A model generated the notes under the pieces. It saw only the letters and a list, made by a program, of their open reading frames with translations, searched no databases and was not told where the DNA came from. DNA of 64,000 nt, from IMG/VR virus record IMGVR_UViG_3300025151_000017, positions 1 to 64,000 of that record, one strand, 5' to 3'. A program made the translations under genes and the position numbers. The stretch is from a virus. Shown here piece by piece: positions 1 through 64,000 of the stretch (the stretch's first letter is position 1; each line of letters starts with the position of its first letter).

Positions 1-2288
1 TTAGAACTACTGATAACGAAGTACCTTCTACAAAGATTGTTCCTTTCTCACAAGTTATACTACAACCAGCTGATATTAATGTCAGTACTAATGGTTCTGC
101 TGCAACAACTTTCACATTCCCATCACCAATTTATTTACAAGAGAATGAAAGTTATGCACTAGTTGTAAAAGTTGATGAGCCAGGATGTGAAGCATTTATT
201 TCAGAACTTGGTGGAACTGATTTACTTACTGAAAACATTGTAGGTATTCAGCCACTAACTGGTTCGCTTTACTTATCACAAAACTCTAGAGAGTTTGAAA
301 TTAATCCACTATTAGATCTTAAGTTTGATTTAAAACAAGCTGAATTTACTACTAATACAAATGGTACAGTACAACTAAAAGCAAACCCTGCTGAAACTGT
401 CACACTTGCTAAGGATCCTTTCCAGTTTACTGCTGGATCTGAATTAGTAAGAGTACACCAAAAGAATCATGGTTTTTCTGCAGGCGATATAGTAATGATT
501 GATGGAGTTGCTGATGGATTATATGGAGCAAACTCTGGTACATTTGGTGCAAGTCAAGATCTATTAAATGGTGCTCACACTATTCAGTCACAAGGTTTAC
601 AAAAAGATTCTTATGTAATTGACTTAGAAACAGTCGACGCAAACAATAATGATATACTGGATGGAGCAACTACTGACTTTATTACAGGCAGACATGGTGG
701 CACTGGTGTAAGTGCTTCAAGACAACTTACTGCTGACGCACTATATGTTAAGACTGAAGACTTAGATTTTGATGACACAAAATTATCTTATACTGTAAAT
801 GCTACGAATACTGCTGGTACAGCAAGTGGTAATAAACCTATTGTGACAAATGCTACTTATCAGTTTAGTGATAGGAAAGTAGTTAAGTCTTTTGAAAACC
901 AAACTACAGTGTCAACAACACCACTAATTAAAACTCCGACACTAACATTAGATGCTACTATGAGCACTACTAATAAAAACATTTCTCCTGTAATTGATTT
1001 ACAGAAGCTCGGTGCTTATGCGATTACTAACTTAGTGGACAGTCCAACCAATGCTATTAATGTTTCAGCAATTGACCAGAAAAAATTAATTAACACTGGA
1101 GATATAGGTGTAGCATTATCAACTTCTTCTGGAACTGGAACTATTACTACCACTTCAGCTAGTCCTACTGTTGCTGGTCAAGGCACTGCCTTTACAAGAC
1201 AAGTATCAGTCGGAGATACATTAACTGTATCTGCTGGTGCAATCGGTAGAGTTAAGAGTATCGCTAGTGATACATCTTTAACACTTTGTGCTAACACTGC
1301 TCAGGTTGCTACTACAGGAACTTTCCAAATAACATCAGATCCAGTAATTACATTTAAACATGGAGCAAAAGGTATTGAGTCAAATATAGATGCGATTGAT
1401 AATCTACTTGACAATGTTAAAGCAGGGAGTCAGTTGTTCTTAACTAATGTACACCCAGAATTAAATGGAGCGATTGATGTAGAATCAATTACTACTAGTT
1501 CAAGCACATTACCATTCGGTGGTAATGAAGAGCTAGATAAAGTCACTATAAATAAAACTGCAAACTTTAATTTTGCTGAAGCAAATGATATTAAAGTTGA
1601 TGTTGCTCAAAACTTTACTGAGCAAGTTGCTTCGTTTACTGTGACTTCACTAACAAGTTCAATTAATGTCACAGCATCTAGTTCAGTAGATGGTAAGCTA
1701 GTTGCTGGTGATATACTATGTATAGAAGATGCTGATGGTGCTGGCTCAGTTGTGACTGTAGGTGGTGTACAGATATTTAACAAAACTGTTCTTGGTACTG
1801 TAGCATCAGTAAATGGTACAAACATTGCATTAGAAGCTAATGCGACTGCTGCACTTACAGCTAAGAATATTGTAATAAGAAAAGATATATCAGCTACAAC
1901 ATTCAACATATCTACTATGGAAGAGTTTGTTGCTGATACTGCTCCAGTTGGTGCTACTAACTTAGCAAACTATGTCACTAGAACATTAGAGTTGACTAAC
2001 CCAGCTGACGCATTAAAAATTATTTTCGATGCTAATATACCGAAAGCAACTGACATAGATGTTTACTATAAAGCATTCTCAGGTGATACAGATCCTAATA
2101 CTTTAAATTGGATTGATACTGGGTTTACTGTGTCTAGTAAAGATGCTGAAGGTGAATTTAAAGAAAGAAATTTAGAAGTAAGTAATATTCCTGAATTTAC
2201 AAAAGTTGTCATCAAGATTGTAATGAAATCTACTGAGTCAGCTTCTGTACCGAAAGTTCAGGCATTTAGATTAATTTGTCATAGTTAG
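1..2288 (+). CDS. Virion structural protein, C-terminal part (5' end outside window)
   Basis: The reading frame is open from base 3 to a TAG at 2286-2288, so this is the last ~760 residues of a larger protein. The M at 495 is internal, since uninterrupted sequence of the same character lies upstream. The protein is Thr/Ser/Asn/Ala rich with alternating hydrophobics, as in beta-structured fibre and baseplate-associated proteins. Around 1120-1335 it carries a module of the type GT.TVxGxGTxFTxQ.xVGD...SDTSLTL that recurs in the proteins at 3091 and 6322. It heads a run of fibre-like genes upstream of gp13, where T4-like marine phages keep baseplate and fibre genes. The exact T4 counterpart cannot be named. 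Confidence 0.75.
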   Translation, partial: RTTDNEVPSTKIVPFSQVILQPADINVSTNGSAATTFTFPSPIYLQENESYALVVKVDEPGCEAFISELGGTDLLTENIVGIQPLTGSLYLSQNSREFEINPLLDLKFDLKQAEFTTNTNGTVQLKANPAETVTLAKDPFQFTAGSELVRVHQKNHGFSAGDIVMIDGVADGLYGANSGTFGASQDLLNGAHTIQSQGLQKDSYVIDLETVDANNNDILDGATTDFITGRHGGTGVSASRQLTADALYVKTEDLDFDDTKLSYTVNATNTAGTASGNKPIVTNATYQFSDRKVVKSFENQTTVSTTPLIKTPTLTLDATMSTTNKNISPVIDLQKLGAYAITNLVDSPTNAINVSAIDQKKLINTGDIGVALSTSSGTGTITTTSASPTVAGQGTAFTRQVSVGDTLTVSAGAIGRVKSIASDTSLTLCANTAQVATTGTFQITSDPVITFKHGAKGIESNIDAIDNLLDNVKAGSQLFLTNVHPELNGAIDVESITTSSSTLPFGGNEELDKVTINKTANFNFAEANDIKVDVAQNFTEQVASFTVTSLTSSINVTASSSVDGKLVAGDILCIEDADGAGSVVTVGGVQIFNKTVLGTVASVNGTNIALEANATAALTAKNIVIRKDISATTFNISTMEEFVADTAPVGATNLANYVTRTLELTNPADALKIIFDANIPKATDIDVYYKAFSGDTDPNTLNWIDTGFTVSSKDAEGEFKERNLEVSNIPEFTKVVIKIVMKSTESASVPKVQAFRLICHS

Positions 2289-2296
2289 AGGTGAGT

Positions 2297-2524
2297 ATGT
2301 TTGTAGGAACGAAAGTAGAAGGGGAGCCAGACTTAATAAAGGATCCTAAGAGTAAAGGTATAATTAATACCAACCAGACTGCTTATCAAAGATATAAGAG
2401 TCATCAGAAAAGTAAAATATCAGAACTTGCTGAAAGAGAAGCTATGAAACAAGAAATAAATACTTTAAAGGATGATGTAAAAGACATAAAGAATATGTTA
2501 ATTAAACTCACGGAGAAACTATAA
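2297..2524 (+). CDS. Small coiled-coil protein, function unknown
   Basis: About 75 residues. I prefer the ATG at 2297 because AGAGG at 2287-2291 lies five bases upstream; a GTG at 2291 is also in frame. The C-terminal half (KISELAEREAMKQEINTLKD onward) has heptad-like spacing and is probably a coiled coil ending in a Lys/Leu helix. The N-terminus is Gly/Lys rich. It lies two to eight bases behind a fibre-like gene, and its stop overlaps the next ATG (TAATG). It may be a small virion accessory or assembly protein; this is inferred from position only. Confidence 0.6.
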   Translation: MFVGTKVEGEPDLIKDPKSKGIINTNQTAYQRYKSHQKSKISELAEREAMKQEINTLKDDVKDIKNMLIKLTEKL

Positions 2525-2733
2525 TGGCAAAAGAAGCTGCAGTCGCACAGGTAAGTCAGAATGAAACTTTTGACCAGTGGCGAATAAAAACGAATTTGAA
2601 TATAACTAAGGGAAACAACCAAGAAGATAAACTTGGTGACTTAGCTTTATTAGAAAATGGAGAGTCGGATTTAACTTCGGCTGTTAATAACGCAAGAGAT
2701 TATTCAATAGCAATGAGCATTGCACTTGGTTAG
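2524..2733 (+). CDS. Small virion-associated protein with shared C-terminal tail
   Basis: 69 residues, starting in a TAATG overlap with the previous gene. The segment NETFDQWRIKTNLNI (about residues 13-27) resembles a motif common at the start of marine T4-like structural proteins. The end, YSIAMSIALG, is a hydrophobic tail that recurs at the C-termini of the proteins at 5368 and 15007. The tail may be an interaction or trimerisation peptide common to one baseplate/fibre complex; that is inference. No known domain recognised. Confidence 0.6.
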   Translation: MAKEAAVAQVSQNETFDQWRIKTNLNITKGNNQEDKLGDLALLENGESDLTSAVNNARDYSIAMSIALG

Positions 2734-2756
2734 TCTTTAAGAAAAGGGAAAATTAA

Positions 2757-3080
2757 ATGGCAAATGATTTTAAAAATGGATTGGCTAAGGATGTTGGGAC
2801 CTCGCCTGTCACACTATATACTGCTCCCAGCTTAAAGCAAAGCATCGTTATAGAGTGCGATCTTGCTAACACTACTTCAGCGACAGTCACTGCTGATGTC
2901 TTCATCACTTCAGGTGGTGTTGACCATTTCATTGTAAAGAATGCACCTATCCCAACAGGTGGTACTTTACAAGTGATATCAAATCAGAAAGTGGTACTTG
3001 ATGGAAACCAAGTATTAAAAGTCCAAGGTAATACAGCAAGTTCAATTGATGCTATTGCTTCAATCTTAGAAGATGTATAG
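2757..3080 (+). CDS. Small beta-rich virion protein, function unknown
   Basis: 107 residues behind a GGGAAAATTAA leader. The composition (short Val/Thr/Ile strands separated by Gly/Asn turns, e.g. VTADVFITSGGVDHFIVKNA) suggests a compact beta-sandwich. No Cys or catalytic pattern is seen. It sits between a 69-residue structural protein and a 749-residue fibre-like protein and is probably co-transcribed with both. Small proteins of this kind are common beside fibre genes in marine T4-like phages; its role is unknown. Confidence 0.6.
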   Translation: MANDFKNGLAKDVGTSPVTLYTAPSLKQSIVIECDLANTTSATVTADVFITSGGVDHFIVKNAPIPTGGTLQVISNQKVVLDGNQVLKVQGNTASSIDAIASILEDV

Positions 3081-3090
3081 GAAATAAACT

Positions 3091-5340
3091 ATGTCGTATA
3101 TCGGATCTAGAGTCACAAACGCATCGACTACTCTGGCTCGTCCTAGAGATGAGTTCGAGTGTTCAGGTAATGAAAAAGCATTTAAGCTAAGTCAGATTGT
3201 TCCAGGAGCATTTGAATCTAATGTTCAAGTTGTTCTTGGCAATGTTATACAAGAACCAGTTTCCGCATATACTATTCAAGATGTTTACAGATTAACATAT
3301 TCAAACTTATCATTAACTACTGGAGCATCTCAACCCAAACGAGGAGATTTACTTACACAGGGTGCAAACACTTTTCTAGTTGTAGATGCTACCACAGGAA
3401 TCTTAGATGTGATGGCAGCAACTGCTGGTGGTGCTGCACCAACTACTGGCTCTGGTTTAACTTTAAATATACCTAACATTGATTTTGGTATTGATGAACA
3501 AGTTAAACATAATGATGAAACGATTTCATATACTACTGGAACAATTACAGGAATTAGTGTTGTACAAGGTGGTGGCTCAGGTTATACAACCTCTGATACA
3601 ATTTTTATAGGTGCACCAAATATTGGTGGTAATGAAAGAGCTACTGCTACTCTCTCAGTTTCTGCAACAGGTGTAGTACAATCTATTACAGTCACGAATG
3701 CTGGTAAAGGTTATGTGGTTGCTCCAGCTGTGACTATTACTTCTTCAGGAAGTGGTACTAACGCAACTGCTACTGCTACTATAAACTCTGACGGAGGAGT
3801 TGAGTCTATTACTGTAGATTCAGGTGGTTCAGGTTATGACTTTATTTCTACAACTGTCACTATTGAAAATGCTACGAGTGGTGGTCGTCAAGCAACTGCA
3901 TCTATCACAAGTGTAGATGGAAGTGGTTCTATCACAGGTGTATCACTAACTGATGCTGGTACAGGTTATACTGCTAAACCAATTATTGGTGTGACTACAG
4001 GTGGTGTTGCAACTACAACAGGTACAGGTACGATTGCTATGGCTGGTAATACTGCAACTGTCACAGGTACAAATACTACCTTTACTTCACAACTAACAGT
4101 AGGACAAGCATTATTTGTTGGTGAACAAACTTTAGGATTTATTGACGCAATTGCTAGTGATACTTCACTAACATTAAAAACTACTATCGACCAAGCTATA
4201 GAAGATACAGGTTTCTCATTTGCAACAAGAGCAGAATTAGATTTAACTTTTATAGGAGACGAAGCAACATTACAAGTTGATTCTGTAGAAACTCTTCCAT
4301 CACAAGGATTATATTTTAATGGAGTACCAAGACCTGGAGAAAATTTATACATTAAACACGAAGGTGGTTCAAGTTTTCAACAAGTACCTGCTGCTGGATC
4401 TGTCACAGAAGATAGTCTATCAACAAATTTAAAAGCATTTACTGTAGATAAGTTTACTACATCTGGTGCAAGTACAAATACATTTACCTTGTCTAAAACT
4501 CCAGCAAGTGGTAATGCTATTCTAGTTGTTATTAATGGTTCAGTACAAACTGAAACTACACACTACTCTGTATCTGGTACGACTCTAACATTAGTCACTC
4601 CATTATCTGCAGGTGTGACTGTCACAGTTGTACATTTAGGATTCGGTACAGTATCAAGAAACGCATTCGTAGATGGTACACTAACTGCTTCAGCATTTAC
4701 TGACTTGTCTATGACTGGAAATAAAATAGCAAACAACACAATAGATGGTACGAAACTTGCTGTTGGTGCAGTTGTTTCTCATTTAGGATTTAACCCAGTT
4801 GCTTCTAATGCAGGTACTGCTCAATCAATTGATTCTCAACTAAACTTATCCGCAGCACTGGATATGTCTGCTGCCACTTCAGGACAAATTAGATTTCCTG
4901 CTTCACAAAATAATTCAACTAATGCTGAAACCTTAGACGATTACAGAGAAAGTTCATTAGCATCAGTATTAGGTTTCGGTGGTAATCAAGTTGGAATGAA
5001 TATGGGTGCTACTGCTGTAAATACATCTTACTTTACGAAAATTGGTAATATAGTTATGCTGAATATGGAGATGACTCTTACAGCAAAAGGTTCAAGCACA
5101 GGAAACGCAGAAATAGTATTACCTATTGTTTCTGACTCAGCAGGGGATGCTATTATTCCTATCTGGTTTGAGAATATGGCTTCAGGACTTACAAGTATGA
5201 TTGGAAGAATAGAAGGTGGCTCACAATCTCTTAAATTATTTAAAAGAGATACTGATGGTGAGTACACTGCTTGTACTGAAGCAGACTTTACTGATACTTC
5301 ACACCTGATTGGTTCAGGTACTTATAGAAGTGCAACATAA
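3091..5340 (+). CDS. Tail-fibre-like virion protein with GxGY repeats
   Basis: 749 residues. The N-terminus (FECSGNEKAFKLSQ...VLGNVIQEPVSAYTI) and a later segment (NTFTLSKTPASGNAILVVIN) look like two copies of a phage fibre beta-domain, also seen in the protein at 11830. Residues ~150-300 hold four repeats of ~40-45 residues with the core (S/G)(I/V)xVxxxGxGY...P.VTI. A Thr-rich GTxTVTGTNTTFTSQL module follows at residues ~310-360. The C-terminal ~200 residues are non-repetitive and could be the receptor-contact or capping region. Probably a fibre or baseplate appendage; the assignment rests on architecture and position. Confidence 0.7.
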   Translation: MSYIGSRVTNASTTLARPRDEFECSGNEKAFKLSQIVPGAFESNVQVVLGNVIQEPVSAYTIQDVYRLTYSNLSLTTGASQPKRGDLLTQGANTFLVVDATTGILDVMAATAGGAAPTTGSGLTLNIPNIDFGIDEQVKHNDETISYTTGTITGISVVQGGGSGYTTSDTIFIGAPNIGGNERATATLSVSATGVVQSITVTNAGKGYVVAPAVTITSSGSGTNATATATINSDGGVESITVDSGGSGYDFISTTVTIENATSGGRQATASITSVDGSGSITGVSLTDAGTGYTAKPIIGVTTGGVATTTGTGTIAMAGNTATVTGTNTTFTSQLTVGQALFVGEQTLGFIDAIASDTSLTLKTTIDQAIEDTGFSFATRAELDLTFIGDEATLQVDSVETLPSQGLYFNGVPRPGENLYIKHEGGSSFQQVPAAGSVTEDSLSTNLKAFTVDKFTTSGASTNTFTLSKTPASGNAILVVINGSVQTETTHYSVSGTTLTLVTPLSAGVTVTVVHLGFGTVSRNAFVDGTLTASAFTDLSMTGNKIANNTIDGTKLAVGAVVSHLGFNPVASNAGTAQSIDSQLNLSAALDMSAATSGQIRFPASQNNSTNAETLDDYRESSLASVLGFGGNQVGMNMGATAVNTSYFTKIGNIVMLNMEMTLTAKGSSTGNAEIVLPIVSDSAGDAIIPIWFENMASGLTSMIGRIEGGSQSLKLFKRDTDGEYTACTEADFTDTSHLIGSGTYRSAT
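3540..3990 (+). repeat. Four tandem GxGY beta repeats (coding)
   Basis: Four in-frame repeats in the fibre-like protein, with cores GGGSGYTT, AGKGYVVAP, GGSGYDF and AGTGYTAKP at about 3570, 3700, 3825 and 3955. The same unit recurs in the proteins at 15007 and in gp14 at 18021. Confidence 0.75.
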
Positions 5341-5341
5341 A

Positions 5342-5348
5342 CTAAATA
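5342..5348 (+). promoter_or_regulatory. Putative late promoter CTAAATA
   Basis: CTAAATA right after the stop of the 749-residue fibre gene and 19 bases before the next ATG. The same heptamer recurs in intergenic gaps of the structural region and resembles the T4 late promoter TATAAATA recognised with gp55, which this window encodes. Confidence 0.5.
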
Positions 5349-5367
5349 GGTTGTAAGAGGAATTAAA

Positions 5368-5598
5368 ATGCCAATATCAAGAGTTAAAGGTCAAAGTTTA
5401 GATAAAAATATAGAACTGCAAGGGGAAAAACTTAGATTCCCTATCGGTACTGAAGCTAATAGACCAGCACCTGCTAAAAAGGGAGACTTACGATACAATT
5501 CTGATGTAGACAAAACTGAAGTATATAATGGAAATAACTGGGATGTATATAATTCACAAGCTGTTTCCATCGCTTTGTCTATCGGCTTAGGAGGTTAG
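5368..5598 (+). CDS. Short fibre-type protein with C-terminal tail
   Basis: 76 residues preceded by AGAGGAATTAAA. Residues ~22-59 follow the widespread fibre/baseplate pattern (F/L)PxGTxxxRPxxxxxGxxRYNxDxxxxExYNGxxW. The C-terminus VSIALSIGLGG matches the tails of the proteins at 2524 and 15007. It has a putative late promoter immediately upstream. It is probably a small virion appendage or adaptor; the precise role is unknown. Confidence 0.6.
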   Translation: MPISRVKGQSLDKNIELQGEKLRFPIGTEANRPAPAKKGDLRYNSDVDKTEVYNGNNWDVYNSQAVSIALSIGLGG

Positions 5599-5600
5599 TA

Positions 5601-6305
5601 ATGCACATTAATGTGCATGAAGATGACCAATGGTCATGGGAGATAATTGCTGCTAGAGCAAAACAAAACTTCATGGTCACTAAAGCTACTGGCACGAAAG
5701 GTCAGACTGGAGTCATTGGGATTCCAAATATTGAAAAGTGTACATTAACTTGCGTACACACTGGGTTTATAGAAATACTTGATGAAGAAAAACAAGTATT
5801 GGGTACTATGGGTCCTGGAGCAAAGTTTCATTATAAGATACTTGAACAAGGTATCTCAGCAATGAAGCCAGAGTTAGGAAGAGTCGATTACTTAGGGAAA
5901 CCGATTCCTCCTCCAGAAGTTTGTGAGAGAGTTGCGAGTTATACTCATGTTCTTTTACGAACTGCTAGTGAAGAGAGTGTATTTTATTGTTGTCACGATC
6001 CTAAGGATATGTTTATATGGGAAGGTGACAATTATGCTTTCGGGAACTTTTCAGGTTTTGATACCGATTGGGATTTAGAACTTGGTTCCGAGTTTGTAGT
6101 TGAACCAGAGATGAACAAATACTTTTTTGCTTACTCTGATAATCTAGAAATTAATGGAAAGAAAGTACCTAAATATAACAAAATAAACTCTTACATTTAT
6201 GATGAACCCATGAGGATAAGAGGTGGCGAAGGAGATGCTTTCTCCATCTTTTCACAAGAGGGTATGTATAAAGAAACAAGTGGTAATCGAAGATACCAAA
6301 TTTAA
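5601..6305 (+). CDS. Conserved-looking protein of unknown function in fibre cluster
   Basis: 234 residues, starting two bases after the previous stop. Unlike its neighbours it is not Thr-rich: it has aromatic residues (WSWEII, MFIWEGDNYAF), several Cys, and alternating charged stretches, suggesting a globular mixed alpha/beta domain. No catalytic motif recognised. Co-transcription with fibre genes suggests a virion component or a fibre-assembly factor. I cannot name a family. Confidence 0.55.
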   Translation: MHINVHEDDQWSWEIIAARAKQNFMVTKATGTKGQTGVIGIPNIEKCTLTCVHTGFIEILDEEKQVLGTMGPGAKFHYKILEQGISAMKPELGRVDYLGKPIPPPEVCERVASYTHVLLRTASEESVFYCCHDPKDMFIWEGDNYAFGNFSGFDTDWDLELGSEFVVEPEMNKYFFAYSDNLEINGKKVPKYNKINSYIYDEPMRIRGGEGDAFSIFSQEGMYKETSGNRRYQI

Positions 6306-6321
6306 TTTATAGGAAGAACTA

Positions 6322-9300
6322 ATGGCAAAAAAACTCATCGCTACAGGTTATACGATTAATGCAGCACAGAATCAAATTACTGTGCCAGGCATTATTCAAC
6401 CAGTCCGTTTGCTATTGATTACAGATATCAATAACAACAAAATTTTATATAACTTCGCAGACCCTGCAACAGGATTATCTAACTTTGCATATAACTATAC
6501 TGCGGATACTACAACTTTCACTACGCAGTTAGATCTATCTGCTGCTGGTGTACAGAACTCTCACGGACTACAGATATTTTACGAAACAGATTTCCCAAGA
6601 ACTGGATTCGAGGAAGCGATGCTCGATCCTGTCAACAAGTTAAGAGTTTCAAATCCTGAGAACTTAATTGATACTGACTTTGAATATGGTCTTCAATCTT
6701 CGAAGTGGGAGACTCTACAAACAGTTTTAAATATTCCTACGATCTTCTCTCAGTCTGGGGATGTACCTCTTGAGCAACTTGCTTCAATTACAACTACTGC
6801 AAACTCTAAACAAGTTAGAGTGACAACTACTGCTAACTCTGGATTATCACTAGGAGATCCGATTCTAGTACAGGGTACTACACTAAATGCTGCAGATGGT
6901 TTCTTCCTAGTATCTGGTTTAACAAACCAATTAGAATTCTTTTATGAAATGGATAATGCTGCAGAATCTAATGCAACTATTTCAGGTTCATATACTTCAG
7001 TTATCCCTGCTAAATTCTTCGAGGGATCTAACTTAAATATTGATTTAACAAGTACTGCTATTGAAACTGATGGAGCAAACCCATCTACAATGACAGTGAC
7101 TACTGCTGAAACGCACGGACTTAAAGCTGGTACAAGAGTATATCTAAGACAAACAGTTGGTCCGAAAAACTTAAGAATAGCAGATCCTACTGCCAATGGT
7201 GGTATTGCACCTGATGGTGCACCATGGGTTGATACTCGTGCTACTATTACAACAACCACTACTGTAGATGCTACGACTGCTATCGGTGGTGGGGGAGCTC
7301 AAGAGTTTCCTGTTGTCACTTGGGACTGGGAAGGTACATATAACTTGTATCTACAGTCTTCAATGATTAATACTAGTACCGATAGAATTACATGGACTTC
7401 TCACGGATTCGCAGATAATGCTGCACTACTTTTCCAAACACAAATTAGAGGTCAAACAAATGGTGGTCTAGTAGATGGTACAGTTTACTATGTAAATGTT
7501 GTAGACGCAAATACAATCGAATTATATTCTGACTATGGTACTCTTGGTTCAAGAATGAATCTAACTTCTTTTGATTTTACTAGAGGGCATCCTAGATTAA
7601 CACTAGTATATAAAATTGAAGGAAACAATGGTACGCAAAGGTTTACTGCTTTCTATAAGAGAAACCTGAGAACAGGTATTAACTTCTCTAACGCACAGCC
7701 AACTCAGAATACTACTAATACGCAATCATTTCAATTTAGTATTACCTCTTCAGGTTATACACCGATTAAAGCAACCCTTACAAGAATTTATTATAATGGT
7801 AATTTAAATGATAGTGATGAAACAGTTGCTGTTTCAATACAGGCTAGAAACTATCTAGGACTTGGATCTAATAACTATACAGTCACTGTTGGTGGTGTAG
7901 GTGCTTCTACAGGAAACCTATATCCTAATGCAGATGTGACTCGTTGTATTTTCCAACAAGGTTCTAACTTCTACTTAACAACTTCATATACTCCAACTTC
8001 TTCAGTTATTGAAACTGACAAAGCTGGTACTGTGACTACAAGCTATCAATTAACATTTTATGCTACCACTGAAGAACTACCAACTTCAATGAACACAGCT
8101 CACTCTGGTTCTGACTTGGCAGCTGGTAATAATAACTTTGGTCTAGGTGGTTCACAAGGTTCTAAATTATTTGCATTTACTGGAAGAACTTCAGGTGGTT
8201 CAGCAGGTACATCTGCTGATAACTACGCAAATAATAATGACCCAGCAAGATTCGGTACAGGTATTCTAAGGCAGACTGGTGGAGCAACTGCTTCGTCAGT
8301 ATCAGGTATTATTACTGTAAACCAGAACGATGCTAACGCAGAAGATTATGTAGGTAATAGCACGCATGTTTACTATGGGTTTGCTAACGAATTAACTTCT
8401 TACAGAAATACTATCTATGCACAATCGCATAACTTTATTGATGGTAATACTGCTGTAATTACTGTAAACTCATACTCTACTACTAACAGATTTGAGTTCG
8501 TTGACTCTTCAGGAAATAATGTTCCGATTACTTCTAGTCAGTTTAATGCTACGATTACTGTTATATCAGCTGACTACTTTAGATTACAGATTTCTCAATC
8601 ACCGAATACTGATGATATATCAGCATTCCCTGAAAGTTTCTCAGTGGCTACTGCAACACCGAATGCCACTTATAACTCAGTTTATATTTCAAACCACAAA
8701 TTAACAGGTGGTAATTTATCCACTTACTCAACTACTGGTACTGTTATCGGTGGTCTAACAGGTGGGTCAAACTATACTCTACAATACTTAAACGACTCTA
8801 GACTTATCATTAAAGATCCAAACATCTCTGGTGGTAGTGGTTCAGCTACTACTGCAGCATTTGGTTCTACTTCGAACAATGCGTCTCAGTCGTTTACTGT
8901 AGATCTTGAAACACCTTTGGGACTAACTCCATCAACTGCTACGATTACTCAAGTACAGTATAGAGGTGACTTTAGAAATAATTCTGAGTATGTTGATTTA
9001 ACATTCTCTGATAACGATACTTATAGGATTGGTTCAACAGGTGGTCAGGATACTAACCAGTTCTTGATTGACTCTTCCTTTGGTTCTAAAAATGTTTCAA
9101 ACCTATTAACAGGTTCTCCAAAAGGTATTCAAGTCACAGTAAGTCCATCCTCTCAGGTAAACTTTGCTGTATCAGGTATGTCAAACTGGTGGGAACTAAG
9201 ATTCGCAGTGACTGCTGCATCTGGTGATGTTATTCTAACATCTGCTGGTACTGGTGAGCAATTATTTGAATTGGCTGCAAACGAAGGTGCATACGATGGT

Positions 9301-11817
9301 GTGTATGGTATTGCTTCAGTTCCAACTGCTAAAACCTTTACTCTATCTTCAGAGTTCCAGATTCCTAATAGGGTAATCACTTTTAATGCTGCAACTAAAG
9401 TAAACAGTGGTACAGATAAAATTACACTAGGAACACAATCACCATTCGTTCCGCATAACTTATATCCTGGAGAACAGGTCACTTATGACAATGGTGGTAA
9501 TGCTGATATCGGAGTATTTACTGATGTATCTCAGCTTTATGTTGTTGCTAATAACTCTATCGATATTCAGTTGGCATCTTCTTATGCTTCTGCTATTGCA
9601 GGAACTGCCCTTAACTTAACAGCAACGACTGGTACTCATACACTTACTACTAGTTCGCTTGTTAAGATGACTAAAGCAGATGGTGATGCGTCATTTGATA
9701 ATGGTGGTAATATGGTCACAGGTGTAAATACTACATTCTTAAAAGACTATAAGAAATTTGATAGCATCTATATTGTAGTAAACGATTTAATCAGAGCATT
9801 TACTGTTGATGCAGTTATGACTGATACAAAACTAAAAATTCAAGAGACATTCCCAGGAGCAGGAAGTAATGTTGATTACTTTAAAATTACTCAGCTATCA
9901 CTACGACCTGATGGATTCGCACTACACAAATCATTTGATGGTGGTGTAGATATTACTGCAGGAACTTCTCCTAACAGTAAGATTGTAAGACAGTCTCGTA
10001 AATACTTTAGATACCAGTCTGGTAAAGGTATTCAAAACTCATTCGCTATTAACTTCTCACCTGCGAAAGTTTTATCTTCATTAACTTATGCTTCATCAGG
10101 TAATACTGTGACAGCTATAACACAGGAGCCACATAACTTAGTGGTTGGAGATAGGATTACTGTAGAAGGTGCAGAGGTCACATTAGGAGAGAACTTATAT
10201 GTTGGTACATATCAAGTAGCGACTGTTCCTAACGCAACGACCTTTACTTATACTGCAACTGGTACTATTACTCAAACTAAAGCTGCAGGATTCCCAGAGT
10301 ATTATAGAGAATCTTGGAACGACTCATTCGTTAGAGCTGGTATGTTTGATGACCAGAATGGTTTCTTCTATGAGTACGATGGTCAGAAACTATATTGTGT
10401 AAGAAGATCTTCTACTCTACAGATTTCAGGTAAAGTAAACACTACTGCTAACTCTCAGGTTGTGACAGGTACGACTACTTCGTTCACTACTCAGTTGGCT
10501 GCTGGTGATAAGTGTTCAATTAGGGGACAATCATATCAGGTTGTTGCTGTGGACTCTGACCAAAGACTAATTATTCAACCTCCATATAAAGGAGTATCTG
10601 CTACGAATGTTAAGATTACTAAAACAGTAGATGTTAAAGTAGCACAAGAAGATTGGAATGTAGACCCATGTGATGGTTTGGGTGATACAGGATTTAATTT
10701 GAATGTACATAAAATTCAAATGGGTTATGTAGATTATTCTTGGTATGGTGCAGGTAAAATTAGATTCGGTTTCAAAGATAGAAATGGACATGTACACTAT
10801 AACCACGAATTTATACATAACAACAGATTAAATGAATCATACTTCCGTTCAGGAAACTTGCCAGGAAGATACGAGATTGAAAATGGAGATGCTCCATCAT
10901 CAGCTCCTACCCTCTTCCACTTCGGTACATCCATTATTATGGATGGTACATTTGACGATGATAAGGCATACTTGTTCTCGGCTAATAGTAAACCGATGGT
11001 ATTTAAAGCAGGTAGTACAACTACATTTACTTCTGACGCAGTATCAACTTTCGATCTAGTGACACTAGATAACAAGAGGGTATATGTTTATGCACTACCT
11101 TGTTCAGAAGCAGAAGCACAGACAGTGACTGTGGGTCAGTTGATTAAAGATGGTGAAGGAAGAATACCTTCTGATGCTCTAGCATATGTCACTCAGGTGA
11201 TTGTAGATGGAGCAAACTCAAAAGTATTTACTTCTTATCCTGCTACTTCTAATCCACCTGAAGTTGCTACTTATCCGAATGTCACTTCAGGAACTACAAT
11301 AACAGTTGGTGAGAATGCTTATGGTGGTGGAGCAGTTGATATGACTAGACCACACCCACTAATCTCTATTAGATTGGCACCATCAGTTGACTCAGGATTA
11401 ACAGGAGCAATCGGTGAGAAAGAAATTATTAACCGAATGATTCTATCATTAAATAACGCAGGTGTGACAACTAACAAAGACTTGACAGCATTCTTTATCT
11501 TGAATGGATTGCCTTCTAAGTTAGATTACACGAATGTTCAAAACCCTGCTCTATCTCAACTTATATCTCACGATACAGGTGATACGATACAACAAGGTAC
11601 AGTAATCTTCTCGCAAGCAGTATCGCAAGGTTCATTGAACATTGACTTGACATCTTTGATTGATATGGGTAATAGTATTCTGGGTGGTGACTCAGTATTC
11701 CCAGCAGGTCCAGACTTGATGACACTAGCAGTACAACCGAAAGATACTTCGGATATTACTGCTTCGTCACCATTTATTGTATCTGGTAAGTTATCATGGA
11801 AAGAGTCGCAAACATAA
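6322..11817 (+). CDS. Very large fibre/baseplate-associated virion protein (1831 aa)
   Basis: The largest gene here. It is Thr/Ser/Asn/Gly rich throughout, with many beta-strand-like segments and very few Cys, as expected of an extended virion appendage. Residues ~230-430 hold repeated (A/T)HGLxxG.RVxLRQT/SHGFADNAALLFQT-type segments, and related NLYPGEQVTYDNGG and PHNLVVGDRITVEGAE units recur later. Thr-rich VTGTxTxFxxQL/D modules occur near 9650-9880 and 10425-10610. The last ~400 residues (from ~10640) are non-repetitive with aromatic motifs (GYVDYSWYGAGKIRFGF) and probably form a folded tip or attachment domain. Position upstream of gp13 fits a fibre or baseplate-rim protein of marine T4-like phages. 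Confidence 0.7.
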   Translation: MAKKLIATGYTINAAQNQITVPGIIQPVRLLLITDINNNKILYNFADPATGLSNFAYNYTADTTTFTTQLDLSAAGVQNSHGLQIFYETDFPRTGFEEAMLDPVNKLRVSNPENLIDTDFEYGLQSSKWETLQTVLNIPTIFSQSGDVPLEQLASITTTANSKQVRVTTTANSGLSLGDPILVQGTTLNAADGFFLVSGLTNQLEFFYEMDNAAESNATISGSYTSVIPAKFFEGSNLNIDLTSTAIETDGANPSTMTVTTAETHGLKAGTRVYLRQTVGPKNLRIADPTANGGIAPDGAPWVDTRATITTTTTVDATTAIGGGGAQEFPVVTWDWEGTYNLYLQSSMINTSTDRITWTSHGFADNAALLFQTQIRGQTNGGLVDGTVYYVNVVDANTIELYSDYGTLGSRMNLTSFDFTRGHPRLTLVYKIEGNNGTQRFTAFYKRNLRTGINFSNAQPTQNTTNTQSFQFSITSSGYTPIKATLTRIYYNGNLNDSDETVAVSIQARNYLGLGSNNYTVTVGGVGASTGNLYPNADVTRCIFQQGSNFYLTTSYTPTSSVIETDKAGTVTTSYQLTFYATTEELPTSMNTAHSGSDLAAGNNNFGLGGSQGSKLFAFTGRTSGGSAGTSADNYANNNDPARFGTGILRQTGGATASSVSGIITVNQNDANAEDYVGNSTHVYYGFANELTSYRNTIYAQSHNFIDGNTAVITVNSYSTTNRFEFVDSSGNNVPITSSQFNATITVISADYFRLQISQSPNTDDISAFPESFSVATATPNATYNSVYISNHKLTGGNLSTYSTTGTVIGGLTGGSNYTLQYLNDSRLIIKDPNISGGSGSATTAAFGSTSNNASQSFTVDLETPLGLTPSTATITQVQYRGDFRNNSEYVDLTFSDNDTYRIGSTGGQDTNQFLIDSSFGSKNVSNLLTGSPKGIQVTVSPSSQVNFAVSGMSNWWELRFAVTAASGDVILTSAGTGEQLFELAANEGAYDGVYGIASVPTAKTFTLSSEFQIPNRVITFNAATKVNSGTDKITLGTQSPFVPHNLYPGEQVTYDNGGNADIGVFTDVSQLYVVANNSIDIQLASSYASAIAGTALNLTATTGTHTLTTSSLVKMTKADGDASFDNGGNMVTGVNTTFLKDYKKFDSIYIVVNDLIRAFTVDAVMTDTKLKIQETFPGAGSNVDYFKITQLSLRPDGFALHKSFDGGVDITAGTSPNSKIVRQSRKYFRYQSGKGIQNSFAINFSPAKVLSSLTYASSGNTVTAITQEPHNLVVGDRITVEGAEVTLGENLYVGTYQVATVPNATTFTYTATGTITQTKAAGFPEYYRESWNDSFVRAGMFDDQNGFFYEYDGQKLYCVRRSSTLQISGKVNTTANSQVVTGTTTSFTTQLAAGDKCSIRGQSYQVVAVDSDQRLIIQPPYKGVSATNVKITKTVDVKVAQEDWNVDPCDGLGDTGFNLNVHKIQMGYVDYSWYGAGKIRFGFKDRNGHVHYNHEFIHNNRLNESYFRSGNLPGRYEIENGDAPSSAPTLFHFGTSIIMDGTFDDDKAYLFSANSKPMVFKAGSTTTFTSDAVSTFDLVTLDNKRVYVYALPCSEAEAQTVTVGQLIKDGEGRIPSDALAYVTQVIVDGANSKVFTSYPATSNPPEVATYPNVTSGTTITVGENAYGGGAVDMTRPHPLISIRLAPSVDSGLTGAIGEKEIINRMILSLNNAGVTTNKDLTAFFILNGLPSKLDYTNVQNPALSQLISHDTGDTIQQGTVIFSQAVSQGSLNIDLTSLIDMGNSILGGDSVFPAGPDLMTLAVQPKDTSDITASSPFIVSGKLSWKESQT

Positions 11818-11829
11818 GAGGACTCTAAT

Positions 11830-12441
11830 ATGGCATATCTCGGCAGAGAAATATCTTTCGGAAGTTTTGAGAAACAAACCTTCGCTACTAATGGAGCGGA
11901 CACTGCTTTTAATCTAAACTTTCCAGCACCTAGAGAAGAAGCACTTCTTGTAGTTAAAGATGGTGTAGTACAGAAACCTGGAACTGCATATACTTTATCT
12001 AATGGTGGTACGACAATTAATATTGCAGGTGGAGCATTAGCAAACTCTGTAGATTTATATTGTGTATTTCTAGGGAAAGAACTTACTATTCAAAATGTTG
12101 GCGATAATAGTGTCACTCATAACAAACTTTCCACACCTATCAGGCAGTCAGTAAAAACTGATACATCTGTAATTAGTAGTGCTACCAACCTTGTAGCGAC
12201 TAGACATTACTTTGTGGACACTACTAATGCACCTGTAACTGTCACTTTTCCAACCTCTCCATCTCTTGGAGATACTATTTATGTTTCCGATGCTTATGGC
12301 ACTTGGGATACAAATAGCTGTACAGTAAATCCCAATGGCGAAAAAATAAATGGTTCTACTGGAAACTCTACATTATCATCAGAGTACGACTCAAAAGAAT
12401 ACATTTATATTGGTGGAACTGCTGGCTGGCGAACAGTATAA
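11830..12441 (+). CDS. Fibre-like virion protein (203 aa)
   Basis: Starts MAYLGREISFG, a start also seen (MSYIGSR) in the protein at 3091. Residues ~12-85 fit the fibre beta-domain with xxFNLNFxxP...LLVVKDGVVQKPGTAYTL. The C-terminal half (TNAPVTVTFPTSP.LGDTIYVSDAYGTWDTNSCTV) resembles phage fibre head domains with a YDSKEYIYIGGTAGWR ending. It is probably a short fibre or a distal subunit pairing with the 1831-residue protein just upstream. Confidence 0.6.
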   Translation: MAYLGREISFGSFEKQTFATNGADTAFNLNFPAPREEALLVVKDGVVQKPGTAYTLSNGGTTINIAGGALANSVDLYCVFLGKELTIQNVGDNSVTHNKLSTPIRQSVKTDTSVISSATNLVATRHYFVDTTNAPVTVTFPTSPSLGDTIYVSDAYGTWDTNSCTVNPNGEKINGSTGNSTLSSEYDSKEYIYIGGTAGWRTV

Positions 12442-12445
12442 TTAA

Positions 12446-12452
12446 CTAAATA
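12446..12452 (+). promoter_or_regulatory. Putative late promoter CTAAATA
   Basis: CTAAATA in the 31-base gap between two structural genes, 20 bases before the ATG at 12473, with an AAGGAG ribosome site between. Confidence 0.5.
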
Positions 12453-12472
12453 GTAGTCATAAGGAGAACTTA

Positions 12473-12808
12473 ATGGCTGCAATCACAGATATATTCGTTG
12501 ACCAAGGAACAGATTTTACTCTACAATTAAATGTTGTAGACACAGCAGGCACAGCGAAAAATCTAACAGGTGCAACCATTACAGCTCAAGCTAGAAAAGA
12601 TTTTACTAGTGCCAACCCAACTGCAACATTTACTACTGCTGTGACAAACGCAATCGGTGGTGTATGTACTATTAGTTTATCTGCAGCACAAACTGCTGCG
12701 ATTAAAGCAGGAAGATATGTTTACGATGTAAATGTATTTGACTCTGCTAATACTACTATAAGAGCAGTTGAAGGATTAATGACAATCAGACCAGAGGTGA
12801 CAAGATAA
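12473..12808 (+). CDS. Small beta-sandwich virion protein
   Basis: 111 residues. The pattern QGTDFTLQLNVVDTAGTAKNL followed by TIxAQARKD and GRYVYDVNVFDS.. resembles the N-terminal beta-domain of phage baseplate upper (BppU-like) proteins and other Ig-like virion modules. Overlaps the next gene by one base (TAATG). Preceded by a putative late promoter. Likely a fibre or baseplate accessory; family resemblance only. Confidence 0.55.
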   Translation: MAAITDIFVDQGTDFTLQLNVVDTAGTAKNLTGATITAQARKDFTSANPTATFTTAVTNAIGGVCTISLSAAQTAAIKAGRYVYDVNVFDSANTTIRAVEGLMTIRPEVTR

Positions 12809-13110
12809 TGCCTGATGTAAAAGGTAGCATAGAACAACAAGAGGGTATAAATCCTACAGTACCAAGTACTGGTACACAAACAACTACGACTGTCACATCA
12901 GCTACAACACAGGGTACAGCTACTGTATCAACTGTTGGTGTTCAAGGTGAGAGTGGTACTGCTGTAAATCTAGAGCAAGGTCAGAATGTAGATGTACTTA
13001 CTGATGGCTTAGAGAATGGATCTATTCTAGTATATAAAACAGCGACCTCTAAATGGCAGGTCACAAAATTAATGAACGAGGGACAACAACTCGATTCAGG
13101 AGAATTTTAA
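12808..13110 (+). CDS. Thr-rich small structural protein
   Basis: 100 residues. The first half is low complexity (Thr/Val/Gln/Ser), the second half carries NGSILVYKTATSKWQVTKL, a phrase related to the GNVIKYNASANEW segment in fibre proteins (also seen at 19712 and 49422). The end, LDSGEF, may be a docking peptide. Lies in a tight run of fibre genes. Function unknown beyond probable virion role. Confidence 0.55.
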   Translation: MPDVKGSIEQQEGINPTVPSTGTQTTTTVTSATTQGTATVSTVGVQGESGTAVNLEQGQNVDVLTDGLENGSILVYKTATSKWQVTKLMNEGQQLDSGEF

Positions 13111-13122
13111 TAGGAGACAAAG

Positions 13123-14958
13123 ATGGCAGCAATTGTTAGAATAAAAAGATCGTCGACTTCGGGAAACCCCACGACTCTTGCAGCAGGGGAACTCGCATAC
13201 TCAGGTCTTACCGATAACGGATCCAATGGTGGTGATAGACTATATGTTGGTTTCGGTACGGAAACTGCAGGAAATGCAGCAAACCACTTCGTAATAGGTG
13301 GTAAATACTTTACAGACATAATAGATGGAGCAACTAATGCTAACACAGCAAGTAAGTTAGTAAAAAGAGATGGCTCTGGTAATTTTTCCGCAGGTACTAT
13401 TACTGCGAACTTAACAGGTAATGCATCTACAGCAAGTACTGCTGCAGCTTGGACTACTGGAAGAACTATTACTATCGATGGTGATGTAGATGGTTCTGCT
13501 ACAGGTGTTGATGGTTCAGGTGATGTCACTATTACTACTGCCCTAGATGCTACAGGAGTCTCCGCAGGATCTTATGGTAGTTCTACTGCTATACCAAATA
13601 TCACTGTTGATGCTAAAGGTCGTATTACTGCTGCCAGTACTTCCTCTATCACAACTTCATTCACACTTACTGACGGATCTAACTCAGAAACTATTGCAGG
13701 TGGTAATACTTTAACTGTCACAGCAGGAGAAGGTATTGATGCAGTAGTTGGCTCAACTGATACTCTAACTATTTCAGCAGAAGATGCTACCTCGTCTAAC
13801 AAAGGTATTGCTTCTTTCGGTGGCGACTTTAGTGTATCAAGTGGTGCAGTATCATTAGCCAATAATTCTATTACTATTGGATCTGATGCAGTTGCACTAG
13901 GTGCTACTAGAACTGATATAAATGGATTAACAAGTTTAGATGTTGATAATTTAACATTAGATGCTAATGCTATTACTTCAACAGACTCAAATGGAAATAT
14001 AGAACTTTCCCCTAATGGTACAGGTACTGTTGTTGTACCAGCTTCATACGAAGCTAGAGCAGGATTCTCAAGTCAATCATTAGTAAATAAAGCATATGTA
14101 GATTCTGTCACTTCAGGTCTTTCAGTTAAGACTCCTGTTAAAGTTGCTACTACTGGAAACCTTAACGCAACTTATAACAATGGTGCAGGCACACTAACAG
14201 CAAACTCTAACTTTGCATTATCAGTTGATGGTGTCACAGTATCAGTAAATGACAGGATACTAGTTAAAGACCAGAGTACTGCTGCTCAGAATGGTTTCTA
14301 TAAAGTCACAGCTACTGGTTCAGGATCTGCTGCATTCGTTTTAACTAGAACTCCTGATGCAGATGCTGCATCAGAATTAGTTGCTGGTGCATTTGCTTTC
14401 GTTGAAGAAGGTACTGCTAACGCAGACAATGGTTATGTACTATCAACAGATGGAGCTGTCACACTAGGTACGACTGCTATTAACTTTGAACAGTTCTCAG
14501 GAGCAGGTCAAATTAGTGCTGGTGATGGTTTAAGTAAAACAGGAAACGCATTATCTTTAAATGTAGATGATAGTTCAATAGAAATAAATGCCGACACTGC
14601 TAGAGTAAAAGCATTAGGTGTTACGAATGCGATGTTAGCAGGAAGTATCGCTAATTCTAAATTATCAAACTCAAGTGTCACAATTAATAGTAATTCGCTC
14701 GCATTAGGTGCTTCTTTAACTCTAGACTCAGACGACATAGGTGAAGGATCTTCTAATCTATATTACACTAACGCAAGATCTCGTGCTGCATTAAGTGTCA
14801 CTGGTAGCACAGGACTATCTTATAATGATAGTACAGGTGTCCTAGCAGGACTAGATGCTACCACATCAGTAAAAGGTGTTGCATCTTTCGCTTCAGCAAA
14901 CTTTACAGTCACAAGTGGAGCAGTAGCAATAACAGGTGTAGATGGCGGAACTTACTAA
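13123..14958 (+). CDS. Tail-fibre-like virion protein (611 aa)
   Basis: The N-terminus (VRIKRSSTSGNPTTLAAGELAYS) is the standard start of marine-phage fibre proteins and is related to the start of the next gene (IKVKRSETASSVPTTSDLAVG). Residues ~70-110 contain ASKLVKRDGSGNFSAGTITA with Ala/Ser repeats, a widespread long-tail-fibre repeat. Repeats SNLYYTNARSRAALS also occur in the next gene (TNLYYTNERVDDRIS). The C-terminus ends in short Ala/Val strands and GVDGGTY. Probably a fibre subunit; receptor unknown. Confidence 0.7.
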   Translation: MAAIVRIKRSSTSGNPTTLAAGELAYSGLTDNGSNGGDRLYVGFGTETAGNAANHFVIGGKYFTDIIDGATNANTASKLVKRDGSGNFSAGTITANLTGNASTASTAAAWTTGRTITIDGDVDGSATGVDGSGDVTITTALDATGVSAGSYGSSTAIPNITVDAKGRITAASTSSITTSFTLTDGSNSETIAGGNTLTVTAGEGIDAVVGSTDTLTISAEDATSSNKGIASFGGDFSVSSGAVSLANNSITIGSDAVALGATRTDINGLTSLDVDNLTLDANAITSTDSNGNIELSPNGTGTVVVPASYEARAGFSSQSLVNKAYVDSVTSGLSVKTPVKVATTGNLNATYNNGAGTLTANSNFALSVDGVTVSVNDRILVKDQSTAAQNGFYKVTATGSGSAAFVLTRTPDADAASELVAGAFAFVEEGTANADNGYVLSTDGAVTLGTTAINFEQFSGAGQISAGDGLSKTGNALSLNVDDSSIEINADTARVKALGVTNAMLAGSIANSKLSNSSVTINSNSLALGASLTLDSDDIGEGSSNLYYTNARSRAALSVTGSTGLSYNDSTGVLAGLDATTSVKGVASFASANFTVTSGAVAITGVDGGTY

Positions 14959-14959
14959 A

Positions 14960-14987
14960 AGTTATAAGAAATAATTTTTTTATAACT
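14960..14987 (+). terminator. AT-rich hairpin AGTTATAA/TTATAACT
   Basis: Eight-base perfect stem (14960-14967 with 14980-14987) directly after a stop codon. The T-run precedes rather than follows the 3' arm, so on the + strand it is an atypical terminator. Related GTTATAA hairpins occur at 30877, 39416 and 44747, each at the end of a gene or transcription unit. Confidence 0.45.
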
Positions 14988-15006
14988 AACTTAATAGGAA
15001 TGGTTC

Positions 15007-17025
15007 ATGTCAACTGTAATAAAAGTAAAAAGATCTGAAACTGCTTCAAGTGTTCCAACCACTTCCGACTTAGCTGTCGGTGAAATTGCAGTAAATACTG
15101 CAGACAAAAAAATTTATGTTCGTGCTTCAGGTGGTGTAGTTGAAGTAGCGAATGTTGTAGCAGGTGGTGGCTCAGGAGATATTACTGAAGTTCTTACTGC
15201 TACTGGCTCAGGTTTAACAGGTGGCTCAACTGCTGGCTCAGCAAACCTAGCAATCAATGTAGACGATTCCTCTCTACAAGTTTCAGGAAATACATTACAA
15301 GTAAAAGCAAGTGGTGTCACGAATGCCATGCTTGCTAATTCAGGTGTGACTTTAAACTCACAATCATTATCCTTAGGTGGTACTCTAACATTAGATACAG
15401 ATAATATTGGCGAAGGATCTACTAATCTTTACTACACTAACGAAAGAGTTGATGATAGAATATCAGCTCTAGTTCAAAATGGTACAGGTCTTACTTGGAC
15501 ATATGACGACAACGCAAACTCATTTACTCCAGCAGTTTCTTTATCTTCTTTTGATACAGATAATTTATCTGAAGGATCTACTAATTTATACTACACTGAC
15601 ACAAGAGCAAATGCTGCAATAGATGCAAGAGTCACTAAAACTTTTGTTGATAATCTAAATGTAGTTGCTGCAAGTGCAGGCACTGCTACTACTGCTACAG
15701 CTTTGGCTAGTGCTCAAAATTTTAGTCTTACTGGAGATGTCACTGCTTCCGCAGTTTCATTTGATGGCTCAGGTGCAGTTCAGCTTACTACTGATATTTC
15801 TGCTAACTCTGTTGGTCCTACTGAATTAAATGTTACAGATGCTGCAGGTGCATTACAATCTGATGGAGCAGGAAACTTATCATTCGGTTCAGTTAGTGCT
15901 TCTTTCGGAGCAATAGCAGAACATGTATTACCAGCAGCTGATGATACTTACGATCTAGGATCCTCTACTAAAAAATGGAGAAACTTATATGTTGGTGGGA
16001 ATACTATATTCCTAGACGATGCTAAAATTATGAAAGACCAAACAACTGGTCAGATTCAAATGAATTCAGGAGTGACTAACTCTATCGCATCTATTACTGT
16101 GACTGATGGTGGTGCTGGGTATTTAAATGCACCAACTATTACTTTCCCACTTCCTAATAACTCAGGTGTAGATACTGCAGTTATGTCCGATCCAGGTGGT
16201 GGTTATACCTCTGCTCCTACTGTCACTATCGATGCACCATCTACTACTCCTGCAAGACAAGCTACTGCAACTGCTACTATTGTTGACGATGGTCAGAATA
16301 GTAATACATTTGCAGTTAGTGGTATTACTATTACTGACTCTGGCTCAGGTTATCCGACTGCACCTAATATCACTCTATCAGCTCCACCTTCTGGTGGAGT
16401 TCAAGCCACAGCAACTACGACAGTTTCTGCAAGAAGTAATGGTGGTCGACCAGCTGCAGCATACTCTACTATAAATGCTAACACTGGAGAAGTGACAGCT
16501 GTCACAATGACTGCTGGTGGTTCAGGATATTCAACTGTACCTACTCTTACAATAGGAAGTCCAAATGTAGATACGACTTTTAATAGTACAGTGTATAATG
16601 ATGGAAGCAATAATTATTATACATTCTTAGGTGGTGTAAACGAAACTTTAAAATTAATACAAGGTCAAACATATACTTTTGATTTATCATCAAGTACACA
16701 CTCAGGACATTTATTTGCACTTAGTGCTACTCAAGATGGTACACATGGTGGGGGAACTAAACTTACTTCAGGTGTGACATATAGTGGTACGCAAGGAACA
16801 TCAGGTGCTACGATGGTTCTAGTTGTAGATGCAAATACACCTAGCACATTATATCCTTACTGCGAAACACATTCAGGTATGGGTGGTAGTGCGACATTCA
16901 CTAAATTAGCAACAGGAACAACAGCAACTTTAACTCCTGTTCTTGCTTCTTATGACGACACTTTAAACCAGACTTTTGCTATGCAACCCTTTACCATGGC
17001 AATGTCAGTCGCATTAGGAGGATAA
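15007..17025 (+). CDS. Fibre-like virion protein with GxGY repeats and cupredoxin-like domain
   Basis: 672 residues. The N-terminal half is a fibre region with SNLYYT repeats. Residues ~360-520 hold four GxGY repeats (GGAGYLNAP, GGGYTSAP, GSGYPTAP, GGSGYSTVP). Residues ~520-640 look like a cupredoxin fold: a His at 568 in HSGHLFAL, then YPYCETHSGM giving Cys619, His622 and Met625, the type-1 copper ligand set. The end, TMAMSVALGG, repeats the tail of two other proteins here. Known marine phage proteins carry similar YCxxHxxM domains; whether copper is bound is inference. Alternatively the domain is a metal-free beta module. Confidence 0.7.
   Translation: MSTVIKVKRSETASSVPTTSDLAVGEIAVNTADKKIYVRASGGVVEVANVVAGGGSGDITEVLTATGSGLTGGSTAGSANLAINVDDSSLQVSGNTLQVKASGVTNAMLANSGVTLNSQSLSLGGTLTLDTDNIGEGSTNLYYTNERVDDRISALVQNGTGLTWTYDDNANSFTPAVSLSSFDTDNLSEGSTNLYYTDTRANAAIDARVTKTFVDNLNVVAASAGTATTATALASAQNFSLTGDVTASAVSFDGSGAVQLTTDISANSVGPTELNVTDAAGALQSDGAGNLSFGSVSASFGAIAEHVLPAADDTYDLGSSTKKWRNLYVGGNTIFLDDAKIMKDQTTGQIQMNSGVTNSIASITVTDGGAGYLNAPTITFPLPNNSGVDTAVMSDPGGGYTSAPTVTIDAPSTTPARQATATATIVDDGQNSNTFAVSGITITDSGSGYPTAPNITLSAPPSGGVQATATTTVSARSNGGRPAAAYSTINANTGEVTAVTMTAGGSGYSTVPTLTIGSPNVDTTFNSTVYNDGSNNYYTFLGGVNETLKLIQGQTYTFDLSSSTHSGHLFALSATQDGTHGGGTKLTSGVTYSGTQGTSGATMVLVVDANTPSTLYPYCETHSGMGGSATFTKLATGTTATLTPVLASYDDTLNQTFAMQPFTMAMSVALGG
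16085..16560 (+). repeat. Four GxGY beta repeats (coding)
   Basis: Second cluster of the GxGY repeat, cores near 16108, 16195, 16340 and 16515, each followed by P-x-(I/V)-T-(I/L) within about six residues. Confidence 0.7.
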
Positions 17026-17032
17026 AAAGGAA

Positions 17033-17039
17033 CTAAATA
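17033..17039 (+). promoter_or_regulatory. Putative late promoter CTAAATA close to gp13 start
   Basis: CTAAATA ends only five bases before the gp13 ATG at 17045. If used like the T4 late element, transcription would begin at or just inside the start codon. The nearest SD-like AAGG is 14-15 bases from the ATG, upstream of the motif. Confidence 0.45.
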
Positions 17040-17044
17040 GTATT

Positions 17045-18016
17045 ATGGCAAATCCAGCAACAAGAGAACAATTAAAAGATTACGCATTAAGATCGCTCGG
17101 TGCACCAGTGATTGAAATAAATGTGGCTGAAGAACAGCTAGAAGATCGCTTAGACGAAGCGATTGAGTATTTCAACATTAATCACTGGAATGGTACTGAA
17201 CGAGCATACTTCTCGCATAACATTACTGGTACGACTTTAGCACTAACCTCTGCTGCAGCAGATGCTTTTACAGCAGGAGAAACTTTCGTTGGTGCTACCT
17301 CTGGTGCAAAATCAGTAGTACATAAAACTTCAGCTGGGTCAAACATTATATATCAAAAAGTAAATAACCTAGAGATCGCTCCTGATGGATTTACTGCTGG
17401 AGAAACTATTACTGGAGAAAGTTCTGGAGCAACTGCTGTAATTAATACTATTACAAAAGGTGATACTGAGAATGGGTACATTCCTGTCACTGATGAAATA
17501 TTCGGAGTTCAAAAAGTATTTACAGTGTTCTCTAATACTACCGACTCTAGAAACATATTTGATTTACAATATCAACTAAGATTAAATGACTTGTATGATT
17601 TAACTTCTACAAGTATTGTTTACTATACAACTGTAATGGGTCACTTATCATTGCTTGACCTAATGTTAAATGGTAAAACTTTATATCGTTTCAATAGAAT
17701 GCATAATAAATTGTTTATCGATTTAGACTGGCGAAGTGATGTAAAGATAGGAGATTTTATTTTAGTTGATGTTTATAAAGCATTAAATCCTAACGAATAT
17801 ACAAAAGTATATGGCGAACCATGGATGAAAAAATATACTACTGCCCTGTTCAAGAAACAGTGGGGACTTAATCTTAAAAAGTTTTCGGGACTAGTCTTGC
17901 CTGGAGGTGTATCAATGGATGGTGATGGTATATATAACGAAGCCATGAACGAGATACAACAACTAGAAGACGAACTTATAGGAAAAGGTGCACCACTAGA
18001 GTTCTTTACAGGGTAA
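17045..18016 (+). CDS. 13: Neck protein gp13
   Basis: 323 residues. The N-terminus (MANPATREQLKDYALRSLGAPVIEINVAEEQLEDRLDEAIEYF) is the hallmark of T4-like gp13, part of the neck that closes the filled head before tail joining. Residues ~60-150 contain an insert not expected in the family core, with two units FTAGETxxGxxSGA. The C-terminal half (LLDLMLNGKTLYRFNRMHNKLFIDLDW, then the KKQWGLNLKKFSG region) again matches gp13. Followed after four bases by gp14. Order gp13-gp14-gp15 is conserved. Confidence 0.9.
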   Translation: MANPATREQLKDYALRSLGAPVIEINVAEEQLEDRLDEAIEYFNINHWNGTERAYFSHNITGTTLALTSAAADAFTAGETFVGATSGAKSVVHKTSAGSNIIYQKVNNLEIAPDGFTAGETITGESSGATAVINTITKGDTENGYIPVTDEIFGVQKVFTVFSNTTDSRNIFDLQYQLRLNDLYDLTSTSIVYYTTVMGHLSLLDLMLNGKTLYRFNRMHNKLFIDLDWRSDVKIGDFILVDVYKALNPNEYTKVYGEPWMKKYTTALFKKQWGLNLKKFSGLVLPGGVSMDGDGIYNEAMNEIQQLEDELIGKGAPLEFFTG

Positions 18017-18020
18017 TTAA

Positions 18021-18947
18021 ATGGCAGGCAGAAATACTTACATATCTCAAGGAGTAGCATCTGAACAGAATTTAATAGAGTCTTTAATTATTGAGTCTCT
18101 AAAAATTTATGGTCAGAATGTTTTTTATATTCCTAGAACGCAGGTAGCCAAAGATGAAATCTTAGGTGAAGATCCCTTATCAAAGTTTGAGCAAGCATTC
18201 CCTATCGAAATGTATTTCGAGAATGTAGATAACTTAGGTGGGCAAGGTCCATTTATTCAAAAGTTTGGATTATTTAATGAGCTAACTGCTACACTAGTTG
18301 TAGCAAGATCTAGGTGGCAAGAATTAGTTGGGCAACATGGTAATACCTTTGTGCCTAACAGACCAAACGAAGGAGACCTGATTTACTTCCCTCTTACTAA
18401 AGGATTGTTTGAAATTAAATTTGTACAACACCAAGATCCTTTTTATCAACTAGGAAAATTATATACATTTAAAATGGAAGTTGAATTGTTTCAATATGCT
18501 TCTGAAAAAATTGATACTGGTGTTCCTGAGATTGATAAGTTTGAAGAACTTAAAACTTTCTCACAAGATCCTACAAGAACAGAGAATATGTTTGTCGATT
18601 CTATAACTGTCACAAATATTGGTAAGGGTTATGCTACTGCTCCTGGGATTACCTTTACAGGTGGTACACCTAGCACTACTGCTGCTGCTACCTGTACTAT
18701 TGACTCAGAGGGTAGAATAAATGCAATAAACATTACCAATGTAGGAAATGGATATAATGCTATTCCTACTATTACTATCGACGCACCACCTGCTGGTGGA
18801 GTTCAAGCTACAGCAACTTGTACTATTAAACTGAATGTAGATAAGCAAGGTGGTTATGCTGACAACTTAGAGATAGCTACAGAAAGACAACCCACTACTA
18901 ACGAAAAAGTTGCTTGGTCAGAAAATAATCCGTTTGGAGAATTCTAA
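18021..18947 (+). CDS. 14: Neck protein gp14
   Basis: 308 residues. MAGRNTYISQGVASEQNLIESLIIESLKIYG and the stretches ending in QAFPIEMYFENV and VARSRWQEL are typical gp14, the second neck protein that forms the connector with gp13. Residues ~190-275 contain two GxGY repeats (IGKGYATAP and VGNGYNAIP) of the kind found in the fibre proteins, inserted before the conserved end (TTNEKVAWSENNPFGEF). The stop overlaps the gp15 start by one base. Confidence 0.88.
   Translation: MAGRNTYISQGVASEQNLIESLIIESLKIYGQNVFYIPRTQVAKDEILGEDPLSKFEQAFPIEMYFENVDNLGGQGPFIQKFGLFNELTATLVVARSRWQELVGQHGNTFVPNRPNEGDLIYFPLTKGLFEIKFVQHQDPFYQLGKLYTFKMEVELFQYASEKIDTGVPEIDKFEELKTFSQDPTRTENMFVDSITVTNIGKGYATAPGITFTGGTPSTTAAATCTIDSEGRINAINITNVGNGYNAIPTITIDAPPAGGVQATATCTIKLNVDKQGGYADNLEIATERQPTTNEKVAWSENNPFGEF
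18595..18834 (+). repeat. Two GxGY repeats inserted in gp14
   Basis: Third location of the GxGY repeat; the units start near 18600 and 18725 and share the phrases TxTxxGxGYxxxP and GGVQATATCTI with the fibre protein at 15007 (GGVQATATTTV). Confidence 0.7.
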
Positions 18948-19699
18948 TGTTAGGTAAACCACCCTTTTATCATCAGACGATAAGGAACTGTATTATTGGT
19001 TTCGGTAAGATGTTTTCAGATGTAGAGTTTGAAAGATTCGATAACTCTGGTACAGCTCAGCAAAAGATATTAGTACCAATCGCATATGGTCCAAAAGAAA
19101 AGTGGGTACAAAGGTTAGAGCAAGATCCAACTTTAGAAGACCAACAATATACTACTTTACCTCGTTTGTCATTTGAAATGGCAGCGATATCGTACGACCC
19201 ACTTAGAAAAACCAATCGTATGGGTACTCTTAAAATTAACAGGACATCAGCTGGTGGTGGCTCAGGTAAAAGGGATAAACTTTTTGCACCTGTACCATTT
19301 AACTTAGATATGCAATTAAATTGTCTTACTAAGACTACTGAAGATGGTTTACAGATAGTAGAGCAAATCCTACCCTTTTTTACTCCAGAGTTTACAATGA
19401 AGATAAAGAATACCGACCCAACTCTGGAAACTGAAACAGATGTTCCAATAATACTAAATAGTTCTAGCTTCGTAGATGATTATGACGGAACTTTTGAGAT
19501 ACGAAGATTCGTCACATGGACCTTCAACTTCACTCTAAAAATAATGTTATTCGGTGGAGTTGACCAAACTGGTTCAGTTATTACATCTACATTCGTAGAT
19601 CTAGGTAATCCAGATGAACAACATAGGGCAACTGGTGACCTAAATAACTTACAAGTGACTGACTTGGGTTGGAATATAACTCAAAAACAAGATTTATAG
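18947..19699 (+). CDS. 15: Tail completion / sheath-stabilising protein gp15
   Basis: 250 residues (T4 gp15 is similar in length). The start MLGKPPFYHQTIRNCIIGFG and the block PIAYGPKEKWVQRL, DPLRKTNRMGTL are typical of gp15, the hexameric terminator of the contractile tail that joins neck and sheath. Translation is probably coupled to gp14 through the TAATG overlap. Downstream lies a fibre-like protein instead of the small terminase gp16 normally expected between gp15 and gp17. Confidence 0.88.
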   Translation: MLGKPPFYHQTIRNCIIGFGKMFSDVEFERFDNSGTAQQKILVPIAYGPKEKWVQRLEQDPTLEDQQYTTLPRLSFEMAAISYDPLRKTNRMGTLKINRTSAGGGSGKRDKLFAPVPFNLDMQLNCLTKTTEDGLQIVEQILPFFTPEFTMKIKNTDPTLETETDVPIILNSSSFVDDYDGTFEIRRFVTWTFNFTLKIMLFGGVDQTGSVITSTFVDLGNPDEQHRATGDLNNLQVTDLGWNITQKQDL

Positions 19700-19711
19700 G
19701 AGAAGTTTTAA

Positions 19712-20611
19712 ATGGCAAAACAAGATTTAAATATTGGTACTCTAGCCAACGATGGTACAGGTGATACCCTTAGAGATGGTGGTACAAAAGTAAAGGCAAA
19801 CTTTGACGAACTTTATACTGCCCTTGGTGGTAATACTGTACAGATTGCGATCCCAGGATCGGGAGTCACTAATGGTCAAGTATTAAAATACAACGCAAGC
19901 AACTCAGCTTTTGAACCAGACACAGATACTAATGTAAACACAACTTATACTGTATCCGCAGAAGTTTCTGGTACTGATGCTTCTATTAGATTGACTGGCT
20001 CAGACGCAAGTACTGATAATGTAAATCTAGTATCTGGTACAGGTATTAATATTGATAGAACTGATGCCGATAACATTACTATAAACAACACAGTCACAAA
20101 TACAACTTATTCAACCTCTATTCAATCTGTCACAGCTGGTTCTAAAGAATTAAGACTATCTGGTTCAAACTCAGTAAATGATGACATTACTATTACTGAA
20201 GGAGCAGGTATCGTATTAACAAGTTCAAACGATGCTCAGCTTACTATTACTTCAGTGTCATTACAACAGTTTGACTTTTCAGCTGGTGATGGTACTAACT
20301 ATACAGTTTCTGGCTCAGGTCTTTTAACTGCTGGTGAAAACGATCCACAACTATTTGTATATAGAGGACATACTTATCGTTTCAGACATACGATTGCTGC
20401 AAACGCACACCCACTTGAAATCGTAGAGTTCGGTACATCTACTGCACCTGCTGCTGATTATATCAGCTCAACTAACGCAACTAGAAACCTTGCTACAACT
20501 AATGATATTATTACATTCACAATTCCGATGAATGCTGCAACAGGAAACACTTACCAATATAGATGTACTGCTCACCCAAGTAGTATGCTTGGTACAATTA
20601 CTGTTGTATAA
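19712..20611 (+). CDS. Fibre-like protein with C-terminal cupredoxin-like domain
   Basis: 299 residues. The N-terminus DLNIGTLANDGTGDTLRDGG.KVKANFDELY is a common virion-protein start module. Residues ~195-299 form a beta-domain (LFVYRGHTYRFRH, then a His at 233 in NAHPLEI, then YRCTAHPSSM giving Cys285, His288 and Met292), which is the arrangement of type-1 copper ligands in cupredoxins. It lies between gp15 and gp17, where a small terminase is expected, but nothing in it resembles gp16. Probably a virion decoration; copper binding is inferred. Confidence 0.7.
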   Translation: MAKQDLNIGTLANDGTGDTLRDGGTKVKANFDELYTALGGNTVQIAIPGSGVTNGQVLKYNASNSAFEPDTDTNVNTTYTVSAEVSGTDASIRLTGSDASTDNVNLVSGTGINIDRTDADNITINNTVTNTTYSTSIQSVTAGSKELRLSGSNSVNDDITITEGAGIVLTSSNDAQLTITSVSLQQFDFSAGDGTNYTVSGSGLLTAGENDPQLFVYRGHTYRFRHTIAANAHPLEIVEFGTSTAPAADYISSTNATRNLATTNDIITFTIPMNAATGNTYQYRCTAHPSSMLGTITVV

Positions 20612-20632
20612 TAATCTCCGCAAGGAGGACTA

Positions 20633-22222
20633 ATGGCATCGACCTATTATAATGCAAATCAAAATCTAAAAGCTGTAGGTGTTCCTGTAGAATTTACAGA
20701 GGAACAAGTTAAAGAGTATATCAAGTGCAAACGCAACCCAATATACTTTATCGAAAACTACTGCAAGATTGTATCACTTGATGATGGTGTTGTTGATTTT
20801 AAACTGTATGCTTGTCAAAAAAGAAAAGTAAAACATATCATGAAGAATCGTCAGACGATTCTAATGGAAGGAAGACAGCAGGGTAAAACAGTCGTAAGTG
20901 CTGCATGTATATTACACTTCACATTATTTAATGATAATAAGACTGCTGCGATTATGGCAAACAAAGCTACTGCTGCCAGGGAAGTTTTATCTAGATACCA
21001 ACTTATGTACGAGTACCTTCCTAACTGGATGCAACAAGGTGTAGCTGTTTGGAACAAGGGTGATATAGAATTAGAGAATGGCTCAAAGATATTTACTGCT
21101 GCGACTTCTAGTTCAGCGATTCGTGGTAAATCAGTAAACTGGCTTTATATTGATGAAGCTGCAATTATACCGAATACTGTAGCAGAAGAATTTTTTACTT
21201 CTGTTTATCCTACGATCTCAGCTGGTAAAGATACCAAAGTATTACTGTCCTCGACACCTCTAGGATATAATCACTTTTGGAGATACTGGGAAGCTGCACA
21301 AGAGGGCAGGAATGATTTTGCTCCATTGTTTATACCTTATACTGATATCCCAGGAAGAACTAAAAAGTGGGCAGAAAAACAAAGAGCATTACTTGGTGAC
21401 TTAAAATTTAATCAGGAAGTATTATGTGAGTTCTTAGGATCTAGTGCTACTCTTATAAGTGCGAGTGCAATAGGTGAAATGAAACCCAAGCCATTTATAT
21501 TATCAAGAGATGGTTTAGATATACAAGAAGAGCCGATTCCTGGACATTCATATACTCTAGTCGCAGATACTGCTAAAGGTGTGGGTGGAGATTACAGTGC
21601 TTTCGTAGTAATAGATACGACAGCAGTACCATATAAAGTTGTAGCAAAGTATAGAAACAACTCTATTAGTCCTTTACTTTATCCCAATATTATTGATAAG
21701 GTGGGCAAGGAATATTATAATGCTCAGGTATTAGTAGAAACAAATGCTAGTGAGCAAGTACCTTATATATTGTACAACGAACTAGAGTACGAGAACATGA
21801 TTATGGTTTCTCGTACAAACATGGGTCAAAAGATTACTGGAGGGTTTGGCTCAGGTAAAAGTCAGTATGGAGTAAATACTGATAGAAAAATTAAAAGAAT
21901 TGGTTGCCAGAATCTAAAAACATTAATAGACGAAGGCAAACTACACATTTATGATGGGGATATTATAGGTGAGATAAGTACCTTTATTGAAAACAAAGGA
22001 TCTTTTTCTGCTGATGACGGATATCACGATGACTTAGTTATGTGCCTAGTATTGTTTGGTTGGCTTACATCAGACTCTTATTTTACGGAATCTAACGATG
22101 TAAATTTACGAGAAGAGATGTATAAAAACCAGATGAAACAGATAGAAGAGGAGTTGACTCCTTTCGGTTTTATTAACGATGGGCAGAAGTACGATGACGA
22201 GGAAGAGCTTTTAAACTTCTAA
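20633..22222 (+). CDS. 17: Terminase large subunit gp17
   Basis: 529 residues, shorter than T4 gp17 (610). The N-terminal ATPase has Walker A MEGRQQGKTV (around residue 80), Walker B WLYIDEAA (around 172) and the coupling motif LSSTPLG. The C-terminal RNase H-like nuclease has VADTAKGVGGDYSAFVVID (around 310), a second acidic site in VETNA, and DDGYHDDLVM near the end. This motor packages DNA through the portal gp20. The gene starts after CGCAAGGAGGACTA, a strong ribosome site. Confidence 0.95.
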   Translation: MASTYYNANQNLKAVGVPVEFTEEQVKEYIKCKRNPIYFIENYCKIVSLDDGVVDFKLYACQKRKVKHIMKNRQTILMEGRQQGKTVVSAACILHFTLFNDNKTAAIMANKATAAREVLSRYQLMYEYLPNWMQQGVAVWNKGDIELENGSKIFTAATSSSAIRGKSVNWLYIDEAAIIPNTVAEEFFTSVYPTISAGKDTKVLLSSTPLGYNHFWRYWEAAQEGRNDFAPLFIPYTDIPGRTKKWAEKQRALLGDLKFNQEVLCEFLGSSATLISASAIGEMKPKPFILSRDGLDIQEEPIPGHSYTLVADTAKGVGGDYSAFVVIDTTAVPYKVVAKYRNNSISPLLYPNIIDKVGKEYYNAQVLVETNASEQVPYILYNELEYENMIMVSRTNMGQKITGGFGSGKSQYGVNTDRKIKRIGCQNLKTLIDEGKLHIYDGDIIGEISTFIENKGSFSADDGYHDDLVMCLVLFGWLTSDSYFTESNDVNLREEMYKNQMKQIEEELTPFGFINDGQKYDDEEELLNF

Positions 22223-22235
22223 AATCGTATAAAAA

Positions 22236-22242
22236 CTAAATA
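22236..22242 (+). promoter_or_regulatory. Putative late promoter CTAAATA upstream of gp18
   Basis: CTAAATA in the 82-base gap between gp17 and gp18, 62 bases before the gp18 ATG. A hairpin (22252-22268) lies in the resulting leader. Confidence 0.5.
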
Positions 22243-22251
22243 AAAGCATTG

Positions 22252-22272
22252 GGGAATTAATAGTTCCCTTTT
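22252..22272 (+). terminator. Small hairpin GGGAA/TTCCC plus TTTT
   Basis: Stem GGGAA (22252-22256) with TTCCC (22264-22268) followed by four T. It is weak and sits downstream of a putative late promoter, so it may be a gp17 terminator, an RNA-stabilising leader hairpin, or neither. Confidence 0.35.
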
Positions 22273-22304
22273 GAATTAACGAATTCATTAATAAGGAGAA
22301 ACAA

Positions 22305-23981
22305 ATGGCTTTTCAACTCAGTCCTGGAGTAGTTGTCAAAGAACAAGATTTCACTTCAATTGTACCTAATGTGGCAACATCATCTGGTGCTTTTGCTGGG
22401 AACTTTCAATGGGGTCCAATCGAAGACCCTGTACAAATTGTTTCTGAAAATAACTTAGTAGAAAGATTCGGTGAACCTACCGACGCAACTTTCGATAGTT
22501 TTTTCACTGCAGCTAACTTCCTATCATATTCAAATAACTTATTGACAGTTCGTGCCGACACTACTGCTGCGAGAAACGCAGTTGCTACTGGTACAGCTGT
22601 TAAGATTAAAAACTTAAATGACTACACCTCTTCATATGTTGGTGGGTCAAATAATGTCGGTACTTTCGCTGCAAAGTGGGCAGGCACAAGAGGAAACTCT
22701 CTTAAAGTAGAGATTGCTGACTCAGCAACTTTTGCTTCTTGGGCAAACAAAGGAAACTTCGATAGAATTCCTGGCACTTCTGCTTCAGTTGCTGCTGCAG
22801 GTGGTTCGGATGACGAACTTCATGTACTAGTAATTGATGAAGATGGTTTGTTTACTGGAACTGCTGGTTCAGTTCTAGAAACTTTTGCTCATGTATCTGC
22901 TGCAAGCGATGCTAAAAAGTTCGACGGATCTAATAATTTTTACAAAGATGTAATTAACTCACAGTCAAGATTTGTCTGGTGGATGGATCATCCAACTGTC
23001 ACAGGTACTGCATGGGGTGCTGCTTCAAGTGGTACTACTTTTGGTGACCTTGGTGCAGTTTATTCAGTAAGTCTTTCAAGTGGAGTAGATACTGCACCAA
23101 CTGATGGTGATATTCAAACTGCTCTTAGCATTTTTGCTAATGACGAGCTGTATGACATTTCACTAGTTATGGTTGGTAAAGCTCCAGCAGTCACTGCTAC
23201 TTATGCAATTAACAATATTGCTGAAGTAAGAAAAGACTGTATGGTATTCTGTTCTGCTGAAGATGCTTCAGGAAATACTATCCTAGCAACTGATGCCGAC
23301 CCAGTGGGTGACATTACTACTTACCGAAACTCATTACCAAGCTCATCTTATGGTGTGCTTGATACTGGTTCTAAATACCAGTACGACAGATATAACGATA
23401 AATATAGATATGTACCACTAAATGGTGACATAGCAGGTCTCGCTGCAAGAACTGACTATGACCAAGATGCTTGGTTCTCACCAGCTGGTGCTTCTAGAGG
23501 TCAAATCAAGAATGTTGTTAAATTAGCATTCTCACCAAACAAAACTCAAAGGGATACTTTATACCAAGCTGGTGTAAACCCTGTTGTAACATTCCCAGGA
23601 AATGGTACACAACTATTTGGTGACAAGACTCTACTTTCTAGCGAATCTGCATTCAACAGAATCAATGTTCGTAGATTGTTTATCGTACTAGAAAAAGCGA
23701 TTGCGATTGCTGCAAAAGCACAGCTCTTTGAATTCAACGATGAGTTCACAAGAAACGACTTTAAAAACGCAGTCAATCCTTTCTTAAGAGATGTACAAGG
23801 AAGACGAGGAATTACAGACTTTACAGTAGTTTGTGACTCTACTAACAACACAGGTGATGTAGTTGATAGAAACGAATTCCGTGCAGATATATTCATTAAA
23901 CCTAACAGAGCAATTAACTTCATTACTCTTACATTTGTAGCTAGTAAATCAAGTGTAGACTTTAGTGAAATTGGTGGCTAA
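22305..23981 (+). CDS. 18: Tail sheath protein gp18
   Basis: 558 residues. The start MAFQLSPGVVVKEQDFTSIVPNVATSSGAFAG and the C-terminal block GITDFTVVCDSTNNTGDVVDRNEFRADIFIKPNRAINFITLTF are typical of T4-like contractile sheaths. The protein forms the outer contractile cylinder around gp19. T4 gp18 is 659 residues; the shorter length fits the cyanophage/pelagiphage type, with variable middle domains reduced. An upstream GGAGAAACAA ribosome site supports the start. Its stop codon overlaps a CTAAATA motif before gp19. Confidence 0.93.
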   Translation: MAFQLSPGVVVKEQDFTSIVPNVATSSGAFAGNFQWGPIEDPVQIVSENNLVERFGEPTDATFDSFFTAANFLSYSNNLLTVRADTTAARNAVATGTAVKIKNLNDYTSSYVGGSNNVGTFAAKWAGTRGNSLKVEIADSATFASWANKGNFDRIPGTSASVAAAGGSDDELHVLVIDEDGLFTGTAGSVLETFAHVSAASDAKKFDGSNNFYKDVINSQSRFVWWMDHPTVTGTAWGAASSGTTFGDLGAVYSVSLSSGVDTAPTDGDIQTALSIFANDELYDISLVMVGKAPAVTATYAINNIAEVRKDCMVFCSAEDASGNTILATDADPVGDITTYRNSLPSSSYGVLDTGSKYQYDRYNDKYRYVPLNGDIAGLAARTDYDQDAWFSPAGASRGQIKNVVKLAFSPNKTQRDTLYQAGVNPVVTFPGNGTQLFGDKTLLSSESAFNRINVRRLFIVLEKAIAIAAKAQLFEFNDEFTRNDFKNAVNPFLRDVQGRRGITDFTVVCDSTNNTGDVVDRNEFRADIFIKPNRAINFITLTFVASKSSVDFSEIGG

Positions 23982-23984
23982 ATA
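23978..23984 (+). promoter_or_regulatory. Putative late promoter CTAAATA overlapping gp18 stop
   Basis: The TAA of gp18 is inside CTAAATA (23978-23984), 20 bases before the gp19 ATG, with AAGGAG between. A separate promoter for the abundant tube protein would be sensible. Confidence 0.45.
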
Positions 23985-24004
23985 TAAAAAAGGAGAAATA
24001 AAAC

Positions 24005-24598
24005 ATGGCTAATATTGCTGACTTTAAAGCGAACATGACTGGTGGTGGAGCTCGTCCCAATCAGTTCCGTGTTGACTTACAATTCCCTTCTTATGTCACT
24101 GGTGGAAGAGTTGCTGCTGTACAAGGACAATTTCTTTGCAAAGCTGCACAATTACCAGCTAGTACATTAGAAAACTTGCCGATCCAATATAGAGGTCGTG
24201 CTGTAAACTTTGCTGCGGAAAGAACTTTCGCTCCGTGGACTATTACTGTTTACAATGACACGAACTTCGGTATTAGGAACGCAATCGAAAGATGGCAAAA
24301 TGGAATCCAAGAGTATGCGACTACAGAAGGTCGTACAAACCCTGCGGATTACCAAGCTGACTTGCTTGTAACACAATTAGATAGAAATGGTGCAAGTGTC
24401 AAAACTTATAAGTTTGTTGATGCTTTCCCTCTATCAATTGGTATCGTACAGTTAGACTACGACACAACAAATGCTATTGAAACATTTGATGTAGAGTGGC
24501 AGTACAACTTCTTTACAAGTGATACAGCTGAGAGTGGTGGATTAGGAGTTAATGTTTCAGTAGATACACCTATTGGTTCGTTCCCAATCAACATTTAA
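24005..24598 (+). CDS. 19: Tail tube protein gp19
   Basis: 197 residues, close to T4 gp19 (163) and the cyanophage type. Patterns FRVDLQFPSY, FLCKAAQLPASTLEN and FAPWTITVYND are those of the gp19 tube fold, which stacks as hexamers inside the sheath and conducts DNA. It lies between sheath gp18 and portal gp20 as in all T4-like phages. The stop is followed by a short AATTATTAATAAAGGTG leader to gp20. Confidence 0.93.
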   Translation: MANIADFKANMTGGGARPNQFRVDLQFPSYVTGGRVAAVQGQFLCKAAQLPASTLENLPIQYRGRAVNFAAERTFAPWTITVYNDTNFGIRNAIERWQNGIQEYATTEGRTNPADYQADLLVTQLDRNGASVKTYKFVDAFPLSIGIVQLDYDTTNAIETFDVEWQYNFFTSDTAESGGLGVNVSVDTPIGSFPINI

Positions 24599-24621
24599 TT
24601 ATTAATAAAGGTGAATAAATT

Positions 24622-26169
24622 ATGGCTGAATTTTTCGGTTTCGAAATTACACGGAAGAGGAATAGAGAACCTTTAACACCTGTCGCCCCATCACGAGATG
24701 ATGGGTCTACAGTACTGACGGATGTTAGTGCATACTATGGTGTTACACTCGACCTTGATAATTCGATAAGAAGTGAAAATGCTTTAATCAAAAGATATCG
24801 TGAAGTCTCGCAGTACCCAGATTGTGATGGTGCGATAGAAGATATAACTAATGAAGCAATCACAATACAAGATGATGCACCTAGTGTACAACTAGTACTC
24901 GACGACCTACCTGTATCAGATAACATTAAAGAAAAAATTCATGAAGAGTTTGGAGAGATCTACGATCTACTCCAGTTTGACCACAAAGGTCATGACATCT
25001 TCAAGACTTGGTATGTAGATGGGAGATTATACTACCATCTTATTCTAGACCCAGCTAATCCAAAAGCTGGTATTCAAGAATTAAGATATGTAGATCCTAT
25101 GAAGATCCGAAAGATTAAGGATATCAAGAAAGAAAAGAACTCTAAAGGATTAGAGGTAGTAAAGAGTCAAGAAGAATATTATATCTACAATGATAAAGGT
25201 ATAAGCGACTCTAATACTAAAGGGATTAAACTGAGTAAGGACTCAGTTGTATTCTGTCCTTCTGGTAATGTTGACCAGAACACTGGTATAGTTTTATCGC
25301 ATTTACAAAAAGCAGTAAAACCTGTAAACCAGTTAAAGATGATTGAAGATGCTGTTGTTATTTACAGACTTAGTCGTGCACCAGAAAGAAGAATATTTTA
25401 TGTTGATGTAGGAAACCTGCCTAAGATTAAAGCAGAACAATATGTCAACGACATTATGAATAAGTATCGAAACAAAGTTGTTTACGATGCTACCACAGGT
25501 GAAGTCAGAGATGACAGAAAACACCTGAGCATGATGGAAGATTTTTGGATGCCTAGAAGAGAGGGTGGTCGTGGTACTGAAATCACTACACTCCCTGGTG
25601 GGCAAAACTTAGGAGACATTGCTGACATACAATATTTCCAAAGAAAACTTTACCAGTCTTTAAATGTACCTATGTCAAGATTACAAGGTGAGACTGGATT
25701 TACTTTAGGTCGTGCTTCTGAAATTACTAGAGACGAACTAAAGTTTAACAAGTTTATTCAAAGGGTCCAAAGAAAGTTCAGTCAGTTTATGATTGATATT
25801 CTTAGGATTCAATTAATTGCGAAAGGTGTAATGACCGATGAAGACTTTGAAGATGCTAGATGCGATATCAGAGTTGACTTTTTAGAGGACAATCACTTTA
25901 CGGAGTTAAAGAATAATGAGTTGCTACAACAACGAGTGGGTATGCTTGGTCAAGTAGAACCATATCTTGGTAAGTTCTATTCGTTAGAGTGGGCAAGAAA
26001 AAATATATTAATGCAGTCTGAAGAGGAGATGAAAGAAATCGACGACCAGATTGAAGCAGAAAAGGCAGAGCAGGAAGCTGAGCAAGAACCAGAAGGTGGT
26101 AATGAAGTACCAGATATGGATTCAATGCAAACTACTGACGAGCCAGAAGATAATGAAGGAGAAGAATAA
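24622..26169 (+). CDS. 20: Portal vertex protein gp20
   Basis: 515 residues (T4 gp20 is 524). Conserved segments include SQYPDCDGAIEDITNEAI, ELRYVDPMKIRKIK, RRIFYVDVGNLPK and NVPMSRLQGETGF. The dodecameric portal sits at one head vertex, initiates head assembly on the scaffold, and is the channel for gp17-driven packaging. The C-terminus is strongly acidic (EAEKAEQEAEQEPEGGNEV). The stop overlaps the next start by one base, which suggests translational coupling. Confidence 0.95.
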   Translation: MAEFFGFEITRKRNREPLTPVAPSRDDGSTVLTDVSAYYGVTLDLDNSIRSENALIKRYREVSQYPDCDGAIEDITNEAITIQDDAPSVQLVLDDLPVSDNIKEKIHEEFGEIYDLLQFDHKGHDIFKTWYVDGRLYYHLILDPANPKAGIQELRYVDPMKIRKIKDIKKEKNSKGLEVVKSQEEYYIYNDKGISDSNTKGIKLSKDSVVFCPSGNVDQNTGIVLSHLQKAVKPVNQLKMIEDAVVIYRLSRAPERRIFYVDVGNLPKIKAEQYVNDIMNKYRNKVVYDATTGEVRDDRKHLSMMEDFWMPRREGGRGTEITTLPGGQNLGDIADIQYFQRKLYQSLNVPMSRLQGETGFTLGRASEITRDELKFNKFIQRVQRKFSQFMIDILRIQLIAKGVMTDEDFEDARCDIRVDFLEDNHFTELKNNELLQQRVGMLGQVEPYLGKFYSLEWARKNILMQSEEEMKEIDDQIEAEKAEQEAEQEPEGGNEVPDMDSMQTTDEPEDNEGEE

Positions 26170-26417
26170 TGGGAACTAAAGAACTTATAGATGCGATTCA
26201 ATCAGGTGATGCTGAAGGAATCGAGAATACTTTTCAAGGTGTAATGTCTGCGAAAGTTGGAGATAAATTAGATACGATGAAGAAAGAATTGGCTTCAACG
26301 ATGTTTAAAACTCCAGAAGAACAGGATGAGATAGCTGGTGAGCCAGAGGTCGAACAGGCAGAAGAAACTCCAGCTGAAACTGTAGAGGAACCAGCTGAAG
26401 ATGGCGAAGAAGTTTAA
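26169..26417 (+). CDS. 67: Prohead core protein gp67-like
   Basis: 82 residues. The N-terminal helix TKELIDAIQSGDAEGIENTFQGVMSAKVGDKLD resembles T4 gp67 (EQLIEAIK...LMAERVAAKLDE), a small component of the internal prohead scaffold. The C-terminal 30 residues are almost all Glu/Pro/Ala/Asp, as in the T4 core protein. The 3' end overlaps the next gene by 17 bases. Position between portal gp20 and gp21 matches T4. Confidence 0.75.
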   Translation: MGTKELIDAIQSGDAEGIENTFQGVMSAKVGDKLDTMKKELASTMFKTPEEQDEIAGEPEVEQAEETPAETVEEPAEDGEEV

Positions 26418-26799
26418 AGATATCTATACTGCTTCTTCGGAGGATAGAGAACAACAACTATTAGATAGTATTGAAGTTTCTCTACCAGAGGAAAGGATAG
26501 CTGAGTGTATTTCACGACATAGTGATGTTGAAATAACAGATAAACTAATCGAAGAATACATTAATAAAGCATCCACAACGGATTTTAATATAGATCCTAT
26601 ACTTACAGAGATTAAGTTAAGGTCTATAAATGAGTTTAGAAATAAGCTCGACTATGTATTAAAAGATGGTACAAAGATCGCAATAAGTGAGAAAAACCAA
26701 ATTTTACTAAATAGTTTACTGAAAGGCAAAGATGAGATCGTATCTCACATGTCTGAGAATAAACAAAACTTTATGGAAGTTTTAAAAGGAGTGTACTAA
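26401..26799 (+). CDS. 68: Prohead core protein gp68-like
   Basis: 132 residues (T4 gp68 is 141). Mostly helical and charged (SVEVSLPEERI-like start, FRNKLDYVLKDGTKIAISEKNQ, ILLNSLLKG), located between the gp67-like gene and the prohead protease as in T4. The first bases overlap the gp67-like gene by 17. The call rests on size and position with modest sequence resemblance; a scaffold-associated role in head-length control is known for T4 gp68. Confidence 0.55.
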   Translation: MAKKFKDIYTASSEDREQQLLDSIEVSLPEERIAECISRHSDVEITDKLIEEYINKASTTDFNIDPILTEIKLRSINEFRNKLDYVLKDGTKIAISEKNQILLNSLLKGKDEIVSHMSENKQNFMEVLKGVY

Positions 26800-27207
26800 A
26801 TGGCAATTGTTAAAACAGTTCTGGCAAAAGATAATCGTAAAGCTATCGTCAGAGTCACTGCAACATCGGCAGGTAATGTCACCATCGATATTGACAGTGA
26901 TTTAAAACTAACAAACGAGACGATTACTTCTTCTGCTCTTAAAGTTGCCATACAGAAAATCGAATACAGCTGTCAAGCTGCACAAGATATTACTGTCGTA
27001 CGAAACTCTGTCCTCGTGGCTACAGTCGCACCTGGAGCTCCGAAGATTGAAACTTCTATTCAGGACGAAGGAGACCAAGATATTGTTGTCACTTTTAGTG
27101 GTAAAGGTATGATACTTCTTCATCTTTCTAAAATGGGTGGCTTTAATGACCCAGTAGAAACACCAGAGTTTGGTGCTTACGATGACCAGACTGCTGTAGG
27201 AAGCTAA
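26800..27207 (+). CDS. Small beta-rich head-region protein, unknown
   Basis: 135 residues, ATG directly after the previous stop with AAAAGGAGTG upstream. Alternating hydrophobics (RKAIVRVTATSAGNVTIDID and SIQDEGDQDIVVTFSGKGMILLHL) suggest a beta-sandwich. No T4 gene occupies this position between gp68 and gp21, but marine T4-like phages often have an extra small gene here. It may be a head decoration or minor virion protein; this is inferred from location. Confidence 0.55.
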   Translation: MAIVKTVLAKDNRKAIVRVTATSAGNVTIDIDSDLKLTNETITSSALKVAIQKIEYSCQAAQDITVVRNSVLVATVAPGAPKIETSIQDEGDQDIVVTFSGKGMILLHLSKMGGFNDPVETPEFGAYDDQTAVGS

Positions 27208-27208
27208 T

Positions 27209-27865
27209 ATGAAACTAATTAAAGAACATACTGAAACTGTAAACTATCTTATAGAAGAAGATAAAGAAACAGGACAAAAGAATTACAACCTAGAGGGTGT
27301 ATTTCTCCAAGCTGATATTAAAAACAGGAATGGAAGAATTTACCCTGTAGATGTTCTTGACAAAGAAGTTAAGCGATATGTAAAAGAAAATGTCAAGAAG
27401 AATCGTGCGTATGGTGAGCTGGGACACCCTGACTCTCCTACTATCAATTTAGATAGAGTATCGCACATGATAAAAGATTTGAAGCTCGAAGGCAAAAACT
27501 TTGTCGGTAAAGCTAAGATAATGGATACACCTTATGGTAAGATTGTTAAATCGTTGATTGACGAGGGAGCAAGTCTGGGTGTGTCTTCTAGAGGGATGGG
27601 TTCATTGAAAACTACCAAAGACGGAAGTTCCGAAGTTCAAAAAGACTTCATGCTTGCCACTGCTGCAGATATAGTTGCAGATCCGTCGGCACCTGATGCA
27701 TTTGTGCGTGGTGTTATGGAAGGCAAGGAATGGATGTTCGTAGATGGTAAGTTTGTCGAGCAAGATATTGATGCTGTAAAAAGTTCAATAACTAAGGCAA
27801 CAAGATCTCAACTCGAAGAAGCAAAACTTTTCGCTTTTGCGAAATTTTTAAAAGCAATTAAATAA
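27209..27865 (+). CDS. 21: Prohead core scaffold protease gp21
   Basis: 218 residues (T4 gp21 is 212). Conserved LEGVFLQADIKNRNGRIYP at the N-terminus, GELGHPDSPTINLDRVSH with the catalytic His near residue 72, and LGVSSRGMGSL with the nucleophile Ser near 124 identify the herpesvirus-assemblin-like S21/U9 fold prohead protease. It digests the scaffold (gp22, gp67, gp68) and trims gp23 during maturation. It lies just upstream of its substrates gp22 and gp23. Confidence 0.93.
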   Translation: MKLIKEHTETVNYLIEEDKETGQKNYNLEGVFLQADIKNRNGRIYPVDVLDKEVKRYVKENVKKNRAYGELGHPDSPTINLDRVSHMIKDLKLEGKNFVGKAKIMDTPYGKIVKSLIDEGASLGVSSRGMGSLKTTKDGSSEVQKDFMLATAADIVADPSAPDAFVRGVMEGKEWMFVDGKFVEQDIDAVKSSITKATRSQLEEAKLFAFAKFLKAIK

Positions 27866-27887
27866 CCCATTTTATAAGGAGACTAAC

Positions 27888-29069
27888 ATGTCAAGTATAG
27901 AACAAAAAATCGCAGAACTCCTTGATGAGAGTAAGAAAGCTGAAGAGCAAATCGAAACTCTAGAGGAATCTGAAGGCTGGAAAAAGACAGCCGAAGAAGG
28001 CGAAGCTGAAGCTGCACCTGTAGAAGAAGCACCTGCTGAAGAAGAAGCAGTTGCTGAAGCTGAAGAGTCAGAAGAAGCTGCCGAAGAGGTAGAAGAAATC
28101 GAAGAGGGTGAATTACCACCTGCTTTGAAGAAAGCTATCGATAAAAAGAAAAAAGAGAATGGCGACGACGACGACGATGATGACGACGATGACGACGAAG
28201 ACGAGAAAAAAGAGGGATACATGAACAATTCCAAGAAAAAGGATAAAGATAAAATGATTCCTAAAAAAGAAGAAGTCGAGTCTGATGAAGAAGTTGTAGC
28301 AGAAGAAACTGAAGAAGATGAAATCGCAGTAGATGTTTCAGAAGATGTTGAAGCATTGTTGAATGGCGAAGAACTTTCTGAAGAGTTCAAACAAAAAGCT
28401 ACTACTATCTTTGAAACTGTAGTTGTTTCTAGAGTAAAATCAGAAGTCGCTAAATTCAAAAAAGAATTAGAAGAGTCCAATGCTAAGAGCATTGACGAAG
28501 CTAAAGAGAGTCTAGTTGAAAAAGTTGATGGATACCTCAGCTATGTAGTTGAGCAGTGGATAAGTGAAAATGAAATCGCTCTCGAATCTGGTATGAAGTC
28601 GGAGATCTTAGATGGCTTCATCAATGGTATGAAGAATCTTTTCGCAGAACATTATGTTGATGTTCCTGAAGAAAGATTTGACCTACTTGCTGACGCACAA
28701 GAAAAGGTTGAAGAACTACAAGGTAAGCTCGATGAGCAACTTGAAGCTAATGTAAACCTTTCTAAGAGTGTCAAAGAAATGGAGAAAGCAGAAGTGCTTT
28801 CTAAGGCATCCGATGGAATGGCTGAAACTGATAAAGAAAAATTTGCTGGATTAACTGAAGACCTCAGTTTTGAAGACAAAGAATCTTTTGAGAAGAAAGT
28901 CAATACTATCAGAGAATCTTACTTTGCTTCTAAACCAAGCAAAACAAATGTAGAAACTGTTGTGACTGATGAGCCAGTACAGTTAGAAGAAGAAACTAAG
29001 AAGTCTATTACAGACCCTAAAATTTCTGCTTATGCTGACATGCTCGACAGAAGCAACAAAAATAATTAA
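27888..29069 (+). CDS. 22: Prohead scaffolding core protein gp22
   Basis: 393 residues, longer than T4 gp22 (269). The N-terminal ~150 residues are extremely acidic, with Glu/Ala repeats and an almost unbroken run of about 14 Asp/Glu at 28162-28212. The helical C-terminal half (FKKELEESNAKSIDEAKESL, VEQWISENEIALESGMKSEI, GFINGMKNLFAEHYV) matches the conserved gp22 scaffold core. It forms the internal scaffold around which gp23 assembles and is degraded by gp21. A terminal SITDPKISAYADMLDR segment is also family-typical. Confidence 0.9.
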   Translation: MSSIEQKIAELLDESKKAEEQIETLEESEGWKKTAEEGEAEAAPVEEAPAEEEAVAEAEESEEAAEEVEEIEEGELPPALKKAIDKKKKENGDDDDDDDDDDDEDEKKEGYMNNSKKKDKDKMIPKKEEVESDEEVVAEETEEDEIAVDVSEDVEALLNGEELSEEFKQKATTIFETVVVSRVKSEVAKFKKELEESNAKSIDEAKESLVEKVDGYLSYVVEQWISENEIALESGMKSEILDGFINGMKNLFAEHYVDVPEERFDLLADAQEKVEELQGKLDEQLEANVNLSKSVKEMEKAEVLSKASDGMAETDKEKFAGLTEDLSFEDKESFEKKVNTIRESYFASKPSKTNVETVVTDEPVQLEEETKKSITDPKISAYADMLDRSNKNN

Positions 29070-29094
29070 TCTATCAACTTTAAGGAGATAAAAA

Positions 29095-30366
29095 ATGGAT
29101 AGAAAATCATTAATGGAAAAATGGTCACCTATTCTGGAACACGAAGGTGTAGCTCCAATTAAAGACACATACAGAAAAGAAGTCACTGCTGTACTTCTTG
29201 AGAACCAGGAAACTGCTATCAAAGAAGAAAAGCAAGCGATGTTTGAAGCTGTACATGTCAATGATGCTGCTGCTCTTCCTGACACAGGTGGTGTTGCCAA
29301 ATTTGATCCAGTACTAATTTCATTGGTACGAAGATCTGCTCCTCAGATGATCGCTTATGACATCTGTGGTGTTCAACCTATGACTCAGCCAACTGGTCTT
29401 ATCTTTGCTATGAAAGCAAGATACAGCACTCAAGGTGGTACTGAAGCATTATTTAACGAAGCTGACTCAGACTTTTCTGGTACTGGTACTCACGCAGGAT
29501 CTAATCCTGTTGATGGTACTTACACAACTGGTACTGGAATGGCTACAGCAGACGCTGAGAACCTTGGTGGTTCTGGTGGAGGAACCTTCCAAGAGATGGC
29601 TTTCTCTATCGAGAAAACTTCAGTGACTGCGAAAAGTAGAGCACTGAAAGCTGAGTACACTATCGAACTTGCTCAAGACTTGAAATCAGTTCATGGTCTT
29701 GACGCAGAGGGCGAACTTTCTAATATCCTCTCTACTGAAATTCTTTCAGAGATTAACAGAGAAGTTATCAGAACTGTGTACAAAACTGCAAAACCAGGTG
29801 CTCAAACTGGTACAGCTACTGCGGGAACTTTCGATCTTGATGTTGACGCATCTGGTCGTTGGTCAGTTGAGAAATTCAAAGGACTTCTTTTCCAAATCGA
29901 AAGAGAAGCTAATGCGGTTGCTCAGCAAACTCGTAGAGGAAAAGCTAACTTCATCATCTGTTCTTCAGATGTTGCAAGTGCTCTAGCTATGGCTGGTGTT
30001 CTTGACTACGCACCTGCTCTTTCTACTAACCTAAATGTAGACGAAGCATCTACTACTTTCGCTGGTGTCCTTAATGGTCGCTACAAAGTATATGTAGATC
30101 CTTATTCTGCAAATGGTGCAGCAAGCCAATACTTCGTTGTTGGTTATAAAGGAACTTCAGCATTTGATGCTGGTCTGTTCTACTGCCCATATGTACCTCT
30201 ACAATTGGTAAGAGCAGTAGATCCTAGCACTTTCCAACCAAAAATTGGTTTCAAAACAAGATATGGCTTTACAGCTAATCCGTTTATCCAATTGGATGGT
30301 TCTGGCGATCTAGTTGCTGACGAGAACTACTACTACAGAAGAGTTAAAGTCACTAACTTAATGTAA
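29095..30366 (+). CDS. 23: Major capsid protein gp23
   Basis: 423 residues. The HK97-fold gp23 signature blocks are clear: SLVRRSAPQMIAYDICGVQP, LIFAMKARYS, EYTIELAQDLKSVHGLDAEGEL and the C-terminal GFKTRYGFTANPF. The first ~60 residues form the delta region removed by gp21; sites of the (L/I)xE type are visible at residues 34-36 and 42-44, so cleavage there is plausible but not proved. Length is less than T4 gp23 (521) because the T4-specific insertion domain is absent, as in marine relatives. A strong terminator follows. Confidence 0.96.
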   Translation: MDRKSLMEKWSPILEHEGVAPIKDTYRKEVTAVLLENQETAIKEEKQAMFEAVHVNDAAALPDTGGVAKFDPVLISLVRRSAPQMIAYDICGVQPMTQPTGLIFAMKARYSTQGGTEALFNEADSDFSGTGTHAGSNPVDGTYTTGTGMATADAENLGGSGGGTFQEMAFSIEKTSVTAKSRALKAEYTIELAQDLKSVHGLDAEGELSNILSTEILSEINREVIRTVYKTAKPGAQTGTATAGTFDLDVDASGRWSVEKFKGLLFQIEREANAVAQQTRRGKANFIICSSDVASALAMAGVLDYAPALSTNLNVDEASTTFAGVLNGRYKVYVDPYSANGAASQYFVVGYKGTSAFDAGLFYCPYVPLQLVRAVDPSTFQPKIGFKTRYGFTANPFIQLDGSGDLVADENYYYRRVKVTNLM

Positions 30367-30395
30367 TCTTAGGACTCTAAGGTACAATCCTGAAA

Positions 30396-30422
30396 GGGGA
30401 GACTTCGGTCTCCCCTTTTTTT
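30396..30422 (+). terminator. Strong intrinsic terminator after gp23
   Basis: Perfect eight-base GC-rich stem GGGGAGAC/GTCTCCCC (30396-30403 with 30408-30415) with a TTCG tetraloop and seven T. It ends the head-gene operon. Confidence 0.92.
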
Positions 30423-30426
30423 ATGC

Positions 30427-30455
30427 TTTACTTTTAAGTTTTTTTCAGGCTAAAT
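30427..30455 (+). promoter_or_regulatory. TTTACT-17-CTAAAT promoter upstream of riboswitch
   Basis: TTTACT (30427-30432) within TTTACTTTTAAG, 17 bases, then CTAAAT (30450-30455). The same -10 bases are part of CTAAATA, so this site combines the replication-gene -35 motif with a late-type element. The expected start near 30462 places the riboswitch at the very 5' end of the RNA. Confidence 0.65.
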
Positions 30456-30463
30456 AGTAGTAT

Positions 30464-30583
30464 CGTTCATTCACTCTAAATGTAGCAGTGGACGGAAGTA
30501 AGTAGAATAGGAAAACCTCCCACGCAAGTGGGGCAAGCAAGTACCGAAAGGGAACGAGACCGACAATCTACCGAAGGAACGCA
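30464..30583 (+). ncRNA. Glutamine riboswitch, Downstream-peptide type
   Basis: The conserved strings of this family appear in order: CGTTCA at 30464, GGACGGAAGTA at 30490-30500, and CCGAAGGAACGCA at 30571-30583. P1 pairs CGTTC (30464-30468) with GAACG (30577-30581). CACT/AGTG (30472-30475, 30487-30490) and GTAGA/TCTAC (30502-30506, 30567-30571) form further stems, and the insert has CCCAC-GCAA-GTGGG (30519-30532). Known members sense L-glutamine and precede short peptides in cyanobacteria and marine phages. A CCTCC at 30516-30520 is complementary to the SD GGAGG at 30631-30635, so translational control is possible (inference). Confidence 0.85.
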
Positions 30584-30640
30584 ATAGGGGAACGGAAAGA
30601 TTCTGTTCAGATATCAACCTATTACAATCTGGAGGAAACG

Positions 30641-30802
30641 ATGACTACTTTCTACAGAGGTATCAAAGTCGATGGAAACATTGCCAAGGATGAGAAATTA
30701 TCCAAAAGAGGTGGTGTTTACAGAGGTATTAAACATGGTGCCATATCAAAGGAAAGTGTAAAAGTCGCTACTGGTTTACAGTATCGTGGCATAGCACACT
30801 AA
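30641..30802 (+). CDS. 53-residue YRG-repeat peptide (DUF4278-like) under glutamine riboswitch
   Basis: ATG at 30641 after GGAGGAAACG. The protein has three YRG(I) units: FYRGIKV near the start, VYRGIKHG in the middle and QYRGIAH at the end. This resembles DUF4278, a short family found in cyanobacteria and cyanophages. Together with the riboswitch upstream and a terminator downstream it forms a self-contained unit. In the host analogue system, a riboswitch-controlled peptide inhibits glutamine synthetase; that peptide is not of this sequence type, so a role in nitrogen control is only a hypothesis. Confidence 0.75.
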   Translation: MTTFYRGIKVDGNIAKDEKLSKRGGVYRGIKHGAISKESVKVATGLQYRGIAH

Positions 30803-30810
30803 CCTAAATT

Positions 30811-30859
30811 GATGGGTAAATCTGTTATATTCTTATAATCGGTTTGCCCATCTTTTTTT
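30811..30859 (+). terminator. Intrinsic terminator after YRG peptide
   Basis: GATGGGTAAA (30811-30820) pairs with TTTGCCCATC (30843-30852, one G-U), followed by seven T. The loop contains an inner TTATA/TATAA pairing. Confidence 0.8.
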
Positions 30860-30860
30860 A

Positions 30861-30867
30861 CTAAATA
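30861..30867 (+). promoter_or_regulatory. Putative late promoter CTAAATA
   Basis: CTAAATA starts right after the terminator T-run and precedes the small-membrane-protein genes by 64 bases. Confidence 0.45.
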
Positions 30868-30876
30868 ATTTCGGTG

Positions 30877-30902
30877 GTTATAAAAAAAATTCTTTTTATA
30901 AC
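30877..30902 (+). other. Perfect 10-base AT hairpin in leader
   Basis: GTTATAAAAA (30877-30886) and TTTTTATAAC (30893-30902) with a six-base loop. Same core as the hairpin at 14960. It lies in the leader of the next gene and may stabilise or process the RNA. Confidence 0.5.
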
Positions 30903-30930
30903 TAAATGTAAACACTTAATAGGAAAAACC

Positions 30931-31071
30931 ATGTCCACAGTTATTAACTTAACGAAGAGCATGGTGCGAAAAACCAAAGCATTTGCCGAATTTCTAGCAT
31001 ACATTGCTCTTCCTTTAGGATTCCCTCTTGCCACATTCGTGACGATGCGAATGAGTTATTTTGGATACTAA
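30931..31071 (+). CDS. 46-residue membrane protein
   Basis: ATG at 30931 after AGGAAAAACC; a GTG at 30874 is in frame but lies inside the hairpin and is unlikely. The first 20 residues are basic and amphipathic (LTKSMVRKTKAFAE), then one hydrophobic segment (FLAYIALPLGFPLATFV) suggests a single membrane span. First of a run of tiny genes between gp23 and gp3. Possible roles include lysis timing or host membrane alteration; nothing decisive is visible. Confidence 0.55.
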   Translation: MSTVINLTKSMVRKTKAFAEFLAYIALPLGFPLATFVTMRMSYFGY

Positions 31072-31111
31072 AGAGAACTCACACAAAACACACGAGGACG
31101 ATTGCGACTTT

Positions 31112-31225
31112 ATGGTCGAGAATCCCATGTTATACATGGTGTTCATACCGACACTAGTTGCAGTCGTTCCTTGTACAATCGCTGCAACAGTTATCTGGTT
31201 TCATCAATATTATATCGGTGTCTAG
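31112..31225 (+). CDS. 37-residue single-span membrane peptide
   Basis: ATG 31112 to TAG 31223-31225. The peptide MVENPMLYMVFIPTLVAVVP continues into CTIAATVIWFHQYY, a clear hydrophobic span. The frame is open further upstream with acidic codons (EDDCDF), so a TTG start near 31059 or another non-ATG start is possible. No good SD is seen for the ATG. Moderately supported by its composition and by its place in a tight run of small membrane genes. Confidence 0.4.
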   Translation: MVENPMLYMVFIPTLVAVVPCTIAATVIWFHQYYIGV

Positions 31226-31237
31226 TTTCTAAAACAC

Positions 31238-31244
31238 CTAAATA
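31238..31244 (+). promoter_or_regulatory. Putative late promoter CTAAATA
   Basis: CTAAATA 17 bases before the ATG at 31262, with a GGAG ribosome site between. Confidence 0.45.
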
Positions 31245-31261
31245 GTAGCTGGAGATGTATT

Positions 31262-31402
31262 ATGTCCAGATTGATTGAATTATACGAAAAGGCGATTGAT
31301 TGGTTTCAAGTCACTTTCGAAATAGATTACTACAAGCTAATCCTGATGGCATTTTTAGCAGGAGTCGCTGTAGGTTTGCTTGCTCTGGGAATAGTGTTGT
31401 GA
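31262..31402 (+). CDS. 46-residue C-tail membrane protein
   Basis: ATG 31262 with GGAG nine bases upstream. The first 28 residues are polar (LIELYEKAIDWFQVTFEID), the last 18 are hydrophobic (LILMAFLAGVAVGLLALGIV), giving a tail-anchored topology. Its TGA overlaps the next GTG start (GTGA). The family is unknown. Confidence 0.55.
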   Translation: MSRLIELYEKAIDWFQVTFEIDYYKLILMAFLAGVAVGLLALGIVL

Positions 31403-31551
31403 AAGAAAGTTTGTTAAAAGATATAGAGAACATCGATAAAATTATCGATAAGACTTCCGATCCTAAGTTGAAGGAAATGTGGAAGACCAAAAAAGACCTT
31501 AAAGAAAAAATAAAACAAAGGGAAAATGGCACCAGAGGAACTTCTAGCTAG
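31399..31551 (+). CDS. 50-residue charged helical protein
   Basis: Starts at GTG 31399 in a GTGA overlap with the preceding gene; an in-frame GTG at 31300 would overlap that gene fully and is unlikely. The sequence is Lys/Glu/Asp rich (LLKDIENIDKIIDKTSDPKL, EMWKTKKDLKEKIKQREN) and probably a two-helix hairpin. Overlaps the next gene. Function unknown. Confidence 0.5.
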   Translation: MKESLLKDIENIDKIIDKTSDPKLKEMWKTKKDLKEKIKQRENGTRGTSS

Positions 31552-31666
31552 ACGGATTGCTAAACTTGAGCGAGTATATTTGCGTGCTCAAGACAAGCAG
31601 TTTAAAAAGATGTGGTCTACACACTTGCTACACTTAAAACGAAAACAAAAGAGGATAATTAATTGA
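31526..31666 (+). CDS. 46-residue basic helical protein
   Basis: ATG 31526 lies inside the end of the previous gene, with AAAGGG upstream. The product is basic (LLARRIAKLERVYLRAQDKQ, LKRKQKRIIN) and probably one long helix with possible nucleic-acid binding. Its stop TGA overlaps the TTG start of the gp3-like gene (TTGA), which supports both being translated in series. Confidence 0.5.
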   Translation: MAPEELLARRIAKLERVYLRAQDKQFKKMWSTHLLHLKRKQKRIIN

Positions 31667-32193
31667 CAGCTTACTCAAATAAATTCCCAACTGATATTTC
31701 GCCATTAAATCCTAATGGCTTTACCTTTCAAGTTGATAGATTACCTGATACTACATTCTTTGTACAGTCAGTAAACTTGCCTGGAATTAATCTTGGTGAG
31801 TTTAATCAAGCTACACCTTATGTAGCCAATCCGATTCCTGGAGAAATAATCACATATCAAGAACTTGTGGTAGAGTTTCAGGTCGATGCACAGATGGTAA
31901 ACTGGAAAGCTATACATGATTGGATGATTGGCTTAGGATTTCCAGAAAAATATGAACAATATCTCTCCTACTTAACAGCAGATGAGAGAGCAAAGATATC
32001 TGAGATATCCCAAAACTACTCAGACTCTACATTACAAGTCTTATCAGGGCAAAATCAACCTGTAAAAACCTTTAATTTTATAGATTGTTTCCCTATTTCC
32101 CTAGAACCAATACAATTTGAAGCTAAAATGCAGGATGTGATGATGGTTTCTACTCGTGCGACCTTTAAATACGCATACTACAAGATCTCATAA
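31663..32193 (+). CDS. 3: Tail completion protein gp3-like
   Basis: 176 residues, the same length as T4 gp3. Starts at TTG 31663, overlapping the previous stop. The pattern FQVDRLPDTTFFVQSVNLPGI, TYQELVVEFQVDAQMVNW and IHDWMIGLGFP is the tail-tube/tail-terminator fold seen near gp23 in marine T4-like phages, where it is annotated as gp3. In T4, gp3 caps the tail tube before gp15 binds. A second gp19-like tube or adaptor is the alternative. Confidence 0.7.
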   Translation: MTAYSNKFPTDISPLNPNGFTFQVDRLPDTTFFVQSVNLPGINLGEFNQATPYVANPIPGEIITYQELVVEFQVDAQMVNWKAIHDWMIGLGFPEKYEQYLSYLTADERAKISEISQNYSDSTLQVLSGQNQPVKTFNFIDCFPISLEPIQFEAKMQDVMMVSTRATFKYAYYKIS

Positions 32194-32194
32194 C

Positions 32195-32223
32195 TTTACT
32201 TTTAAGAAAAAAACCTTTAGAAT
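32195..32223 (+). promoter_or_regulatory. TTTACT-17-TAGAAT promoter for uvsY operon
   Basis: TTTACT (32195-32200, within TTTACTTTTAAG), 17 bases, TAGAAT (32218-32223). Expected start near 32230; an AAAGGAG site precedes the uvsY ATG. Confidence 0.75.
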
Positions 32224-32248
32224 TAAGGTCTAAAGGAGTATTTTTACT

Positions 32249-32686
32249 ATGAATTTACAAGAACTACAGGATGAATGGGCGAAAGACAGCTTGGTTGATG
32301 ATGACCATCTAGATAAGGAAGCTGTACGCATTCCAAACCTACACCAAAAGTATTTAAAATTCCTAATGGAGTTCAAAATGAAACTCACTAAGCAAAGAGC
32401 AGAGTTTCATCAGCTAAGACGATTAAAAATTCGCTACTACAATGGTGAATTAGGTCGTGAAGAGTTAGAAGAACATGGTTGGGAGCAATATCAAGGCATA
32501 AAACCCATAAAATCAGTACAAGATGACCTATTACATGGGGATGACGACCTAATTAAGATGACAGTACGCATATCTTACCTAGAAGACATGGTATATGCGT
32601 CGGAAAGCATCATGAAATCAATATCAAGTAGAGGTTGGGACATAAAAAACTCAATCGAATGGAAAAAGTTTATATCAGGTGCCTAA
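32249..32686 (+). CDS. uvsY: Recombination mediator UvsY
   Basis: 145 residues (T4 UvsY is 137). MNLQELQDEWAKDSLVDDDHLDKEA matches the UvsY start (LxxLQEExxxDxxIDxxxLxxEA), and the end SESIMKSISSRGWDIKNSIEW matches T4 (ALDAIKSRGFAIKHI). UvsY loads the recombinase UvsX (gene at 55106) on gp32-coated ssDNA. It is first in an operon with uvsW and overlaps it by eight bases. Confidence 0.9.
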   Translation: MNLQELQDEWAKDSLVDDDHLDKEAVRIPNLHQKYLKFLMEFKMKLTKQRAEFHQLRRLKIRYYNGELGREELEEHGWEQYQGIKPIKSVQDDLLHGDDDLIKMTVRISYLEDMVYASESIMKSISSRGWDIKNSIEWKKFISGA

Positions 32687-34169
32687 AATAACGATAGAAA
32701 AGGCGAGTAATATACATATTCGCTGTTTTTCGGAGCCTTCGGTAGAAGCAGAGCTCTCTGACTACTTCACATATGCTGTTCCAGGTGCACAATTCACACC
32801 ACAGTACCGAAGTCGCTTATGGGATGGCAAAATTAGGCAATATGACAGAGTTCGTCATACACTTTACCTTGGATTATACCGATATGTTGAAAAATTCGCT
32901 GTTGAGCGAGGGTATGAGATAGAATGTAAGGATTTAATCGTTGTTGACCGAAAAATACCCTTTGAAGAGGTAGAAAACTGGGTAGATTCCTTACAATTAG
33001 CATCCAAAGGACGAGAACTCGCTGTCAGGGAATATCAGGTTGAAGCTATACATAAAGCTCTAAATGATGAAAGAACGCTCCTAGTCTCTCCTACTGCGTC
33101 TGGTAAATCGCTAATCATCTATTCAACCCTTAGATACCTGCTAAATCAGGGCAAAAAAGCAATCATAATAGTACCAACGACCTCTCTCGTTGAACAGCTT
33201 TATAAAGACTTCGAAGACTATTCAAGCATAAATGGATGGAATGTACCAGACCATGTGCAAAAATTATACTCAGGATTTACCAAAGATATAGATAAACAAG
33301 TATTGATTACGACTTGGCAGTCAGTTTATAAACAACCAAGACAATGGTTTGCTCAGTTTGATGTATGCTTCGGAGATGAAGCACATCAGTTTAAGGCAAG
33401 GTCGCTGACTACATGTATGGATAAATTAATTAATTGTAATTACAGGATCGGCACGACTGGTACGATTGATGGAAAGAAAGTACATAAGCTGGTATTAGAA
33501 GGTGTGTTTGGACCTGTCTTTGCTGTCACGACAACTAAAAAATTAATGGAAGATAAGAAGGTTGCCGAACTAGATATTACTTGCTTGTTATTAAAGTACG
33601 ATGAATTAACAAGGCAAGGTAGAAAAACAAACAAGTATGCTGACGAGATGGACTTCTTAGTCACTAACGATGCTAGAAATAAATTTATTGTAAACCTTGC
33701 TGCAGATTTAAAAGGGAATACACTGGTACTATATCAGTTCGTACAGAAACATGGAATCCCATTATACGAAGACCTAAATAAAAAGGTAGATGGTTCAAAG
33801 GACATCTGGTTTGTATCGGGAGATACAGTCGTAAAGGATAGGGAAAAGGTCAGAGAAATAGCAGGTGATACTGACAACAATATCATAGTTGCTTCTTTTG
33901 GTACATTCTCGACTGGCATTAATATACCATCTATCGAAAACATTATTTTCGCTTCGCCAAGTAAAAGTAAGATACGAAACTTACAATCTATTGGTAGAGG
34001 TTTAAGATTGAAGGAGGGTAAAGAAAGTTGTAATTTGTATGATGTAGCTGATGACCTATCTTGGAAATCTTGGAAGAATCATACACTCAAACACTTTTCA
34101 GAACGACTTTCTATTTACTCAGAAGAAAAATTTAACTACAAGATTGTAGAGGTAAACATAAATGGATAA
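32679..34169 (+). CDS. uvsW: DNA/RNA helicase UvsW
   Basis: 496 residues (T4 UvsW about 503), starting at GTG 32679. Walker A SPTASGKSLI (near residue 137), DEAH box GDEAHQFKA (near 233), and motif VI QSIGRGLRLKEGK mark an SF2 helicase of the UvsW/RecG-like group; the N-terminal ~110 residues (GAQFTPQYRSRLWDGKIRQY) form the UvsW DNA-binding domain. It unwinds R-loops and branched DNA, favouring recombination-dependent replication. It overlaps neighbours on both sides. Confidence 0.95.
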   Translation: MPKITIEKASNIHIRCFSEPSVEAELSDYFTYAVPGAQFTPQYRSRLWDGKIRQYDRVRHTLYLGLYRYVEKFAVERGYEIECKDLIVVDRKIPFEEVENWVDSLQLASKGRELAVREYQVEAIHKALNDERTLLVSPTASGKSLIIYSTLRYLLNQGKKAIIIVPTTSLVEQLYKDFEDYSSINGWNVPDHVQKLYSGFTKDIDKQVLITTWQSVYKQPRQWFAQFDVCFGDEAHQFKARSLTTCMDKLINCNYRIGTTGTIDGKKVHKLVLEGVFGPVFAVTTTKKLMEDKKVAELDITCLLLKYDELTRQGRKTNKYADEMDFLVTNDARNKFIVNLAADLKGNTLVLYQFVQKHGIPLYEDLNKKVDGSKDIWFVSGDTVVKDREKVREIAGDTDNNIIVASFGTFSTGINIPSIENIIFASPSKSKIRNLQSIGRGLRLKEGKESCNLYDVADDLSWKSWKNHTLKHFSERLSIYSEEKFNYKIVEVNING

Positions 34170-34650
34170 ACTAATTAAAGAGGATGACGAGTTTATTTTG
34201 TTGAAGCTAACCACAGGGGAAACTCTAGTGGCTACTATTCGTGGTGAAGATACTGAAACTATTTCAGTTGAATATCCTTTTGAGTTAAAAACTATTCACG
34301 ACAGACGACAAGATATGGTCGTTGATGTCACTGCTGCTGCACCATTTTGTGGTTTCGCAGAAGATAGAAAGTTTACCTTTAGAAAAGATAATCTAATGTT
34401 TACTAAATGTCTGCATAACTTTTCTATCCCCTTTTATATCGAGTTAGTTGAAGAATACGAAAGACTAGTCGATATCCCAGTGCCAAAGAAAAGATTATCC
34501 GATACTCAAGGAATGCTAAGAAAGACTGCTCAAGCTATGCAAGAAAGAGCCGAGGAAGTATTACCTGAAGATCCAAGATTAGAGGATACTGCAGAAGTTT
34601 TAGATTACTTGCTTTCTGGCATAGGCAAAAAGAAAAAGACAATCCATTGA
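34162..34650 (+). CDS. LSm/SH3-like small protein, unknown
   Basis: 162 residues, overlapping uvsW by eight bases. Residues ~8-40 read EFILLKLTTGETLVATIRGEDTETISVEYP, the strand-turn pattern of Sm-like beta-barrels (xxVxLxxGExxxAxI...xxxLExP). The C-terminal ~60 residues are charged and helical (SDTQGMLRKTAQAMQERAEEV), ending in a Lys-rich tail. A related short protein is encoded at 51258 next to gp43. An RNA-binding or replisome-scaffold role is possible but only inferred. Confidence 0.6.
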   Translation: MDKLIKEDDEFILLKLTTGETLVATIRGEDTETISVEYPFELKTIHDRRQDMVVDVTAAAPFCGFAEDRKFTFRKDNLMFTKCLHNFSIPFYIELVEEYERLVDIPVPKKRLSDTQGMLRKTAQAMQERAEEVLPEDPRLEDTAEVLDYLLSGIGKKKKTIH

Positions 34651-34952
34651 TAAGTATAACTCCCAAAGCTAAAGAATACATACAGAACAGACTTGTTGTC
34701 ACAGGACACAAGTATGCTAGACTATCATTGAAAGGTGGTGGTTGTAATGGTTATGAATATGAGTGGAATGAAACTGACGATAGCAGTAATGCTACAATCG
34801 TCGAGGATATTATTGTGATTGATATGATGGCAAAACCTTTTGTTGATGGTTCCGAGATCGATTACAAAGAAGATTTCGCTGGATCGCATATCGAGATTAT
34901 TAATCCGAATGTGACTAGTTCTTGTGGATGTGGAGAGTCTATTGGGTTTTAG
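34647..34952 (+). CDS. A-type iron-sulfur cluster carrier (IscA/HesB family)
   Basis: 101 residues. The three family cysteines are present: Cys33 in KGGGCNGYEYEW and Cys93/Cys95 in SSCGCGESI. The length and MISITPKAKEYIQNRL start are standard. Such carriers pass Fe-S clusters to target enzymes. Phage copies are known in marine T4-like viruses and may support host or phage Fe-S enzymes during infection. Overlaps the upstream gene by four bases (TTGATAAG region, likely TTG or ATT start with coupling). Confidence 0.9.
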   Translation: MISITPKAKEYIQNRLVVTGHKYARLSLKGGGCNGYEYEWNETDDSSNATIVEDIIVIDMMAKPFVDGSEIDYKEDFAGSHIEIINPNVTSSCGCGESIGF

Positions 34953-34988
34953 TAATTACTTTATATTGCTTAACCCCCTACACCCCAT

Positions 34989-35017
34989 AATCTACTCTGA
35001 AAAAACTTAAAAGTAAA
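34989..35017 (-). promoter_or_regulatory. Minus-strand TTTACT-17-TAGATT promoter
   Basis: Read on the minus strand: TTTACT (35017-35012), 17 bases, TAGATT (34994-34989), with the full TTTACTTTTAAG 12-mer. Transcription would start near 34982 and run antisense to the Fe-S carrier and uvsW genes. No minus-strand gene is present to receive it. Confidence 0.65.
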
Positions 35018-35056
35018 GTCCCAGAATAAAAAAAATTATTATTATTTACTTTTAAG
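35006..35056. repeat. Perfect 12-base inverted repeat of the promoter motif
   Basis: CTTAAAAGTAAA (35006-35017) and TTTACTTTTAAG (35045-35056) are exact inverted copies, 27 bases apart, forming a divergent promoter pair. Confidence 0.8.
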
Positions 35057-35073
35057 AAAGTTTTATATAGAAT
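35045..35073 (+). promoter_or_regulatory. TTTACT-17-TAGAAT promoter for gp55
   Basis: TTTACT (35045-35050), 17 bases, TAGAAT (35068-35073). The expected start is 35080, one base before an ATG that opens a seven-codon reading frame (MNGVIHG, 35081-35104) overlapping the gp55 start at 35097. Confidence 0.75.
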
Positions 35074-35096
35074 AATAATTATGAATGGAGTAATAC

Positions 35097-35642
35097 ATGG
35101 CTAATGCAAAGAAAAAGCCACAGCATTATGTTGACAATAAAAAGTTCCTACAAGCACTGAAGGAATACAAAGATGCATGCACTGCTGCTGAAAAGGCAAA
35201 AGAAGACAAACCAAGAATCCCAGAGTATATCGGCGAATGTTTATTGAAGATTGGTACACACCTTTCTTACAAACCAAACTTCATCAACTATACTTACCGA
35301 GATGATATGATATTAGATGGAGTTGAGAACTGCATTCAATACATACATAACTTCGACCCAGATAAATCAGGCAACCCTTTCTCATACTTTACGCAGATTA
35401 TTTTCTATGCTTTCCTTCGCAGGATTAAGAAAGAGAAGAAGCAAACCTATGTGAAACAAAAGCTGATTGCTGAAATGGATGTTGACGCATTTATGGAAGC
35501 AGGAGAAGGGGATGAAGGCACTAACCAATATATTGAATATATGAAAAAGAACCAAACACTAGACCCATACTTTGAAGCAAAAGAAAAGAAGAAAAAGGAA
35601 AAGAAGTCGACACCTATAAGTGACGCAATGGATGATGAATAA
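35097..35642 (+). CDS. 55: Late-transcription sigma factor gp55
   Basis: 181 residues (T4 gp55 is 185). The segment CIQYIHNFDPDKSGNPFSYFTQIIFYAFLRRIKKEKKQ is the conserved sigma region-2-like block that recognises the late -10 element; it is nearly invariant among T4-like phages. gp55 directs host RNA polymerase to late promoters, probably the CTAAATA sites in the structural region. The C-terminus (KEKKKKEKKSTPISDAMDDE) is charged and may contact the gp45 clamp. Confidence 0.93.
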   Translation: MANAKKKPQHYVDNKKFLQALKEYKDACTAAEKAKEDKPRIPEYIGECLLKIGTHLSYKPNFINYTYRDDMILDGVENCIQYIHNFDPDKSGNPFSYFTQIIFYAFLRRIKKEKKQTYVKQKLIAEMDVDAFMEAGEGDEGTNQYIEYMKKNQTLDPYFEAKEKKKKEKKSTPISDAMDDE

Positions 35643-35886
35643 AGACGATAAGAACATATTGGTAAATTTTATTCCACTTTTAATTCTTGTTGTTGTGACA
35701 GTATTGGGAAGTTTGGCTCATTACTTATTTACTACAGGAGTGGAAAAAACAATCGTTGGATATAACGAAGAAACTGGTAAATTTATTATGAAGGAAGCGA
35801 AAGCACAAGAAGCTGGTACTATTACTATTGACCATGGTGATAGTTGTTATGCAGTAGAAGGTGTATTCGTTGTTTGCGGTCAATGA
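35632..35886 (+). CDS. Small membrane-anchored protein
   Basis: About 84 residues; ATGs at 35632 and 35635 both lie inside the end of gp55. One hydrophobic span (ILVNFIPLLILVVVTVLGSLAHYLF) follows a short basic start, then a polar ~50-residue domain with two Cys (GDSCYAVEGVFVVCGQ) that could form a disulfide if periplasmic. Its TGA overlaps the gp47 ATG. Function unknown; possible exclusion or envelope role. Confidence 0.55.
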   Translation: MMNKDDKNILVNFIPLLILVVVTVLGSLAHYLFTTGVEKTIVGYNEETGKFIMKEAKAQEAGTITIDHGDSCYAVEGVFVVCGQ

Positions 35887-36950
35887 GTAAAGTTGCAATT
35901 ATAACCGATTTACATTTCGGTGCTAGAGGAGATGCTCTAACTTTTTTAGATTATATGGATAAGTTCTATACGAACACTTTCTTTCCTACACTAAAAGAGC
36001 GAGGTATCAAAACTATCTTAAATCTTGGCGATACTTTCGATCGTCGTAAATACATAAATTATAATTCATTAAAAAGATCTAGACAAATGTTCTTCGATCC
36101 TATTCGTGATAATGGGATGGTTATGCATATGCTTGCTGGTAATCATGATACTTATTATAAGAACACTAATGATACAAACTCTATTGATTTACTATTAAAT
36201 GAATACAGCAATATTAATGTAATGGCAGAAGCCATGGATATAACAGTTGATGGTCGTAAGATATTTATGCTTCCCTGGATTTGTAGTGATAACTACGAAC
36301 AAAGTATGGAAAGATTGAATGATAGCGAAGCAGAAATATGTATGGGGCATTTAGAGATTGCTGGTTTCGTAATGCATCGTGGGGTTAAATCTCATGGTGG
36401 TTTAAATGCAGAAAGGTTTAGAAAGTTTGGTTTGGTTTATTCAGGTCATTACCATCATAGGAACAACGATGGGCATATATATTATCTTGGGAATCCTTAT
36501 GAATTAACATGGGCTGACTATAAAGATCCTAGAGGTTTTCATATATGGGATACAGAAACTATGGAACTTGAGTTTATAGAAAACCCATATACCATGTTTG
36601 AAAGAGTAGAGTACGATGATGTGACAAATGATTACACTGATTACGATGCTTCTATTATGGCAGAGAAATATGTAAAAGTTATTGTAAATAATAAATCAGA
36701 CTTTAAAAAGTTTGATGACTTCTTGAAAAAGATTTACAAAGCTAACCCACACGATGTAAGAATACTTGAGGATTTTGCTGAGTTTCAAGATGGCGAGATT
36801 GACGAAGAACTTAATTTAGAAGATACTATGAATATATTGACTAGTTATGTTGAAAGTGTAGAAACAACTTTAGATAAGGAAAAGATTACAGGTTTCCTTC
36901 GTGGGTTATATGCTGAAGCACAACAGTTAGAGAGTGAAACATCTGAATGA
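35883..36950 (+). CDS. 47: Recombination endonuclease subunit gp47 (SbcD/Mre11-like)
   Basis: About 355 residues (T4 gp47 is 339). Start at ATG 35883 in an ATGA overlap. The calcineurin-like phosphoesterase motifs are ITDLHFG (residues 7-13), NLGDTFDRR, LAGNHDT and YSGHYHHR. With gp46 it forms the Mre11/Rad50-type complex that processes DNA ends for recombination and host DNA degradation. It overlaps gp46 by four bases (ATGA), so synthesis is coupled. Confidence 0.95.
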   Translation: MSKVAIITDLHFGARGDALTFLDYMDKFYTNTFFPTLKERGIKTILNLGDTFDRRKYINYNSLKRSRQMFFDPIRDNGMVMHMLAGNHDTYYKNTNDTNSIDLLLNEYSNINVMAEAMDITVDGRKIFMLPWICSDNYEQSMERLNDSEAEICMGHLEIAGFVMHRGVKSHGGLNAERFRKFGLVYSGHYHHRNNDGHIYYLGNPYELTWADYKDPRGFHIWDTETMELEFIENPYTMFERVEYDDVTNDYTDYDASIMAEKYVKVIVNNKSDFKKFDDFLKKIYKANPHDVRILEDFAEFQDGEIDEELNLEDTMNILTSYVESVETTLDKEKITGFLRGLYAEAQQLESETSE

Positions 36951-38668
36951 TTACATTTGAAAAGATTAAATGGCGAAACCTGTTAAGTACAGGAAACGCA
37001 TGGACTGAAGTAGATCTTAATCGTTCTACTACTACATTAATTGTAGGTAAGAATGGTGAGGGTAAATCTACTATCCTTGACGCATTAATGTTCTCTTTAT
37101 ATGGTCGTCCTTTTCGTAAAGTAAAAAAAGACCAACTGGTAAATAGTATCAATGGTAAGAATCTAGAAGTAGAGATTGAGTTTACCACACATGGCAAGCA
37201 CTATAAAGTATTACGAGGTGCTAAACCCAACAAGCTAGAGATCTGGTCAGATGGTATTAAGCTAGACTCGTTCGCAAGTAATGCTGATACACAAACTTAT
37301 TTACAAACTCAAATAATAGGTTTTGAGTGGCGAACATTTAGTAAGATGGTTATTCTAGGATCTGCTAGTTATCTACCATTTATGCAGATGGGGCAATGGC
37401 ATAGACGACAAGTTATTGAAGATATTCTTGAGATTCGTATTTTTAGAACTATGAACGAGTTGCTTACTGATAGAATGAAACTTACTAAGGAATCGTTGGT
37501 TGCTGCAGAGAATGCTATTACTATTGCTAAGAAAGATGTAGATGCTCAAAAAGAATTACTTGAACAATTAAGTACTGTAAAAGAAGAAGCTGTAGAAAAG
37601 ATAAACGAAAAGCTACGAGTAAATGAAGAAACTATTAATAACACTACTGCTCAGGTTGAACAACTAATGAAAGATGTTGATTACTTGAATACTCAAATAT
37701 CTGATAGTGGTACTGTAAACGATGATATTGAAAAAGTTAAACAGATGATGGCTGGTTTCAATAATAAGAAAGCAGGTATTAATAAAGATATACAGTTCTT
37801 TGAAGATAATGAAATATGTCCACAGTGTGAGCAAAGTATTGAAGAGTGTCATAAGAATGATATTGTCACAAAGTTAAGAGATAAACTTGGTAAGACTATG
37901 AATGATTACGATACCATTTCTCAAGCACTGGAAAAACTAAATAAAAGATATGACGAGATTGCGTCTATCAACCAGACCATTATGTCAAAGAACACAGAGG
38001 TAAGTGCTCTCAATCAATCACTTAGTTTGTTGGGAAAAACAAATAAGGACTTGGTAGAAGAACAATCTAATCTAAATATAGATGATGATAATGTTGTAAA
38101 TCAAAAAGCTAAACTGAAAGACTTAGCCAAGTTAGCAGTTGATGCTTTAGAGGAGAAAACTAGTATTGAAGAACAAAAACAAATCGAAGATGTATCTAAA
38201 ACTCTTCTGGCTGACACAGGTATCAAAACTGAGATTATTCGTCAGTACCTTCCCATCATTAACAAACTTATTAACAAGTATCTACAAGCTATGGATTTCT
38301 TCGTTCACTTTGAACTTGATGAAGATTTCAATGAAACCATTCGCTCAAGATACAGAGACGAGTTTACCTATGACAGTTTCTCGGAAGGTGAAAAGTTGAG
38401 GATAGACCTTGCGATACTATTTACTTGGAGACAAATAGCCAAGATGAAGAATTCAGTAAATACGAATCTATTACTGCTTGATGAAATTTTTGATAGCAGT
38501 ATGGATACGAGTGGTACTGATTTGTTCCTACAGGTATTGAATGAGATTGGTGAGGGAACAAATGTTTTCGTTATATCCCATAAAGGAGACCAACTTTTTG
38601 ATAAGTTTAGAAGTGTACTAAAATTTGTCAAGAAGAATGACTTCTCATCAATTCAATTAGGAGCATAA
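36947..38668 (+). CDS. 46: Recombination endonuclease subunit gp46 (SbcC/Rad50-like)
   Basis: 573 residues (T4 gp46 is 560). Walker A VGKNGEGKST (near residue 32-42), a long coiled coil broken by the zinc-hook CPQCEQS (near residue 290), then the ABC signature FSEGEKLRIDLAI and Walker B LLLLDEIFDSSMD. It is the SMC-type ATPase partner of gp47. The order gp47-gp46 with four-base overlap is conserved in T4-like phages. Confidence 0.95.
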   Translation: MITFEKIKWRNLLSTGNAWTEVDLNRSTTTLIVGKNGEGKSTILDALMFSLYGRPFRKVKKDQLVNSINGKNLEVEIEFTTHGKHYKVLRGAKPNKLEIWSDGIKLDSFASNADTQTYLQTQIIGFEWRTFSKMVILGSASYLPFMQMGQWHRRQVIEDILEIRIFRTMNELLTDRMKLTKESLVAAENAITIAKKDVDAQKELLEQLSTVKEEAVEKINEKLRVNEETINNTTAQVEQLMKDVDYLNTQISDSGTVNDDIEKVKQMMAGFNNKKAGINKDIQFFEDNEICPQCEQSIEECHKNDIVTKLRDKLGKTMNDYDTISQALEKLNKRYDEIASINQTIMSKNTEVSALNQSLSLLGKTNKDLVEEQSNLNIDDDNVVNQKAKLKDLAKLAVDALEEKTSIEEQKQIEDVSKTLLADTGIKTEIIRQYLPIINKLINKYLQAMDFFVHFELDEDFNETIRSRYRDEFTYDSFSEGEKLRIDLAILFTWRQIAKMKNSVNTNLLLLDEIFDSSMDTSGTDLFLQVLNEIGEGTNVFVISHKGDQLFDKFRSVLKFVKKNDFSSIQLGA

Positions 38669-38671
38669 CAT

Positions 38672-38851
38672 ATGAACGCACAAGCATATTTAATGGAACA
38701 ATATAATAAAGTAAATTTTAAACATCAAGAACTTCATGCTGAAGTCGAAAAATATAAGTACGACTCGGAGAAGGTTAAAACACTAAAACACATGAAGTTG
38801 AAACTAAAAGATAAAATGACTAAATTGGAGACACAATTAGGAATTAGTTAA
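38672..38851 (+). CDS. 59-residue YdcH/DUF465-like coiled-coil protein
   Basis: ATG 38672, AGGAGC upstream, TAATG overlap with the next gene. The sequence (ELHAEVEKYKYDSEKVKTLK then HMKLKLKDKMTKLETQL) fits the DUF465/YdcH pattern (L...H..L...V..LKxxKLxLKDxI..L), a short helical hairpin. Function unknown in phages; its place between gp46 and peptide deformylase is typical of small accessory genes. Confidence 0.6.
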   Translation: MNAQAYLMEQYNKVNFKHQELHAEVEKYKYDSEKVKTLKHMKLKLKDKMTKLETQLGIS

Positions 38852-39414
38852 TGAATATTCTAGATAATGTAAAAGGTGAATTAATACCATACGACGATCC
38901 GATACTAACTTCCCCACAAGAAGATTGGAAGTTTGACGAGTATCCGCAGGAAGAAGCTGCAAAACTTGGATTGTTGTTAATCGAATCTTCTAAAAAATTA
39001 GGAGGAGCAGGTTTGTCGGCAAACCAAATAGGATTGCCTTACAAAGTTTTTTGCCTTACTCCTGAAGAAAGTTTCGGATTACCGAACATGGCAATGTTCA
39101 ACATGGAGATAGAAGAGTCCTCGGAAGATGTAAATACAATGACCGAAGGTTGCCTATCTCGACCCAACCTCTGGCTCATGGTCACAAGACCTAGAGTAAT
39201 CAAAGTAAAATACCAAACATTTACAGGCGAAGAAGTAAGAACAACCCTTAATGGTTATCTTGCTCGTGTGTTCCAACATGAGTATGACCATATGCTAGGC
39301 ATCGATTTTACACAACGAGTGTCTAAGATGAAGCTAGATAGAGCCATCAAAAAGATGAAAAAAGACGAAAAAAAGGGTAGAACAACGCAGGTAATTAGAG
39401 GAAATTTCAATTAA
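38851..39414 (+). CDS. def: Peptide deformylase
   Basis: 187 residues. All three PDF motifs are present: GAGLSANQIG (52-61; usual GxGLAAxQ), EGCLS with metal ligand Cys101, and HEYDH (143-147) with two His ligands and the catalytic Glu. It removes N-formyl groups from nascent proteins. Phage PDFs are common in marine T4-like phages, and in cyanophages were linked to turnover of photosystem proteins; here the benefit is unknown. The Lys-rich C-terminus (KMKLDRAIKKMKKDEKKGR) is a short extension. Confidence 0.93.
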   Translation: MNILDNVKGELIPYDDPILTSPQEDWKFDEYPQEEAAKLGLLLIESSKKLGGAGLSANQIGLPYKVFCLTPEESFGLPNMAMFNMEIEESSEDVNTMTEGCLSRPNLWLMVTRPRVIKVKYQTFTGEEVRTTLNGYLARVFQHEYDHMLGIDFTQRVSKMKLDRAIKKMKKDEKKGRTTQVIRGNFN

Positions 39415-39415
39415 A

Positions 39416-39518
39416 GTTATAAGTATTTGTTTTTTAATAACAAAAAAGTTTAAAAAAAGTAAAAAAAACCTTTACTTTTGGAACAAATTCAGGTAGAATA
39501 CTTGTATAAATTGAAAAA
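39416..39518 (+). repeat. Duplicated regulatory block, copy A
   Basis: This ~100-base block, from GTTATAAGTA through the promoter to ACTTGTATAAATTGA, is nearly identical to 44747-44845. Shared landmarks are GTTATAAGTA, TTTAAAAAAAGTAAAAAA, CTTTACTTTTGGA, TCAGGTAGAATACTTGTATA. Confidence 0.85.
39471..39499 (+). promoter_or_regulatory. TTTACT-17-TAGAAT promoter for CobT-like gene
   Basis: TTTACT (39471-39476), 17 bases, TAGAAT (39494-39499). An inverted AAAAGTAAA lies just upstream of TTTACTTTT, making a 9-base dyad across the -35. Expected start near 39506, leader about 26 bases. Confidence 0.75.
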
Positions 39519-39531
39519 GTTGAGAGGTAAT

Positions 39532-41862
39532 ATGACTAATTCTAAAGATGTTCTTGCTAAATTGCTTAGTACGGAAGATGTAAATGTCGTTCGTGCTGAA
39601 GTTCCTACTGCATCATTCGATGTAAAAAATCGTGTCCTTACACTTCCTACATTCGTAAATGTAGATGAGTCGGTTGAAAACCTTATGATTGGTCACGAGG
39701 TTGGTCATGCTCTTTGGACTCCAGTAAAAGGAGTGACTGAAGAAATGGCTAAGGATAAACTTCTTAAAGCATATGCCAATGTTATTGAAGATGTTCGTAT
39801 CGAGAAAATGATACAAGCTGAATATCCTGGATTGCGTCAAGACTTTATTAAAGGTTATAAGAAACTTGCTGATGACGACTTCTTCGGTATCGGTAAAAAA
39901 GATATCAACTCTCTTCAACTTATTGACAAAATTAATCTTTACTTCAAGATTGGTCTTAAATCTGGTATCAAGTTTTCTAAAGAAGAGTTCGAGATTGTAT
40001 CTCGTGTAGACAGCTGTAAAACTTTCAAAGAAGTAATTACTCTTGCTAAAGAACTTTCTAATTACTCTCGTAAGAAAAAACAAGAGGAAGAAGAAGCAAT
40101 GAAGCAAGAGATGCAAGCTATATCTGATGAGTTAGCTGAAATGGATCTTGAAGAAGAACTTGAAGATCTTCAAGAGGTTGGTGGAGATGTTGATGATGGT
40201 GATTCTGATGATGAAACAACTGAAGAAGAGTCTGAAGAATCTGAAGCTGGCAACGCATTCGGTGACCAAGCTGGTGATACTCAGCAAGAGCAAACTGCTG
40301 GTGAGTTTGATAATCCTTATGACTATAATGATGATGAAGAACTTAGAGGTTTCACTCAAGACAACTTAGATAAAACTATGAGCGACCATGCTCAGTTCGA
40401 GGGTAAGATCTTTCGCAATGTTGAAGTCCCAGAGTTTCCTTTCGGTGTAGATCCTATTATTGACCACAAAGAAGTCATGAATATCTTGACTAAGAGAGGA
40501 ACTAATCGTTGGGGTGAGGAAGAAGATACTCCTCTGAGTAAAATGATGAACGATTCTAAATTCATTACTGATAGTGGTCATTATGCATATCTTCCAGAGA
40601 TTGACTGGAATACTGATAACTGGGAAAAAGATCGTGGTAGAAAATTCTTGGGTTATACTTCTGGTGCTTACTATAAAGAAGATTACAAAAACTTCCAAGA
40701 GTCTATCAAAAAAGATATTGACTTTATGGTAAAAGAGTTCGAGATGAAAAAGTCTGCTCAAAGATATGCTCGTACTCAAACTGCTAAGTCTGGTCAGTTG
40801 AATGTAAATAAACTTTACAGCTACAAGCTGACTGAAGATCTTTTCAAAAGAGTACAAGTATGTGCCGATGATAAAAATCATGGTTTCATTATGCTAGTTG
40901 ACTGGTCTGGTTCTATGCATAATGTAATGAGAGATACTATGCGTCAGGTTATTACTCTTGCGACTTTCTGTCGTAAAGTAAATATTCCTTTCCAAGTTCT
41001 TGCTTTCTCTAACCACGATAACTACTCTGCTAATGCTTCTCAAAAAGAAAGTGAGCAGTACAAAAAAGTTGTAGAGTATTACCAAGTGGAAAAAGAGCAA
41101 TTACACTTTATGAGTAGATCTTCATGTTGGTTGTATGAATTGCTTACTCACGAGATGTCTCAAAAAGATTTTGATGAAATGGCATTTATGATGCATAGTT
41201 TCATGTGGCACTACTCTTACACTTTATCTTTGAGTGGTACACCTCTTACTGAAGCACTTGAGTGTTCTGTTGGTATCGTTGGTCGTTTCATCAAGAAACA
41301 CAATATTGATAAAATGAATTTTATCACTCTTACTGATGGTGCTGGTTATGCTAAAGGTATGCAAGATAACTGGGAAAAGATGGACCAAGTATATGGTAAA
41401 GGTTGGAATGGTCGATGGAAAGAAAAGATTGATACTCTTATCGATCCTGTCACCAAGAAAAAATACATAGTTTCAGGTGATAGAGAAAAATACGACTGGG
41501 CATACTTGGATATGATTAGTAATAGGTACAACTGTTCAACTGTCGGATACTTTATCGGTAGAAATACTTATCAAGGAATCCGTGAGTTTGCTCACTTCAA
41601 TATCAAAGGAGACATGTGGTCTTTGGACTTGGACAAGATGAGAGCCACTTGTCGTAAGAATGGTGGCTGGATGTCACTAAAAGATTGTGGTCGTGACGAG
41701 ATGTTCTTCCTAGATTCTAAGAAACTTAATCCTGTCTCACAAGAGATAGAGGTTGATGGTCAGAAGTCATCTGCTCAGATTGCTAGAGCATTCTCTAAAG
41801 GTATGAAACAAAACAGGCAGAGTAAAGTTCTAATGAGCACATTCGTAGAGAGGGTAGCATAA
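39532..41862 (+). CDS. cobT: CobT-like metallopeptidase/VWA protein
   Basis: 776 residues from ATG 39532 (GAGAGG upstream; an in-frame TTG at 39478 lies inside the promoter). The N-terminus has a zinc-peptidase helix GHEVGHAL (His55, Glu56, His59) and a second-helix ENVIEDVRIEKMI-type segment. An acidic linker (residues ~210-270) follows. The C-terminus has a VWA domain with MIDAS LVDWSGSMHN (near residue 457) and LSLSGTPLTEAL. Such proteins pair with MoxR/CobS-type AAA ATPases; the partner lies at 44871 with a duplicated promoter. In cyanophages the pair is annotated as cobaltochelatase-like; protease or remodelling activity seems likelier here. Confidence 0.8.
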   Translation: MTNSKDVLAKLLSTEDVNVVRAEVPTASFDVKNRVLTLPTFVNVDESVENLMIGHEVGHALWTPVKGVTEEMAKDKLLKAYANVIEDVRIEKMIQAEYPGLRQDFIKGYKKLADDDFFGIGKKDINSLQLIDKINLYFKIGLKSGIKFSKEEFEIVSRVDSCKTFKEVITLAKELSNYSRKKKQEEEEAMKQEMQAISDELAEMDLEEELEDLQEVGGDVDDGDSDDETTEEESEESEAGNAFGDQAGDTQQEQTAGEFDNPYDYNDDEELRGFTQDNLDKTMSDHAQFEGKIFRNVEVPEFPFGVDPIIDHKEVMNILTKRGTNRWGEEEDTPLSKMMNDSKFITDSGHYAYLPEIDWNTDNWEKDRGRKFLGYTSGAYYKEDYKNFQESIKKDIDFMVKEFEMKKSAQRYARTQTAKSGQLNVNKLYSYKLTEDLFKRVQVCADDKNHGFIMLVDWSGSMHNVMRDTMRQVITLATFCRKVNIPFQVLAFSNHDNYSANASQKESEQYKKVVEYYQVEKEQLHFMSRSSCWLYELLTHEMSQKDFDEMAFMMHSFMWHYSYTLSLSGTPLTEALECSVGIVGRFIKKHNIDKMNFITLTDGAGYAKGMQDNWEKMDQVYGKGWNGRWKEKIDTLIDPVTKKKYIVSGDREKYDWAYLDMISNRYNCSTVGYFIGRNTYQGIREFAHFNIKGDMWSLDLDKMRATCRKNGGWMSLKDCGRDEMFFLDSKKLNPVSQEIEVDGQKSSAQIARAFSKGMKQNRQSKVLMSTFVERVA

Positions 41863-42362
41863 TGTCAGCAGAAGCAAAGTTTTGTAAGTTGTATGAAGAA
41901 ATGTATGACTTTTGTGAAGAAAATGATTTGGGAGATCCTTTCGTTGGTGGCAGAGGTAAAGAGATCCACATGGCTGGAATGTTAGGACATAAAGTAAGTG
42001 AGACATTTTCAGGTGCAGATGCTTATGACGAGGAAGGTGGTTGTGAATATAAATCAACCATTAGTCGCCATTGGAAAATTAAATATACAGTCTCTATCCA
42101 GTCGACATGGAAAAAACAATTAGATTATTTAAGGCATGAAAAAATTGTCAAATACAAAAACCATTACCATGCAAGATACGAAGGTGGTAAGGTTGTTGAA
42201 TTGTGGAAGCTGTCTGGTGAGGATGTATTAAAACTCCTGAGACCAAAGCTGAAACGAGCATATGATAACTTAAAGAAAAGTGATATGAACAAAGCATGCC
42301 CAGTACTCAAAGCAGAACTTTGTGGGCAAGAGATTACTTCACATGGTGAGCGAATCATATGA
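41862..42362 (+). CDS. PD-(D/E)XK nuclease-like protein
   Basis: 166 residues, TAATG overlap with the VWA gene. The segment GRGKEIHMAGMLGHKVSE, then a stretch ending GADAYDEEGGCEYKST, has the D-x(n)-ExK arrangement of PD-(D/E)XK endonucleases, with Glu at the GRGKE helix as a possible extra ligand. The rest is helical and basic (LDYLRHEKIVKYKNHYHARY). It could be a restriction-type enzyme for host DNA or a recombination nuclease. Family membership is judged from the motif only. Confidence 0.55.
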   Translation: MSAEAKFCKLYEEMYDFCEENDLGDPFVGGRGKEIHMAGMLGHKVSETFSGADAYDEEGGCEYKSTISRHWKIKYTVSIQSTWKKQLDYLRHEKIVKYKNHYHARYEGGKVVELWKLSGEDVLKLLRPKLKRAYDNLKKSDMNKACPVLKAELCGQEITSHGERII

Positions 42363-42664
42363 CAGAACAAGAAATAAAAGAAAAGATTAAGCAAAGACGA
42401 ACACAGATGTTAGTCCACTCCTGCATATATTATGAGTTGAATGACAACATTGTACCTGATGCAGTGTGGCAGAAGTGGGCTGACGAACTTCGTGATTTGC
42501 AAAACGAACATCCATTGCTTTGTCAAATAGAACATTTTGATGAAGCATTCGCTCGGTGGGATGGATCCACTGGTCATCATTTACCTCTCAGAGATCCGTG
42601 GGTTTTTAACCGAGCGACACAATTACTTGAAGCAAAAGAGAAAGGATTTGGCTCATGGCTGTAA
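42359..42664 (+). CDS. Stand-alone protein resembling DNA ligase (LigA) domain Ia
   Basis: 101 residues, ATGA overlap. The segment MLVHSCIYYELNDNIVPDAVWQKWADELRDLQNEHP follows the NAD-dependent ligase domain Ia pattern (YYxxxxPxIsDxxYDxLxxELxxLExxxP), which binds the nicotinamide end of NAD. No adenylation domain is present in this or the adjoining genes. It may be a free adaptor, or a domain recycled for another role. Similar short proteins occur in other phages. Confidence 0.5.
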   Translation: MTEQEIKEKIKQRRTQMLVHSCIYYELNDNIVPDAVWQKWADELRDLQNEHPLLCQIEHFDEAFARWDGSTGHHLPLRDPWVFNRATQLLEAKEKGFGSWL

Positions 42665-42876
42665 AAGAAAAAACACCAGCACCCAATGCTAAACTAAGAT
42701 ACCATGTAAAACGAAAAGGCAAAAGATTTGCTGTTATCGAAAATGGTGGAGATTATGTAAACAAAGTTATACATGAAACTTCTGATAAAAAAGAAGCATA
42801 TGCCATTTCTAAATTACAAGGGAGAACACAACAATGGGCACCCAATGGTGGTGTGCCTTTGTTTCTATGCCCATGA
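42655..42876 (+). CDS. Small basic protein, unknown
   Basis: 73 residues, overlapping the previous gene by ten bases. Central beta-hairpin-like segment KLRYHVKRKGKRFAVIENGG followed by ETSDKKEAYAISKLQ; the first 30 residues are Lys-rich. Probably a small nucleic-acid-binding or regulatory protein, but no family is recognised. The TGA overlaps the next ATG. Confidence 0.5.
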   Translation: MAVKEKTPAPNAKLRYHVKRKGKRFAVIENGGDYVNKVIHETSDKKEAYAISKLQGRTQQWAPNGGVPLFLCP

Positions 42877-43538
42877 CATACATCGTTCCTGAAAAAGTTT
42901 ATTACATACATATCCCCAAAGCAGGTGGTACAAGTGAAAAGTACAAGCTGATAGATTTGTATGGCGATGCTTTGGTAGAAGTGCCTACAGGAAAACACAG
43001 TCCTTATGATGAGAAGTATGCCCATTATGATTGTATCTATACTCATGTAAGAAATCCACACACTCGAATGCTATCAATGTATTTGTTTCATTTTGAACTT
43101 AACCATATGCCAGAAAAACATATTGATAAGGAGAGATGGACTTTTCTTGATACAGAATTTAGATGGAAGATATCCAAAGTTTTTGGTTCAAACTGGAAAG
43201 ACATAAGTGATTTTGATAAACTAATTATGCAAAAAATGAAACCACTACATAGTAATATCTCACCTGATAATTATGTGAAGTGGTTAGAGTTGGTGGGCAA
43301 AGCTAACGATAGGATGGATCCTAATGCAGAAAAAAACTCAATAATTCGTCCATTCGTTCAACAGCATTTGTGGGTATCAGATAATGTACATGTGAAAAAG
43401 ATTGAAGATGAAAAAGGTTTCGCAAAATTAAACCAAACAAGCAGAATGCCTGGACATAATGATGATGAATATCTAGAAGCAGGTCGTTCACTTATTGAGC
43501 AATATTACTCAGAAGATTTAAGGAGGTTCGGATATTAA
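42873..43538 (+). CDS. Sulfotransferase-family protein
   Basis: 221 residues starting at ATG 42873 (ATGA overlap). HIPKAGGTS (residues 13-21) is the 5'-phosphosulfate loop, and HVRNPHTRMLSMY (58-70) is the 3'-phosphate-binding motif of PAPS-dependent sulfotransferases. The target is unknown: candidates are host surface glycans or virion glycans, given the glycosyltransferase next door. An AGGAGG at the end of this gene serves the next gene. Confidence 0.8.
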   Translation: MTYIVPEKVYYIHIPKAGGTSEKYKLIDLYGDALVEVPTGKHSPYDEKYAHYDCIYTHVRNPHTRMLSMYLFHFELNHMPEKHIDKERWTFLDTEFRWKISKVFGSNWKDISDFDKLIMQKMKPLHSNISPDNYVKWLELVGKANDRMDPNAEKNSIIRPFVQQHLWVSDNVHVKKIEDEKGFAKLNQTSRMPGHNDDEYLEAGRSLIEQYYSEDLRRFGY

Positions 43539-44376
43539 AACATATTCAGGATACAAAGGTGTAATAGGAATATTAACCAGCACCCATCAAAGTGTTCAAC
43601 AAGTATTGCGTTGTATGGAGTCTTGTAAAGGATATCCTATCTGGGTACATGATAATAGCAATGACTCGAATCATATTCAGATAATGGAAAAGGCAGTAAA
43701 AAATAGGTGCCATTATTTTTCTTCTAGTATTTCTAATAATACTCCAGGCAAGGGAAAAAATACTTTGATGAAACAATTTGCTATGGACACCAACTTAAGA
43801 TTTTTTGATTACTGCTATTTGATAGATAGCGATGATGAATGGGGAGACACCTTACCTGAATTATTTAAGAAGCATTACACTGGAGATATCTTACTGTTAT
43901 CTGGTCAGAAAAATCTTTGGCATGGTAAATCATTAAAAACTCATGCTGAGATGGTAAAAGAAGTTCTTAATCATGTTGGCGAAGACTACACTGTTCCAGA
44001 CTTCTCTACGAAAACTATGATGGAAATGAATGAGATGCTTTCTAAGTTTTATAAACACCCAAATGGCGAACAGGGTACAGTAAATAGACTAATAGGATTT
44101 AATAAAACAGCACACCATAAACTTCAGTTCCATGAAGATATTCGTATGGGTGAAGATCTTCTGTTTATGGTAGATGCTGTAATGGCAGAAAAAAGAGGAG
44201 AACTGAAACTAAATTATTTACACGATGAAAATCTATATGTTTACAATATGAACGAGCAAGGTGTATGGATATATAATATGACCAGACCAAAAGAGAAGTG
44301 GCTCAGTTTATTTAGAAGCCACTTACCGAAATCACTTCCAAGAAACATTCACAAATATAAGGTAGAGTGGATATGA
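43534..44376 (+). CDS. Glycosyltransferase, GT-A type, probable AUU start
   Basis: The frame is open from upstream and includes GVIGILTSTHQSVQQVLRC before the first ATG/TTG; this segment is the first beta-strand of a GT-A fold, so translation must begin upstream of TTG 43606. The best candidate is ATT 43534, exactly seven bases after a perfect AGGAGG (43521-43526) and overlapping the previous stop. Further motifs: VHDNSNDSN and YLIDSDDEWGD with an acidic DxDD metal site, then EDIRMGEDLLFMVDA. About 280 residues. Substrate unknown; likely acts on surface or virion glycans. Confidence 0.7.
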   Translation: MKTYSGYKGVIGILTSTHQSVQQVLRCMESCKGYPIWVHDNSNDSNHIQIMEKAVKNRCHYFSSSISNNTPGKGKNTLMKQFAMDTNLRFFDYCYLIDSDDEWGDTLPELFKKHYTGDILLLSGQKNLWHGKSLKTHAEMVKEVLNHVGEDYTVPDFSTKTMMEMNEMLSKFYKHPNGEQGTVNRLIGFNKTAHHKLQFHEDIRMGEDLLFMVDAVMAEKRGELKLNYLHDENLYVYNMNEQGVWIYNMTRPKEKWLSLFRSHLPKSLPRNIHKYKVEWI

Positions 44377-44447
44377 GCAAGTTTAAATTTTATCTAGAAA
44401 TAATTACCTGTCTGTTTATTATCGCAGGTGTGCTACGACATTTTTAA
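44373..44447 (+). CDS. Possible 24-residue membrane peptide
   Basis: ATGA overlap with the glycosyltransferase. The peptide is basic then hydrophobic (FYLEIITCLFIIAGVLRHF). The overlap and membrane character favour a real gene, but its size leaves this uncertain. Confidence 0.35.
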   Translation: MSKFKFYLEIITCLFIIAGVLRHF

Positions 44448-44463
44448 CGAGGAGAACTATATC

Positions 44464-44757
44464 ATGGGAAAACACATCAAAACAAGTATGGACTATAAAG
44501 TCATTGACTATCTAGCCATTGAATTGTGGAGAAAGGATCCAAACAACAAAGTGCTACATACATTTATGGGCATGAAAAATGAAGAGGGCAATCAAATTAA
44601 TAAAGCGATTGACACTTATGAGAAGACAGGCGAGTTCCCGACCCATTACAATACTGATGGGACATGGCAATATGAGTCTGGACAGATAAGTTTTGACGCA
44701 TTTTTACAGCATGAAGACCCCACTGGAATAGAAAAAGCAAAAAAAAGTTATAAGTAA
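44464..44757 (+). CDS. Hypothetical protein (97 aa)
   Basis: Starts at ATG 44464 behind GAGGAG (44450-44455); an in-frame upstream ATG lies before that ribosome site. Charged and helical (DYKVIDYLAIELWRKDPNNK), followed by a Gly/Tyr/Trp region (HYNTDGTWQYESGQISFDAF). No family recognised. Its last codons (AGT TAT AAG TAA) lie inside the duplicated regulatory block of the next gene. Confidence 0.55.
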   Translation: MGKHIKTSMDYKVIDYLAIELWRKDPNNKVLHTFMGMKNEEGNQINKAIDTYEKTGEFPTHYNTDGTWQYESGQISFDAFLQHEDPTGIEKAKKSYK

Positions 44758-44845
44758 TTGATTTTTAATAGCAAAATAATTTAAAAAAAGTAAAAAAGTC
44801 CTTTACTTTTGGATCAAAATCAGGTAGAATACTTGTATAAATTGA
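44747..44845 (+). repeat. Duplicated regulatory block, copy B
   Basis: Near-identical to 39416-39518, here overlapping the end of the 97-residue gene. It carries the promoter of the CobS-like partner, so the two partner genes 5 kb apart share one control region. Confidence 0.85.
44802..44830 (+). promoter_or_regulatory. TTTACT-17-TAGAAT promoter for CobS-like gene
   Basis: TTTACT (44802-44807), 17 bases, TAGAAT (44825-44830). An inverted AAAAGTAAA lies upstream, as at copy A. Expected start near 44837. Confidence 0.75.
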
Positions 44846-44870
44846 TAATGTTAATAGTGAGGTATATATT

Positions 44871-46058
44871 ATGACAAACTTATCTAAAGAAACTGCCTTC
44901 TTAGAAAAAGCATTTGAGCTTTTTCCTGAAGTTAGTGAGTCAAGAGAAATGACTCATTCACAGCTTCAAGCTGTGAGGGATGCTGGGGTATCGGTTCCTG
45001 GCACAGTATGGGAAAACAAAGTTGCTGGTTCACGACCTGCTCTTTATGTTATTCCTGGTGGTTCGGTGACTGCTCCGATTGCTTCAGAGCCAGTTGTTTC
45101 TGAGCCTGCTCCGATTGTTGCTCAAAAATCTTCAGTGGTTTCTACCACTCTAGATAAAAACAGTTTGGTTCCTGCGAAGGATCCTAACTATGTTCCTTTC
45201 GGAAACTACAGAGATCTACAGGTTATTATTAAATCTGGTATGTTCTACCCTGCCTACATTACAGGTCCTACTGGTAATGGTAAATCTACTTCTGTTGAGC
45301 AGATTTGTGCTAATACCAACAAACCTTTAATTCGTGTAAACCTTAACACCATGACTGATGAAGACCAATTGATTGGTTCTAAAACTTTGGTTGATGGTAA
45401 TGTTGAGATCGTAGAAGGTCCAATCGTTATCGCCATGAGATATGGTATCCCTCTTCTTCTTGATGAGATTGATGCTGGTGGTGCTAACACCCTTCTTTGT
45501 TTACAGCCGATCCTTGAAGGAAAGCCATTTTATTTCAAACTTAAAAATGAAATGATTACTCCTGCTAAAGGATTTAATATCTTTGCTACTGCTAACACCA
45601 AAGGTAAAGGATCTGACGATGGTCGATACATTGGTACGAATGTACTTAATGAAGCATTCCTTGAAAGGTTTGCTGTGACTTTCAATCAACCTTACCCAAG
45701 TGAAAAAGTTGAGTTGCAGATTGTTCAAAAGTTGTTTGTTCACTTTGGTTTTGCTGACCAGAAGAAAACTCTCAACATCAATCCACATCTTGATGACTTT
45801 GCTAAAAACTTAGTTAAGTGGGCAGCAGTTGTTCGTAAGACTTTTGATGATGGTGGGTGTGATGAAAACATCACGACTCGTAGATTGACTCACATTGTTC
45901 GTGCCTTCTCTATCTTCAAGAATGAGAAGAAAGCAATTGAACTTTGCTTGAACAGGTTTGATGATGTCACTAAAATGGCATTCCTTGACCTTTACACTAA
46001 AATCGCTTCAGGGGAACATGAAGATTCTCCTGAAGTTTCTGAAGAGGAGTCTGAATAA
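44871..46058 (+). CDS. cobS: MoxR/CobS-type AAA+ ATPase
   Basis: 395 residues. Walker A GPTGNGKST (near residue 131-139), Walker B PLLLDEIDAG, and the sensor-type IFATANTKGKGSDDGRYIGT are those of CobS/MoxR ATPases. The N-terminal ~100 residues are Val/Pro/Ser rich and probably flexible. It very likely works with the metallopeptidase-VWA protein at 39532, since such ATPases act with VWA partners and the two genes carry the same promoter block. The acidic C-terminus resembles cyanophage homologues. Confidence 0.88.
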   Translation: MTNLSKETAFLEKAFELFPEVSESREMTHSQLQAVRDAGVSVPGTVWENKVAGSRPALYVIPGGSVTAPIASEPVVSEPAPIVAQKSSVVSTTLDKNSLVPAKDPNYVPFGNYRDLQVIIKSGMFYPAYITGPTGNGKSTSVEQICANTNKPLIRVNLNTMTDEDQLIGSKTLVDGNVEIVEGPIVIAMRYGIPLLLDEIDAGGANTLLCLQPILEGKPFYFKLKNEMITPAKGFNIFATANTKGKGSDDGRYIGTNVLNEAFLERFAVTFNQPYPSEKVELQIVQKLFVHFGFADQKKTLNINPHLDDFAKNLVKWAAVVRKTFDDGGCDENITTRRLTHIVRAFSIFKNEKKAIELCLNRFDDVTKMAFLDLYTKIASGEHEDSPEVSEEESE

Positions 46059-46495
46059 TGGAGTTAGTCGGATACGAAAATCTTACTAAGTTTCAGAGAC
46101 GATGGGTAGATAACATGATTGAGATCTACCCTGACCTCGTGAGTGGTGGTGCTATTACTCTTGAGCAATGTACCGAAGGCATCGTAAAGCTAAAAGCCAA
46201 ACATGCTGAGGATCCTACATTCCCCAAGATTGGTACACCTAATTGGAATTATAAAATCAACAAGATCGACAAAGGCATCTATTTCTTTCCTGCACCAAAT
46301 GCAGATCCTGAGATGGCGATTCGTGAAGCAGAGGATATAAGAATATCTCGTTTACCGAAACCGAAGTTTGTCATAAAAGACGAGGAAGATGCCGATTTCG
46401 TGAAGGAACTGAGGGAGTTCGGTATTGATATCGAAACCACTGAAGAGGGTGGTGCTTCAGTTCCTGACCTGAGGGATTCATCTGTTATTGACTGA
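46058..46495 (+). CDS. Hypothetical protein (145 aa) after CobS
   Basis: TAATG overlap with the ATPase gene. KFQRRWVDNMIEIYPDL, YKINKIDKGIYFFPAP and PKPKFVIKDEEDADFV are the visible segments; the C-terminus is acidic. No known domain. Coupling to the AAA ATPase suggests an accessory of the CobS/CobT-like complex. Followed by a strong terminator. Confidence 0.6.
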   Translation: MELVGYENLTKFQRRWVDNMIEIYPDLVSGGAITLEQCTEGIVKLKAKHAEDPTFPKIGTPNWNYKINKIDKGIYFFPAPNADPEMAIREAEDIRISRLPKPKFVIKDEEDADFVKELREFGIDIETTEEGGASVPDLRDSSVID

Positions 46496-46512
46496 CGATA
46501 GCTGATGATAGA

Positions 46513-46551
46513 GTGGGCAGGACTGCCATCTCCTGCCCACTTGTTTTTTTT
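46513..46551 (+). terminator. Strong intrinsic terminator
   Basis: Perfect 10-base stem GTGGGCAGGA (46513-46522) with TCCTGCCCAC (46531-46540), then TTGTTTTTTTT. Confidence 0.92.
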
Positions 46552-46562
46552 ATAGTGGAGTA

Positions 46563-46639
46563 GGACTCGTAGCTCAACTGGACAGAGCAAGAGACTTCTA
46601 ATCTCTAGGTTGCAGGTTCGAGTCCTGCCGAGTTCGCCA
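46563..46639 (+). tRNA. tRNA-Arg (anticodon UCU), CCA encoded
   Basis: A 77-base cloverleaf. Acceptor GGACTCG (46563-46569) pairs with CGAGTTC (one G-U); D-stem GCTC/GAGC; anticodon stem AGAGA/TCTCT around loop CTTCTAA giving anticodon TCT; T-arm GCAGG-TTCGAGT-CCTGC; discriminator G then CCA. It reads AGA/AGG, and AGA is visibly the main Arg codon of these genes. It lies between a terminator and the next promoter; its own promoter is not obvious. Confidence 0.95.
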
Positions 46640-46640
46640 C

Positions 46641-46669
46641 TTTACTTTTAAGTTTTTTTAATATAGAGT
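46641..46669 (+). promoter_or_regulatory. TTTACT-17-TAGAGT promoter for sliding-clamp operon
   Basis: TTTACT (46641-46646) begins two bases after the tRNA CCA; 17 bases; TAGAGT (46664-46669). Expected start at about 46676, one base before the ATG at 46677, so the mRNA is nearly leaderless. Confidence 0.75.
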
Positions 46670-46676
46670 ATGTAAT

Positions 46677-46988
46677 ATGAAAAAGAAAATATCAGACATT
46701 ATTCCTATAGACTATAAATTTAATGAAGATAAACTTATTGAGGATTTTAAAAAATATATTGATAAGACTTATCAAGGACATTACAGTAAAAATTCATTTC
46801 AGGCAAGTGAGTTTATAATTGACTGTGGTCATGGTATGGGATTTTTTATGGGCAATGTATTGAAGTATGCCCAAAGGTATGGTAAGAAGGATGGCTACAA
46901 TCGAGCCGACATCTTAAAAATACTTCACTATGCGTTGATGGCTTTACATCAACATGATATAAACCAATCTGAGGAGAAAAATATATAA
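46677..46988 (+). CDS. DUF3310-type protein
   Basis: 103 residues. GHGMGFFMGNVLKYAQRYGKKDG then ADILKILHYALMALHQHD matches DUF3310, a small helical family widespread in phages with no firm function. It is first in the gp45-gp44-gp62-regA operon and overlaps gp45 by one base. Its ATG is at the predicted transcription start, without a ribosome site. Confidence 0.8.
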   Translation: MKKKISDIIPIDYKFNEDKLIEDFKKYIDKTYQGHYSKNSFQASEFIIDCGHGMGFFMGNVLKYAQRYGKKDGYNRADILKILHYALMALHQHDINQSEEKNI

Positions 46989-47653
46989 TGAAACTTTCGA
47001 AAGAAACTTTGAGTGTCCTTAAGAACTTTGCCACTATTAATGGCAACATTCTTATTAAGACTGGGAATCGTTTATCAACGATCTCCGCACAAAAAAATGT
47101 TATGGCTTCTACTACTGTCAGTGAAAACTTTGACAGTGACTTCGGGATCTATGACTTGAACGAGTTCTTGGGTGTGTACAGTTTATTTGCTGACGATCCT
47201 GAACTTGCATTTGATGAAAAATTTGTCACAGTTGCTAATGGCAAATCTAAAGTAAAGTATTTTGCTGCAGATCCATCAGTACTAGCATCGCCAACTAAAG
47301 ATGCTCTTCCTGTTGATGAAGATATTAAATTTGAATTATCTCGTTCATCTTACGACATGATTATGAAAACATCTTCAGTCCTAAGATCTAACGATGTATC
47401 TTTTATTGGTAAAGATGGTAATATCACTGTGGTTGTGGCTGATAAGAAAAATGCTACTTCTAATTCTTGGGACTCTGTTGTCGGTCAAACTGATAAAGAG
47501 TTTAAAGTGAACTTCAGGATTGATAATTTTAAAATGCTTGAGGGTGATTACGAAGTCTCTATTTCTAAGAAAAGGATTTCTAAGTTTGCTTCAAAGATGA
47601 ATGACTTGACTTACTTCATCGCAGTTGAAGCTGACTCTACTTTTGACTTTTAA
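46988..47653 (+). CDS. 45: Sliding clamp gp45
   Basis: 221 residues (T4 gp45 is 228). MKLSKETLSVLKNFATINGNILIKTGNRLSTIS is the typical gp45 start. The trimeric ring tethers gp43 and also activates late transcription together with gp55. It sits directly before the clamp-loader genes as in T4. TAATG coupling to the DUF3310 gene upstream. Confidence 0.93.
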   Translation: MKLSKETLSVLKNFATINGNILIKTGNRLSTISAQKNVMASTTVSENFDSDFGIYDLNEFLGVYSLFADDPELAFDEKFVTVANGKSKVKYFAADPSVLASPTKDALPVDEDIKFELSRSSYDMIMKTSSVLRSNDVSFIGKDGNITVVVADKKNATSNSWDSVVGQTDKEFKVNFRIDNFKMLEGDYEVSISKKRISKFASKMNDLTYFIAVEADSTFDF

Positions 47654-47673
47654 TTTATTATGAGATTTATATT

Positions 47674-48612
47674 ATGGATGAACAATTTATTTGGGTCGAG
47701 AAATATCGACCACAAACTATTGATGAGTGTGTCTTACCAGAGAGTTTAAAAGATACATTCAAAGAGTTTATTGCAAGTGGGCAACTACCGAACTTTCTGT
47801 TCTGTGGTTCAGCTGGTTGTGGTAAGACCACAGTAGCCAGAGCACTTTGCAATGAAGTCGGTGCTGAGTATCTGTTCATTAATGGATCGGAGGAATCTGG
47901 CATTGATGTGATACGAACTAAAATCAAAAACTTTGCTTCGTCTGTTTCCCTGACAGACTCAAAGAAAATCGTTATTCTTGATGAAGCTGATTATCTAAAT
48001 CCGAACAGTACTCAGCCAGCACTAAGAGCATTTATCGAAGAGTTCTCTGGGAACTGTCGATTTATCTTCACTTGTAATTTTAAGAATAGGATTATTGAGC
48101 CACTACATTCTAGGTGTGCTGTTATTGAGTTTAGAACTACTGCTAAACAAAAACCAGCAGTTGCTACAGCTTTCTTCAAAAGAGTCACTGATATTCTTGC
48201 TAAGGAAGGTATAGAGCATGACCAGAAGGCAGTCTTAGAACTAATACAAAAACACTTCCCTGACTTTCGTAGAGTACTAAACGAACTACAAAGATATTCA
48301 GTATCAGGTAGGATAGACTCTGGTGTTATGATTAATGTCAGTGAAGACTCTTGGAATAATCTGTTCTCGCTACTGAAAGATAAGAACTTTAAAGAAGTTC
48401 GTAAATGGGTCACAGCAAATGGTGACATTGAAACAACACAATTATTTTCTGATTTATTTAACAATGCTAATGATAAACTGACTGCCGAGTCTGTACCACA
48501 ACTGGTATTAATCTTGGCTGACTATCAGTACAAAGCAGCATTTGTGGCTGACCATGAACTGAATAAAATGGCAGCACTTACAGAGATAATGGCATCCTGT
48601 AAGTTTAAATAA
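47674..48612 (+). CDS. 44: Clamp loader large subunit gp44
   Basis: 312 residues (T4 gp44 is 319). VEKYRPQTIDECVLPE, Walker A CGSAGCGKTT (near residue 45-53), Walker B VILDEADYLN and the arginine-finger region with a CNFKNRIIEPLHSRC sensor define the AAA+ clamp loader ATPase. Four copies with one gp62 load gp45. The stop overlaps gp62 by one base. Confidence 0.95.
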   Translation: MDEQFIWVEKYRPQTIDECVLPESLKDTFKEFIASGQLPNFLFCGSAGCGKTTVARALCNEVGAEYLFINGSEESGIDVIRTKIKNFASSVSLTDSKKIVILDEADYLNPNSTQPALRAFIEEFSGNCRFIFTCNFKNRIIEPLHSRCAVIEFRTTAKQKPAVATAFFKRVTDILAKEGIEHDQKAVLELIQKHFPDFRRVLNELQRYSVSGRIDSGVMINVSEDSWNNLFSLLKDKNFKEVRKWVTANGDIETTQLFSDLFNNANDKLTAESVPQLVLILADYQYKAAFVADHELNKMAALTEIMASCKFK

Positions 48613-48995
48613 TGGCAAATCCATTTCTATACATAAATAATATCACTAACGACAAGAAGGATTTATTTAAGGATAATCCTCTTGCTGACAAAGACTATGC
48701 ACCTTTTATAGTCAATCGTGGTCTAGGATATTTTCCTGATACTATTATGCAAGCAAACCTGATGAATAGGTATGGAGACATCCCTAAGTCTTGGCAATAC
48801 TATTTTTTACTAAATACTATTACAAAAGGCAAAAGGTTTTCGAAGTGGCATAAAGCTGAAAAGCAGACCGAGTCCTTAAAGCTGGTCATGGAATATTATG
48901 GATATTCACCAGATAAGGCTCGTCAGGTAATGGATATATTAACAACTGACCAGATGAGCATAATTAAAGAAAGATTAAATAAAGGTGGTAAATAA
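48612..48995 (+). CDS. 62: Clamp loader small subunit gp62
   Basis: 127 residues, shorter than T4 gp62 (187) but usual for marine relatives. NPFLYINNITNDKKDL then DYAPFIVNRGLGYFPD then IPKSWQYYFLLNTITKGKRF is the gp62 pattern. It is the non-ATPase subunit that completes the gp44/62 loader. Position between gp44 and regA supports the call. Confidence 0.9.
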   Translation: MANPFLYINNITNDKKDLFKDNPLADKDYAPFIVNRGLGYFPDTIMQANLMNRYGDIPKSWQYYFLLNTITKGKRFSKWHKAEKQTESLKLVMEYYGYSPDKARQVMDILTTDQMSIIKERLNKGGK

Positions 48996-48996
48996 A

Positions 48997-49413
48997 ATGT
49001 CAGTTGAAATGATACATTACGATTGGTCGCCAGAGTCGATGTTAGAAGTCACTCTGCCTGAACCAGATAATTTTTTAAAGGTGAGAGAAACTTTAACGAG
49101 GATAGGAATCTCTTCTCGCACAGAGAACAAGCTATTTCAATCTTGCCATATTCTTCACAAGCAAGGCAAGTATTTCATAGTACACTTCAAAGAACTTTTT
49201 GCATTAGATGGCAAAGAATCTAATATAGCCAATAATGATATTGAAAGAAGAAATACAATTGCTGTACTATTACAGGATTGGGAACTCTTAAAAATTGTGA
49301 AACCTGAGCAAGCAGAGCCAAAAGCATCCTTGTCTCAGATTAAGGTTTTATCCCATAAAGATAAATCTTCTTGGGAATTAGTACCTAAATATAACATTGG
49401 TAAAAAGAAATAG
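48997..49413 (+). CDS. regA: Translational repressor RegA
   Basis: About 138 residues from ATG 48997 (a GTG at 48985 is in frame inside gp62). NFLKVRETLTRIG, QSCHILHKQGKYFIVHFKEL and RRNTIAVLLQDWELLKIV align with T4 RegA, which binds start sites of early mRNAs, including its own and gp44/gp45. The C-terminal 30 residues extend beyond T4 RegA and are Lys-rich. Its presence matters because several early mRNAs here look leaderless. Confidence 0.92.
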   Translation: MSVEMIHYDWSPESMLEVTLPEPDNFLKVRETLTRIGISSRTENKLFQSCHILHKQGKYFIVHFKELFALDGKESNIANNDIERRNTIAVLLQDWELLKIVKPEQAEPKASLSQIKVLSHKDKSSWELVPKYNIGKKK

Positions 49414-49421
49414 GAGAGTAA

Positions 49422-50669
49422 ATGGCTGACGCAAAGATTAGTGAACTTCCAGTACTAGCGACCCCAGAGTCCATTGATAAACTACTGATTGTTGACACTT
49501 CCGAATCTACTACAAAACACATTACATATGGAAGTTTGGTTTCTACCTTACAAGGTGCCAATGTAACACTTGCTGCACTAGGTGATGTAAACCTTACTGG
49601 ATTGTCTAATGGTAATGTAATTAAATACAATGCTTCTGCTAACGAATGGCAACCAGGCAGTGACACAGCTGGTATCTTATATACTGACTTGTCAGCAATT
49701 AATGCTTCGGCATCTGGTGGTGGTTCTTTAGCATTTAACAATGTCACAGGTGTATTTACTAATACTCCACCTGACTTGTCGTCATTCATTACAGCTTCAT
49801 CTACCGATACACTAACTAACAAATCTGGTAATATATCAATGTTCACTAATAACAGTGGATATATTACAGCATCTTCATCTGATACTCTTACCAACAAAGC
49901 TGGTAATATATCAATGTTTACTAATGATGCTAATTACCTGACCACAACATCAACTAGTACACTAACAAATAAAACTATTGATGCTGACGCAACAGGAAAC
50001 TCTATTACAAATTTAGAAGATGCTAACATAAAAGCATCTGCTGCGATTGACGCAACTAAGATTGCTGATGGCTCAGTCACAAATACTGAGTTTCAACATC
50101 TTAGTACTGTGACTGGTAATGTACAAACACAGATAGATGCTAAAGCAGATACTTCTTCGCTGGCAGCATCAGCAACTACCGATACCACTAATGCTTCTAA
50201 TATAGGAAGTGGCACATTAAACAAAGCTAGACTGCCTGCATCTATAGACGCAGATACTACTGGAAATGCAGCAACAGCAACCTCTGCTACAACTGCTACT
50301 AACACAACAAATTTACCTAGCACAACTCTAGGAGACAACCAAACTTATATCATGGCTTATATTTTTGATGCTGGAGCAGGAACGAATATGTATTCTATTG
50401 CTGTTAATGGTACTGTGTCTGGAGATAAATTATATGTATCAGCATTTACCCCAACAACAACAGACATCGGTCCAGGGTATCAAGGAAATTTTCAACCACC
50501 AGCAACTGCTTCAGGAGATAATGCTGGGGACAATATTAATATATGGACACAAGTAGACTCTGGTGGTACAAGCACTTGGAGAAACATGGGTCCACAAGCT
50601 GCAGTTTCGTACGATCCTGCTGGTAGTGATTGGTACAAAGTACCAGCATTATTCGTGAGGATCTCGTAA
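49422..50669 (+). CDS. Fibre-like virion protein located in the replication module
   Basis: 415 residues. The start ADAKISELPVLATPESIDKLLIVDTSES and GLSNGNVIKYNASANEWQPG are typical of phage fibre/neck appendage proteins; ITASSTDTLTNKSGNISMFTN-type units repeat two to three times at residues ~125-190, followed by Ala/Thr repeats. The C-terminal ~110 residues are a folded head ending in SDWYKVPALFVRIS. It lies between regA and hsp20, away from the other fibre genes, with AGGAGAGT as its ribosome site and no late motif upstream. Its timing of expression is unclear. Confidence 0.7.
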   Translation: MADAKISELPVLATPESIDKLLIVDTSESTTKHITYGSLVSTLQGANVTLAALGDVNLTGLSNGNVIKYNASANEWQPGSDTAGILYTDLSAINASASGGGSLAFNNVTGVFTNTPPDLSSFITASSTDTLTNKSGNISMFTNNSGYITASSSDTLTNKAGNISMFTNDANYLTTTSTSTLTNKTIDADATGNSITNLEDANIKASAAIDATKIADGSVTNTEFQHLSTVTGNVQTQIDAKADTSSLAASATTDTTNASNIGSGTLNKARLPASIDADTTGNAATATSATTATNTTNLPSTTLGDNQTYIMAYIFDAGAGTNMYSIAVNGTVSGDKLYVSAFTPTTTDIGPGYQGNFQPPATASGDNAGDNINIWTQVDSGGTSTWRNMGPQAAVSYDPAGSDWYKVPALFVRIS

Positions 50670-50687
50670 AAAAATTTATATAAAGGA

Positions 50688-50715
50688 CTTGAAATTTTTG
50701 TAATGATACCTATAT
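50688..50715 (+). promoter_or_regulatory. RpoH (heat-shock)-type promoter for hsp20
   Basis: CTTG (50688-50691), 17 bases, CCTATAT (50709-50715). This fits the alphaproteobacterial heat-shock consensus CTTG-N17-CYTATNT, with CTTGAAA also matching the enterobacterial -35. An overlapping TATAAT-like stretch could alternatively act as a sigma-70 -10. Confidence 0.55.
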
Positions 50716-50779
50716 ATAATGTAGAGAATGCCATAATGGGTTCTCGTAATTTAAACTCGCTTCATAAAGGAGGAAAACT

Positions 50780-51202
50780 ATGAACGCAACTTTTAATGTT
50801 TGGAGAGACACTTCTCCATTTTCTATTGGCTTTGACAATCTATTTGATACATTCGATAGAGTTAATGCTATTCACAAATCAGAAAGCTACCCACCATACA
50901 ATATCAAAAAACTCAGCGATGAGAAGTTTGCTATTGAAATGGCTGTGGCTGGATTTTCTAAAAAAGATATTACAGTTGAACATCAGGAGAACACTTTGAC
51001 AATCAAGTCAGTGCCTTCTGAAACTAAAACTGAAGAGGAATATGTACATCAAGGTATTTCTAAAAGAAACTTTACTCGTACATTTACAGTCGCCGATGAT
51101 GTAGTAGTCAAAGGTGCTTCTCTAAAAGACGGAATGCTTTCTGTCGAACTCGAAAGGATTATTCCTGAAGAGAAAAAACTTAAAGTCATCGACATTAAGT
51201 AA
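50780..51202 (+). CDS. hsp20: Small heat-shock protein Hsp20
   Basis: 140 residues. The alpha-crystallin domain spans ~38-138 (YPPYNIKKLSDEKFAIEMAVAGFSKKDITVE, ENTLTIKS, GISKRNFTRTF, LKDGMLSVELER). These ATP-independent chaperones hold unfolding proteins; Hsp20 genes are a hallmark of marine T4-like phages, close to gp43. AAGGAGG precedes the ATG. The upstream RpoH-like promoter suggests induction with the host heat-shock response. Confidence 0.95.
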   Translation: MNATFNVWRDTSPFSIGFDNLFDTFDRVNAIHKSESYPPYNIKKLSDEKFAIEMAVAGFSKKDITVEHQENTLTIKSVPSETKTEEEYVHQGISKRNFTRTFTVADDVVVKGASLKDGMLSVELERIIPEEKKLKVIDIK

Positions 51203-51212
51203 TTAACCAAGT

Positions 51213-51234
51213 CCCTCCTCCCGATGGAGGAGGG
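51213..51234 (+). terminator. Nine-base GC hairpin after hsp20
   Basis: CCCTCCTCC (51213-51221) pairs perfectly with GGAGGAGGG (51226-51234), loop CGAT. No T-tract follows, so it may be an RNA 3'-stabiliser or a weak terminator. The 3' arm contains an SD-like GGAGG that the stem would hide. Confidence 0.55.
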
Positions 51235-51257
51235 CACCACTTTAATATGGAGATATT

Positions 51258-51572
51258 ATGAAAGAAGATAAAATTAAATTGTTTATGATGAACTCAGGTG
51301 AGATCGTTGTAGCTGAAGTGATTGATGCAGGTCCAGAGCATTTTGAAACTAATATGCCAAGTATGCTAGTGACCGAAGCACCAAATGAACAAGGTAAATC
51401 CCAAGTTGGCTTGGCACCTTACTGTCCATATGGCGACCCAAATAACTCTATTACTTTTTACAAGAACTCTATTCAATCGGTTGTAAATCCAACCAAACAA
51501 CTTAAAGACGAATATAAAAGGATCTGGGGCAGTCCTAGTATTGTGACTCCCGAAAAAAAACTAATTGTATAA
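51258..51572 (+). CDS. LSm-like small protein next to gp43
   Basis: 104 residues. Residues ~5-30 (KIKLFMMNSGEIVVAEVIDA) repeat the Sm-like pattern seen in the protein at 34162. The middle (GLAPYCPYGDPNNSITFYKNSIQSV) may be a second half of the barrel and the C-terminus (KDEYKRIWGSPSIVTPEKK) is polar. Such short proteins recur in marine T4-like phages beside replication genes; an RNA-binding or replisome role is inferred. Confidence 0.6.
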   Translation: MKEDKIKLFMMNSGEIVVAEVIDAGPEHFETNMPSMLVTEAPNEQGKSQVGLAPYCPYGDPNNSITFYKNSIQSVVNPTKQLKDEYKRIWGSPSIVTPEKKLIV

Positions 51573-51573
51573 C

Positions 51574-51602
51574 TTTACTTTTAACTTAAAAAGGAGTAGA
51601 GT
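51574..51602 (+). promoter_or_regulatory. TTTACT-17-TAGAGT promoter, leaderless start of gp43
   Basis: TTTACT (51574-51579), 17 bases, TAGAGT (51597-51602). The expected start, seven bases after the -10, is 51609, exactly the A of the gp43 ATG. The AAGGAG at 51591 lies upstream of that start and 12 bases or more from the ATG. Confidence 0.75.
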
Positions 51603-51608
51603 TATATT

Positions 51609-54092
51609 ATGAAGTTTTATACCAATGTTCATCCGCATGGTAATCAGCTTCTTGTCAGGTATATTTCAGGTGGCAAGAGACGAGCTGAAAAGATACCATT
51701 CAAACCTAGTGTCTGGGTGACACGAGGTAAAGGTGAAACACCATACAAAACTCTAAAAGGGCAACCTGCCTATAAAATCCAACAAGCAAGTATTAAAGAT
51801 GCTAAAGACTTCGTTCGTCAATACGAAGAAGTTATGGAAGTGCATGGTCAAACTCAATGGCATTATCAATATATGCACGATGAGTTTAAGAATGATATTG
51901 AATGGGATAAAGAACTAATTAAGATTTGGTCAATAGATATTGAGACTGAAACTGAAGAAGGGTTTCCGAATATTGAAAGAGCCAATGAAAAACTGCTTCT
52001 TATTACTGTACAAGATAATCACTCAAAAGAGATTGTCACTTTTGGTACTAAAGAATATACAGGCGACGCAAGGCAACATGATAATTGGCGATATGTATAT
52101 TGTCGTGATGAAAAGATTTTATTTCACAAGTTTCTAGATTACTGGATTGAAAATTATCCTGATGTAATTACAGGTTGGAACTCTCAGTTTTTTGACCTCG
52201 CATATTTATGGCGACGCATGTGTCATGTTATTGGTGAAGACCATGCTCGTAGATTGTCTCCCTGGAAGATTGTACATGAAAGAGAGATATATGTAAAAGG
52301 TAATAAAGAGTTCGCCATAGCAATCGCAGGTATTGCTCAGCTTGATTATCTTGACCTCTACAAAAAATATACTTACACAGCACAAGAGTCTTATCGTCTA
52401 GATAATATTGCATTCGTTGAACTTGGTCAAAAGAAACTTGACCATAGTGAGTATGCAACCTTCTCAGAGTTTTATAAAAACGACTGGAATAAATTCGTAG
52501 ATTATAATGTCATTGATACTGTATTGGTTGATAGACTAGAAGATAAAATGAAGCTGATTGAACTTCAGCTTACTATGGCATATAATGCTAAGATTAATTA
52601 TGATGATGTATTCTCTCAGGTTCGTATGTGGGACATGATTGTTCACAACTATCTGATGAAAGTAAATGTGGTAATACCACCCAAGTCTAGTAAAGATAAA
52701 TCAACACAGTTTGAAGGAGCATTTGTAAAAGAGCCACTTATCGGATTACATAAGTGGGTTGCTTCGTTTGACTTGAACTCGCTATATCCACACTTGATTA
52801 TGCAGTACAACATATCTCCCGAAACCTTACAACAGGAATCTGTTGAAAAAGGTGTTGACCATTATCTTAAAAACCCTGCTAAAGATTCTGAGTATGCTGT
52901 TGCTGCAAATGGTTCGCAATACAGAAAAGACTTTAGAGGTGTGTTCCCTAGTATTATGGAGGACTTCTATAACCAGAGGAAAGTTGCCAAGAAAGAAATG
53001 CTTCAGGCACAACAGTTGTATGAAAATGAAAACGATCCTCGCCAACTAAAAGTAATATCAAGCAAGAACAATTATCAGATGGGTATGAAGATTGCTCTTA
53101 ACTCTGCTTATGGTGCACTTGGTAATCAATACTTTAGATACTTTGATTTAAAAATGGCTGAAGCTATTACCACCTCTGGTCAACTATCTATCCGATGGAT
53201 ACATGATAGAATGAATGATTATCTAAACAAAATAATTGGTACAGATAATGAAGACTATATTATTGCTGTTGATACAGATTCTATTTATGTCACATTTGAG
53301 AAACTTGTTGATAAGGTTATGGGAGAAAAACAATCTGACATAAATAAAACTATTAAGTTCCTAGACACCATTTGTAATGAAAAGTTTATGCCATATATAA
53401 ATCAACAGTATGAAGAACTTGCTAAAAGGCAGAATGCTTTTGCTAACAAGATGGTAATGGAAAGAGAAGTTCTAGCTGATAAAGGTTTATGGACAGCTAA
53501 GAAAAGATATGTTCTTTCAGTATATAATTCAGAAGGTGTATCTTATAAAAAACCTAAGATGAAGATTATGGGTTTAGAGATGATTAAATCATCTACTCCC
53601 CATTCTGTTCGTGAGTTGTTGAAAGAAGCTATACCAACGATTCTTCATGGTGGTCAAAATGATTTGTATAAATTTATTGAGGATGCTAGAACACAATTTA
53701 ACTCTCTTCCTGTTGAAGAGATTGCTTTTCCTAGATCGGTAAATGGTTTGAAAAACTATCGTGACAGCATGAGCATATATCGCAAAGCAACTCCTATTCA
53801 TGTAAGAGGTGCCTTGCTCTACAATCATTACTTGAAGGAAAAGAACATTACTCTCAGATATAATGATATTAAAGAGGGTGAAAAAATCAAGTTTGTATAT
53901 CTTAAAAAACCTAATGTCATCAGGGAGAATGTTATATCCTTCCTAGATGTCGTGCCTAAAGAGTTCGGTATTCATGAATATGTGGACTATGACCTGATGT
54001 TTGAGAAGGTGTTTTTAGATCCCATTGAGATTATGGTACAGAGTCTAGGCTGGAAAGTAAGTCAAACAGCGAGTCTTGAGGACTTCTTCTAG
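51609..54092 (+). CDS. 43: DNA polymerase gp43 (family B)
   Basis: 827 residues (T4 gp43 is 898). The exonuclease domain has Exo I SIDIETETEEG (near residue 108) and Exo III YNVIDTVLVD. The polymerase domain has motif A SFDLNSLYPHLIM (near 385), motif B KIALNSAYGALGNQ (near 495) and motif C VDTDSIYV (near 555). All catalytic Asp residues are present. The C-terminus ends in SLEDFF, consistent with a gp45-binding tail (compare SLESFF at the end of the dioxygenase at 58026). Unsplit, unlike some cyanophage relatives. Confidence 0.97.
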   Translation: MKFYTNVHPHGNQLLVRYISGGKRRAEKIPFKPSVWVTRGKGETPYKTLKGQPAYKIQQASIKDAKDFVRQYEEVMEVHGQTQWHYQYMHDEFKNDIEWDKELIKIWSIDIETETEEGFPNIERANEKLLLITVQDNHSKEIVTFGTKEYTGDARQHDNWRYVYCRDEKILFHKFLDYWIENYPDVITGWNSQFFDLAYLWRRMCHVIGEDHARRLSPWKIVHEREIYVKGNKEFAIAIAGIAQLDYLDLYKKYTYTAQESYRLDNIAFVELGQKKLDHSEYATFSEFYKNDWNKFVDYNVIDTVLVDRLEDKMKLIELQLTMAYNAKINYDDVFSQVRMWDMIVHNYLMKVNVVIPPKSSKDKSTQFEGAFVKEPLIGLHKWVASFDLNSLYPHLIMQYNISPETLQQESVEKGVDHYLKNPAKDSEYAVAANGSQYRKDFRGVFPSIMEDFYNQRKVAKKEMLQAQQLYENENDPRQLKVISSKNNYQMGMKIALNSAYGALGNQYFRYFDLKMAEAITTSGQLSIRWIHDRMNDYLNKIIGTDNEDYIIAVDTDSIYVTFEKLVDKVMGEKQSDINKTIKFLDTICNEKFMPYINQQYEELAKRQNAFANKMVMEREVLADKGLWTAKKRYVLSVYNSEGVSYKKPKMKIMGLEMIKSSTPHSVRELLKEAIPTILHGGQNDLYKFIEDARTQFNSLPVEEIAFPRSVNGLKNYRDSMSIYRKATPIHVRGALLYNHYLKEKNITLRYNDIKEGEKIKFVYLKKPNVIRENVISFLDVVPKEFGIHEYVDYDLMFEKVFLDPIEIMVQSLGWKVSQTASLEDFF

Positions 54093-54095
54093 ACC

Positions 54096-54124
54096 TTTAC
54101 TTTTAAGTTTTTTTAGGGTAGAAT
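54096..54124 (+). promoter_or_regulatory. TTTACT-17-TAGAAT promoter, near-leaderless
   Basis: TTTACT (54096-54101, within TTTACTTTTAAG), 17 bases, TAGAAT (54119-54124). Expected start 54131, one base before the ATG at 54132. An ATG at 54123 overlaps the -10 and is not usable from this promoter. Confidence 0.75.
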
Positions 54125-54131
54125 GATAATA

Positions 54132-54425
54132 ATGAAAAAATTAATTGCTATATCGATGATGCTCGGAGTGACTATGTGTGCTCCACCAGCTTATTCTGCA
54201 CCGATGACTAAGGTATATGGTCCAAACTGTACGACTGAGACTACTTCTATTGTACAGAATGGTATTATTGTATCGGAGATCGTCACAACTAAATGTAAAG
54301 AAGAAACTCAACAGGGTCGTCAAAAGTTTGACCCAGAGAATAATCCTTCTGACGCATTACTAAATGAAGCAGCAAAGCTGGGTATGTACACCATCTTTAT
54401 TAAATTAATTACTGAAATGAACTAG
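54132..54425 (+). CDS. Exported protein with signal peptide, unknown
   Basis: 97 residues from ATG 54132. The first ~22 residues (MKKLIAISMMLGVTMCAPPA then YSA) are a classic Sec signal with cleavage after YSA. The mature ~75 residues hold two Cys (GPNCTTET, TTKCKEE), which could form a disulfide in the periplasm, and a helical end. Head of a three-gene cassette of envelope proteins with its own promoter between gp43 and uvsX. Roles in superinfection exclusion or envelope remodelling are guesses. Confidence 0.65.
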   Translation: MKKLIAISMMLGVTMCAPPAYSAPMTKVYGPNCTTETTSIVQNGIIVSEIVTTKCKEETQQGRQKFDPENNPSDALLNEAAKLGMYTIFIKLITEMN

Positions 54426-54435
54426 AGGATATATT

Positions 54436-54555
54436 ATGAAAATAATTATTGGGATTGCTATTGGGATTGGTATTACTTACTTCTATCCTGAAATGGCAAA
54501 TAATATAATTGAAATCGTGAAGGAGGTTAGTGATGTCATCATTTCAAAAGTATAA
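54436..54555 (+). CDS. 39-residue membrane peptide
   Basis: ATG 54436 after GAGGATATATT. The first 18 residues are hydrophobic (KIIIGIAIGIGITYFYPEM), then a helical tail (NNIIEIVKEVSDVIISKV). Its 3' end overlaps the lipoprotein gene, whose AAGGAGG lies within it. Probably an inner-membrane peptide of the same cassette. Confidence 0.5.
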   Translation: MKIIIGIAIGIGITYFYPEMANNIIEIVKEVSDVIISKV

Positions 54556-55087
54556 AATCATACCAGTTCTTGGTATGTTAGTATTTCTTGCAGCATGCTC
54601 GACTACTAAAATTGCAACTGAAGCGAATCGTGATGGGGTACTTAATAAAGTTCCTACATGGTATCTTGAAGCTGAAGTTGAAAAAGGACTAATTAGAAAC
54701 AGGGATGCCGAAGACTTTATTTATGGTGTCGGTTCTTCAGTTTCTTATGACTTACAGTTCGCTCTTGATAAAGCTACTACTATTGCGAAGTCTGATTTGG
54801 CTGACCAAGTAAATGGTAGAATCACTCAAAATGAAAGTATATATAAAGAGGAAGGATCTGGAGAAGGTGAAGACTTAATGGTTGAAAGATCTACAAGTCA
54901 AACAAATAATATCATTACTCCTACTTCACTTCCTGGATATGAAGAGTGGAACAAAGATGTATTCATTACTGCCGATGGTTTGTATCGAGTATATGTTGGT
55001 CTAAAGTGGTCTGAGAAAAACAATCGTTTAGCACCGAAAGTTGAATTGAAAACTATCAACCCAACTGAAGCTGTTCCATCTATTTAA
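54533..55087 (+). CDS. Lipoprotein, LPP20-like
   Basis: 184 residues from ATG 54533 (AAGGAGG at 54519-54525; a GTG at 54530 is also in frame). The signal ends in the lipobox LVFLAACS, so Cys is lipidated. The mature part (KVPTWYLEAEVEKG, FIYGVGSSVSYDLQFALDKA, KSDLADQVNGRI) follows the LPP20/DUF outer-membrane lipoprotein pattern. Phage-coded lipoproteins often block receptors or alter the envelope; the family function is unknown. Third gene of the exported cassette. Confidence 0.75.
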   Translation: MSSFQKYKIIPVLGMLVFLAACSTTKIATEANRDGVLNKVPTWYLEAEVEKGLIRNRDAEDFIYGVGSSVSYDLQFALDKATTIAKSDLADQVNGRITQNESIYKEEGSGEGEDLMVERSTSQTNNIITPTSLPGYEEWNKDVFITADGLYRVYVGLKWSEKNNRLAPKVELKTINPTEAVPSI

Positions 55088-55105
55088 ACTAAAGGAGATT
55101 AATTT

Positions 55106-56146
55106 ATGGTCGGATATTTAAATGACCTTATAGATAATCTCGGCAACGAGTACGCAGGTGTTGCGGAAAATGCACTAGACTCTGATGTTAATTTTGTAGA
55201 CACAGGGTCTTATGCATTTAATGCGTTGTTGAGTGGATCTATTTATGGAGGACTGCCAGGGAACAAGGTCACTGCCCTTGCTGGAGAAAGTTCTACAGGT
55301 AAAACTTTTTTCGCTCTAGGAGTTGCTAAAAACTTCCTGGATATGGATAAAGAAGCAGGTGTAATATATTTTGAAACAGAGGGTGCACTTACTAAGCAGA
55401 TCCTTGAAGACAGAGATATTGACACAAACAGATTTGTTATTGTACCAGTGACAACTATTCAAGAGTTTCGTACTCAAGCTGTGCGTATTCTTGAAAATCA
55501 TAAATCAGTCCCTGAACCAGCTAGGAAACCAATCCTATTTTGTTTAGACTCTTTGGGTATGCTATCAACTGAAAAAGAAGTAGCAGATGTAGCAGAGGGT
55601 AAGGATACTCGTGATATGACGAGAGCACAATTAGTAAGAGGTGCTTTCAGAGTATTGAGTCTAAAACTCGCACAGCTTGATGTACCAATGATTGTGACCA
55701 ATCATACTTACGATGTAATCGGATCTTATGTGCCTATGAAAGACATGGGTGGTGGAGGTGGCTTAAAGTATGCTGCATCTACAATCGTGTTCTTGGGTAA
55801 AAGTAAAGATCGTGATGGTACAGAAGTTGTAGGTAATATCATAAAAGCTACTACACAAAAATCTAGGTTTACTAAAGAGCAAATGAAAGTTGAATGTAAA
55901 CTTAATTTTGAAACAGGTTTATCTAGATACCATGGACTAATTGACCTCGCAGTCGAAGCAGGTATCTGGGAAAGTGCTGGTGGTCGTATTACTGTAGATG
56001 GTAAAAAAGTATTTGGTAAAGCTATTATGAAAGAGCCAGAAAAGTTTTTTACTGAAGATGTATTGAAACAGATTGACGAACACTGTAAATCTAAATTTAT
56101 GTATGGATCTGATGAGCAAGAAACCGATAACGATACAGGGGAATAA
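55106..56146 (+). CDS. uvsX: RecA-like recombinase UvsX
   Basis: 346 residues (T4 UvsX is 391). Walker A GESSTGKTFFALG (near residue 61-68), Walker B PILFCLDSLGML, and an L2-like segment at KDMGGGGGLKYAASTIVFLGKS identify the phage RecA homologue. It drives strand exchange with UvsY and gp32 in recombination-dependent replication. The acidic C-terminus (GSDEQETDNDTGE) is typical. The next gene begins within its last 35 bases. Confidence 0.95.
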   Translation: MVGYLNDLIDNLGNEYAGVAENALDSDVNFVDTGSYAFNALLSGSIYGGLPGNKVTALAGESSTGKTFFALGVAKNFLDMDKEAGVIYFETEGALTKQILEDRDIDTNRFVIVPVTTIQEFRTQAVRILENHKSVPEPARKPILFCLDSLGMLSTEKEVADVAEGKDTRDMTRAQLVRGAFRVLSLKLAQLDVPMIVTNHTYDVIGSYVPMKDMGGGGGLKYAASTIVFLGKSKDRDGTEVVGNIIKATTQKSRFTKEQMKVECKLNFETGLSRYHGLIDLAVEAGIWESAGGRITVDGKKVFGKAIMKEPEKFFTEDVLKQIDEHCKSKFMYGSDEQETDNDTGE

Positions 56147-56609
56147 TCCCGAACAGTACGAACCAATCCACACAGCTGAAGATTATGTGTCTGAGGAGGA
56201 TTACCTTACAGCGAAAGAAGAGTGGGAAAAAGAAAATTACCACACTGATAAATTAAGGGATACCTCTCAGGCACAGCTACCACACGAAATCCTAGAAGAA
56301 ACCAACGAACAAGGATTTATGAAACTTAGGATACTACAAGGTGTCCTAGAGGGTAAGGTTGTGTCTTTTGGTAAAGTATCATTTCAACCTACAGAAGATG
56401 AAACTATCAAACTTGATTACAGTTATGAGATAGAAGGTCCAGATAAATTTAGACCTGTACCAAAGGTTGAAGTGGAGAAAATACTTGGCGACTTTTTAAT
56501 GGCTATGATTAAGGAGCAAATGGAACAAAAGAATATTCTCTTCAAAGGTGGAGAGGATGAAATGAAAAAGGCAGTAGAGCCAGAAACCTTTGAATATAAG
56601 GAAACTTGA
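56112..56609 (+). CDS. Hypothetical protein after uvsX
   Basis: About 165 residues; I prefer ATG 56112 (ATGs at 56103 and 56073 are in frame, all inside uvsX). Acidic start (EQYEPIHTAEDYVSEEDYLT), a beta-rich middle (KLRILQGVLEGKVVSFGKVSFQP) and a helical C-terminus (VEKILGDFLMAMIKEQMEQK). No family recognised, although a gene of this size commonly follows uvsX in marine T4-like phages. Possible replication accessory. Confidence 0.55.
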   Translation: MSKKPITIQGNNPEQYEPIHTAEDYVSEEDYLTAKEEWEKENYHTDKLRDTSQAQLPHEILEETNEQGFMKLRILQGVLEGKVVSFGKVSFQPTEDETIKLDYSYEIEGPDKFRPVPKVEVEKILGDFLMAMIKEQMEQKNILFKGGEDEMKKAVEPETFEYKET

Positions 56610-56634
56610 TTTTTAACTTTATTTTAAGTAGAAT
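56606..56634 (+). promoter_or_regulatory. TTGATT-17-TAGAAT promoter, leaderless start of gp41
   Basis: TTGATT (56606-56611), 17 bases, TAGAAT (56629-56634). The expected start, 56641, is the A of the gp41 ATG, and no ribosome site is present. Confidence 0.7.
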
Positions 56635-56640
56635 GTAATT

Positions 56641-58029
56641 ATGCGTATTGAAGAAACTATACTTTCCAATCTATTTCAAAATGATGAGTTTACTCGTAAA
56701 GCAATCCCCTTTATTAAAGGTGAGTATTTTTCTGAGCGAGGTGAACGAATTATATTTGAAGAGTTTGAAAAACTTTTCATGCAATATAATAATGTTCCTA
56801 GTCCTGAGATGATTGCTAATGAAGTCTTTGCTCGTAAAGATTTATTTGAAGACGAACATAAAAACATGCAAGAGATGCTTGAGGATATAAAAGATATCCA
56901 GGCAGTAAATGAAAACTGGTTGTATGATAAAGCTGAAGAGTGGTGTAAAGAACGAGCAGTACATAATACTATTATGGACTCTATCAAGATTATTGATGGT
57001 AGAGATAAAAATCGTGACAAGGGTGCGATTCCTAAAATGATGCAGGATGCTCTTGGTGTATGTTTTGATAATAGTGTTGGTCATGATTATCTTGAAGATT
57101 CTGATGACAGGTATGAATACTATCACAAGGTTGAAGAAAAGATTAAGTTTGATATTGATTTATTGAATACCATTACTCGTGGTGGCTTGAGTAAAAAAAC
57201 TCTTAACATAGCTATGGCTGGTACAGGTGTTGGTAAATCTTTGTTTATGTGTCATCATGCTTCATCAGTTTTGGCTGAAGGTATGAATGTTCTTTATATT
57301 ACTATGGAGATGGCTGAAGAAAAAATCTCTGAAAGGATTGATGCTAACTTATTGAACTTGGGTATGGACGAAATTAAAGTTGTCGACCATGATATCTTTA
57401 GTAAAAGAATTAACAAAATTAAAGACCATAATAATGGTAAGCTAATTGTAAAAGAGTATCCGACAGGTGGTGCCCATGCTGGGCACTTCCGTGCTTTACT
57501 TGAAGAACTAAAAGTAAAAAAAGGATTTACACCTGATATTATTTTTATTGATTATCTAAACATCTGTGCTTCTCAAAGATTGAGGATGGGTGCAAATGTG
57601 AATACATATTCATATATTAAATCTATTGCTGAAGAACTAAGAGGATTGGCAGTTGAATATAACTGTCCTATCGTATCAGCAACTCAAACTACCAGAGGTG
57701 GATATAATAATACTGATGTCGGACTTGAAGATACTTCTGAAAGTTTTGGTTTACCAGCAACTGCTGATTTAATGTTTGCGATTATTGCTAGTGAAGAACT
57801 AGATAACATGGGACAGTGGATGATTAAGCAGTTGAAAAACAGATACTCCGATCCAAACTATTACAAAAGGTTTGTAGTTGGTGTTGATAAAAACAAGATG
57901 AGACTGTATAATGTAGAAGCATCTGCTCAGACTAATATCATGGACTCTGGTCAGGATAATGATATCGGAGCAGTGTTTGATAAAAGTGAAGCAGGTGAAC
58001 GATTAAATATGGAAGGGTTTAAGGTATGA
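56641..58029 (+). CDS. 41: Replicative helicase gp41 (DnaB-like)
   Basis: 462 residues (T4 gp41 is 475). The N-terminal ~150 residues are the helical DnaB-type collar. Walker A MAGTGVGKSLFMCHH (near residue 190-200), Walker B DIIFIDYLNICAS, and the C-terminal SATQTTRGGYN segment define the RecA-like hexameric helicase that moves 5' to 3' on the lagging strand with primase gp61 (not in this window). ATGA overlap with the next gene. Confidence 0.95.
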   Translation: MRIEETILSNLFQNDEFTRKAIPFIKGEYFSERGERIIFEEFEKLFMQYNNVPSPEMIANEVFARKDLFEDEHKNMQEMLEDIKDIQAVNENWLYDKAEEWCKERAVHNTIMDSIKIIDGRDKNRDKGAIPKMMQDALGVCFDNSVGHDYLEDSDDRYEYYHKVEEKIKFDIDLLNTITRGGLSKKTLNIAMAGTGVGKSLFMCHHASSVLAEGMNVLYITMEMAEEKISERIDANLLNLGMDEIKVVDHDIFSKRINKIKDHNNGKLIVKEYPTGGAHAGHFRALLEELKVKKGFTPDIIFIDYLNICASQRLRMGANVNTYSYIKSIAEELRGLAVEYNCPIVSATQTTRGGYNNTDVGLEDTSESFGLPATADLMFAIIASEELDNMGQWMIKQLKNRYSDPNYYKRFVVGVDKNKMRLYNVEASAQTNIMDSGQDNDIGAVFDKSEAGERLNMEGFKV

Positions 58030-59327
58030 CAAAAATAATAACTGCACCTAAAAAATTCGACTGTGAAGATAAACTTGGTTTTTTTGGTGATGAAAAAGAT
58101 TACGAATTACTAGTTGATTGGGATTGTGATTTTTATGCTCCTACACCTATGGGTGAAGAAAACAGTGAAGCTAACATTATCTTCAAGTTTCGTAAAAATT
58201 GGTTTACTCAAGAACAACAAGACGAAGCATATGCAGGTTTGCGTGAAGCAGCAGGTGCCACAGAGAATCGTGGTCTGGCAGCAGGTACTGAAAAAACAGT
58301 TGCTCTAGGAAGTAGAGATTGGGTCACTAATTATCATAATGCTTTACTACAATACTTTATGTCTCCATCAGCTACACTTGATGGCTCGGATCCTGTAGAA
58401 GCTATACGACAAGAATATAAAGGCAGGGAAAAGATTGCTGATGACAGTCGTGGTAAAGTATGGTTGGCACAAAAAGTTGCTGAAGAAGATTTCGTATTTG
58501 AAAACTGGGTTGAAGAAGTAAGAGTATTGCCACGAGATGAAATGATTGCTGAAGCAACAAGAGTAAATGATAAACTAACATCTACAACTTCTTATGCTAA
58601 CTCAGTGTTCTCTGGTATCGCAGGATACTTTGATAGATATCCTCGTATTCCTTTTGGTCGTCCTACCACTTATACTAGGGATAATTATGATAAGTTTGAG
58701 AGAGCATTCCCTTTCCTACAAAGATTATCAAATGGTTTTGAAGAACTGTTGCCTGTAAGACATGGTAAACAGATGGATGCTTGTAATAAACTAGATCCTA
58801 AATTTGTTATTCCTGGCACTGTTTTTACTACTGCTACTGTGAATAAAACTTTTAGAACAGCTTATCACAGAGATGCTGGTGATTTAAATGAAGGATTCTC
58901 TAATCTTACAGTCGTATCTAATAATGGTAAATACTCAGGTGGGTATCTAATACTTCCTGAATATAAAGTGGCTGTGAATATCCGTCCTGGAGATTTGCTA
59001 TTGATTAACAATCACGATGGTATTCATGGTAATACACCAATGGTACTAGAAGATGAAGAAGCTGAAAGAATATCTTTTGTATGTTATTTCAGAGAAAAAA
59101 TGTTAGAACTTGGCTCTTGGGATTACGAACAAACTAGAGAAGAATATGTCACTGCTCGTAGAACTAATAAAGAACACCCTTTACAAAGACCACTATGGAA
59201 TGGTATTAGTCCTGGCATGTGGGATGAAAAAGAGTGGTATGATTTTCTTGAAAACAAATTAGGAACTGATGTATTGGTACAGTATCATCCTGACAGTCAA
59301 GCCAGTTCCCTGGAGAGTTTCTTTTAA
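58026..59327 (+). CDS. 2OG-Fe(II) dioxygenase of the JBP/TET type (putative DNA base hydroxylase)
   Basis: 433 residues, ATGA overlap with gp41. The double-stranded beta-helix core lies at ~260-360: the Fe ligands His281 and Asp283 in AYHRDAGD, the strand pair GKYSGGYLILPEYKVAVNIRP, the distal ligand His334 in DGIHGNTP, and Arg348 as the likely 2-oxoglutarate partner. The spacing and the YSGG..LPE...N.RPGD pattern are those of the JBP/TET branch, which hydroxylates thymine or 5-methylcytosine in DNA. The C-terminal SLESFF resembles a clamp-binding tail, which would bring it to the replication fork (inference). A plain prolyl-hydroxylase-like enzyme is the alternative. Confidence 0.72.
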   Translation: MTKIITAPKKFDCEDKLGFFGDEKDYELLVDWDCDFYAPTPMGEENSEANIIFKFRKNWFTQEQQDEAYAGLREAAGATENRGLAAGTEKTVALGSRDWVTNYHNALLQYFMSPSATLDGSDPVEAIRQEYKGREKIADDSRGKVWLAQKVAEEDFVFENWVEEVRVLPRDEMIAEATRVNDKLTSTTSYANSVFSGIAGYFDRYPRIPFGRPTTYTRDNYDKFERAFPFLQRLSNGFEELLPVRHGKQMDACNKLDPKFVIPGTVFTTATVNKTFRTAYHRDAGDLNEGFSNLTVVSNNGKYSGGYLILPEYKVAVNIRPGDLLLINNHDGIHGNTPMVLEDEEAERISFVCYFREKMLELGSWDYEQTREEYVTARRTNKEHPLQRPLWNGISPGMWDEKEWYDFLENKLGTDVLVQYHPDSQASSLESFF

Positions 59328-60058
59328 TGGATTATAGATTATTTAAAAATACTTATGTTCGTGAGATAGATGGTAAAGCATTACAAGTCGATAAAGATAT
59401 GGTAAATGACTGTCTAGCTCATTACTCACAGTTTGACGATCTTGAGGATGCCATAGTTATGGACTGGGGTGCCAACATTGGTGGCTTCGGAAGAATGTTA
59501 ATGGACAAACCAATAAAAAGATATATTGGTGTAGAGTGTCATCCTGAAAACTTTGAGGTGATGGAAAAGAATCTAGGGGACGACCTGAGATTTGCTTTAA
59601 TAGAAGCAGCAGTGACTAATCAAGATGCTGGTAATATAGATTTATATATGACAGGCAGTAAACAAGAGTTCTGTTCAGGCACAACTAATCCTAAAAGTAA
59701 TGCTGCGAAAAATATGAGAAAAAAGAAAGTTTCTGTGGCAACTGTAAATGGGTATAGATTACTTGAAAAATATAAACCTACACATTTAAAATGCGATATC
59801 GAAGGAGAAGAATATCGTATGTTCGACCCAGACTGGCTCATACCTGATTCTGTAAAACAATTATCATTAGAGTTTCATTGGGCAGATAGAATACTGTCAG
59901 ACTATGAAAGTACAGTTAGAGAGTCTCTCATCAGGCAAGGATTTACACCTGTACAAGAAAAACTTAATTATGTCAAAGGGGATAAAAGAGTTATGTTCTT
60001 AGGTGAAGATATTTCTTACCGAAATGTATGGGGATTGGATACACTGTACAAACGATGA
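59327..60058 (+). CDS. FkbM-family SAM methyltransferase
   Basis: 243 residues, starting one base inside the previous stop. Motif I is VMDWGANIGGFGRML (residues ~44-58), the acidic residue of motif II is in YIGVECHPENFEV, and LKCDIEGEEY (~150-160) is the FkbM signature. FkbM enzymes usually O-methylate sugars or other hydroxyls. Embedded between a putative base hydroxylase and an amino-acid:DNA-transferase-like gene, it may decorate the modified base, but a surface-glycan target is also possible. Confidence 0.75.
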   Translation: MDYRLFKNTYVREIDGKALQVDKDMVNDCLAHYSQFDDLEDAIVMDWGANIGGFGRMLMDKPIKRYIGVECHPENFEVMEKNLGDDLRFALIEAAVTNQDAGNIDLYMTGSKQEFCSGTTNPKSNAAKNMRKKKVSVATVNGYRLLEKYKPTHLKCDIEGEEYRMFDPDWLIPDSVKQLSLEFHWADRILSDYESTVRESLIRQGFTPVQEKLNYVKGDKRVMFLGEDISYRNVWGLDTLYKR

Positions 60059-61200
60059 AATATCTACACCCAGATAATATAGATAAACCTTACAAAGATT
60101 GGAGACTCCCTGAGAACAGGGTACAGATGTGTCTTCGGTCATATGCTTGGCGAATGAAACATCGTGATGTTGACCATTACACTTATAATGAAGCATACAT
60201 GACACGAGGTGCTATGACTGATGAGCAGAGGATTTATTTTTCCATGCTGTTTGGTATCACATACCAATCATCAATGGCTTGGGTTATCTGGTCACACTTT
60301 CCTGATATAGAAAAAATAAACTGGGAATATCTAGAAGAATGGAATAATGAAAATTATGCCAGACAACATTTTGCTAAAGACACAAAATATAACAAGGGAA
60401 AGTTTATCCCTATCCTAAAAGATATTCACGAAAAAGTCTTACAACAATATGGCTCTCTTAGAGCATGGTTAGATACCTTTCAAGATTTCGACCATGCCTT
60501 AGAAGAGGTTATGTCAATTTATAGAATAGGTCGTATGTCTGGTTGGTTGACAACTCAAGCATTTTATGAGTTATGTGATGGGATGCGTCATATAAAACCA
60601 GAGAGTATGTTAGCGACAGATCCTTCTAATTGGTCAGTAAGATCTGGACTGGTTTACATTTATAATAAACCAGAACTGATGGACTTAGATAGCAAAACCA
60701 AGTACAGCAGTGATGATATAAAATGGATTGAAAGAAAAGAACAAGAATTTATAGAGAGTTGTAATGAGCATGTGAGTGATTATTTTAATAGTCCATTTAC
60801 AATGGAAACCCACCTATGTCAATATAAGAAAATGATTAAGACTGGTGGCGATGCTCCTGGGACTCCAACTCAAGATGCTTACACTCGTTGGTACAAATTA
60901 AAACAGGCATGGTCAGAGTTAGATTGGGATTTTTTTGAAGATGTATCAAAGCATGCTGCACCTTGTGTACAGAAAACATTTCAGAATAAGATCCTAATGA
61001 AAACAGGTGCCATGACAGGTCAAATGATTAACATGCATGACGATAATGATGACTTGCCTAATATGTACAAAGAGTTTGGTATAGAACAATCATGGCTTAC
61101 TGACTTTGATGATTATACCAGACTAGAAATAAAGAATAATTTTAATAATTACTTGACAAAGATGTCAGGAGAAAAAGTCGGTCTAGAGGTTTACTTTTAA
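60055..61200 (+). CDS. Amino-acid:DNA transferase-like protein (aGPT-Pplase2 type)
   Basis: 381 residues from ATG 60055 (ATGA overlap). The helical segment MTDEQRIYFSMLFGITYQSS continuing into MAWVIWSHFPDI, then YRIGRMSGWLTTQAFYEL and FTMETHLCQYKKMIKT, resembles the alpha-glutamyl/putrescinyl-thymidine pyrophosphorylase clade, helical DNA-glycosylase-like proteins that replace the pyrophosphate of phosphorylated 5-hydroxymethyluridine in DNA with a nucleophile. A kinase matching the preceding step lies at 62955. The call is by motif memory, without a search. The final TTTACTTTTAA carries the next promoter. Confidence 0.6.
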   Translation: MKYLHPDNIDKPYKDWRLPENRVQMCLRSYAWRMKHRDVDHYTYNEAYMTRGAMTDEQRIYFSMLFGITYQSSMAWVIWSHFPDIEKINWEYLEEWNNENYARQHFAKDTKYNKGKFIPILKDIHEKVLQQYGSLRAWLDTFQDFDHALEEVMSIYRIGRMSGWLTTQAFYELCDGMRHIKPESMLATDPSNWSVRSGLVYIYNKPELMDLDSKTKYSSDDIKWIERKEQEFIESCNEHVSDYFNSPFTMETHLCQYKKMIKTGGDAPGTPTQDAYTRWYKLKQAWSELDWDFFEDVSKHAAPCVQKTFQNKILMKTGAMTGQMINMHDDNDDLPNMYKEFGIEQSWLTDFDDYTRLEIKNNFNNYLTKMSGEKVGLEVYF

Positions 61201-61218
61201 GAAATTCTAATATAGAAT
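61190..61218 (+). promoter_or_regulatory. TTTACT-17-TAGAAT promoter for inositol-phosphate synthase
   Basis: TTTACT (61190-61195) lies in the last codons of the upstream gene (VYF-stop); 17 bases; TAGAAT (61213-61218). Expected start near 61225, giving a leader of about 74 bases. Confidence 0.75.
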
Positions 61219-61236
61219 TCTTATATATATGTTGAT

Positions 61237-61270
61237 AGTGTGCTACTCTGATCCAGTCAAATATCACACT
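61237..61270 (+). other. Leader hairpin before inositol-phosphate synthase
   Basis: AGTGTG (61237-61242) pairs with CACACT (61265-61270) around a 22-base loop in the 5' leader. Stem is short; a regulatory role is only possible. Confidence 0.35.
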
Positions 61271-61298
61271 CTAATAAACTGATATAAAGGAGAAATAT

Positions 61299-62582
61299 AT
61301 GTCAAAAATAAATGTCGCCATTATTGGTGTCGGTAATTGTGCCAAGTCTTTAGTAGAGGGTGTACAATACTATATTCAAAATCCCGAAGATAAAGTTGGT
61401 TTAATGTATCCAGATATTGGAGGATACACTGTAAATGATATCGAGTTCGTTTGTGGCTTCGATATTGACCCACGAAAAGTCGGAACTCACTTAATTAATG
61501 CATTACGATCCAGACCTAACTGTGCTATGGACCATGTCGACTCGCTAGATTTTACTTGTGTAAATTCTCTAGCAGAAGTTTATTCAGGTCCAGTACTAGA
61601 TGGTGTTGCTGACCACATGCTTGATTATCCAGAAGAAATATCATTTAGAACAGGTGCAGATACTGCCCTATCTAAAAAACAAGTTGCTGAAAAACTTAAC
61701 TTTCATAAAGTAGATGTGGTAATTAATTATTTACCAGTTGGTTCTGAGAAAGCTACAGAGTTCTATATGGCAGCATGTCTAGAAGCTGGTTGTCATTTCG
61801 TAAACTGTATTCCTACATTAATCGAAACTAACAAATCTAAATTAGTAGAGCAATCATTTATTGATAAAGGACTTACTATTGTTGGTTCTGATATGAGATC
61901 TGCTTGGGGTGCTTCTAGATTATCTGAGGTATTACAAGGAGCAATGATAGACTCTGGTTTACAAGTGACGCAACATATTCAAATGAATATGGCAGCAGGG
62001 TCTACACAAGGTCAAGAAAATATTCGTACAGGTAGAACAGCAAATACTGACTTCTTAAATATGGCTTACAAAGAAAGATTACATAGTAAGCATGTATCTA
62101 AGGAGAATGTTTTGAAAGGTCAAAATGTTGTTAGGGAAGAACCAACAGCTGGTATGACTTTATATGCTGGACCAAGTCTTACAGTATTTCAAAAACCAGG
62201 AGGGGATTATGTTGGCTCCGATAATAAAATTGCCAACCTAGATATTGTTGCTTATGGTTTTGGTGGGGCAAGGTATGAAATGTCAGCTAGACTTTCAGTA
62301 CAAGATTCGCCAAACTCAGGAGGAGTGGTGGTATCGGCTATTCGTTTCTGTAAGGTTGCTTCTGAGATGGGTATAGTTGGTTTCCTAAGAGGTCCAAGTG
62401 CTTGGACACAAAAGACACCTCCTGTACAATTAAAAACTGAGGATGCTAAGTTTGAATGTGACGCACTTGCTCGCAGAGAACTTACTAAAATGACAGAGCC
62501 ACAGTTAAAGAAAAATAATCCTAAAGCATTAGACTTGCCTTATACATATCAAGCTGGTCATACTGATTATGAAAACAATTAA
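61299..62582 (+). CDS. ino1: myo-Inositol-1-phosphate synthase
   Basis: 427 residues. The Rossmann start VAIIGVGNCAKSLVEGVQYY, the FDIDPRKVG segment, INYLPVGSEKAT, GSDMRSAWGASRL and VQDSPNSGGVV are those of bacterial/archaeal MIPS, which converts glucose-6-phosphate to inositol phosphate with NAD. Length is normal. It has its own strong promoter and AAGGAG site. A HAD phosphatase overlaps its 3' end by 14 bases and could release free inositol. It lies between two putative DNA-modification genes, which suggests inositol or its phosphate may feed a base modification or a phage glycolipid step (inference). Confidence 0.9.
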   Translation: MSKINVAIIGVGNCAKSLVEGVQYYIQNPEDKVGLMYPDIGGYTVNDIEFVCGFDIDPRKVGTHLINALRSRPNCAMDHVDSLDFTCVNSLAEVYSGPVLDGVADHMLDYPEEISFRTGADTALSKKQVAEKLNFHKVDVVINYLPVGSEKATEFYMAACLEAGCHFVNCIPTLIETNKSKLVEQSFIDKGLTIVGSDMRSAWGASRLSEVLQGAMIDSGLQVTQHIQMNMAAGSTQGQENIRTGRTANTDFLNMAYKERLHSKHVSKENVLKGQNVVREEPTAGMTLYAGPSLTVFQKPGGDYVGSDNKIANLDIVAYGFGGARYEMSARLSVQDSPNSGGVVVSAIRFCKVASEMGIVGFLRGPSAWTQKTPPVQLKTEDAKFECDALARRELTKMTEPQLKKNNPKALDLPYTYQAGHTDYENN

Positions 62583-62958
62583 CACATTTGATATCGATGG
62601 TGTCATCTTTATGGGTGATTACAATGGAGTGTATCCGAGTAAGGATGACATCATCATCACAGGTAGATCTATTGAAGAGTGGGATGAAACTTCTGCTATG
62701 CTAAAATCAAAAGGTATAGACAACGAAGTGTTTATGAACCCAACAAACTTTGCTCAAAAAACTAGGGAAGGATCTGGGGTACATAAAGCAACCATAATTA
62801 AATGGCTTGAACAAGATAGAGGAGTAAAAGTTGGAATACATTTTGAAGACGATCCTATACAAATCAGAGAAATATCTAAAAGATGTCCTGAGGTAAAAAT
62901 TGTTCATCTTGTACATACATTGGTAGAAAAAGAAAATAAAAGGAGACCATTCAAATGA
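62569..62958 (+). CDS. HAD-superfamily phosphatase-like protein
   Basis: 129 residues, ATG inside the end of the inositol-phosphate synthase gene. Motif I TFDIDGVIFMGD (residues 6-17) has the nucleophile Asp and general-acid Asp; motif II ITGRS (Thr/Gly/Arg); motif IV FEDDPIQI. A Lys in HKATIIKWL could be the motif III residue. Likely a small phosphatase. Candidates for substrate are inositol phosphate, or a nucleotide 3'-phosphate as in polynucleotide kinase-phosphatase. Four-base overlap with the kinase gene. Confidence 0.7.
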   Translation: MKTINTFDIDGVIFMGDYNGVYPSKDDIIITGRSIEEWDETSAMLKSKGIDNEVFMNPTNFAQKTREGSGVHKATIIKWLEQDRGVKVGIHFEDDPIQIREISKRCPEVKIVHLVHTLVEKENKRRPFK

Positions 62959-63527
62959 TTATTGCGATAGGTGGAGAACCAGCTACTGGTAAATCTACAT
63001 TAATGAAACAGTGGATGAAACCATATAAGTGGGAAGATGTAAAACTTACTGACTTGCTATATGGTATGTGGTGTAAAGACCTGAATACGATTGTTCTCGG
63101 AAAAGATTATTTCGATGAGAGCCAGATGTTTTCAGGTACTGATAGACTATCAATGGCAGTACAACCCAAAGCAATAGAGTGGATGAGGGACTCATACAAG
63201 CCATCTGGAGTGAATATAGTGTTTGAGGGAGATAGGTTATTTACTGCTTCTTTCCTATCTGAGATCGTCGCTATGGGGCACGATTTAGAGTGTATTTACA
63301 TAAAAGCAGACCAAAGTATCCTAGATGAAAGACATGTCTCTAGGAAGGATAATCAGGACGACAAGTTCCTAAATTCAAGGAAAACGAAGCTATCTAACAT
63401 ATTATCTAACTTTGAACTCATGCCTTTTATTACCGAGTTCCCTAATAATAATGAAGATGACCAGCTGTTATTGGTCAACCATCTTCTAGGAAAGTTAGAT
63501 ATTGGCACGATAGTTTTCGAAAACTAA
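62955..63527 (+). CDS. P-loop kinase, 5-hydroxymethyluridine DNA kinase-like
   Basis: 190 residues, ATGA overlap. Walker A GGEPATGKST (6-15). The blocks LGKDYFDESQMFSGTDRLSM, AVQPKAIEW and VFEGDRLFTASF (89-100) match the pattern I know for phage 5-hmdU DNA kinases, which phosphorylate hydroxymethyluracil in DNA as the first step of thymidine hypermodification. A general polynucleotide or adenylate-type kinase is the alternative. Together with the dioxygenase at 58026 and the transferase-like protein at 60055 it completes a plausible path. Confidence 0.68.
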   Translation: MIIAIGGEPATGKSTLMKQWMKPYKWEDVKLTDLLYGMWCKDLNTIVLGKDYFDESQMFSGTDRLSMAVQPKAIEWMRDSYKPSGVNIVFEGDRLFTASFLSEIVAMGHDLECIYIKADQSILDERHVSRKDNQDDKFLNSRKTKLSNILSNFELMPFITEFPNNNEDDQLLLVNHLLGKLDIGTIVFEN

Positions 63528-63536
63528 ATATCGTTG

Positions 63537-64000
63537 ATGGCAAAGTGGTATCGAGATAAGGCAATTATCAATGTGCGTGGTGGAGACGCAGAGACAAGGA
63601 AACTTGTCCGATCCATTGCCCACTGGGTATCACGAAAAACCATGGATGTTCGACTCCGAACATCTGTCACTGTAAATATAGTAATACAAAAAAACTTATA
63701 TCTTAAGGAAAAAGTCCAAGGATTATCTTGGATTGATGATGAGGAATATAAACCTCGTAAATTTAAGATACAGGTTGAAGAACAATCTAGATTACGACCC
63801 ATGCTAGAAACTATCGCTCACGAAATGATACATATCAAGCAGTGGGCATCTGGTGAAATGTACGAATATTCAGATGGGTTTCGTACACGATATCAGAAGA
63901 AAGCATTTAACACCAAGAAGATGGATTACTGGGATGCTCCTTGGGAGATAGAAGCACATGGTAAAGAAGTCGGTATGTTTGTTAGATGGGCAGAAGAGGA
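63537..64000 (+). CDS. SprT-like metallopeptidase, truncated by window end
   Basis: ATG 63537; the frame is open to base 64000 (about 154 residues seen). The zinc site TIAHEMIHIKQW (HExxH) near residue 95-105 and the downstream AxWEIEAHGKE helix (PWEIEAHGKE) with a third ligand fit phage SprT-like proteases. SprT/Spartan enzymes can cut DNA-protein crosslinks, which is notable beside a base-modification cluster. A CTAAATA (63524-63530) overlaps the previous stop, only seven bases from the ATG. Confidence 0.7.
   Translation, partial: MAKWYRDKAIINVRGGDAETRKLVRSIAHWVSRKTMDVRLRTSVTVNIVIQKNLYLKEKVQGLSWIDDEEYKPRKFKIQVEEQSRLRPMLETIAHEMIHIKQWASGEMYEYSDGFRTRYQKKAFNTKKMDYWDAPWEIEAHGKEVGMFVRWAEE

What the first reader, a model, noticed from the sequence alone, without database searches (positions are those of the whole stretch)
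58026..63527. Putative DNA base hypermodification cluster built on in-DNA oxidation
Six co-oriented, mostly overlapping genes encode a JBP/TET-like dioxygenase, an FkbM methyltransferase, an amino-acid:DNA-transferase-like helical protein, inositol-phosphate synthase, a HAD phosphatase and a 5-hmdU-DNA-kinase-like P-loop protein. Known thymidine hypermodification starts from hydroxymethyl-dUMP made before replication; here a dioxygenase could make hydroxymethyluracil directly in DNA, then kinase and transferase would act. This combination, tied to gp41, looks like a distinct pathway.
Basis: partly seen in the sequence, partly recalled or inferred. Interest (0 to 1): 0.92.

Follow-up and report, generated by a model that had tools for sequence, protein, structure and literature searches.

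The report
Phage cassette decorating oxidised DNA bases
A marine T4-like virus carries six linked genes that probably oxidise thymine in its finished DNA, activate it with a phosphate and attach a group, possibly a sugar-like inositol; this differs from known routes that build the altered base before DNA is copied.

Summary
Six co-oriented genes directly follow the gp41 helicase gene: a TET/JBP dioxygenase, an FkbM methyltransferase, an ADDT-type (amino acid:DNA transferase) helical enzyme, myo-inositol-phosphate synthase (MIPS), a small HAD phosphatase and a P-loop kinase related to 5-hmdU DNA kinases. The ADDT assignment was the weakest; homologues hit the family, and its AlphaFold model matches the 5-PmdU glycinyltransferase best.

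No thymidylate-synthase/hydroxymethylase family gene and no C5-cytosine methyltransferase occurs in this record, 15 related TET+ records, or complete phages DLP6, C48C1 and S-CBWM1. A distant TET clade has a C5-methyltransferase in 58 of 58 loci; this clade has none in 83.

New here: TET sits at a cassette hot spot with swappable modules. The kinase accompanies ADDT in 21 of 21 loci. MIPS and HAD form a portable pair (74 of 75 loci) found beside DNA-modification genes in all 62 testable loci, in three different chemical contexts. I infer an inositol-type decoration.

The general scheme (TET/JBP plus transferase plus kinase) has been proposed before; the inositol module was not found in the literature searched. 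No chemistry was tested.

The parts
56641..58029 (+). gp41-type replicative helicase; upstream neighbour, overlaps the TET gene by 4 bp; conserved anchor of the cassette site
   Evidence: sequence; cluster 1 lies near TET, median 1.4 kb upstream, in 77 of 92 loci
58026..59327 (+). TET/JBP-family 2-oxoglutarate/Fe(II) dioxygenase (433 aa); H281-x-D283, H334, R348; predicted to hydroxylate thymine 5-methyl in DNA
   Evidence: PF12851 E=9.6e-20; catalytic residues invariant; AlphaFold model matches TET2, NgTet1 and CcTet at E 1e-8 to 1e-11
59327..60058 (+). FkbM-family SAM methyltransferase (243 aa); predicted O-methylation of the payload
   Evidence: PF05050 E=8e-7, above cut-off; FkbM also next to TET in Pelagibacter phage HTVC112P
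60055..61200 (+). ADDT-type (amino acid:DNA transferase) helical protein, 381 aa from ATG 60055 (an upstream in-frame ATG at 60028 also exists); predicted to displace the activated phosphate and attach the payload
   Evidence: 19/21 homologues hit PF18724, best 1.3e-52; phiW-14 gp109 and M6 ORF51 hit the same family; model top PDB hits 8z2n/8z2m, 5-PmdU glycinyltransferase; ETxxCxxK motif
61299..62582 (+). myo-inositol-phosphate synthase (427 aa)
   Evidence: PF01658; 1GR0 E=3.2e-53; K/SK, DNK, DS-NS and K-PP motifs conserved among phage copies
62569..62958 (+). small HAD-type phosphatase (129 aa, DxDGV); predicted inositol-phosphate phosphatase
   Evidence: phrog_415 E=2.8e-8; directly downstream of MIPS in 74 of 75 phage loci
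62955..63527 (+). P-loop kinase, Ploopntkinase3 (190 aa, GEPATGKST); predicted to phosphorylate the hydroxymethyl group
   Evidence: PF18751 E=6.4e-9; profile match to phiW-14 gp37/M6 ORF54 hmdU kinases, prob 92%, E=6e-7, N-terminal 70 columns only; present in 21 of 21 loci with ADDT

Best explanation
The operon is a post-replicative DNA hypermodification cassette. Step 1 (inferred): the TET/JBP enzyme hydroxylates the 5-methyl of thymine in replicated DNA, giving 5-hydroxymethyluracil as trypanosome JBP does. Step 2 (inferred): the P-loop kinase phosphorylates the hydroxymethyl group. Step 3 (inferred): the ADDT-type enzyme displaces the phosphate with a nucleophile. Step 4 (inferred, least certain): the nucleophile, or a later addition, is a cyclitol. 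MIPS converts glucose-6-phosphate to inositol phosphate, the HAD enzyme removes the phosphate, and FkbM O-methylates the ring or the attached group. The product would be a bulky group on a fraction of thymines that blocks host nucleases. Rough probabilities: DNA hypermodification 0.9; thymine oxidised in DNA 0.7; kinase then transferase 0.75; inositol-type payload 0.45.
For: Family assignments for all six proteins and folds of TET and ADDT; the best ADDT fold match acts on 5-phosphomethyl-dU, a thymine-type substrate. No PF00303 hydroxymethylase/TS and no PF00145 C5-MTase in G000, in 15 TET+ IMG/VR records totalling about 1.07 Mb, or in complete DLP6, C48C1 and S-CBWM1. The phage and several relatives encode ThyX, which makes ordinary dTMP. 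Control clade: 58/58 Melnitz-type TET loci carry a C5-MTase against 0/83 window-clade loci. Modularity: ADDT and kinase co-occur in 21/21 loci; loci lacking ADDT lack the kinase in 13/14. Between the window and L015, TET is 91% and MIPS 85% identical but ADDT only 42%; L019/L027 keep TET (about 90%) and kinase (about 81%) but lack MIPS and HAD, with ADDT about 21%. MIPS-HAD: 74/75 adjacent; 62/62 testable loci have an ADDT, HMUDK_hel, C5-MTase, TET, TAGT or QueC gene nearby.
Against: No activity or base composition is known. G000 is a linear 116.9-kb record, possibly incomplete, so absence there alone proves little. Cr30, the isolate sharing most of the cassette, encodes a PF00303 protein, probably its TS since it lacks ThyX, but not proven. 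The HxDxxD position does not distinguish this clade from the C5-MTase-linked one; from memory the same Asp in NgTet1 contacts 5mC, so residues do not favour thymine. The window ADDT copy has no Pfam hit of its own, and direct comparison with phiW-14/M6 proteins was not significant. Characterised ADDT enzymes transfer amino acids or amines, not inositol. Loci are related, so counts are not independent.
Confidence: 0.62

Rival explanations
1. Cytosine route: the TET enzyme oxidises 5-methylcytosine made by a host or undetected methyltransferase, and the kinase and transferase act on hydroxymethylcytosine.
For: Phage TETs are usually described as acting on 5mC (PMC11404850); Melnitz-type phages pair TET with a C5-MTase and a related kinase; the HxDxxD residue is shared with that clade.
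Against: No C5-MTase in G000, 15 relatives or four complete relatives and 0/83 loci; host methylation would give few sites; the ADDT fold matches a deoxyuridine-type enzyme.
Confidence: 0.17
2. The transferase attaches an amino acid or amine as in M6, ViI and phiW-14, and inositol is added to that group or serves another step.
For: All characterised ADDT members use amino acids or putrescine (memory; general scheme in PMC6449724); sister cassettes swap MIPS-HAD for amidotransferase, amidoligase and GNAT genes, which suit amino-acid payloads.
Against: No amino-acid-tailoring enzyme in this operon; ADDT sequence diverges where MIPS is present versus absent.
Confidence: 0.25
3. MIPS, HAD and FkbM form an auxiliary metabolic or surface-glycan module that merely sits beside DNA-modification genes.
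For: Inositol has metabolic uses; a Menderavirus paper treats MIPS as an acquired bacterial gene (PMC9025141).
Against: MIPS-HAD lies beside DNA-modification genes in 62/62 testable loci with three different core chemistries, including inside the 7-deazaguanine cluster of Menderavirus.
Confidence: 0.12
4. RNA rather than DNA is modified (tRNA or mRNA).
For: Some relatives are annotated as queuine tRNA-ribosyltransferase.
Against: That name looks like a misannotation, since those proteins match the TET protein by sequence; partners are DNA-transferase families; the operon is coupled to the replicative helicase gene.
Confidence: 0.03

Closest known systems
Thymidine hypermodification of phages M6, ViI and phiW-14 (5hmdU, then 5hmdU DNA kinase, then amino-acid/amine transferase)
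   Same: Kinase plus ADDT-type transferase acting after replication; phiW-14 gp109 and M6 ORF51 fall in the same Pfam family as the window protein's homologues
   Different: Those phages make hydroxymethyl-dUMP before replication (phiW-14: PMC5977210); here no hydroxymethylase family gene and instead a TET/JBP oxygenase; kinase is a sibling family (PF18751, not PF18748); MIPS, HAD and FkbM are extra
Rhodococcus phage Tonitrus putative thymidine hypermodification set (ParB, tet-like JBP, aGPT-Pplase2, 5-hmU DNA kinase) (PMC11955845)
   Same: TET/JBP with transferase-family protein and hmU-kinase-like protein, side by side
   Different: Different transferase clade; no MIPS, HAD or FkbM named; function only inferred there too
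Base J pathway of kinetoplastids (JBP1/2 then glucosyltransferase)
   Same: Thymine oxidised in DNA by a TET/JBP enzyme, then decorated; related phages carry a TET-associated glycosyltransferase (PF20691)
   Different: The window operon has kinase plus ADDT and no TAGT
Phage TET acting on 5mC made by phage C5-methyltransferase (Burke et al. 2021, from memory; Melnitz-type loci here)
   Same: TET family; some share the kinase
   Different: C5-MTase present in 58/58 such loci, absent here
7-deazaguanine cluster of Menderavirus (Stenotrophomonas phages Mendera, Ps15)
   Same: Adjacent MIPS and HAD genes, 45-48% identical
   Different: Core chemistry is FolE/QueC/QueE; no TET found in Mendera and no ADDT match in the stretch read

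Membership tests
TET/JBP dioxygenase | Family profile and HxD...H facial triad plus 2OG-binding Arg | tested here: met
   PF12851 E=9.6e-20; H281, D283, H334, R348 invariant; fold match to TET2/NgTet1
TET/JBP dioxygenase | Oxidises T or 5mC in DNA | not testable with these tools
   needs enzyme assay
ADDT (amino acid:DNA transferase, PF18724) | Sequence profile match | tested here: inconclusive
   window copy none; homologue L015, 42-45% identical, hits at 4.4e-20 and Cr30 at 1.3e-52
ADDT (amino acid:DNA transferase, PF18724) | Fold of 5-PmdU glycinyltransferase | tested here: met
   top three PDB matches, prob 0.99-1.00 but E 0.05-0.12, target TM 0.49-0.55
5-hmdU DNA kinase (HMUDK, PF18748) | Profile match | tested here: not met
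   hits sibling PF18751 Ploopntkinase3 instead; partial profile match to phiW-14/M6 kinases, prob 92%
Classical thymidine hypermodification pathway | dUMP hydroxymethylase (PF00303 family) | tested here: not met
   absent from G000 and 15 relatives; record may be incomplete
5mC-dependent phage TET pathway | Phage C5-cytosine methyltransferase | tested here: not met
   absent
Myo-inositol-phosphate synthase | Profile and catalytic Lys/Asp motifs | tested here: met
   PF01658 and 1GR0 E=3e-53; motifs conserved
Base J-type glycosylation | TET-associated glycosyltransferase | tested here: not met
   no TAGT hit among the six operon proteins; rest of genome not searched for it

The most novel reading that the evidence does not exclude
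Phages attach inositol, or O-methyl-inositol, to bases in their DNA. The MIPS-HAD pair is a portable payload module plugged into three different base chemistries: thymine oxidised in DNA by TET/JBP, a C5-MTase pathway with HMUDK_hel proteins, and 7-deazaguanine. In the window phage the hydroxymethyl group is made on thymine in finished DNA rather than at the nucleotide level.
Probability: 0.38. Interest if true: 0.88.

Novelty: new variant of a known kind. Interest (0 to 1): 0.72.

Why it matters
It gives a testable phage counterpart of the base J pathway and a distinct entry to thymidine hypermodification with no nucleotide-level hydroxymethylase. The MIPS-HAD association suggests a class of DNA decoration, cyclitols, that I did not find in the papers searched. 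The cassette site after gp41 in marine T4-like phages looks like a natural library of DNA-modifying enzymes with swappable transferases and payloads. It also predicts modified DNA in a cultivable phage, Caulobacter phage Cr30.

Tried and rejected
Single-sequence search of the TET protein against PDB found nothing; profile and fold searches did. Direct profile comparison of the ADDT family with phiW-14 gp109/M6 ORF51 was not significant. I looked for an active-site residue separating thymine- from 5mC-linked TET clades; the HxDxxD position does not. Literature searches for inositol with phage hypermodification gave nothing relevant. The key papers (Iyer 2013; Burke 2021; Lee 2022) are not held. 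The DLP6 paper tested 18 restriction enzymes, but the passages read do not state a clear digestion result, so it is not used. An earlier count of HAD next to MIPS (23 of 76) missed overlapping genes and was corrected. I considered RNA modification and rejected it. An attempt to read the Cr30 PF00303 protein from L010 returned the wrong frame, so its subtype was not examined.
Full report
Observation. The window is bases 1-64000 of a 116,941-base linear IMG/VR record of a T4-like phage. Six genes on the + strand follow the gp41 helicase gene with overlaps or short gaps.

Protein identities. TET/JBP: PF12851 E=1e-19, and an AlphaFold model (mean pLDDT 82) whose best PDB matches are human TET2, NgTet1 and CcTet. 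FkbM methyltransferase: PF05050. MIPS: M. tuberculosis Ino1 1GR0, E=3e-53, with catalytic motifs conserved among phage copies. HAD: DxDGV motif and phrog_415. Kinase: PF18751, P-loop GEPATGKST; its profile matches the phiW-14 gp37/M6 ORF54 kinases over the N-terminal 70 columns, while M6 ORF54 belongs to the sibling PF18748.

The helical protein was the least certain. Alone it hits nothing in Pfam. Of 21 aligned family members, 19 hit PF18724 ADDT, best 1.3e-52, and so do phiW-14 gp109 and M6 ORF51. Its own model (pLDDT 72) has as its top three PDB matches the 5-phosphomethyl-dU glycinyltransferase of a Pseudomonas phage, with OGG1-type glycosylases prominent among the next hits. The E-values are weak (0.05-0.12) but Foldseek probability is 0.99-1.00. 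This shows homology and fold, not activity.

Source of the hydroxymethyl group. PF00303 (thymidylate synthases and pyrimidine hydroxymethylases) is absent from G000, from 15 related TET+ records totalling about 1.07 Mb, and from complete DLP6, C48C1 and S-CBWM1. Cr30 has one, but no ThyX, so it is probably its thymidylate synthase. PF00145 C5-methyltransferase is absent from all of these and from Cr30. G000 and several relatives carry ThyX. A natural control is the Melnitz-type TET clade, 20-24% identical: all 58 loci with enough upstream sequence carry a C5-methyltransferase, against 0 of 83 window-clade loci. The simplest reading is that this clade's substrate is already in the DNA, namely thymine. 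This is inference; the HxDxxD residue is the same in both clades.

Modularity. Directly after gp41-TET, different phages carry different sets: FkbM-ADDT-MIPS-HAD-kinase (window); amidotransferase-amidoligase-GNAT(-ParB)-ADDT-kinase; TAGT glycosyltransferase-cytidylyltransferase-cupin; and an unidentified 334-aa/149-aa pair. In loci with at least 6.5 kb from the TET start to the locus end, all 21 with ADDT also carry the kinase; of 14 without ADDT only one does. This fits a kinase that activates the substrate of ADDT. Nearly identical TET genes sit beside very different ADDT genes (91% TET, 42% or about 21% ADDT), as expected if ADDT sets payload specificity.

The inositol module. MIPS relatives were fetched from 80 viral loci. 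HAD is directly downstream in 74 of 75. All 62 loci with at least 2 kb downstream contain an ADDT, HMUDK_hel (PF18723), C5-methyltransferase, TET, TAGT or QueC gene nearby. Three core chemistries are involved: TET/ADDT; HMUDK_hel with a divergent C5-methyltransferase and no detected PF12851; and the 7-deazaguanine cluster of Menderavirus, where MIPS lies between FolE and QueC and was described as an acquired bacterial gene (PMC9025141). The loci are related, so these are not independent counts, and the HMUDK_hel queries were picked from the same loci before Pfam named them. Even so, a pure metabolic role is hard to reconcile with this.

Mechanism proposed. T in DNA is oxidised to 5hmU (TET/JBP), then phosphorylated (kinase), then joined to a nucleophile (ADDT). 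MIPS and HAD supply inositol and FkbM O-methylates it or the attached group. Gene identities are shown; each reaction is inferred. The inositol acceptor step is the weakest, because characterised ADDT enzymes use amino acids or amines. An O-linked nucleophile has precedent in ViI 5-(2-aminoethoxy)methyl-dU (named in PMC6449724; its serine origin is from memory).

Novelty. Thymidine hypermodification through kinase and transferase is known (PMC6449724, PMC5977210). TET/JBP with transferase and kinase has been proposed for Tonitrus (PMC11955845) and, from memory, by Iyer et al. 2013. I did not find the MIPS-HAD module tied to DNA modification in the library searched, but key papers are not held. 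I therefore rate it a new variant of a known kind.

Noticed in passing
L227:8001-12872 (also L184, L191, L236, L238, L244): Marine T4-like cassette MIPS-HAD-HMUDK_hel(PF18723)-possible glycosyltransferase-divergent C5-MTase, with no PF12851 TET in records up to 116 kb; looks like a separate hypermodification pathway.
   Followed up: partly
L025:10001-12966: TET followed by TET-associated glycosyltransferase (PF20691, 1e-11), a cytidylyltransferase-like and a cupin gene: a possible phage base-J-like system.
   Followed up: partly
L006:11908-15352 (phage C48C1): TET followed by a 344-aa unknown and a UDP-galactopyranose mutase: possible galactofuranose decoration of DNA.
   Followed up: no
L095:11098-16621 (phage Mendera): MIPS and HAD embedded in a FolE/QueC/QueE 7-deazaguanine cluster.
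   Followed up: partly
L045:11296-12743: Relatives carry a 334-aa protein with no Pfam hit plus a 149-aa protein directly after TET, with no ADDT or kinase: unknown payload chemistry.
   Followed up: no
public annotations (DLP6, Cr30, S-CBWM1, actinobacteriophages): Relatives of the TET protein are named 'SNF2 DNA repair protein' or 'queuine tRNA-ribosyltransferase'; kinase relatives are named 'terminase small subunit' or 'adenylate kinase'. These look like misannotations.
   Followed up: partly
L096:810-3866, L097:645-2176: Mycobacterium and Microbacterium phages carry distant TET and kinase genes close together just upstream of the terminase gene; no C5-MTase in these genomes.
   Followed up: partly
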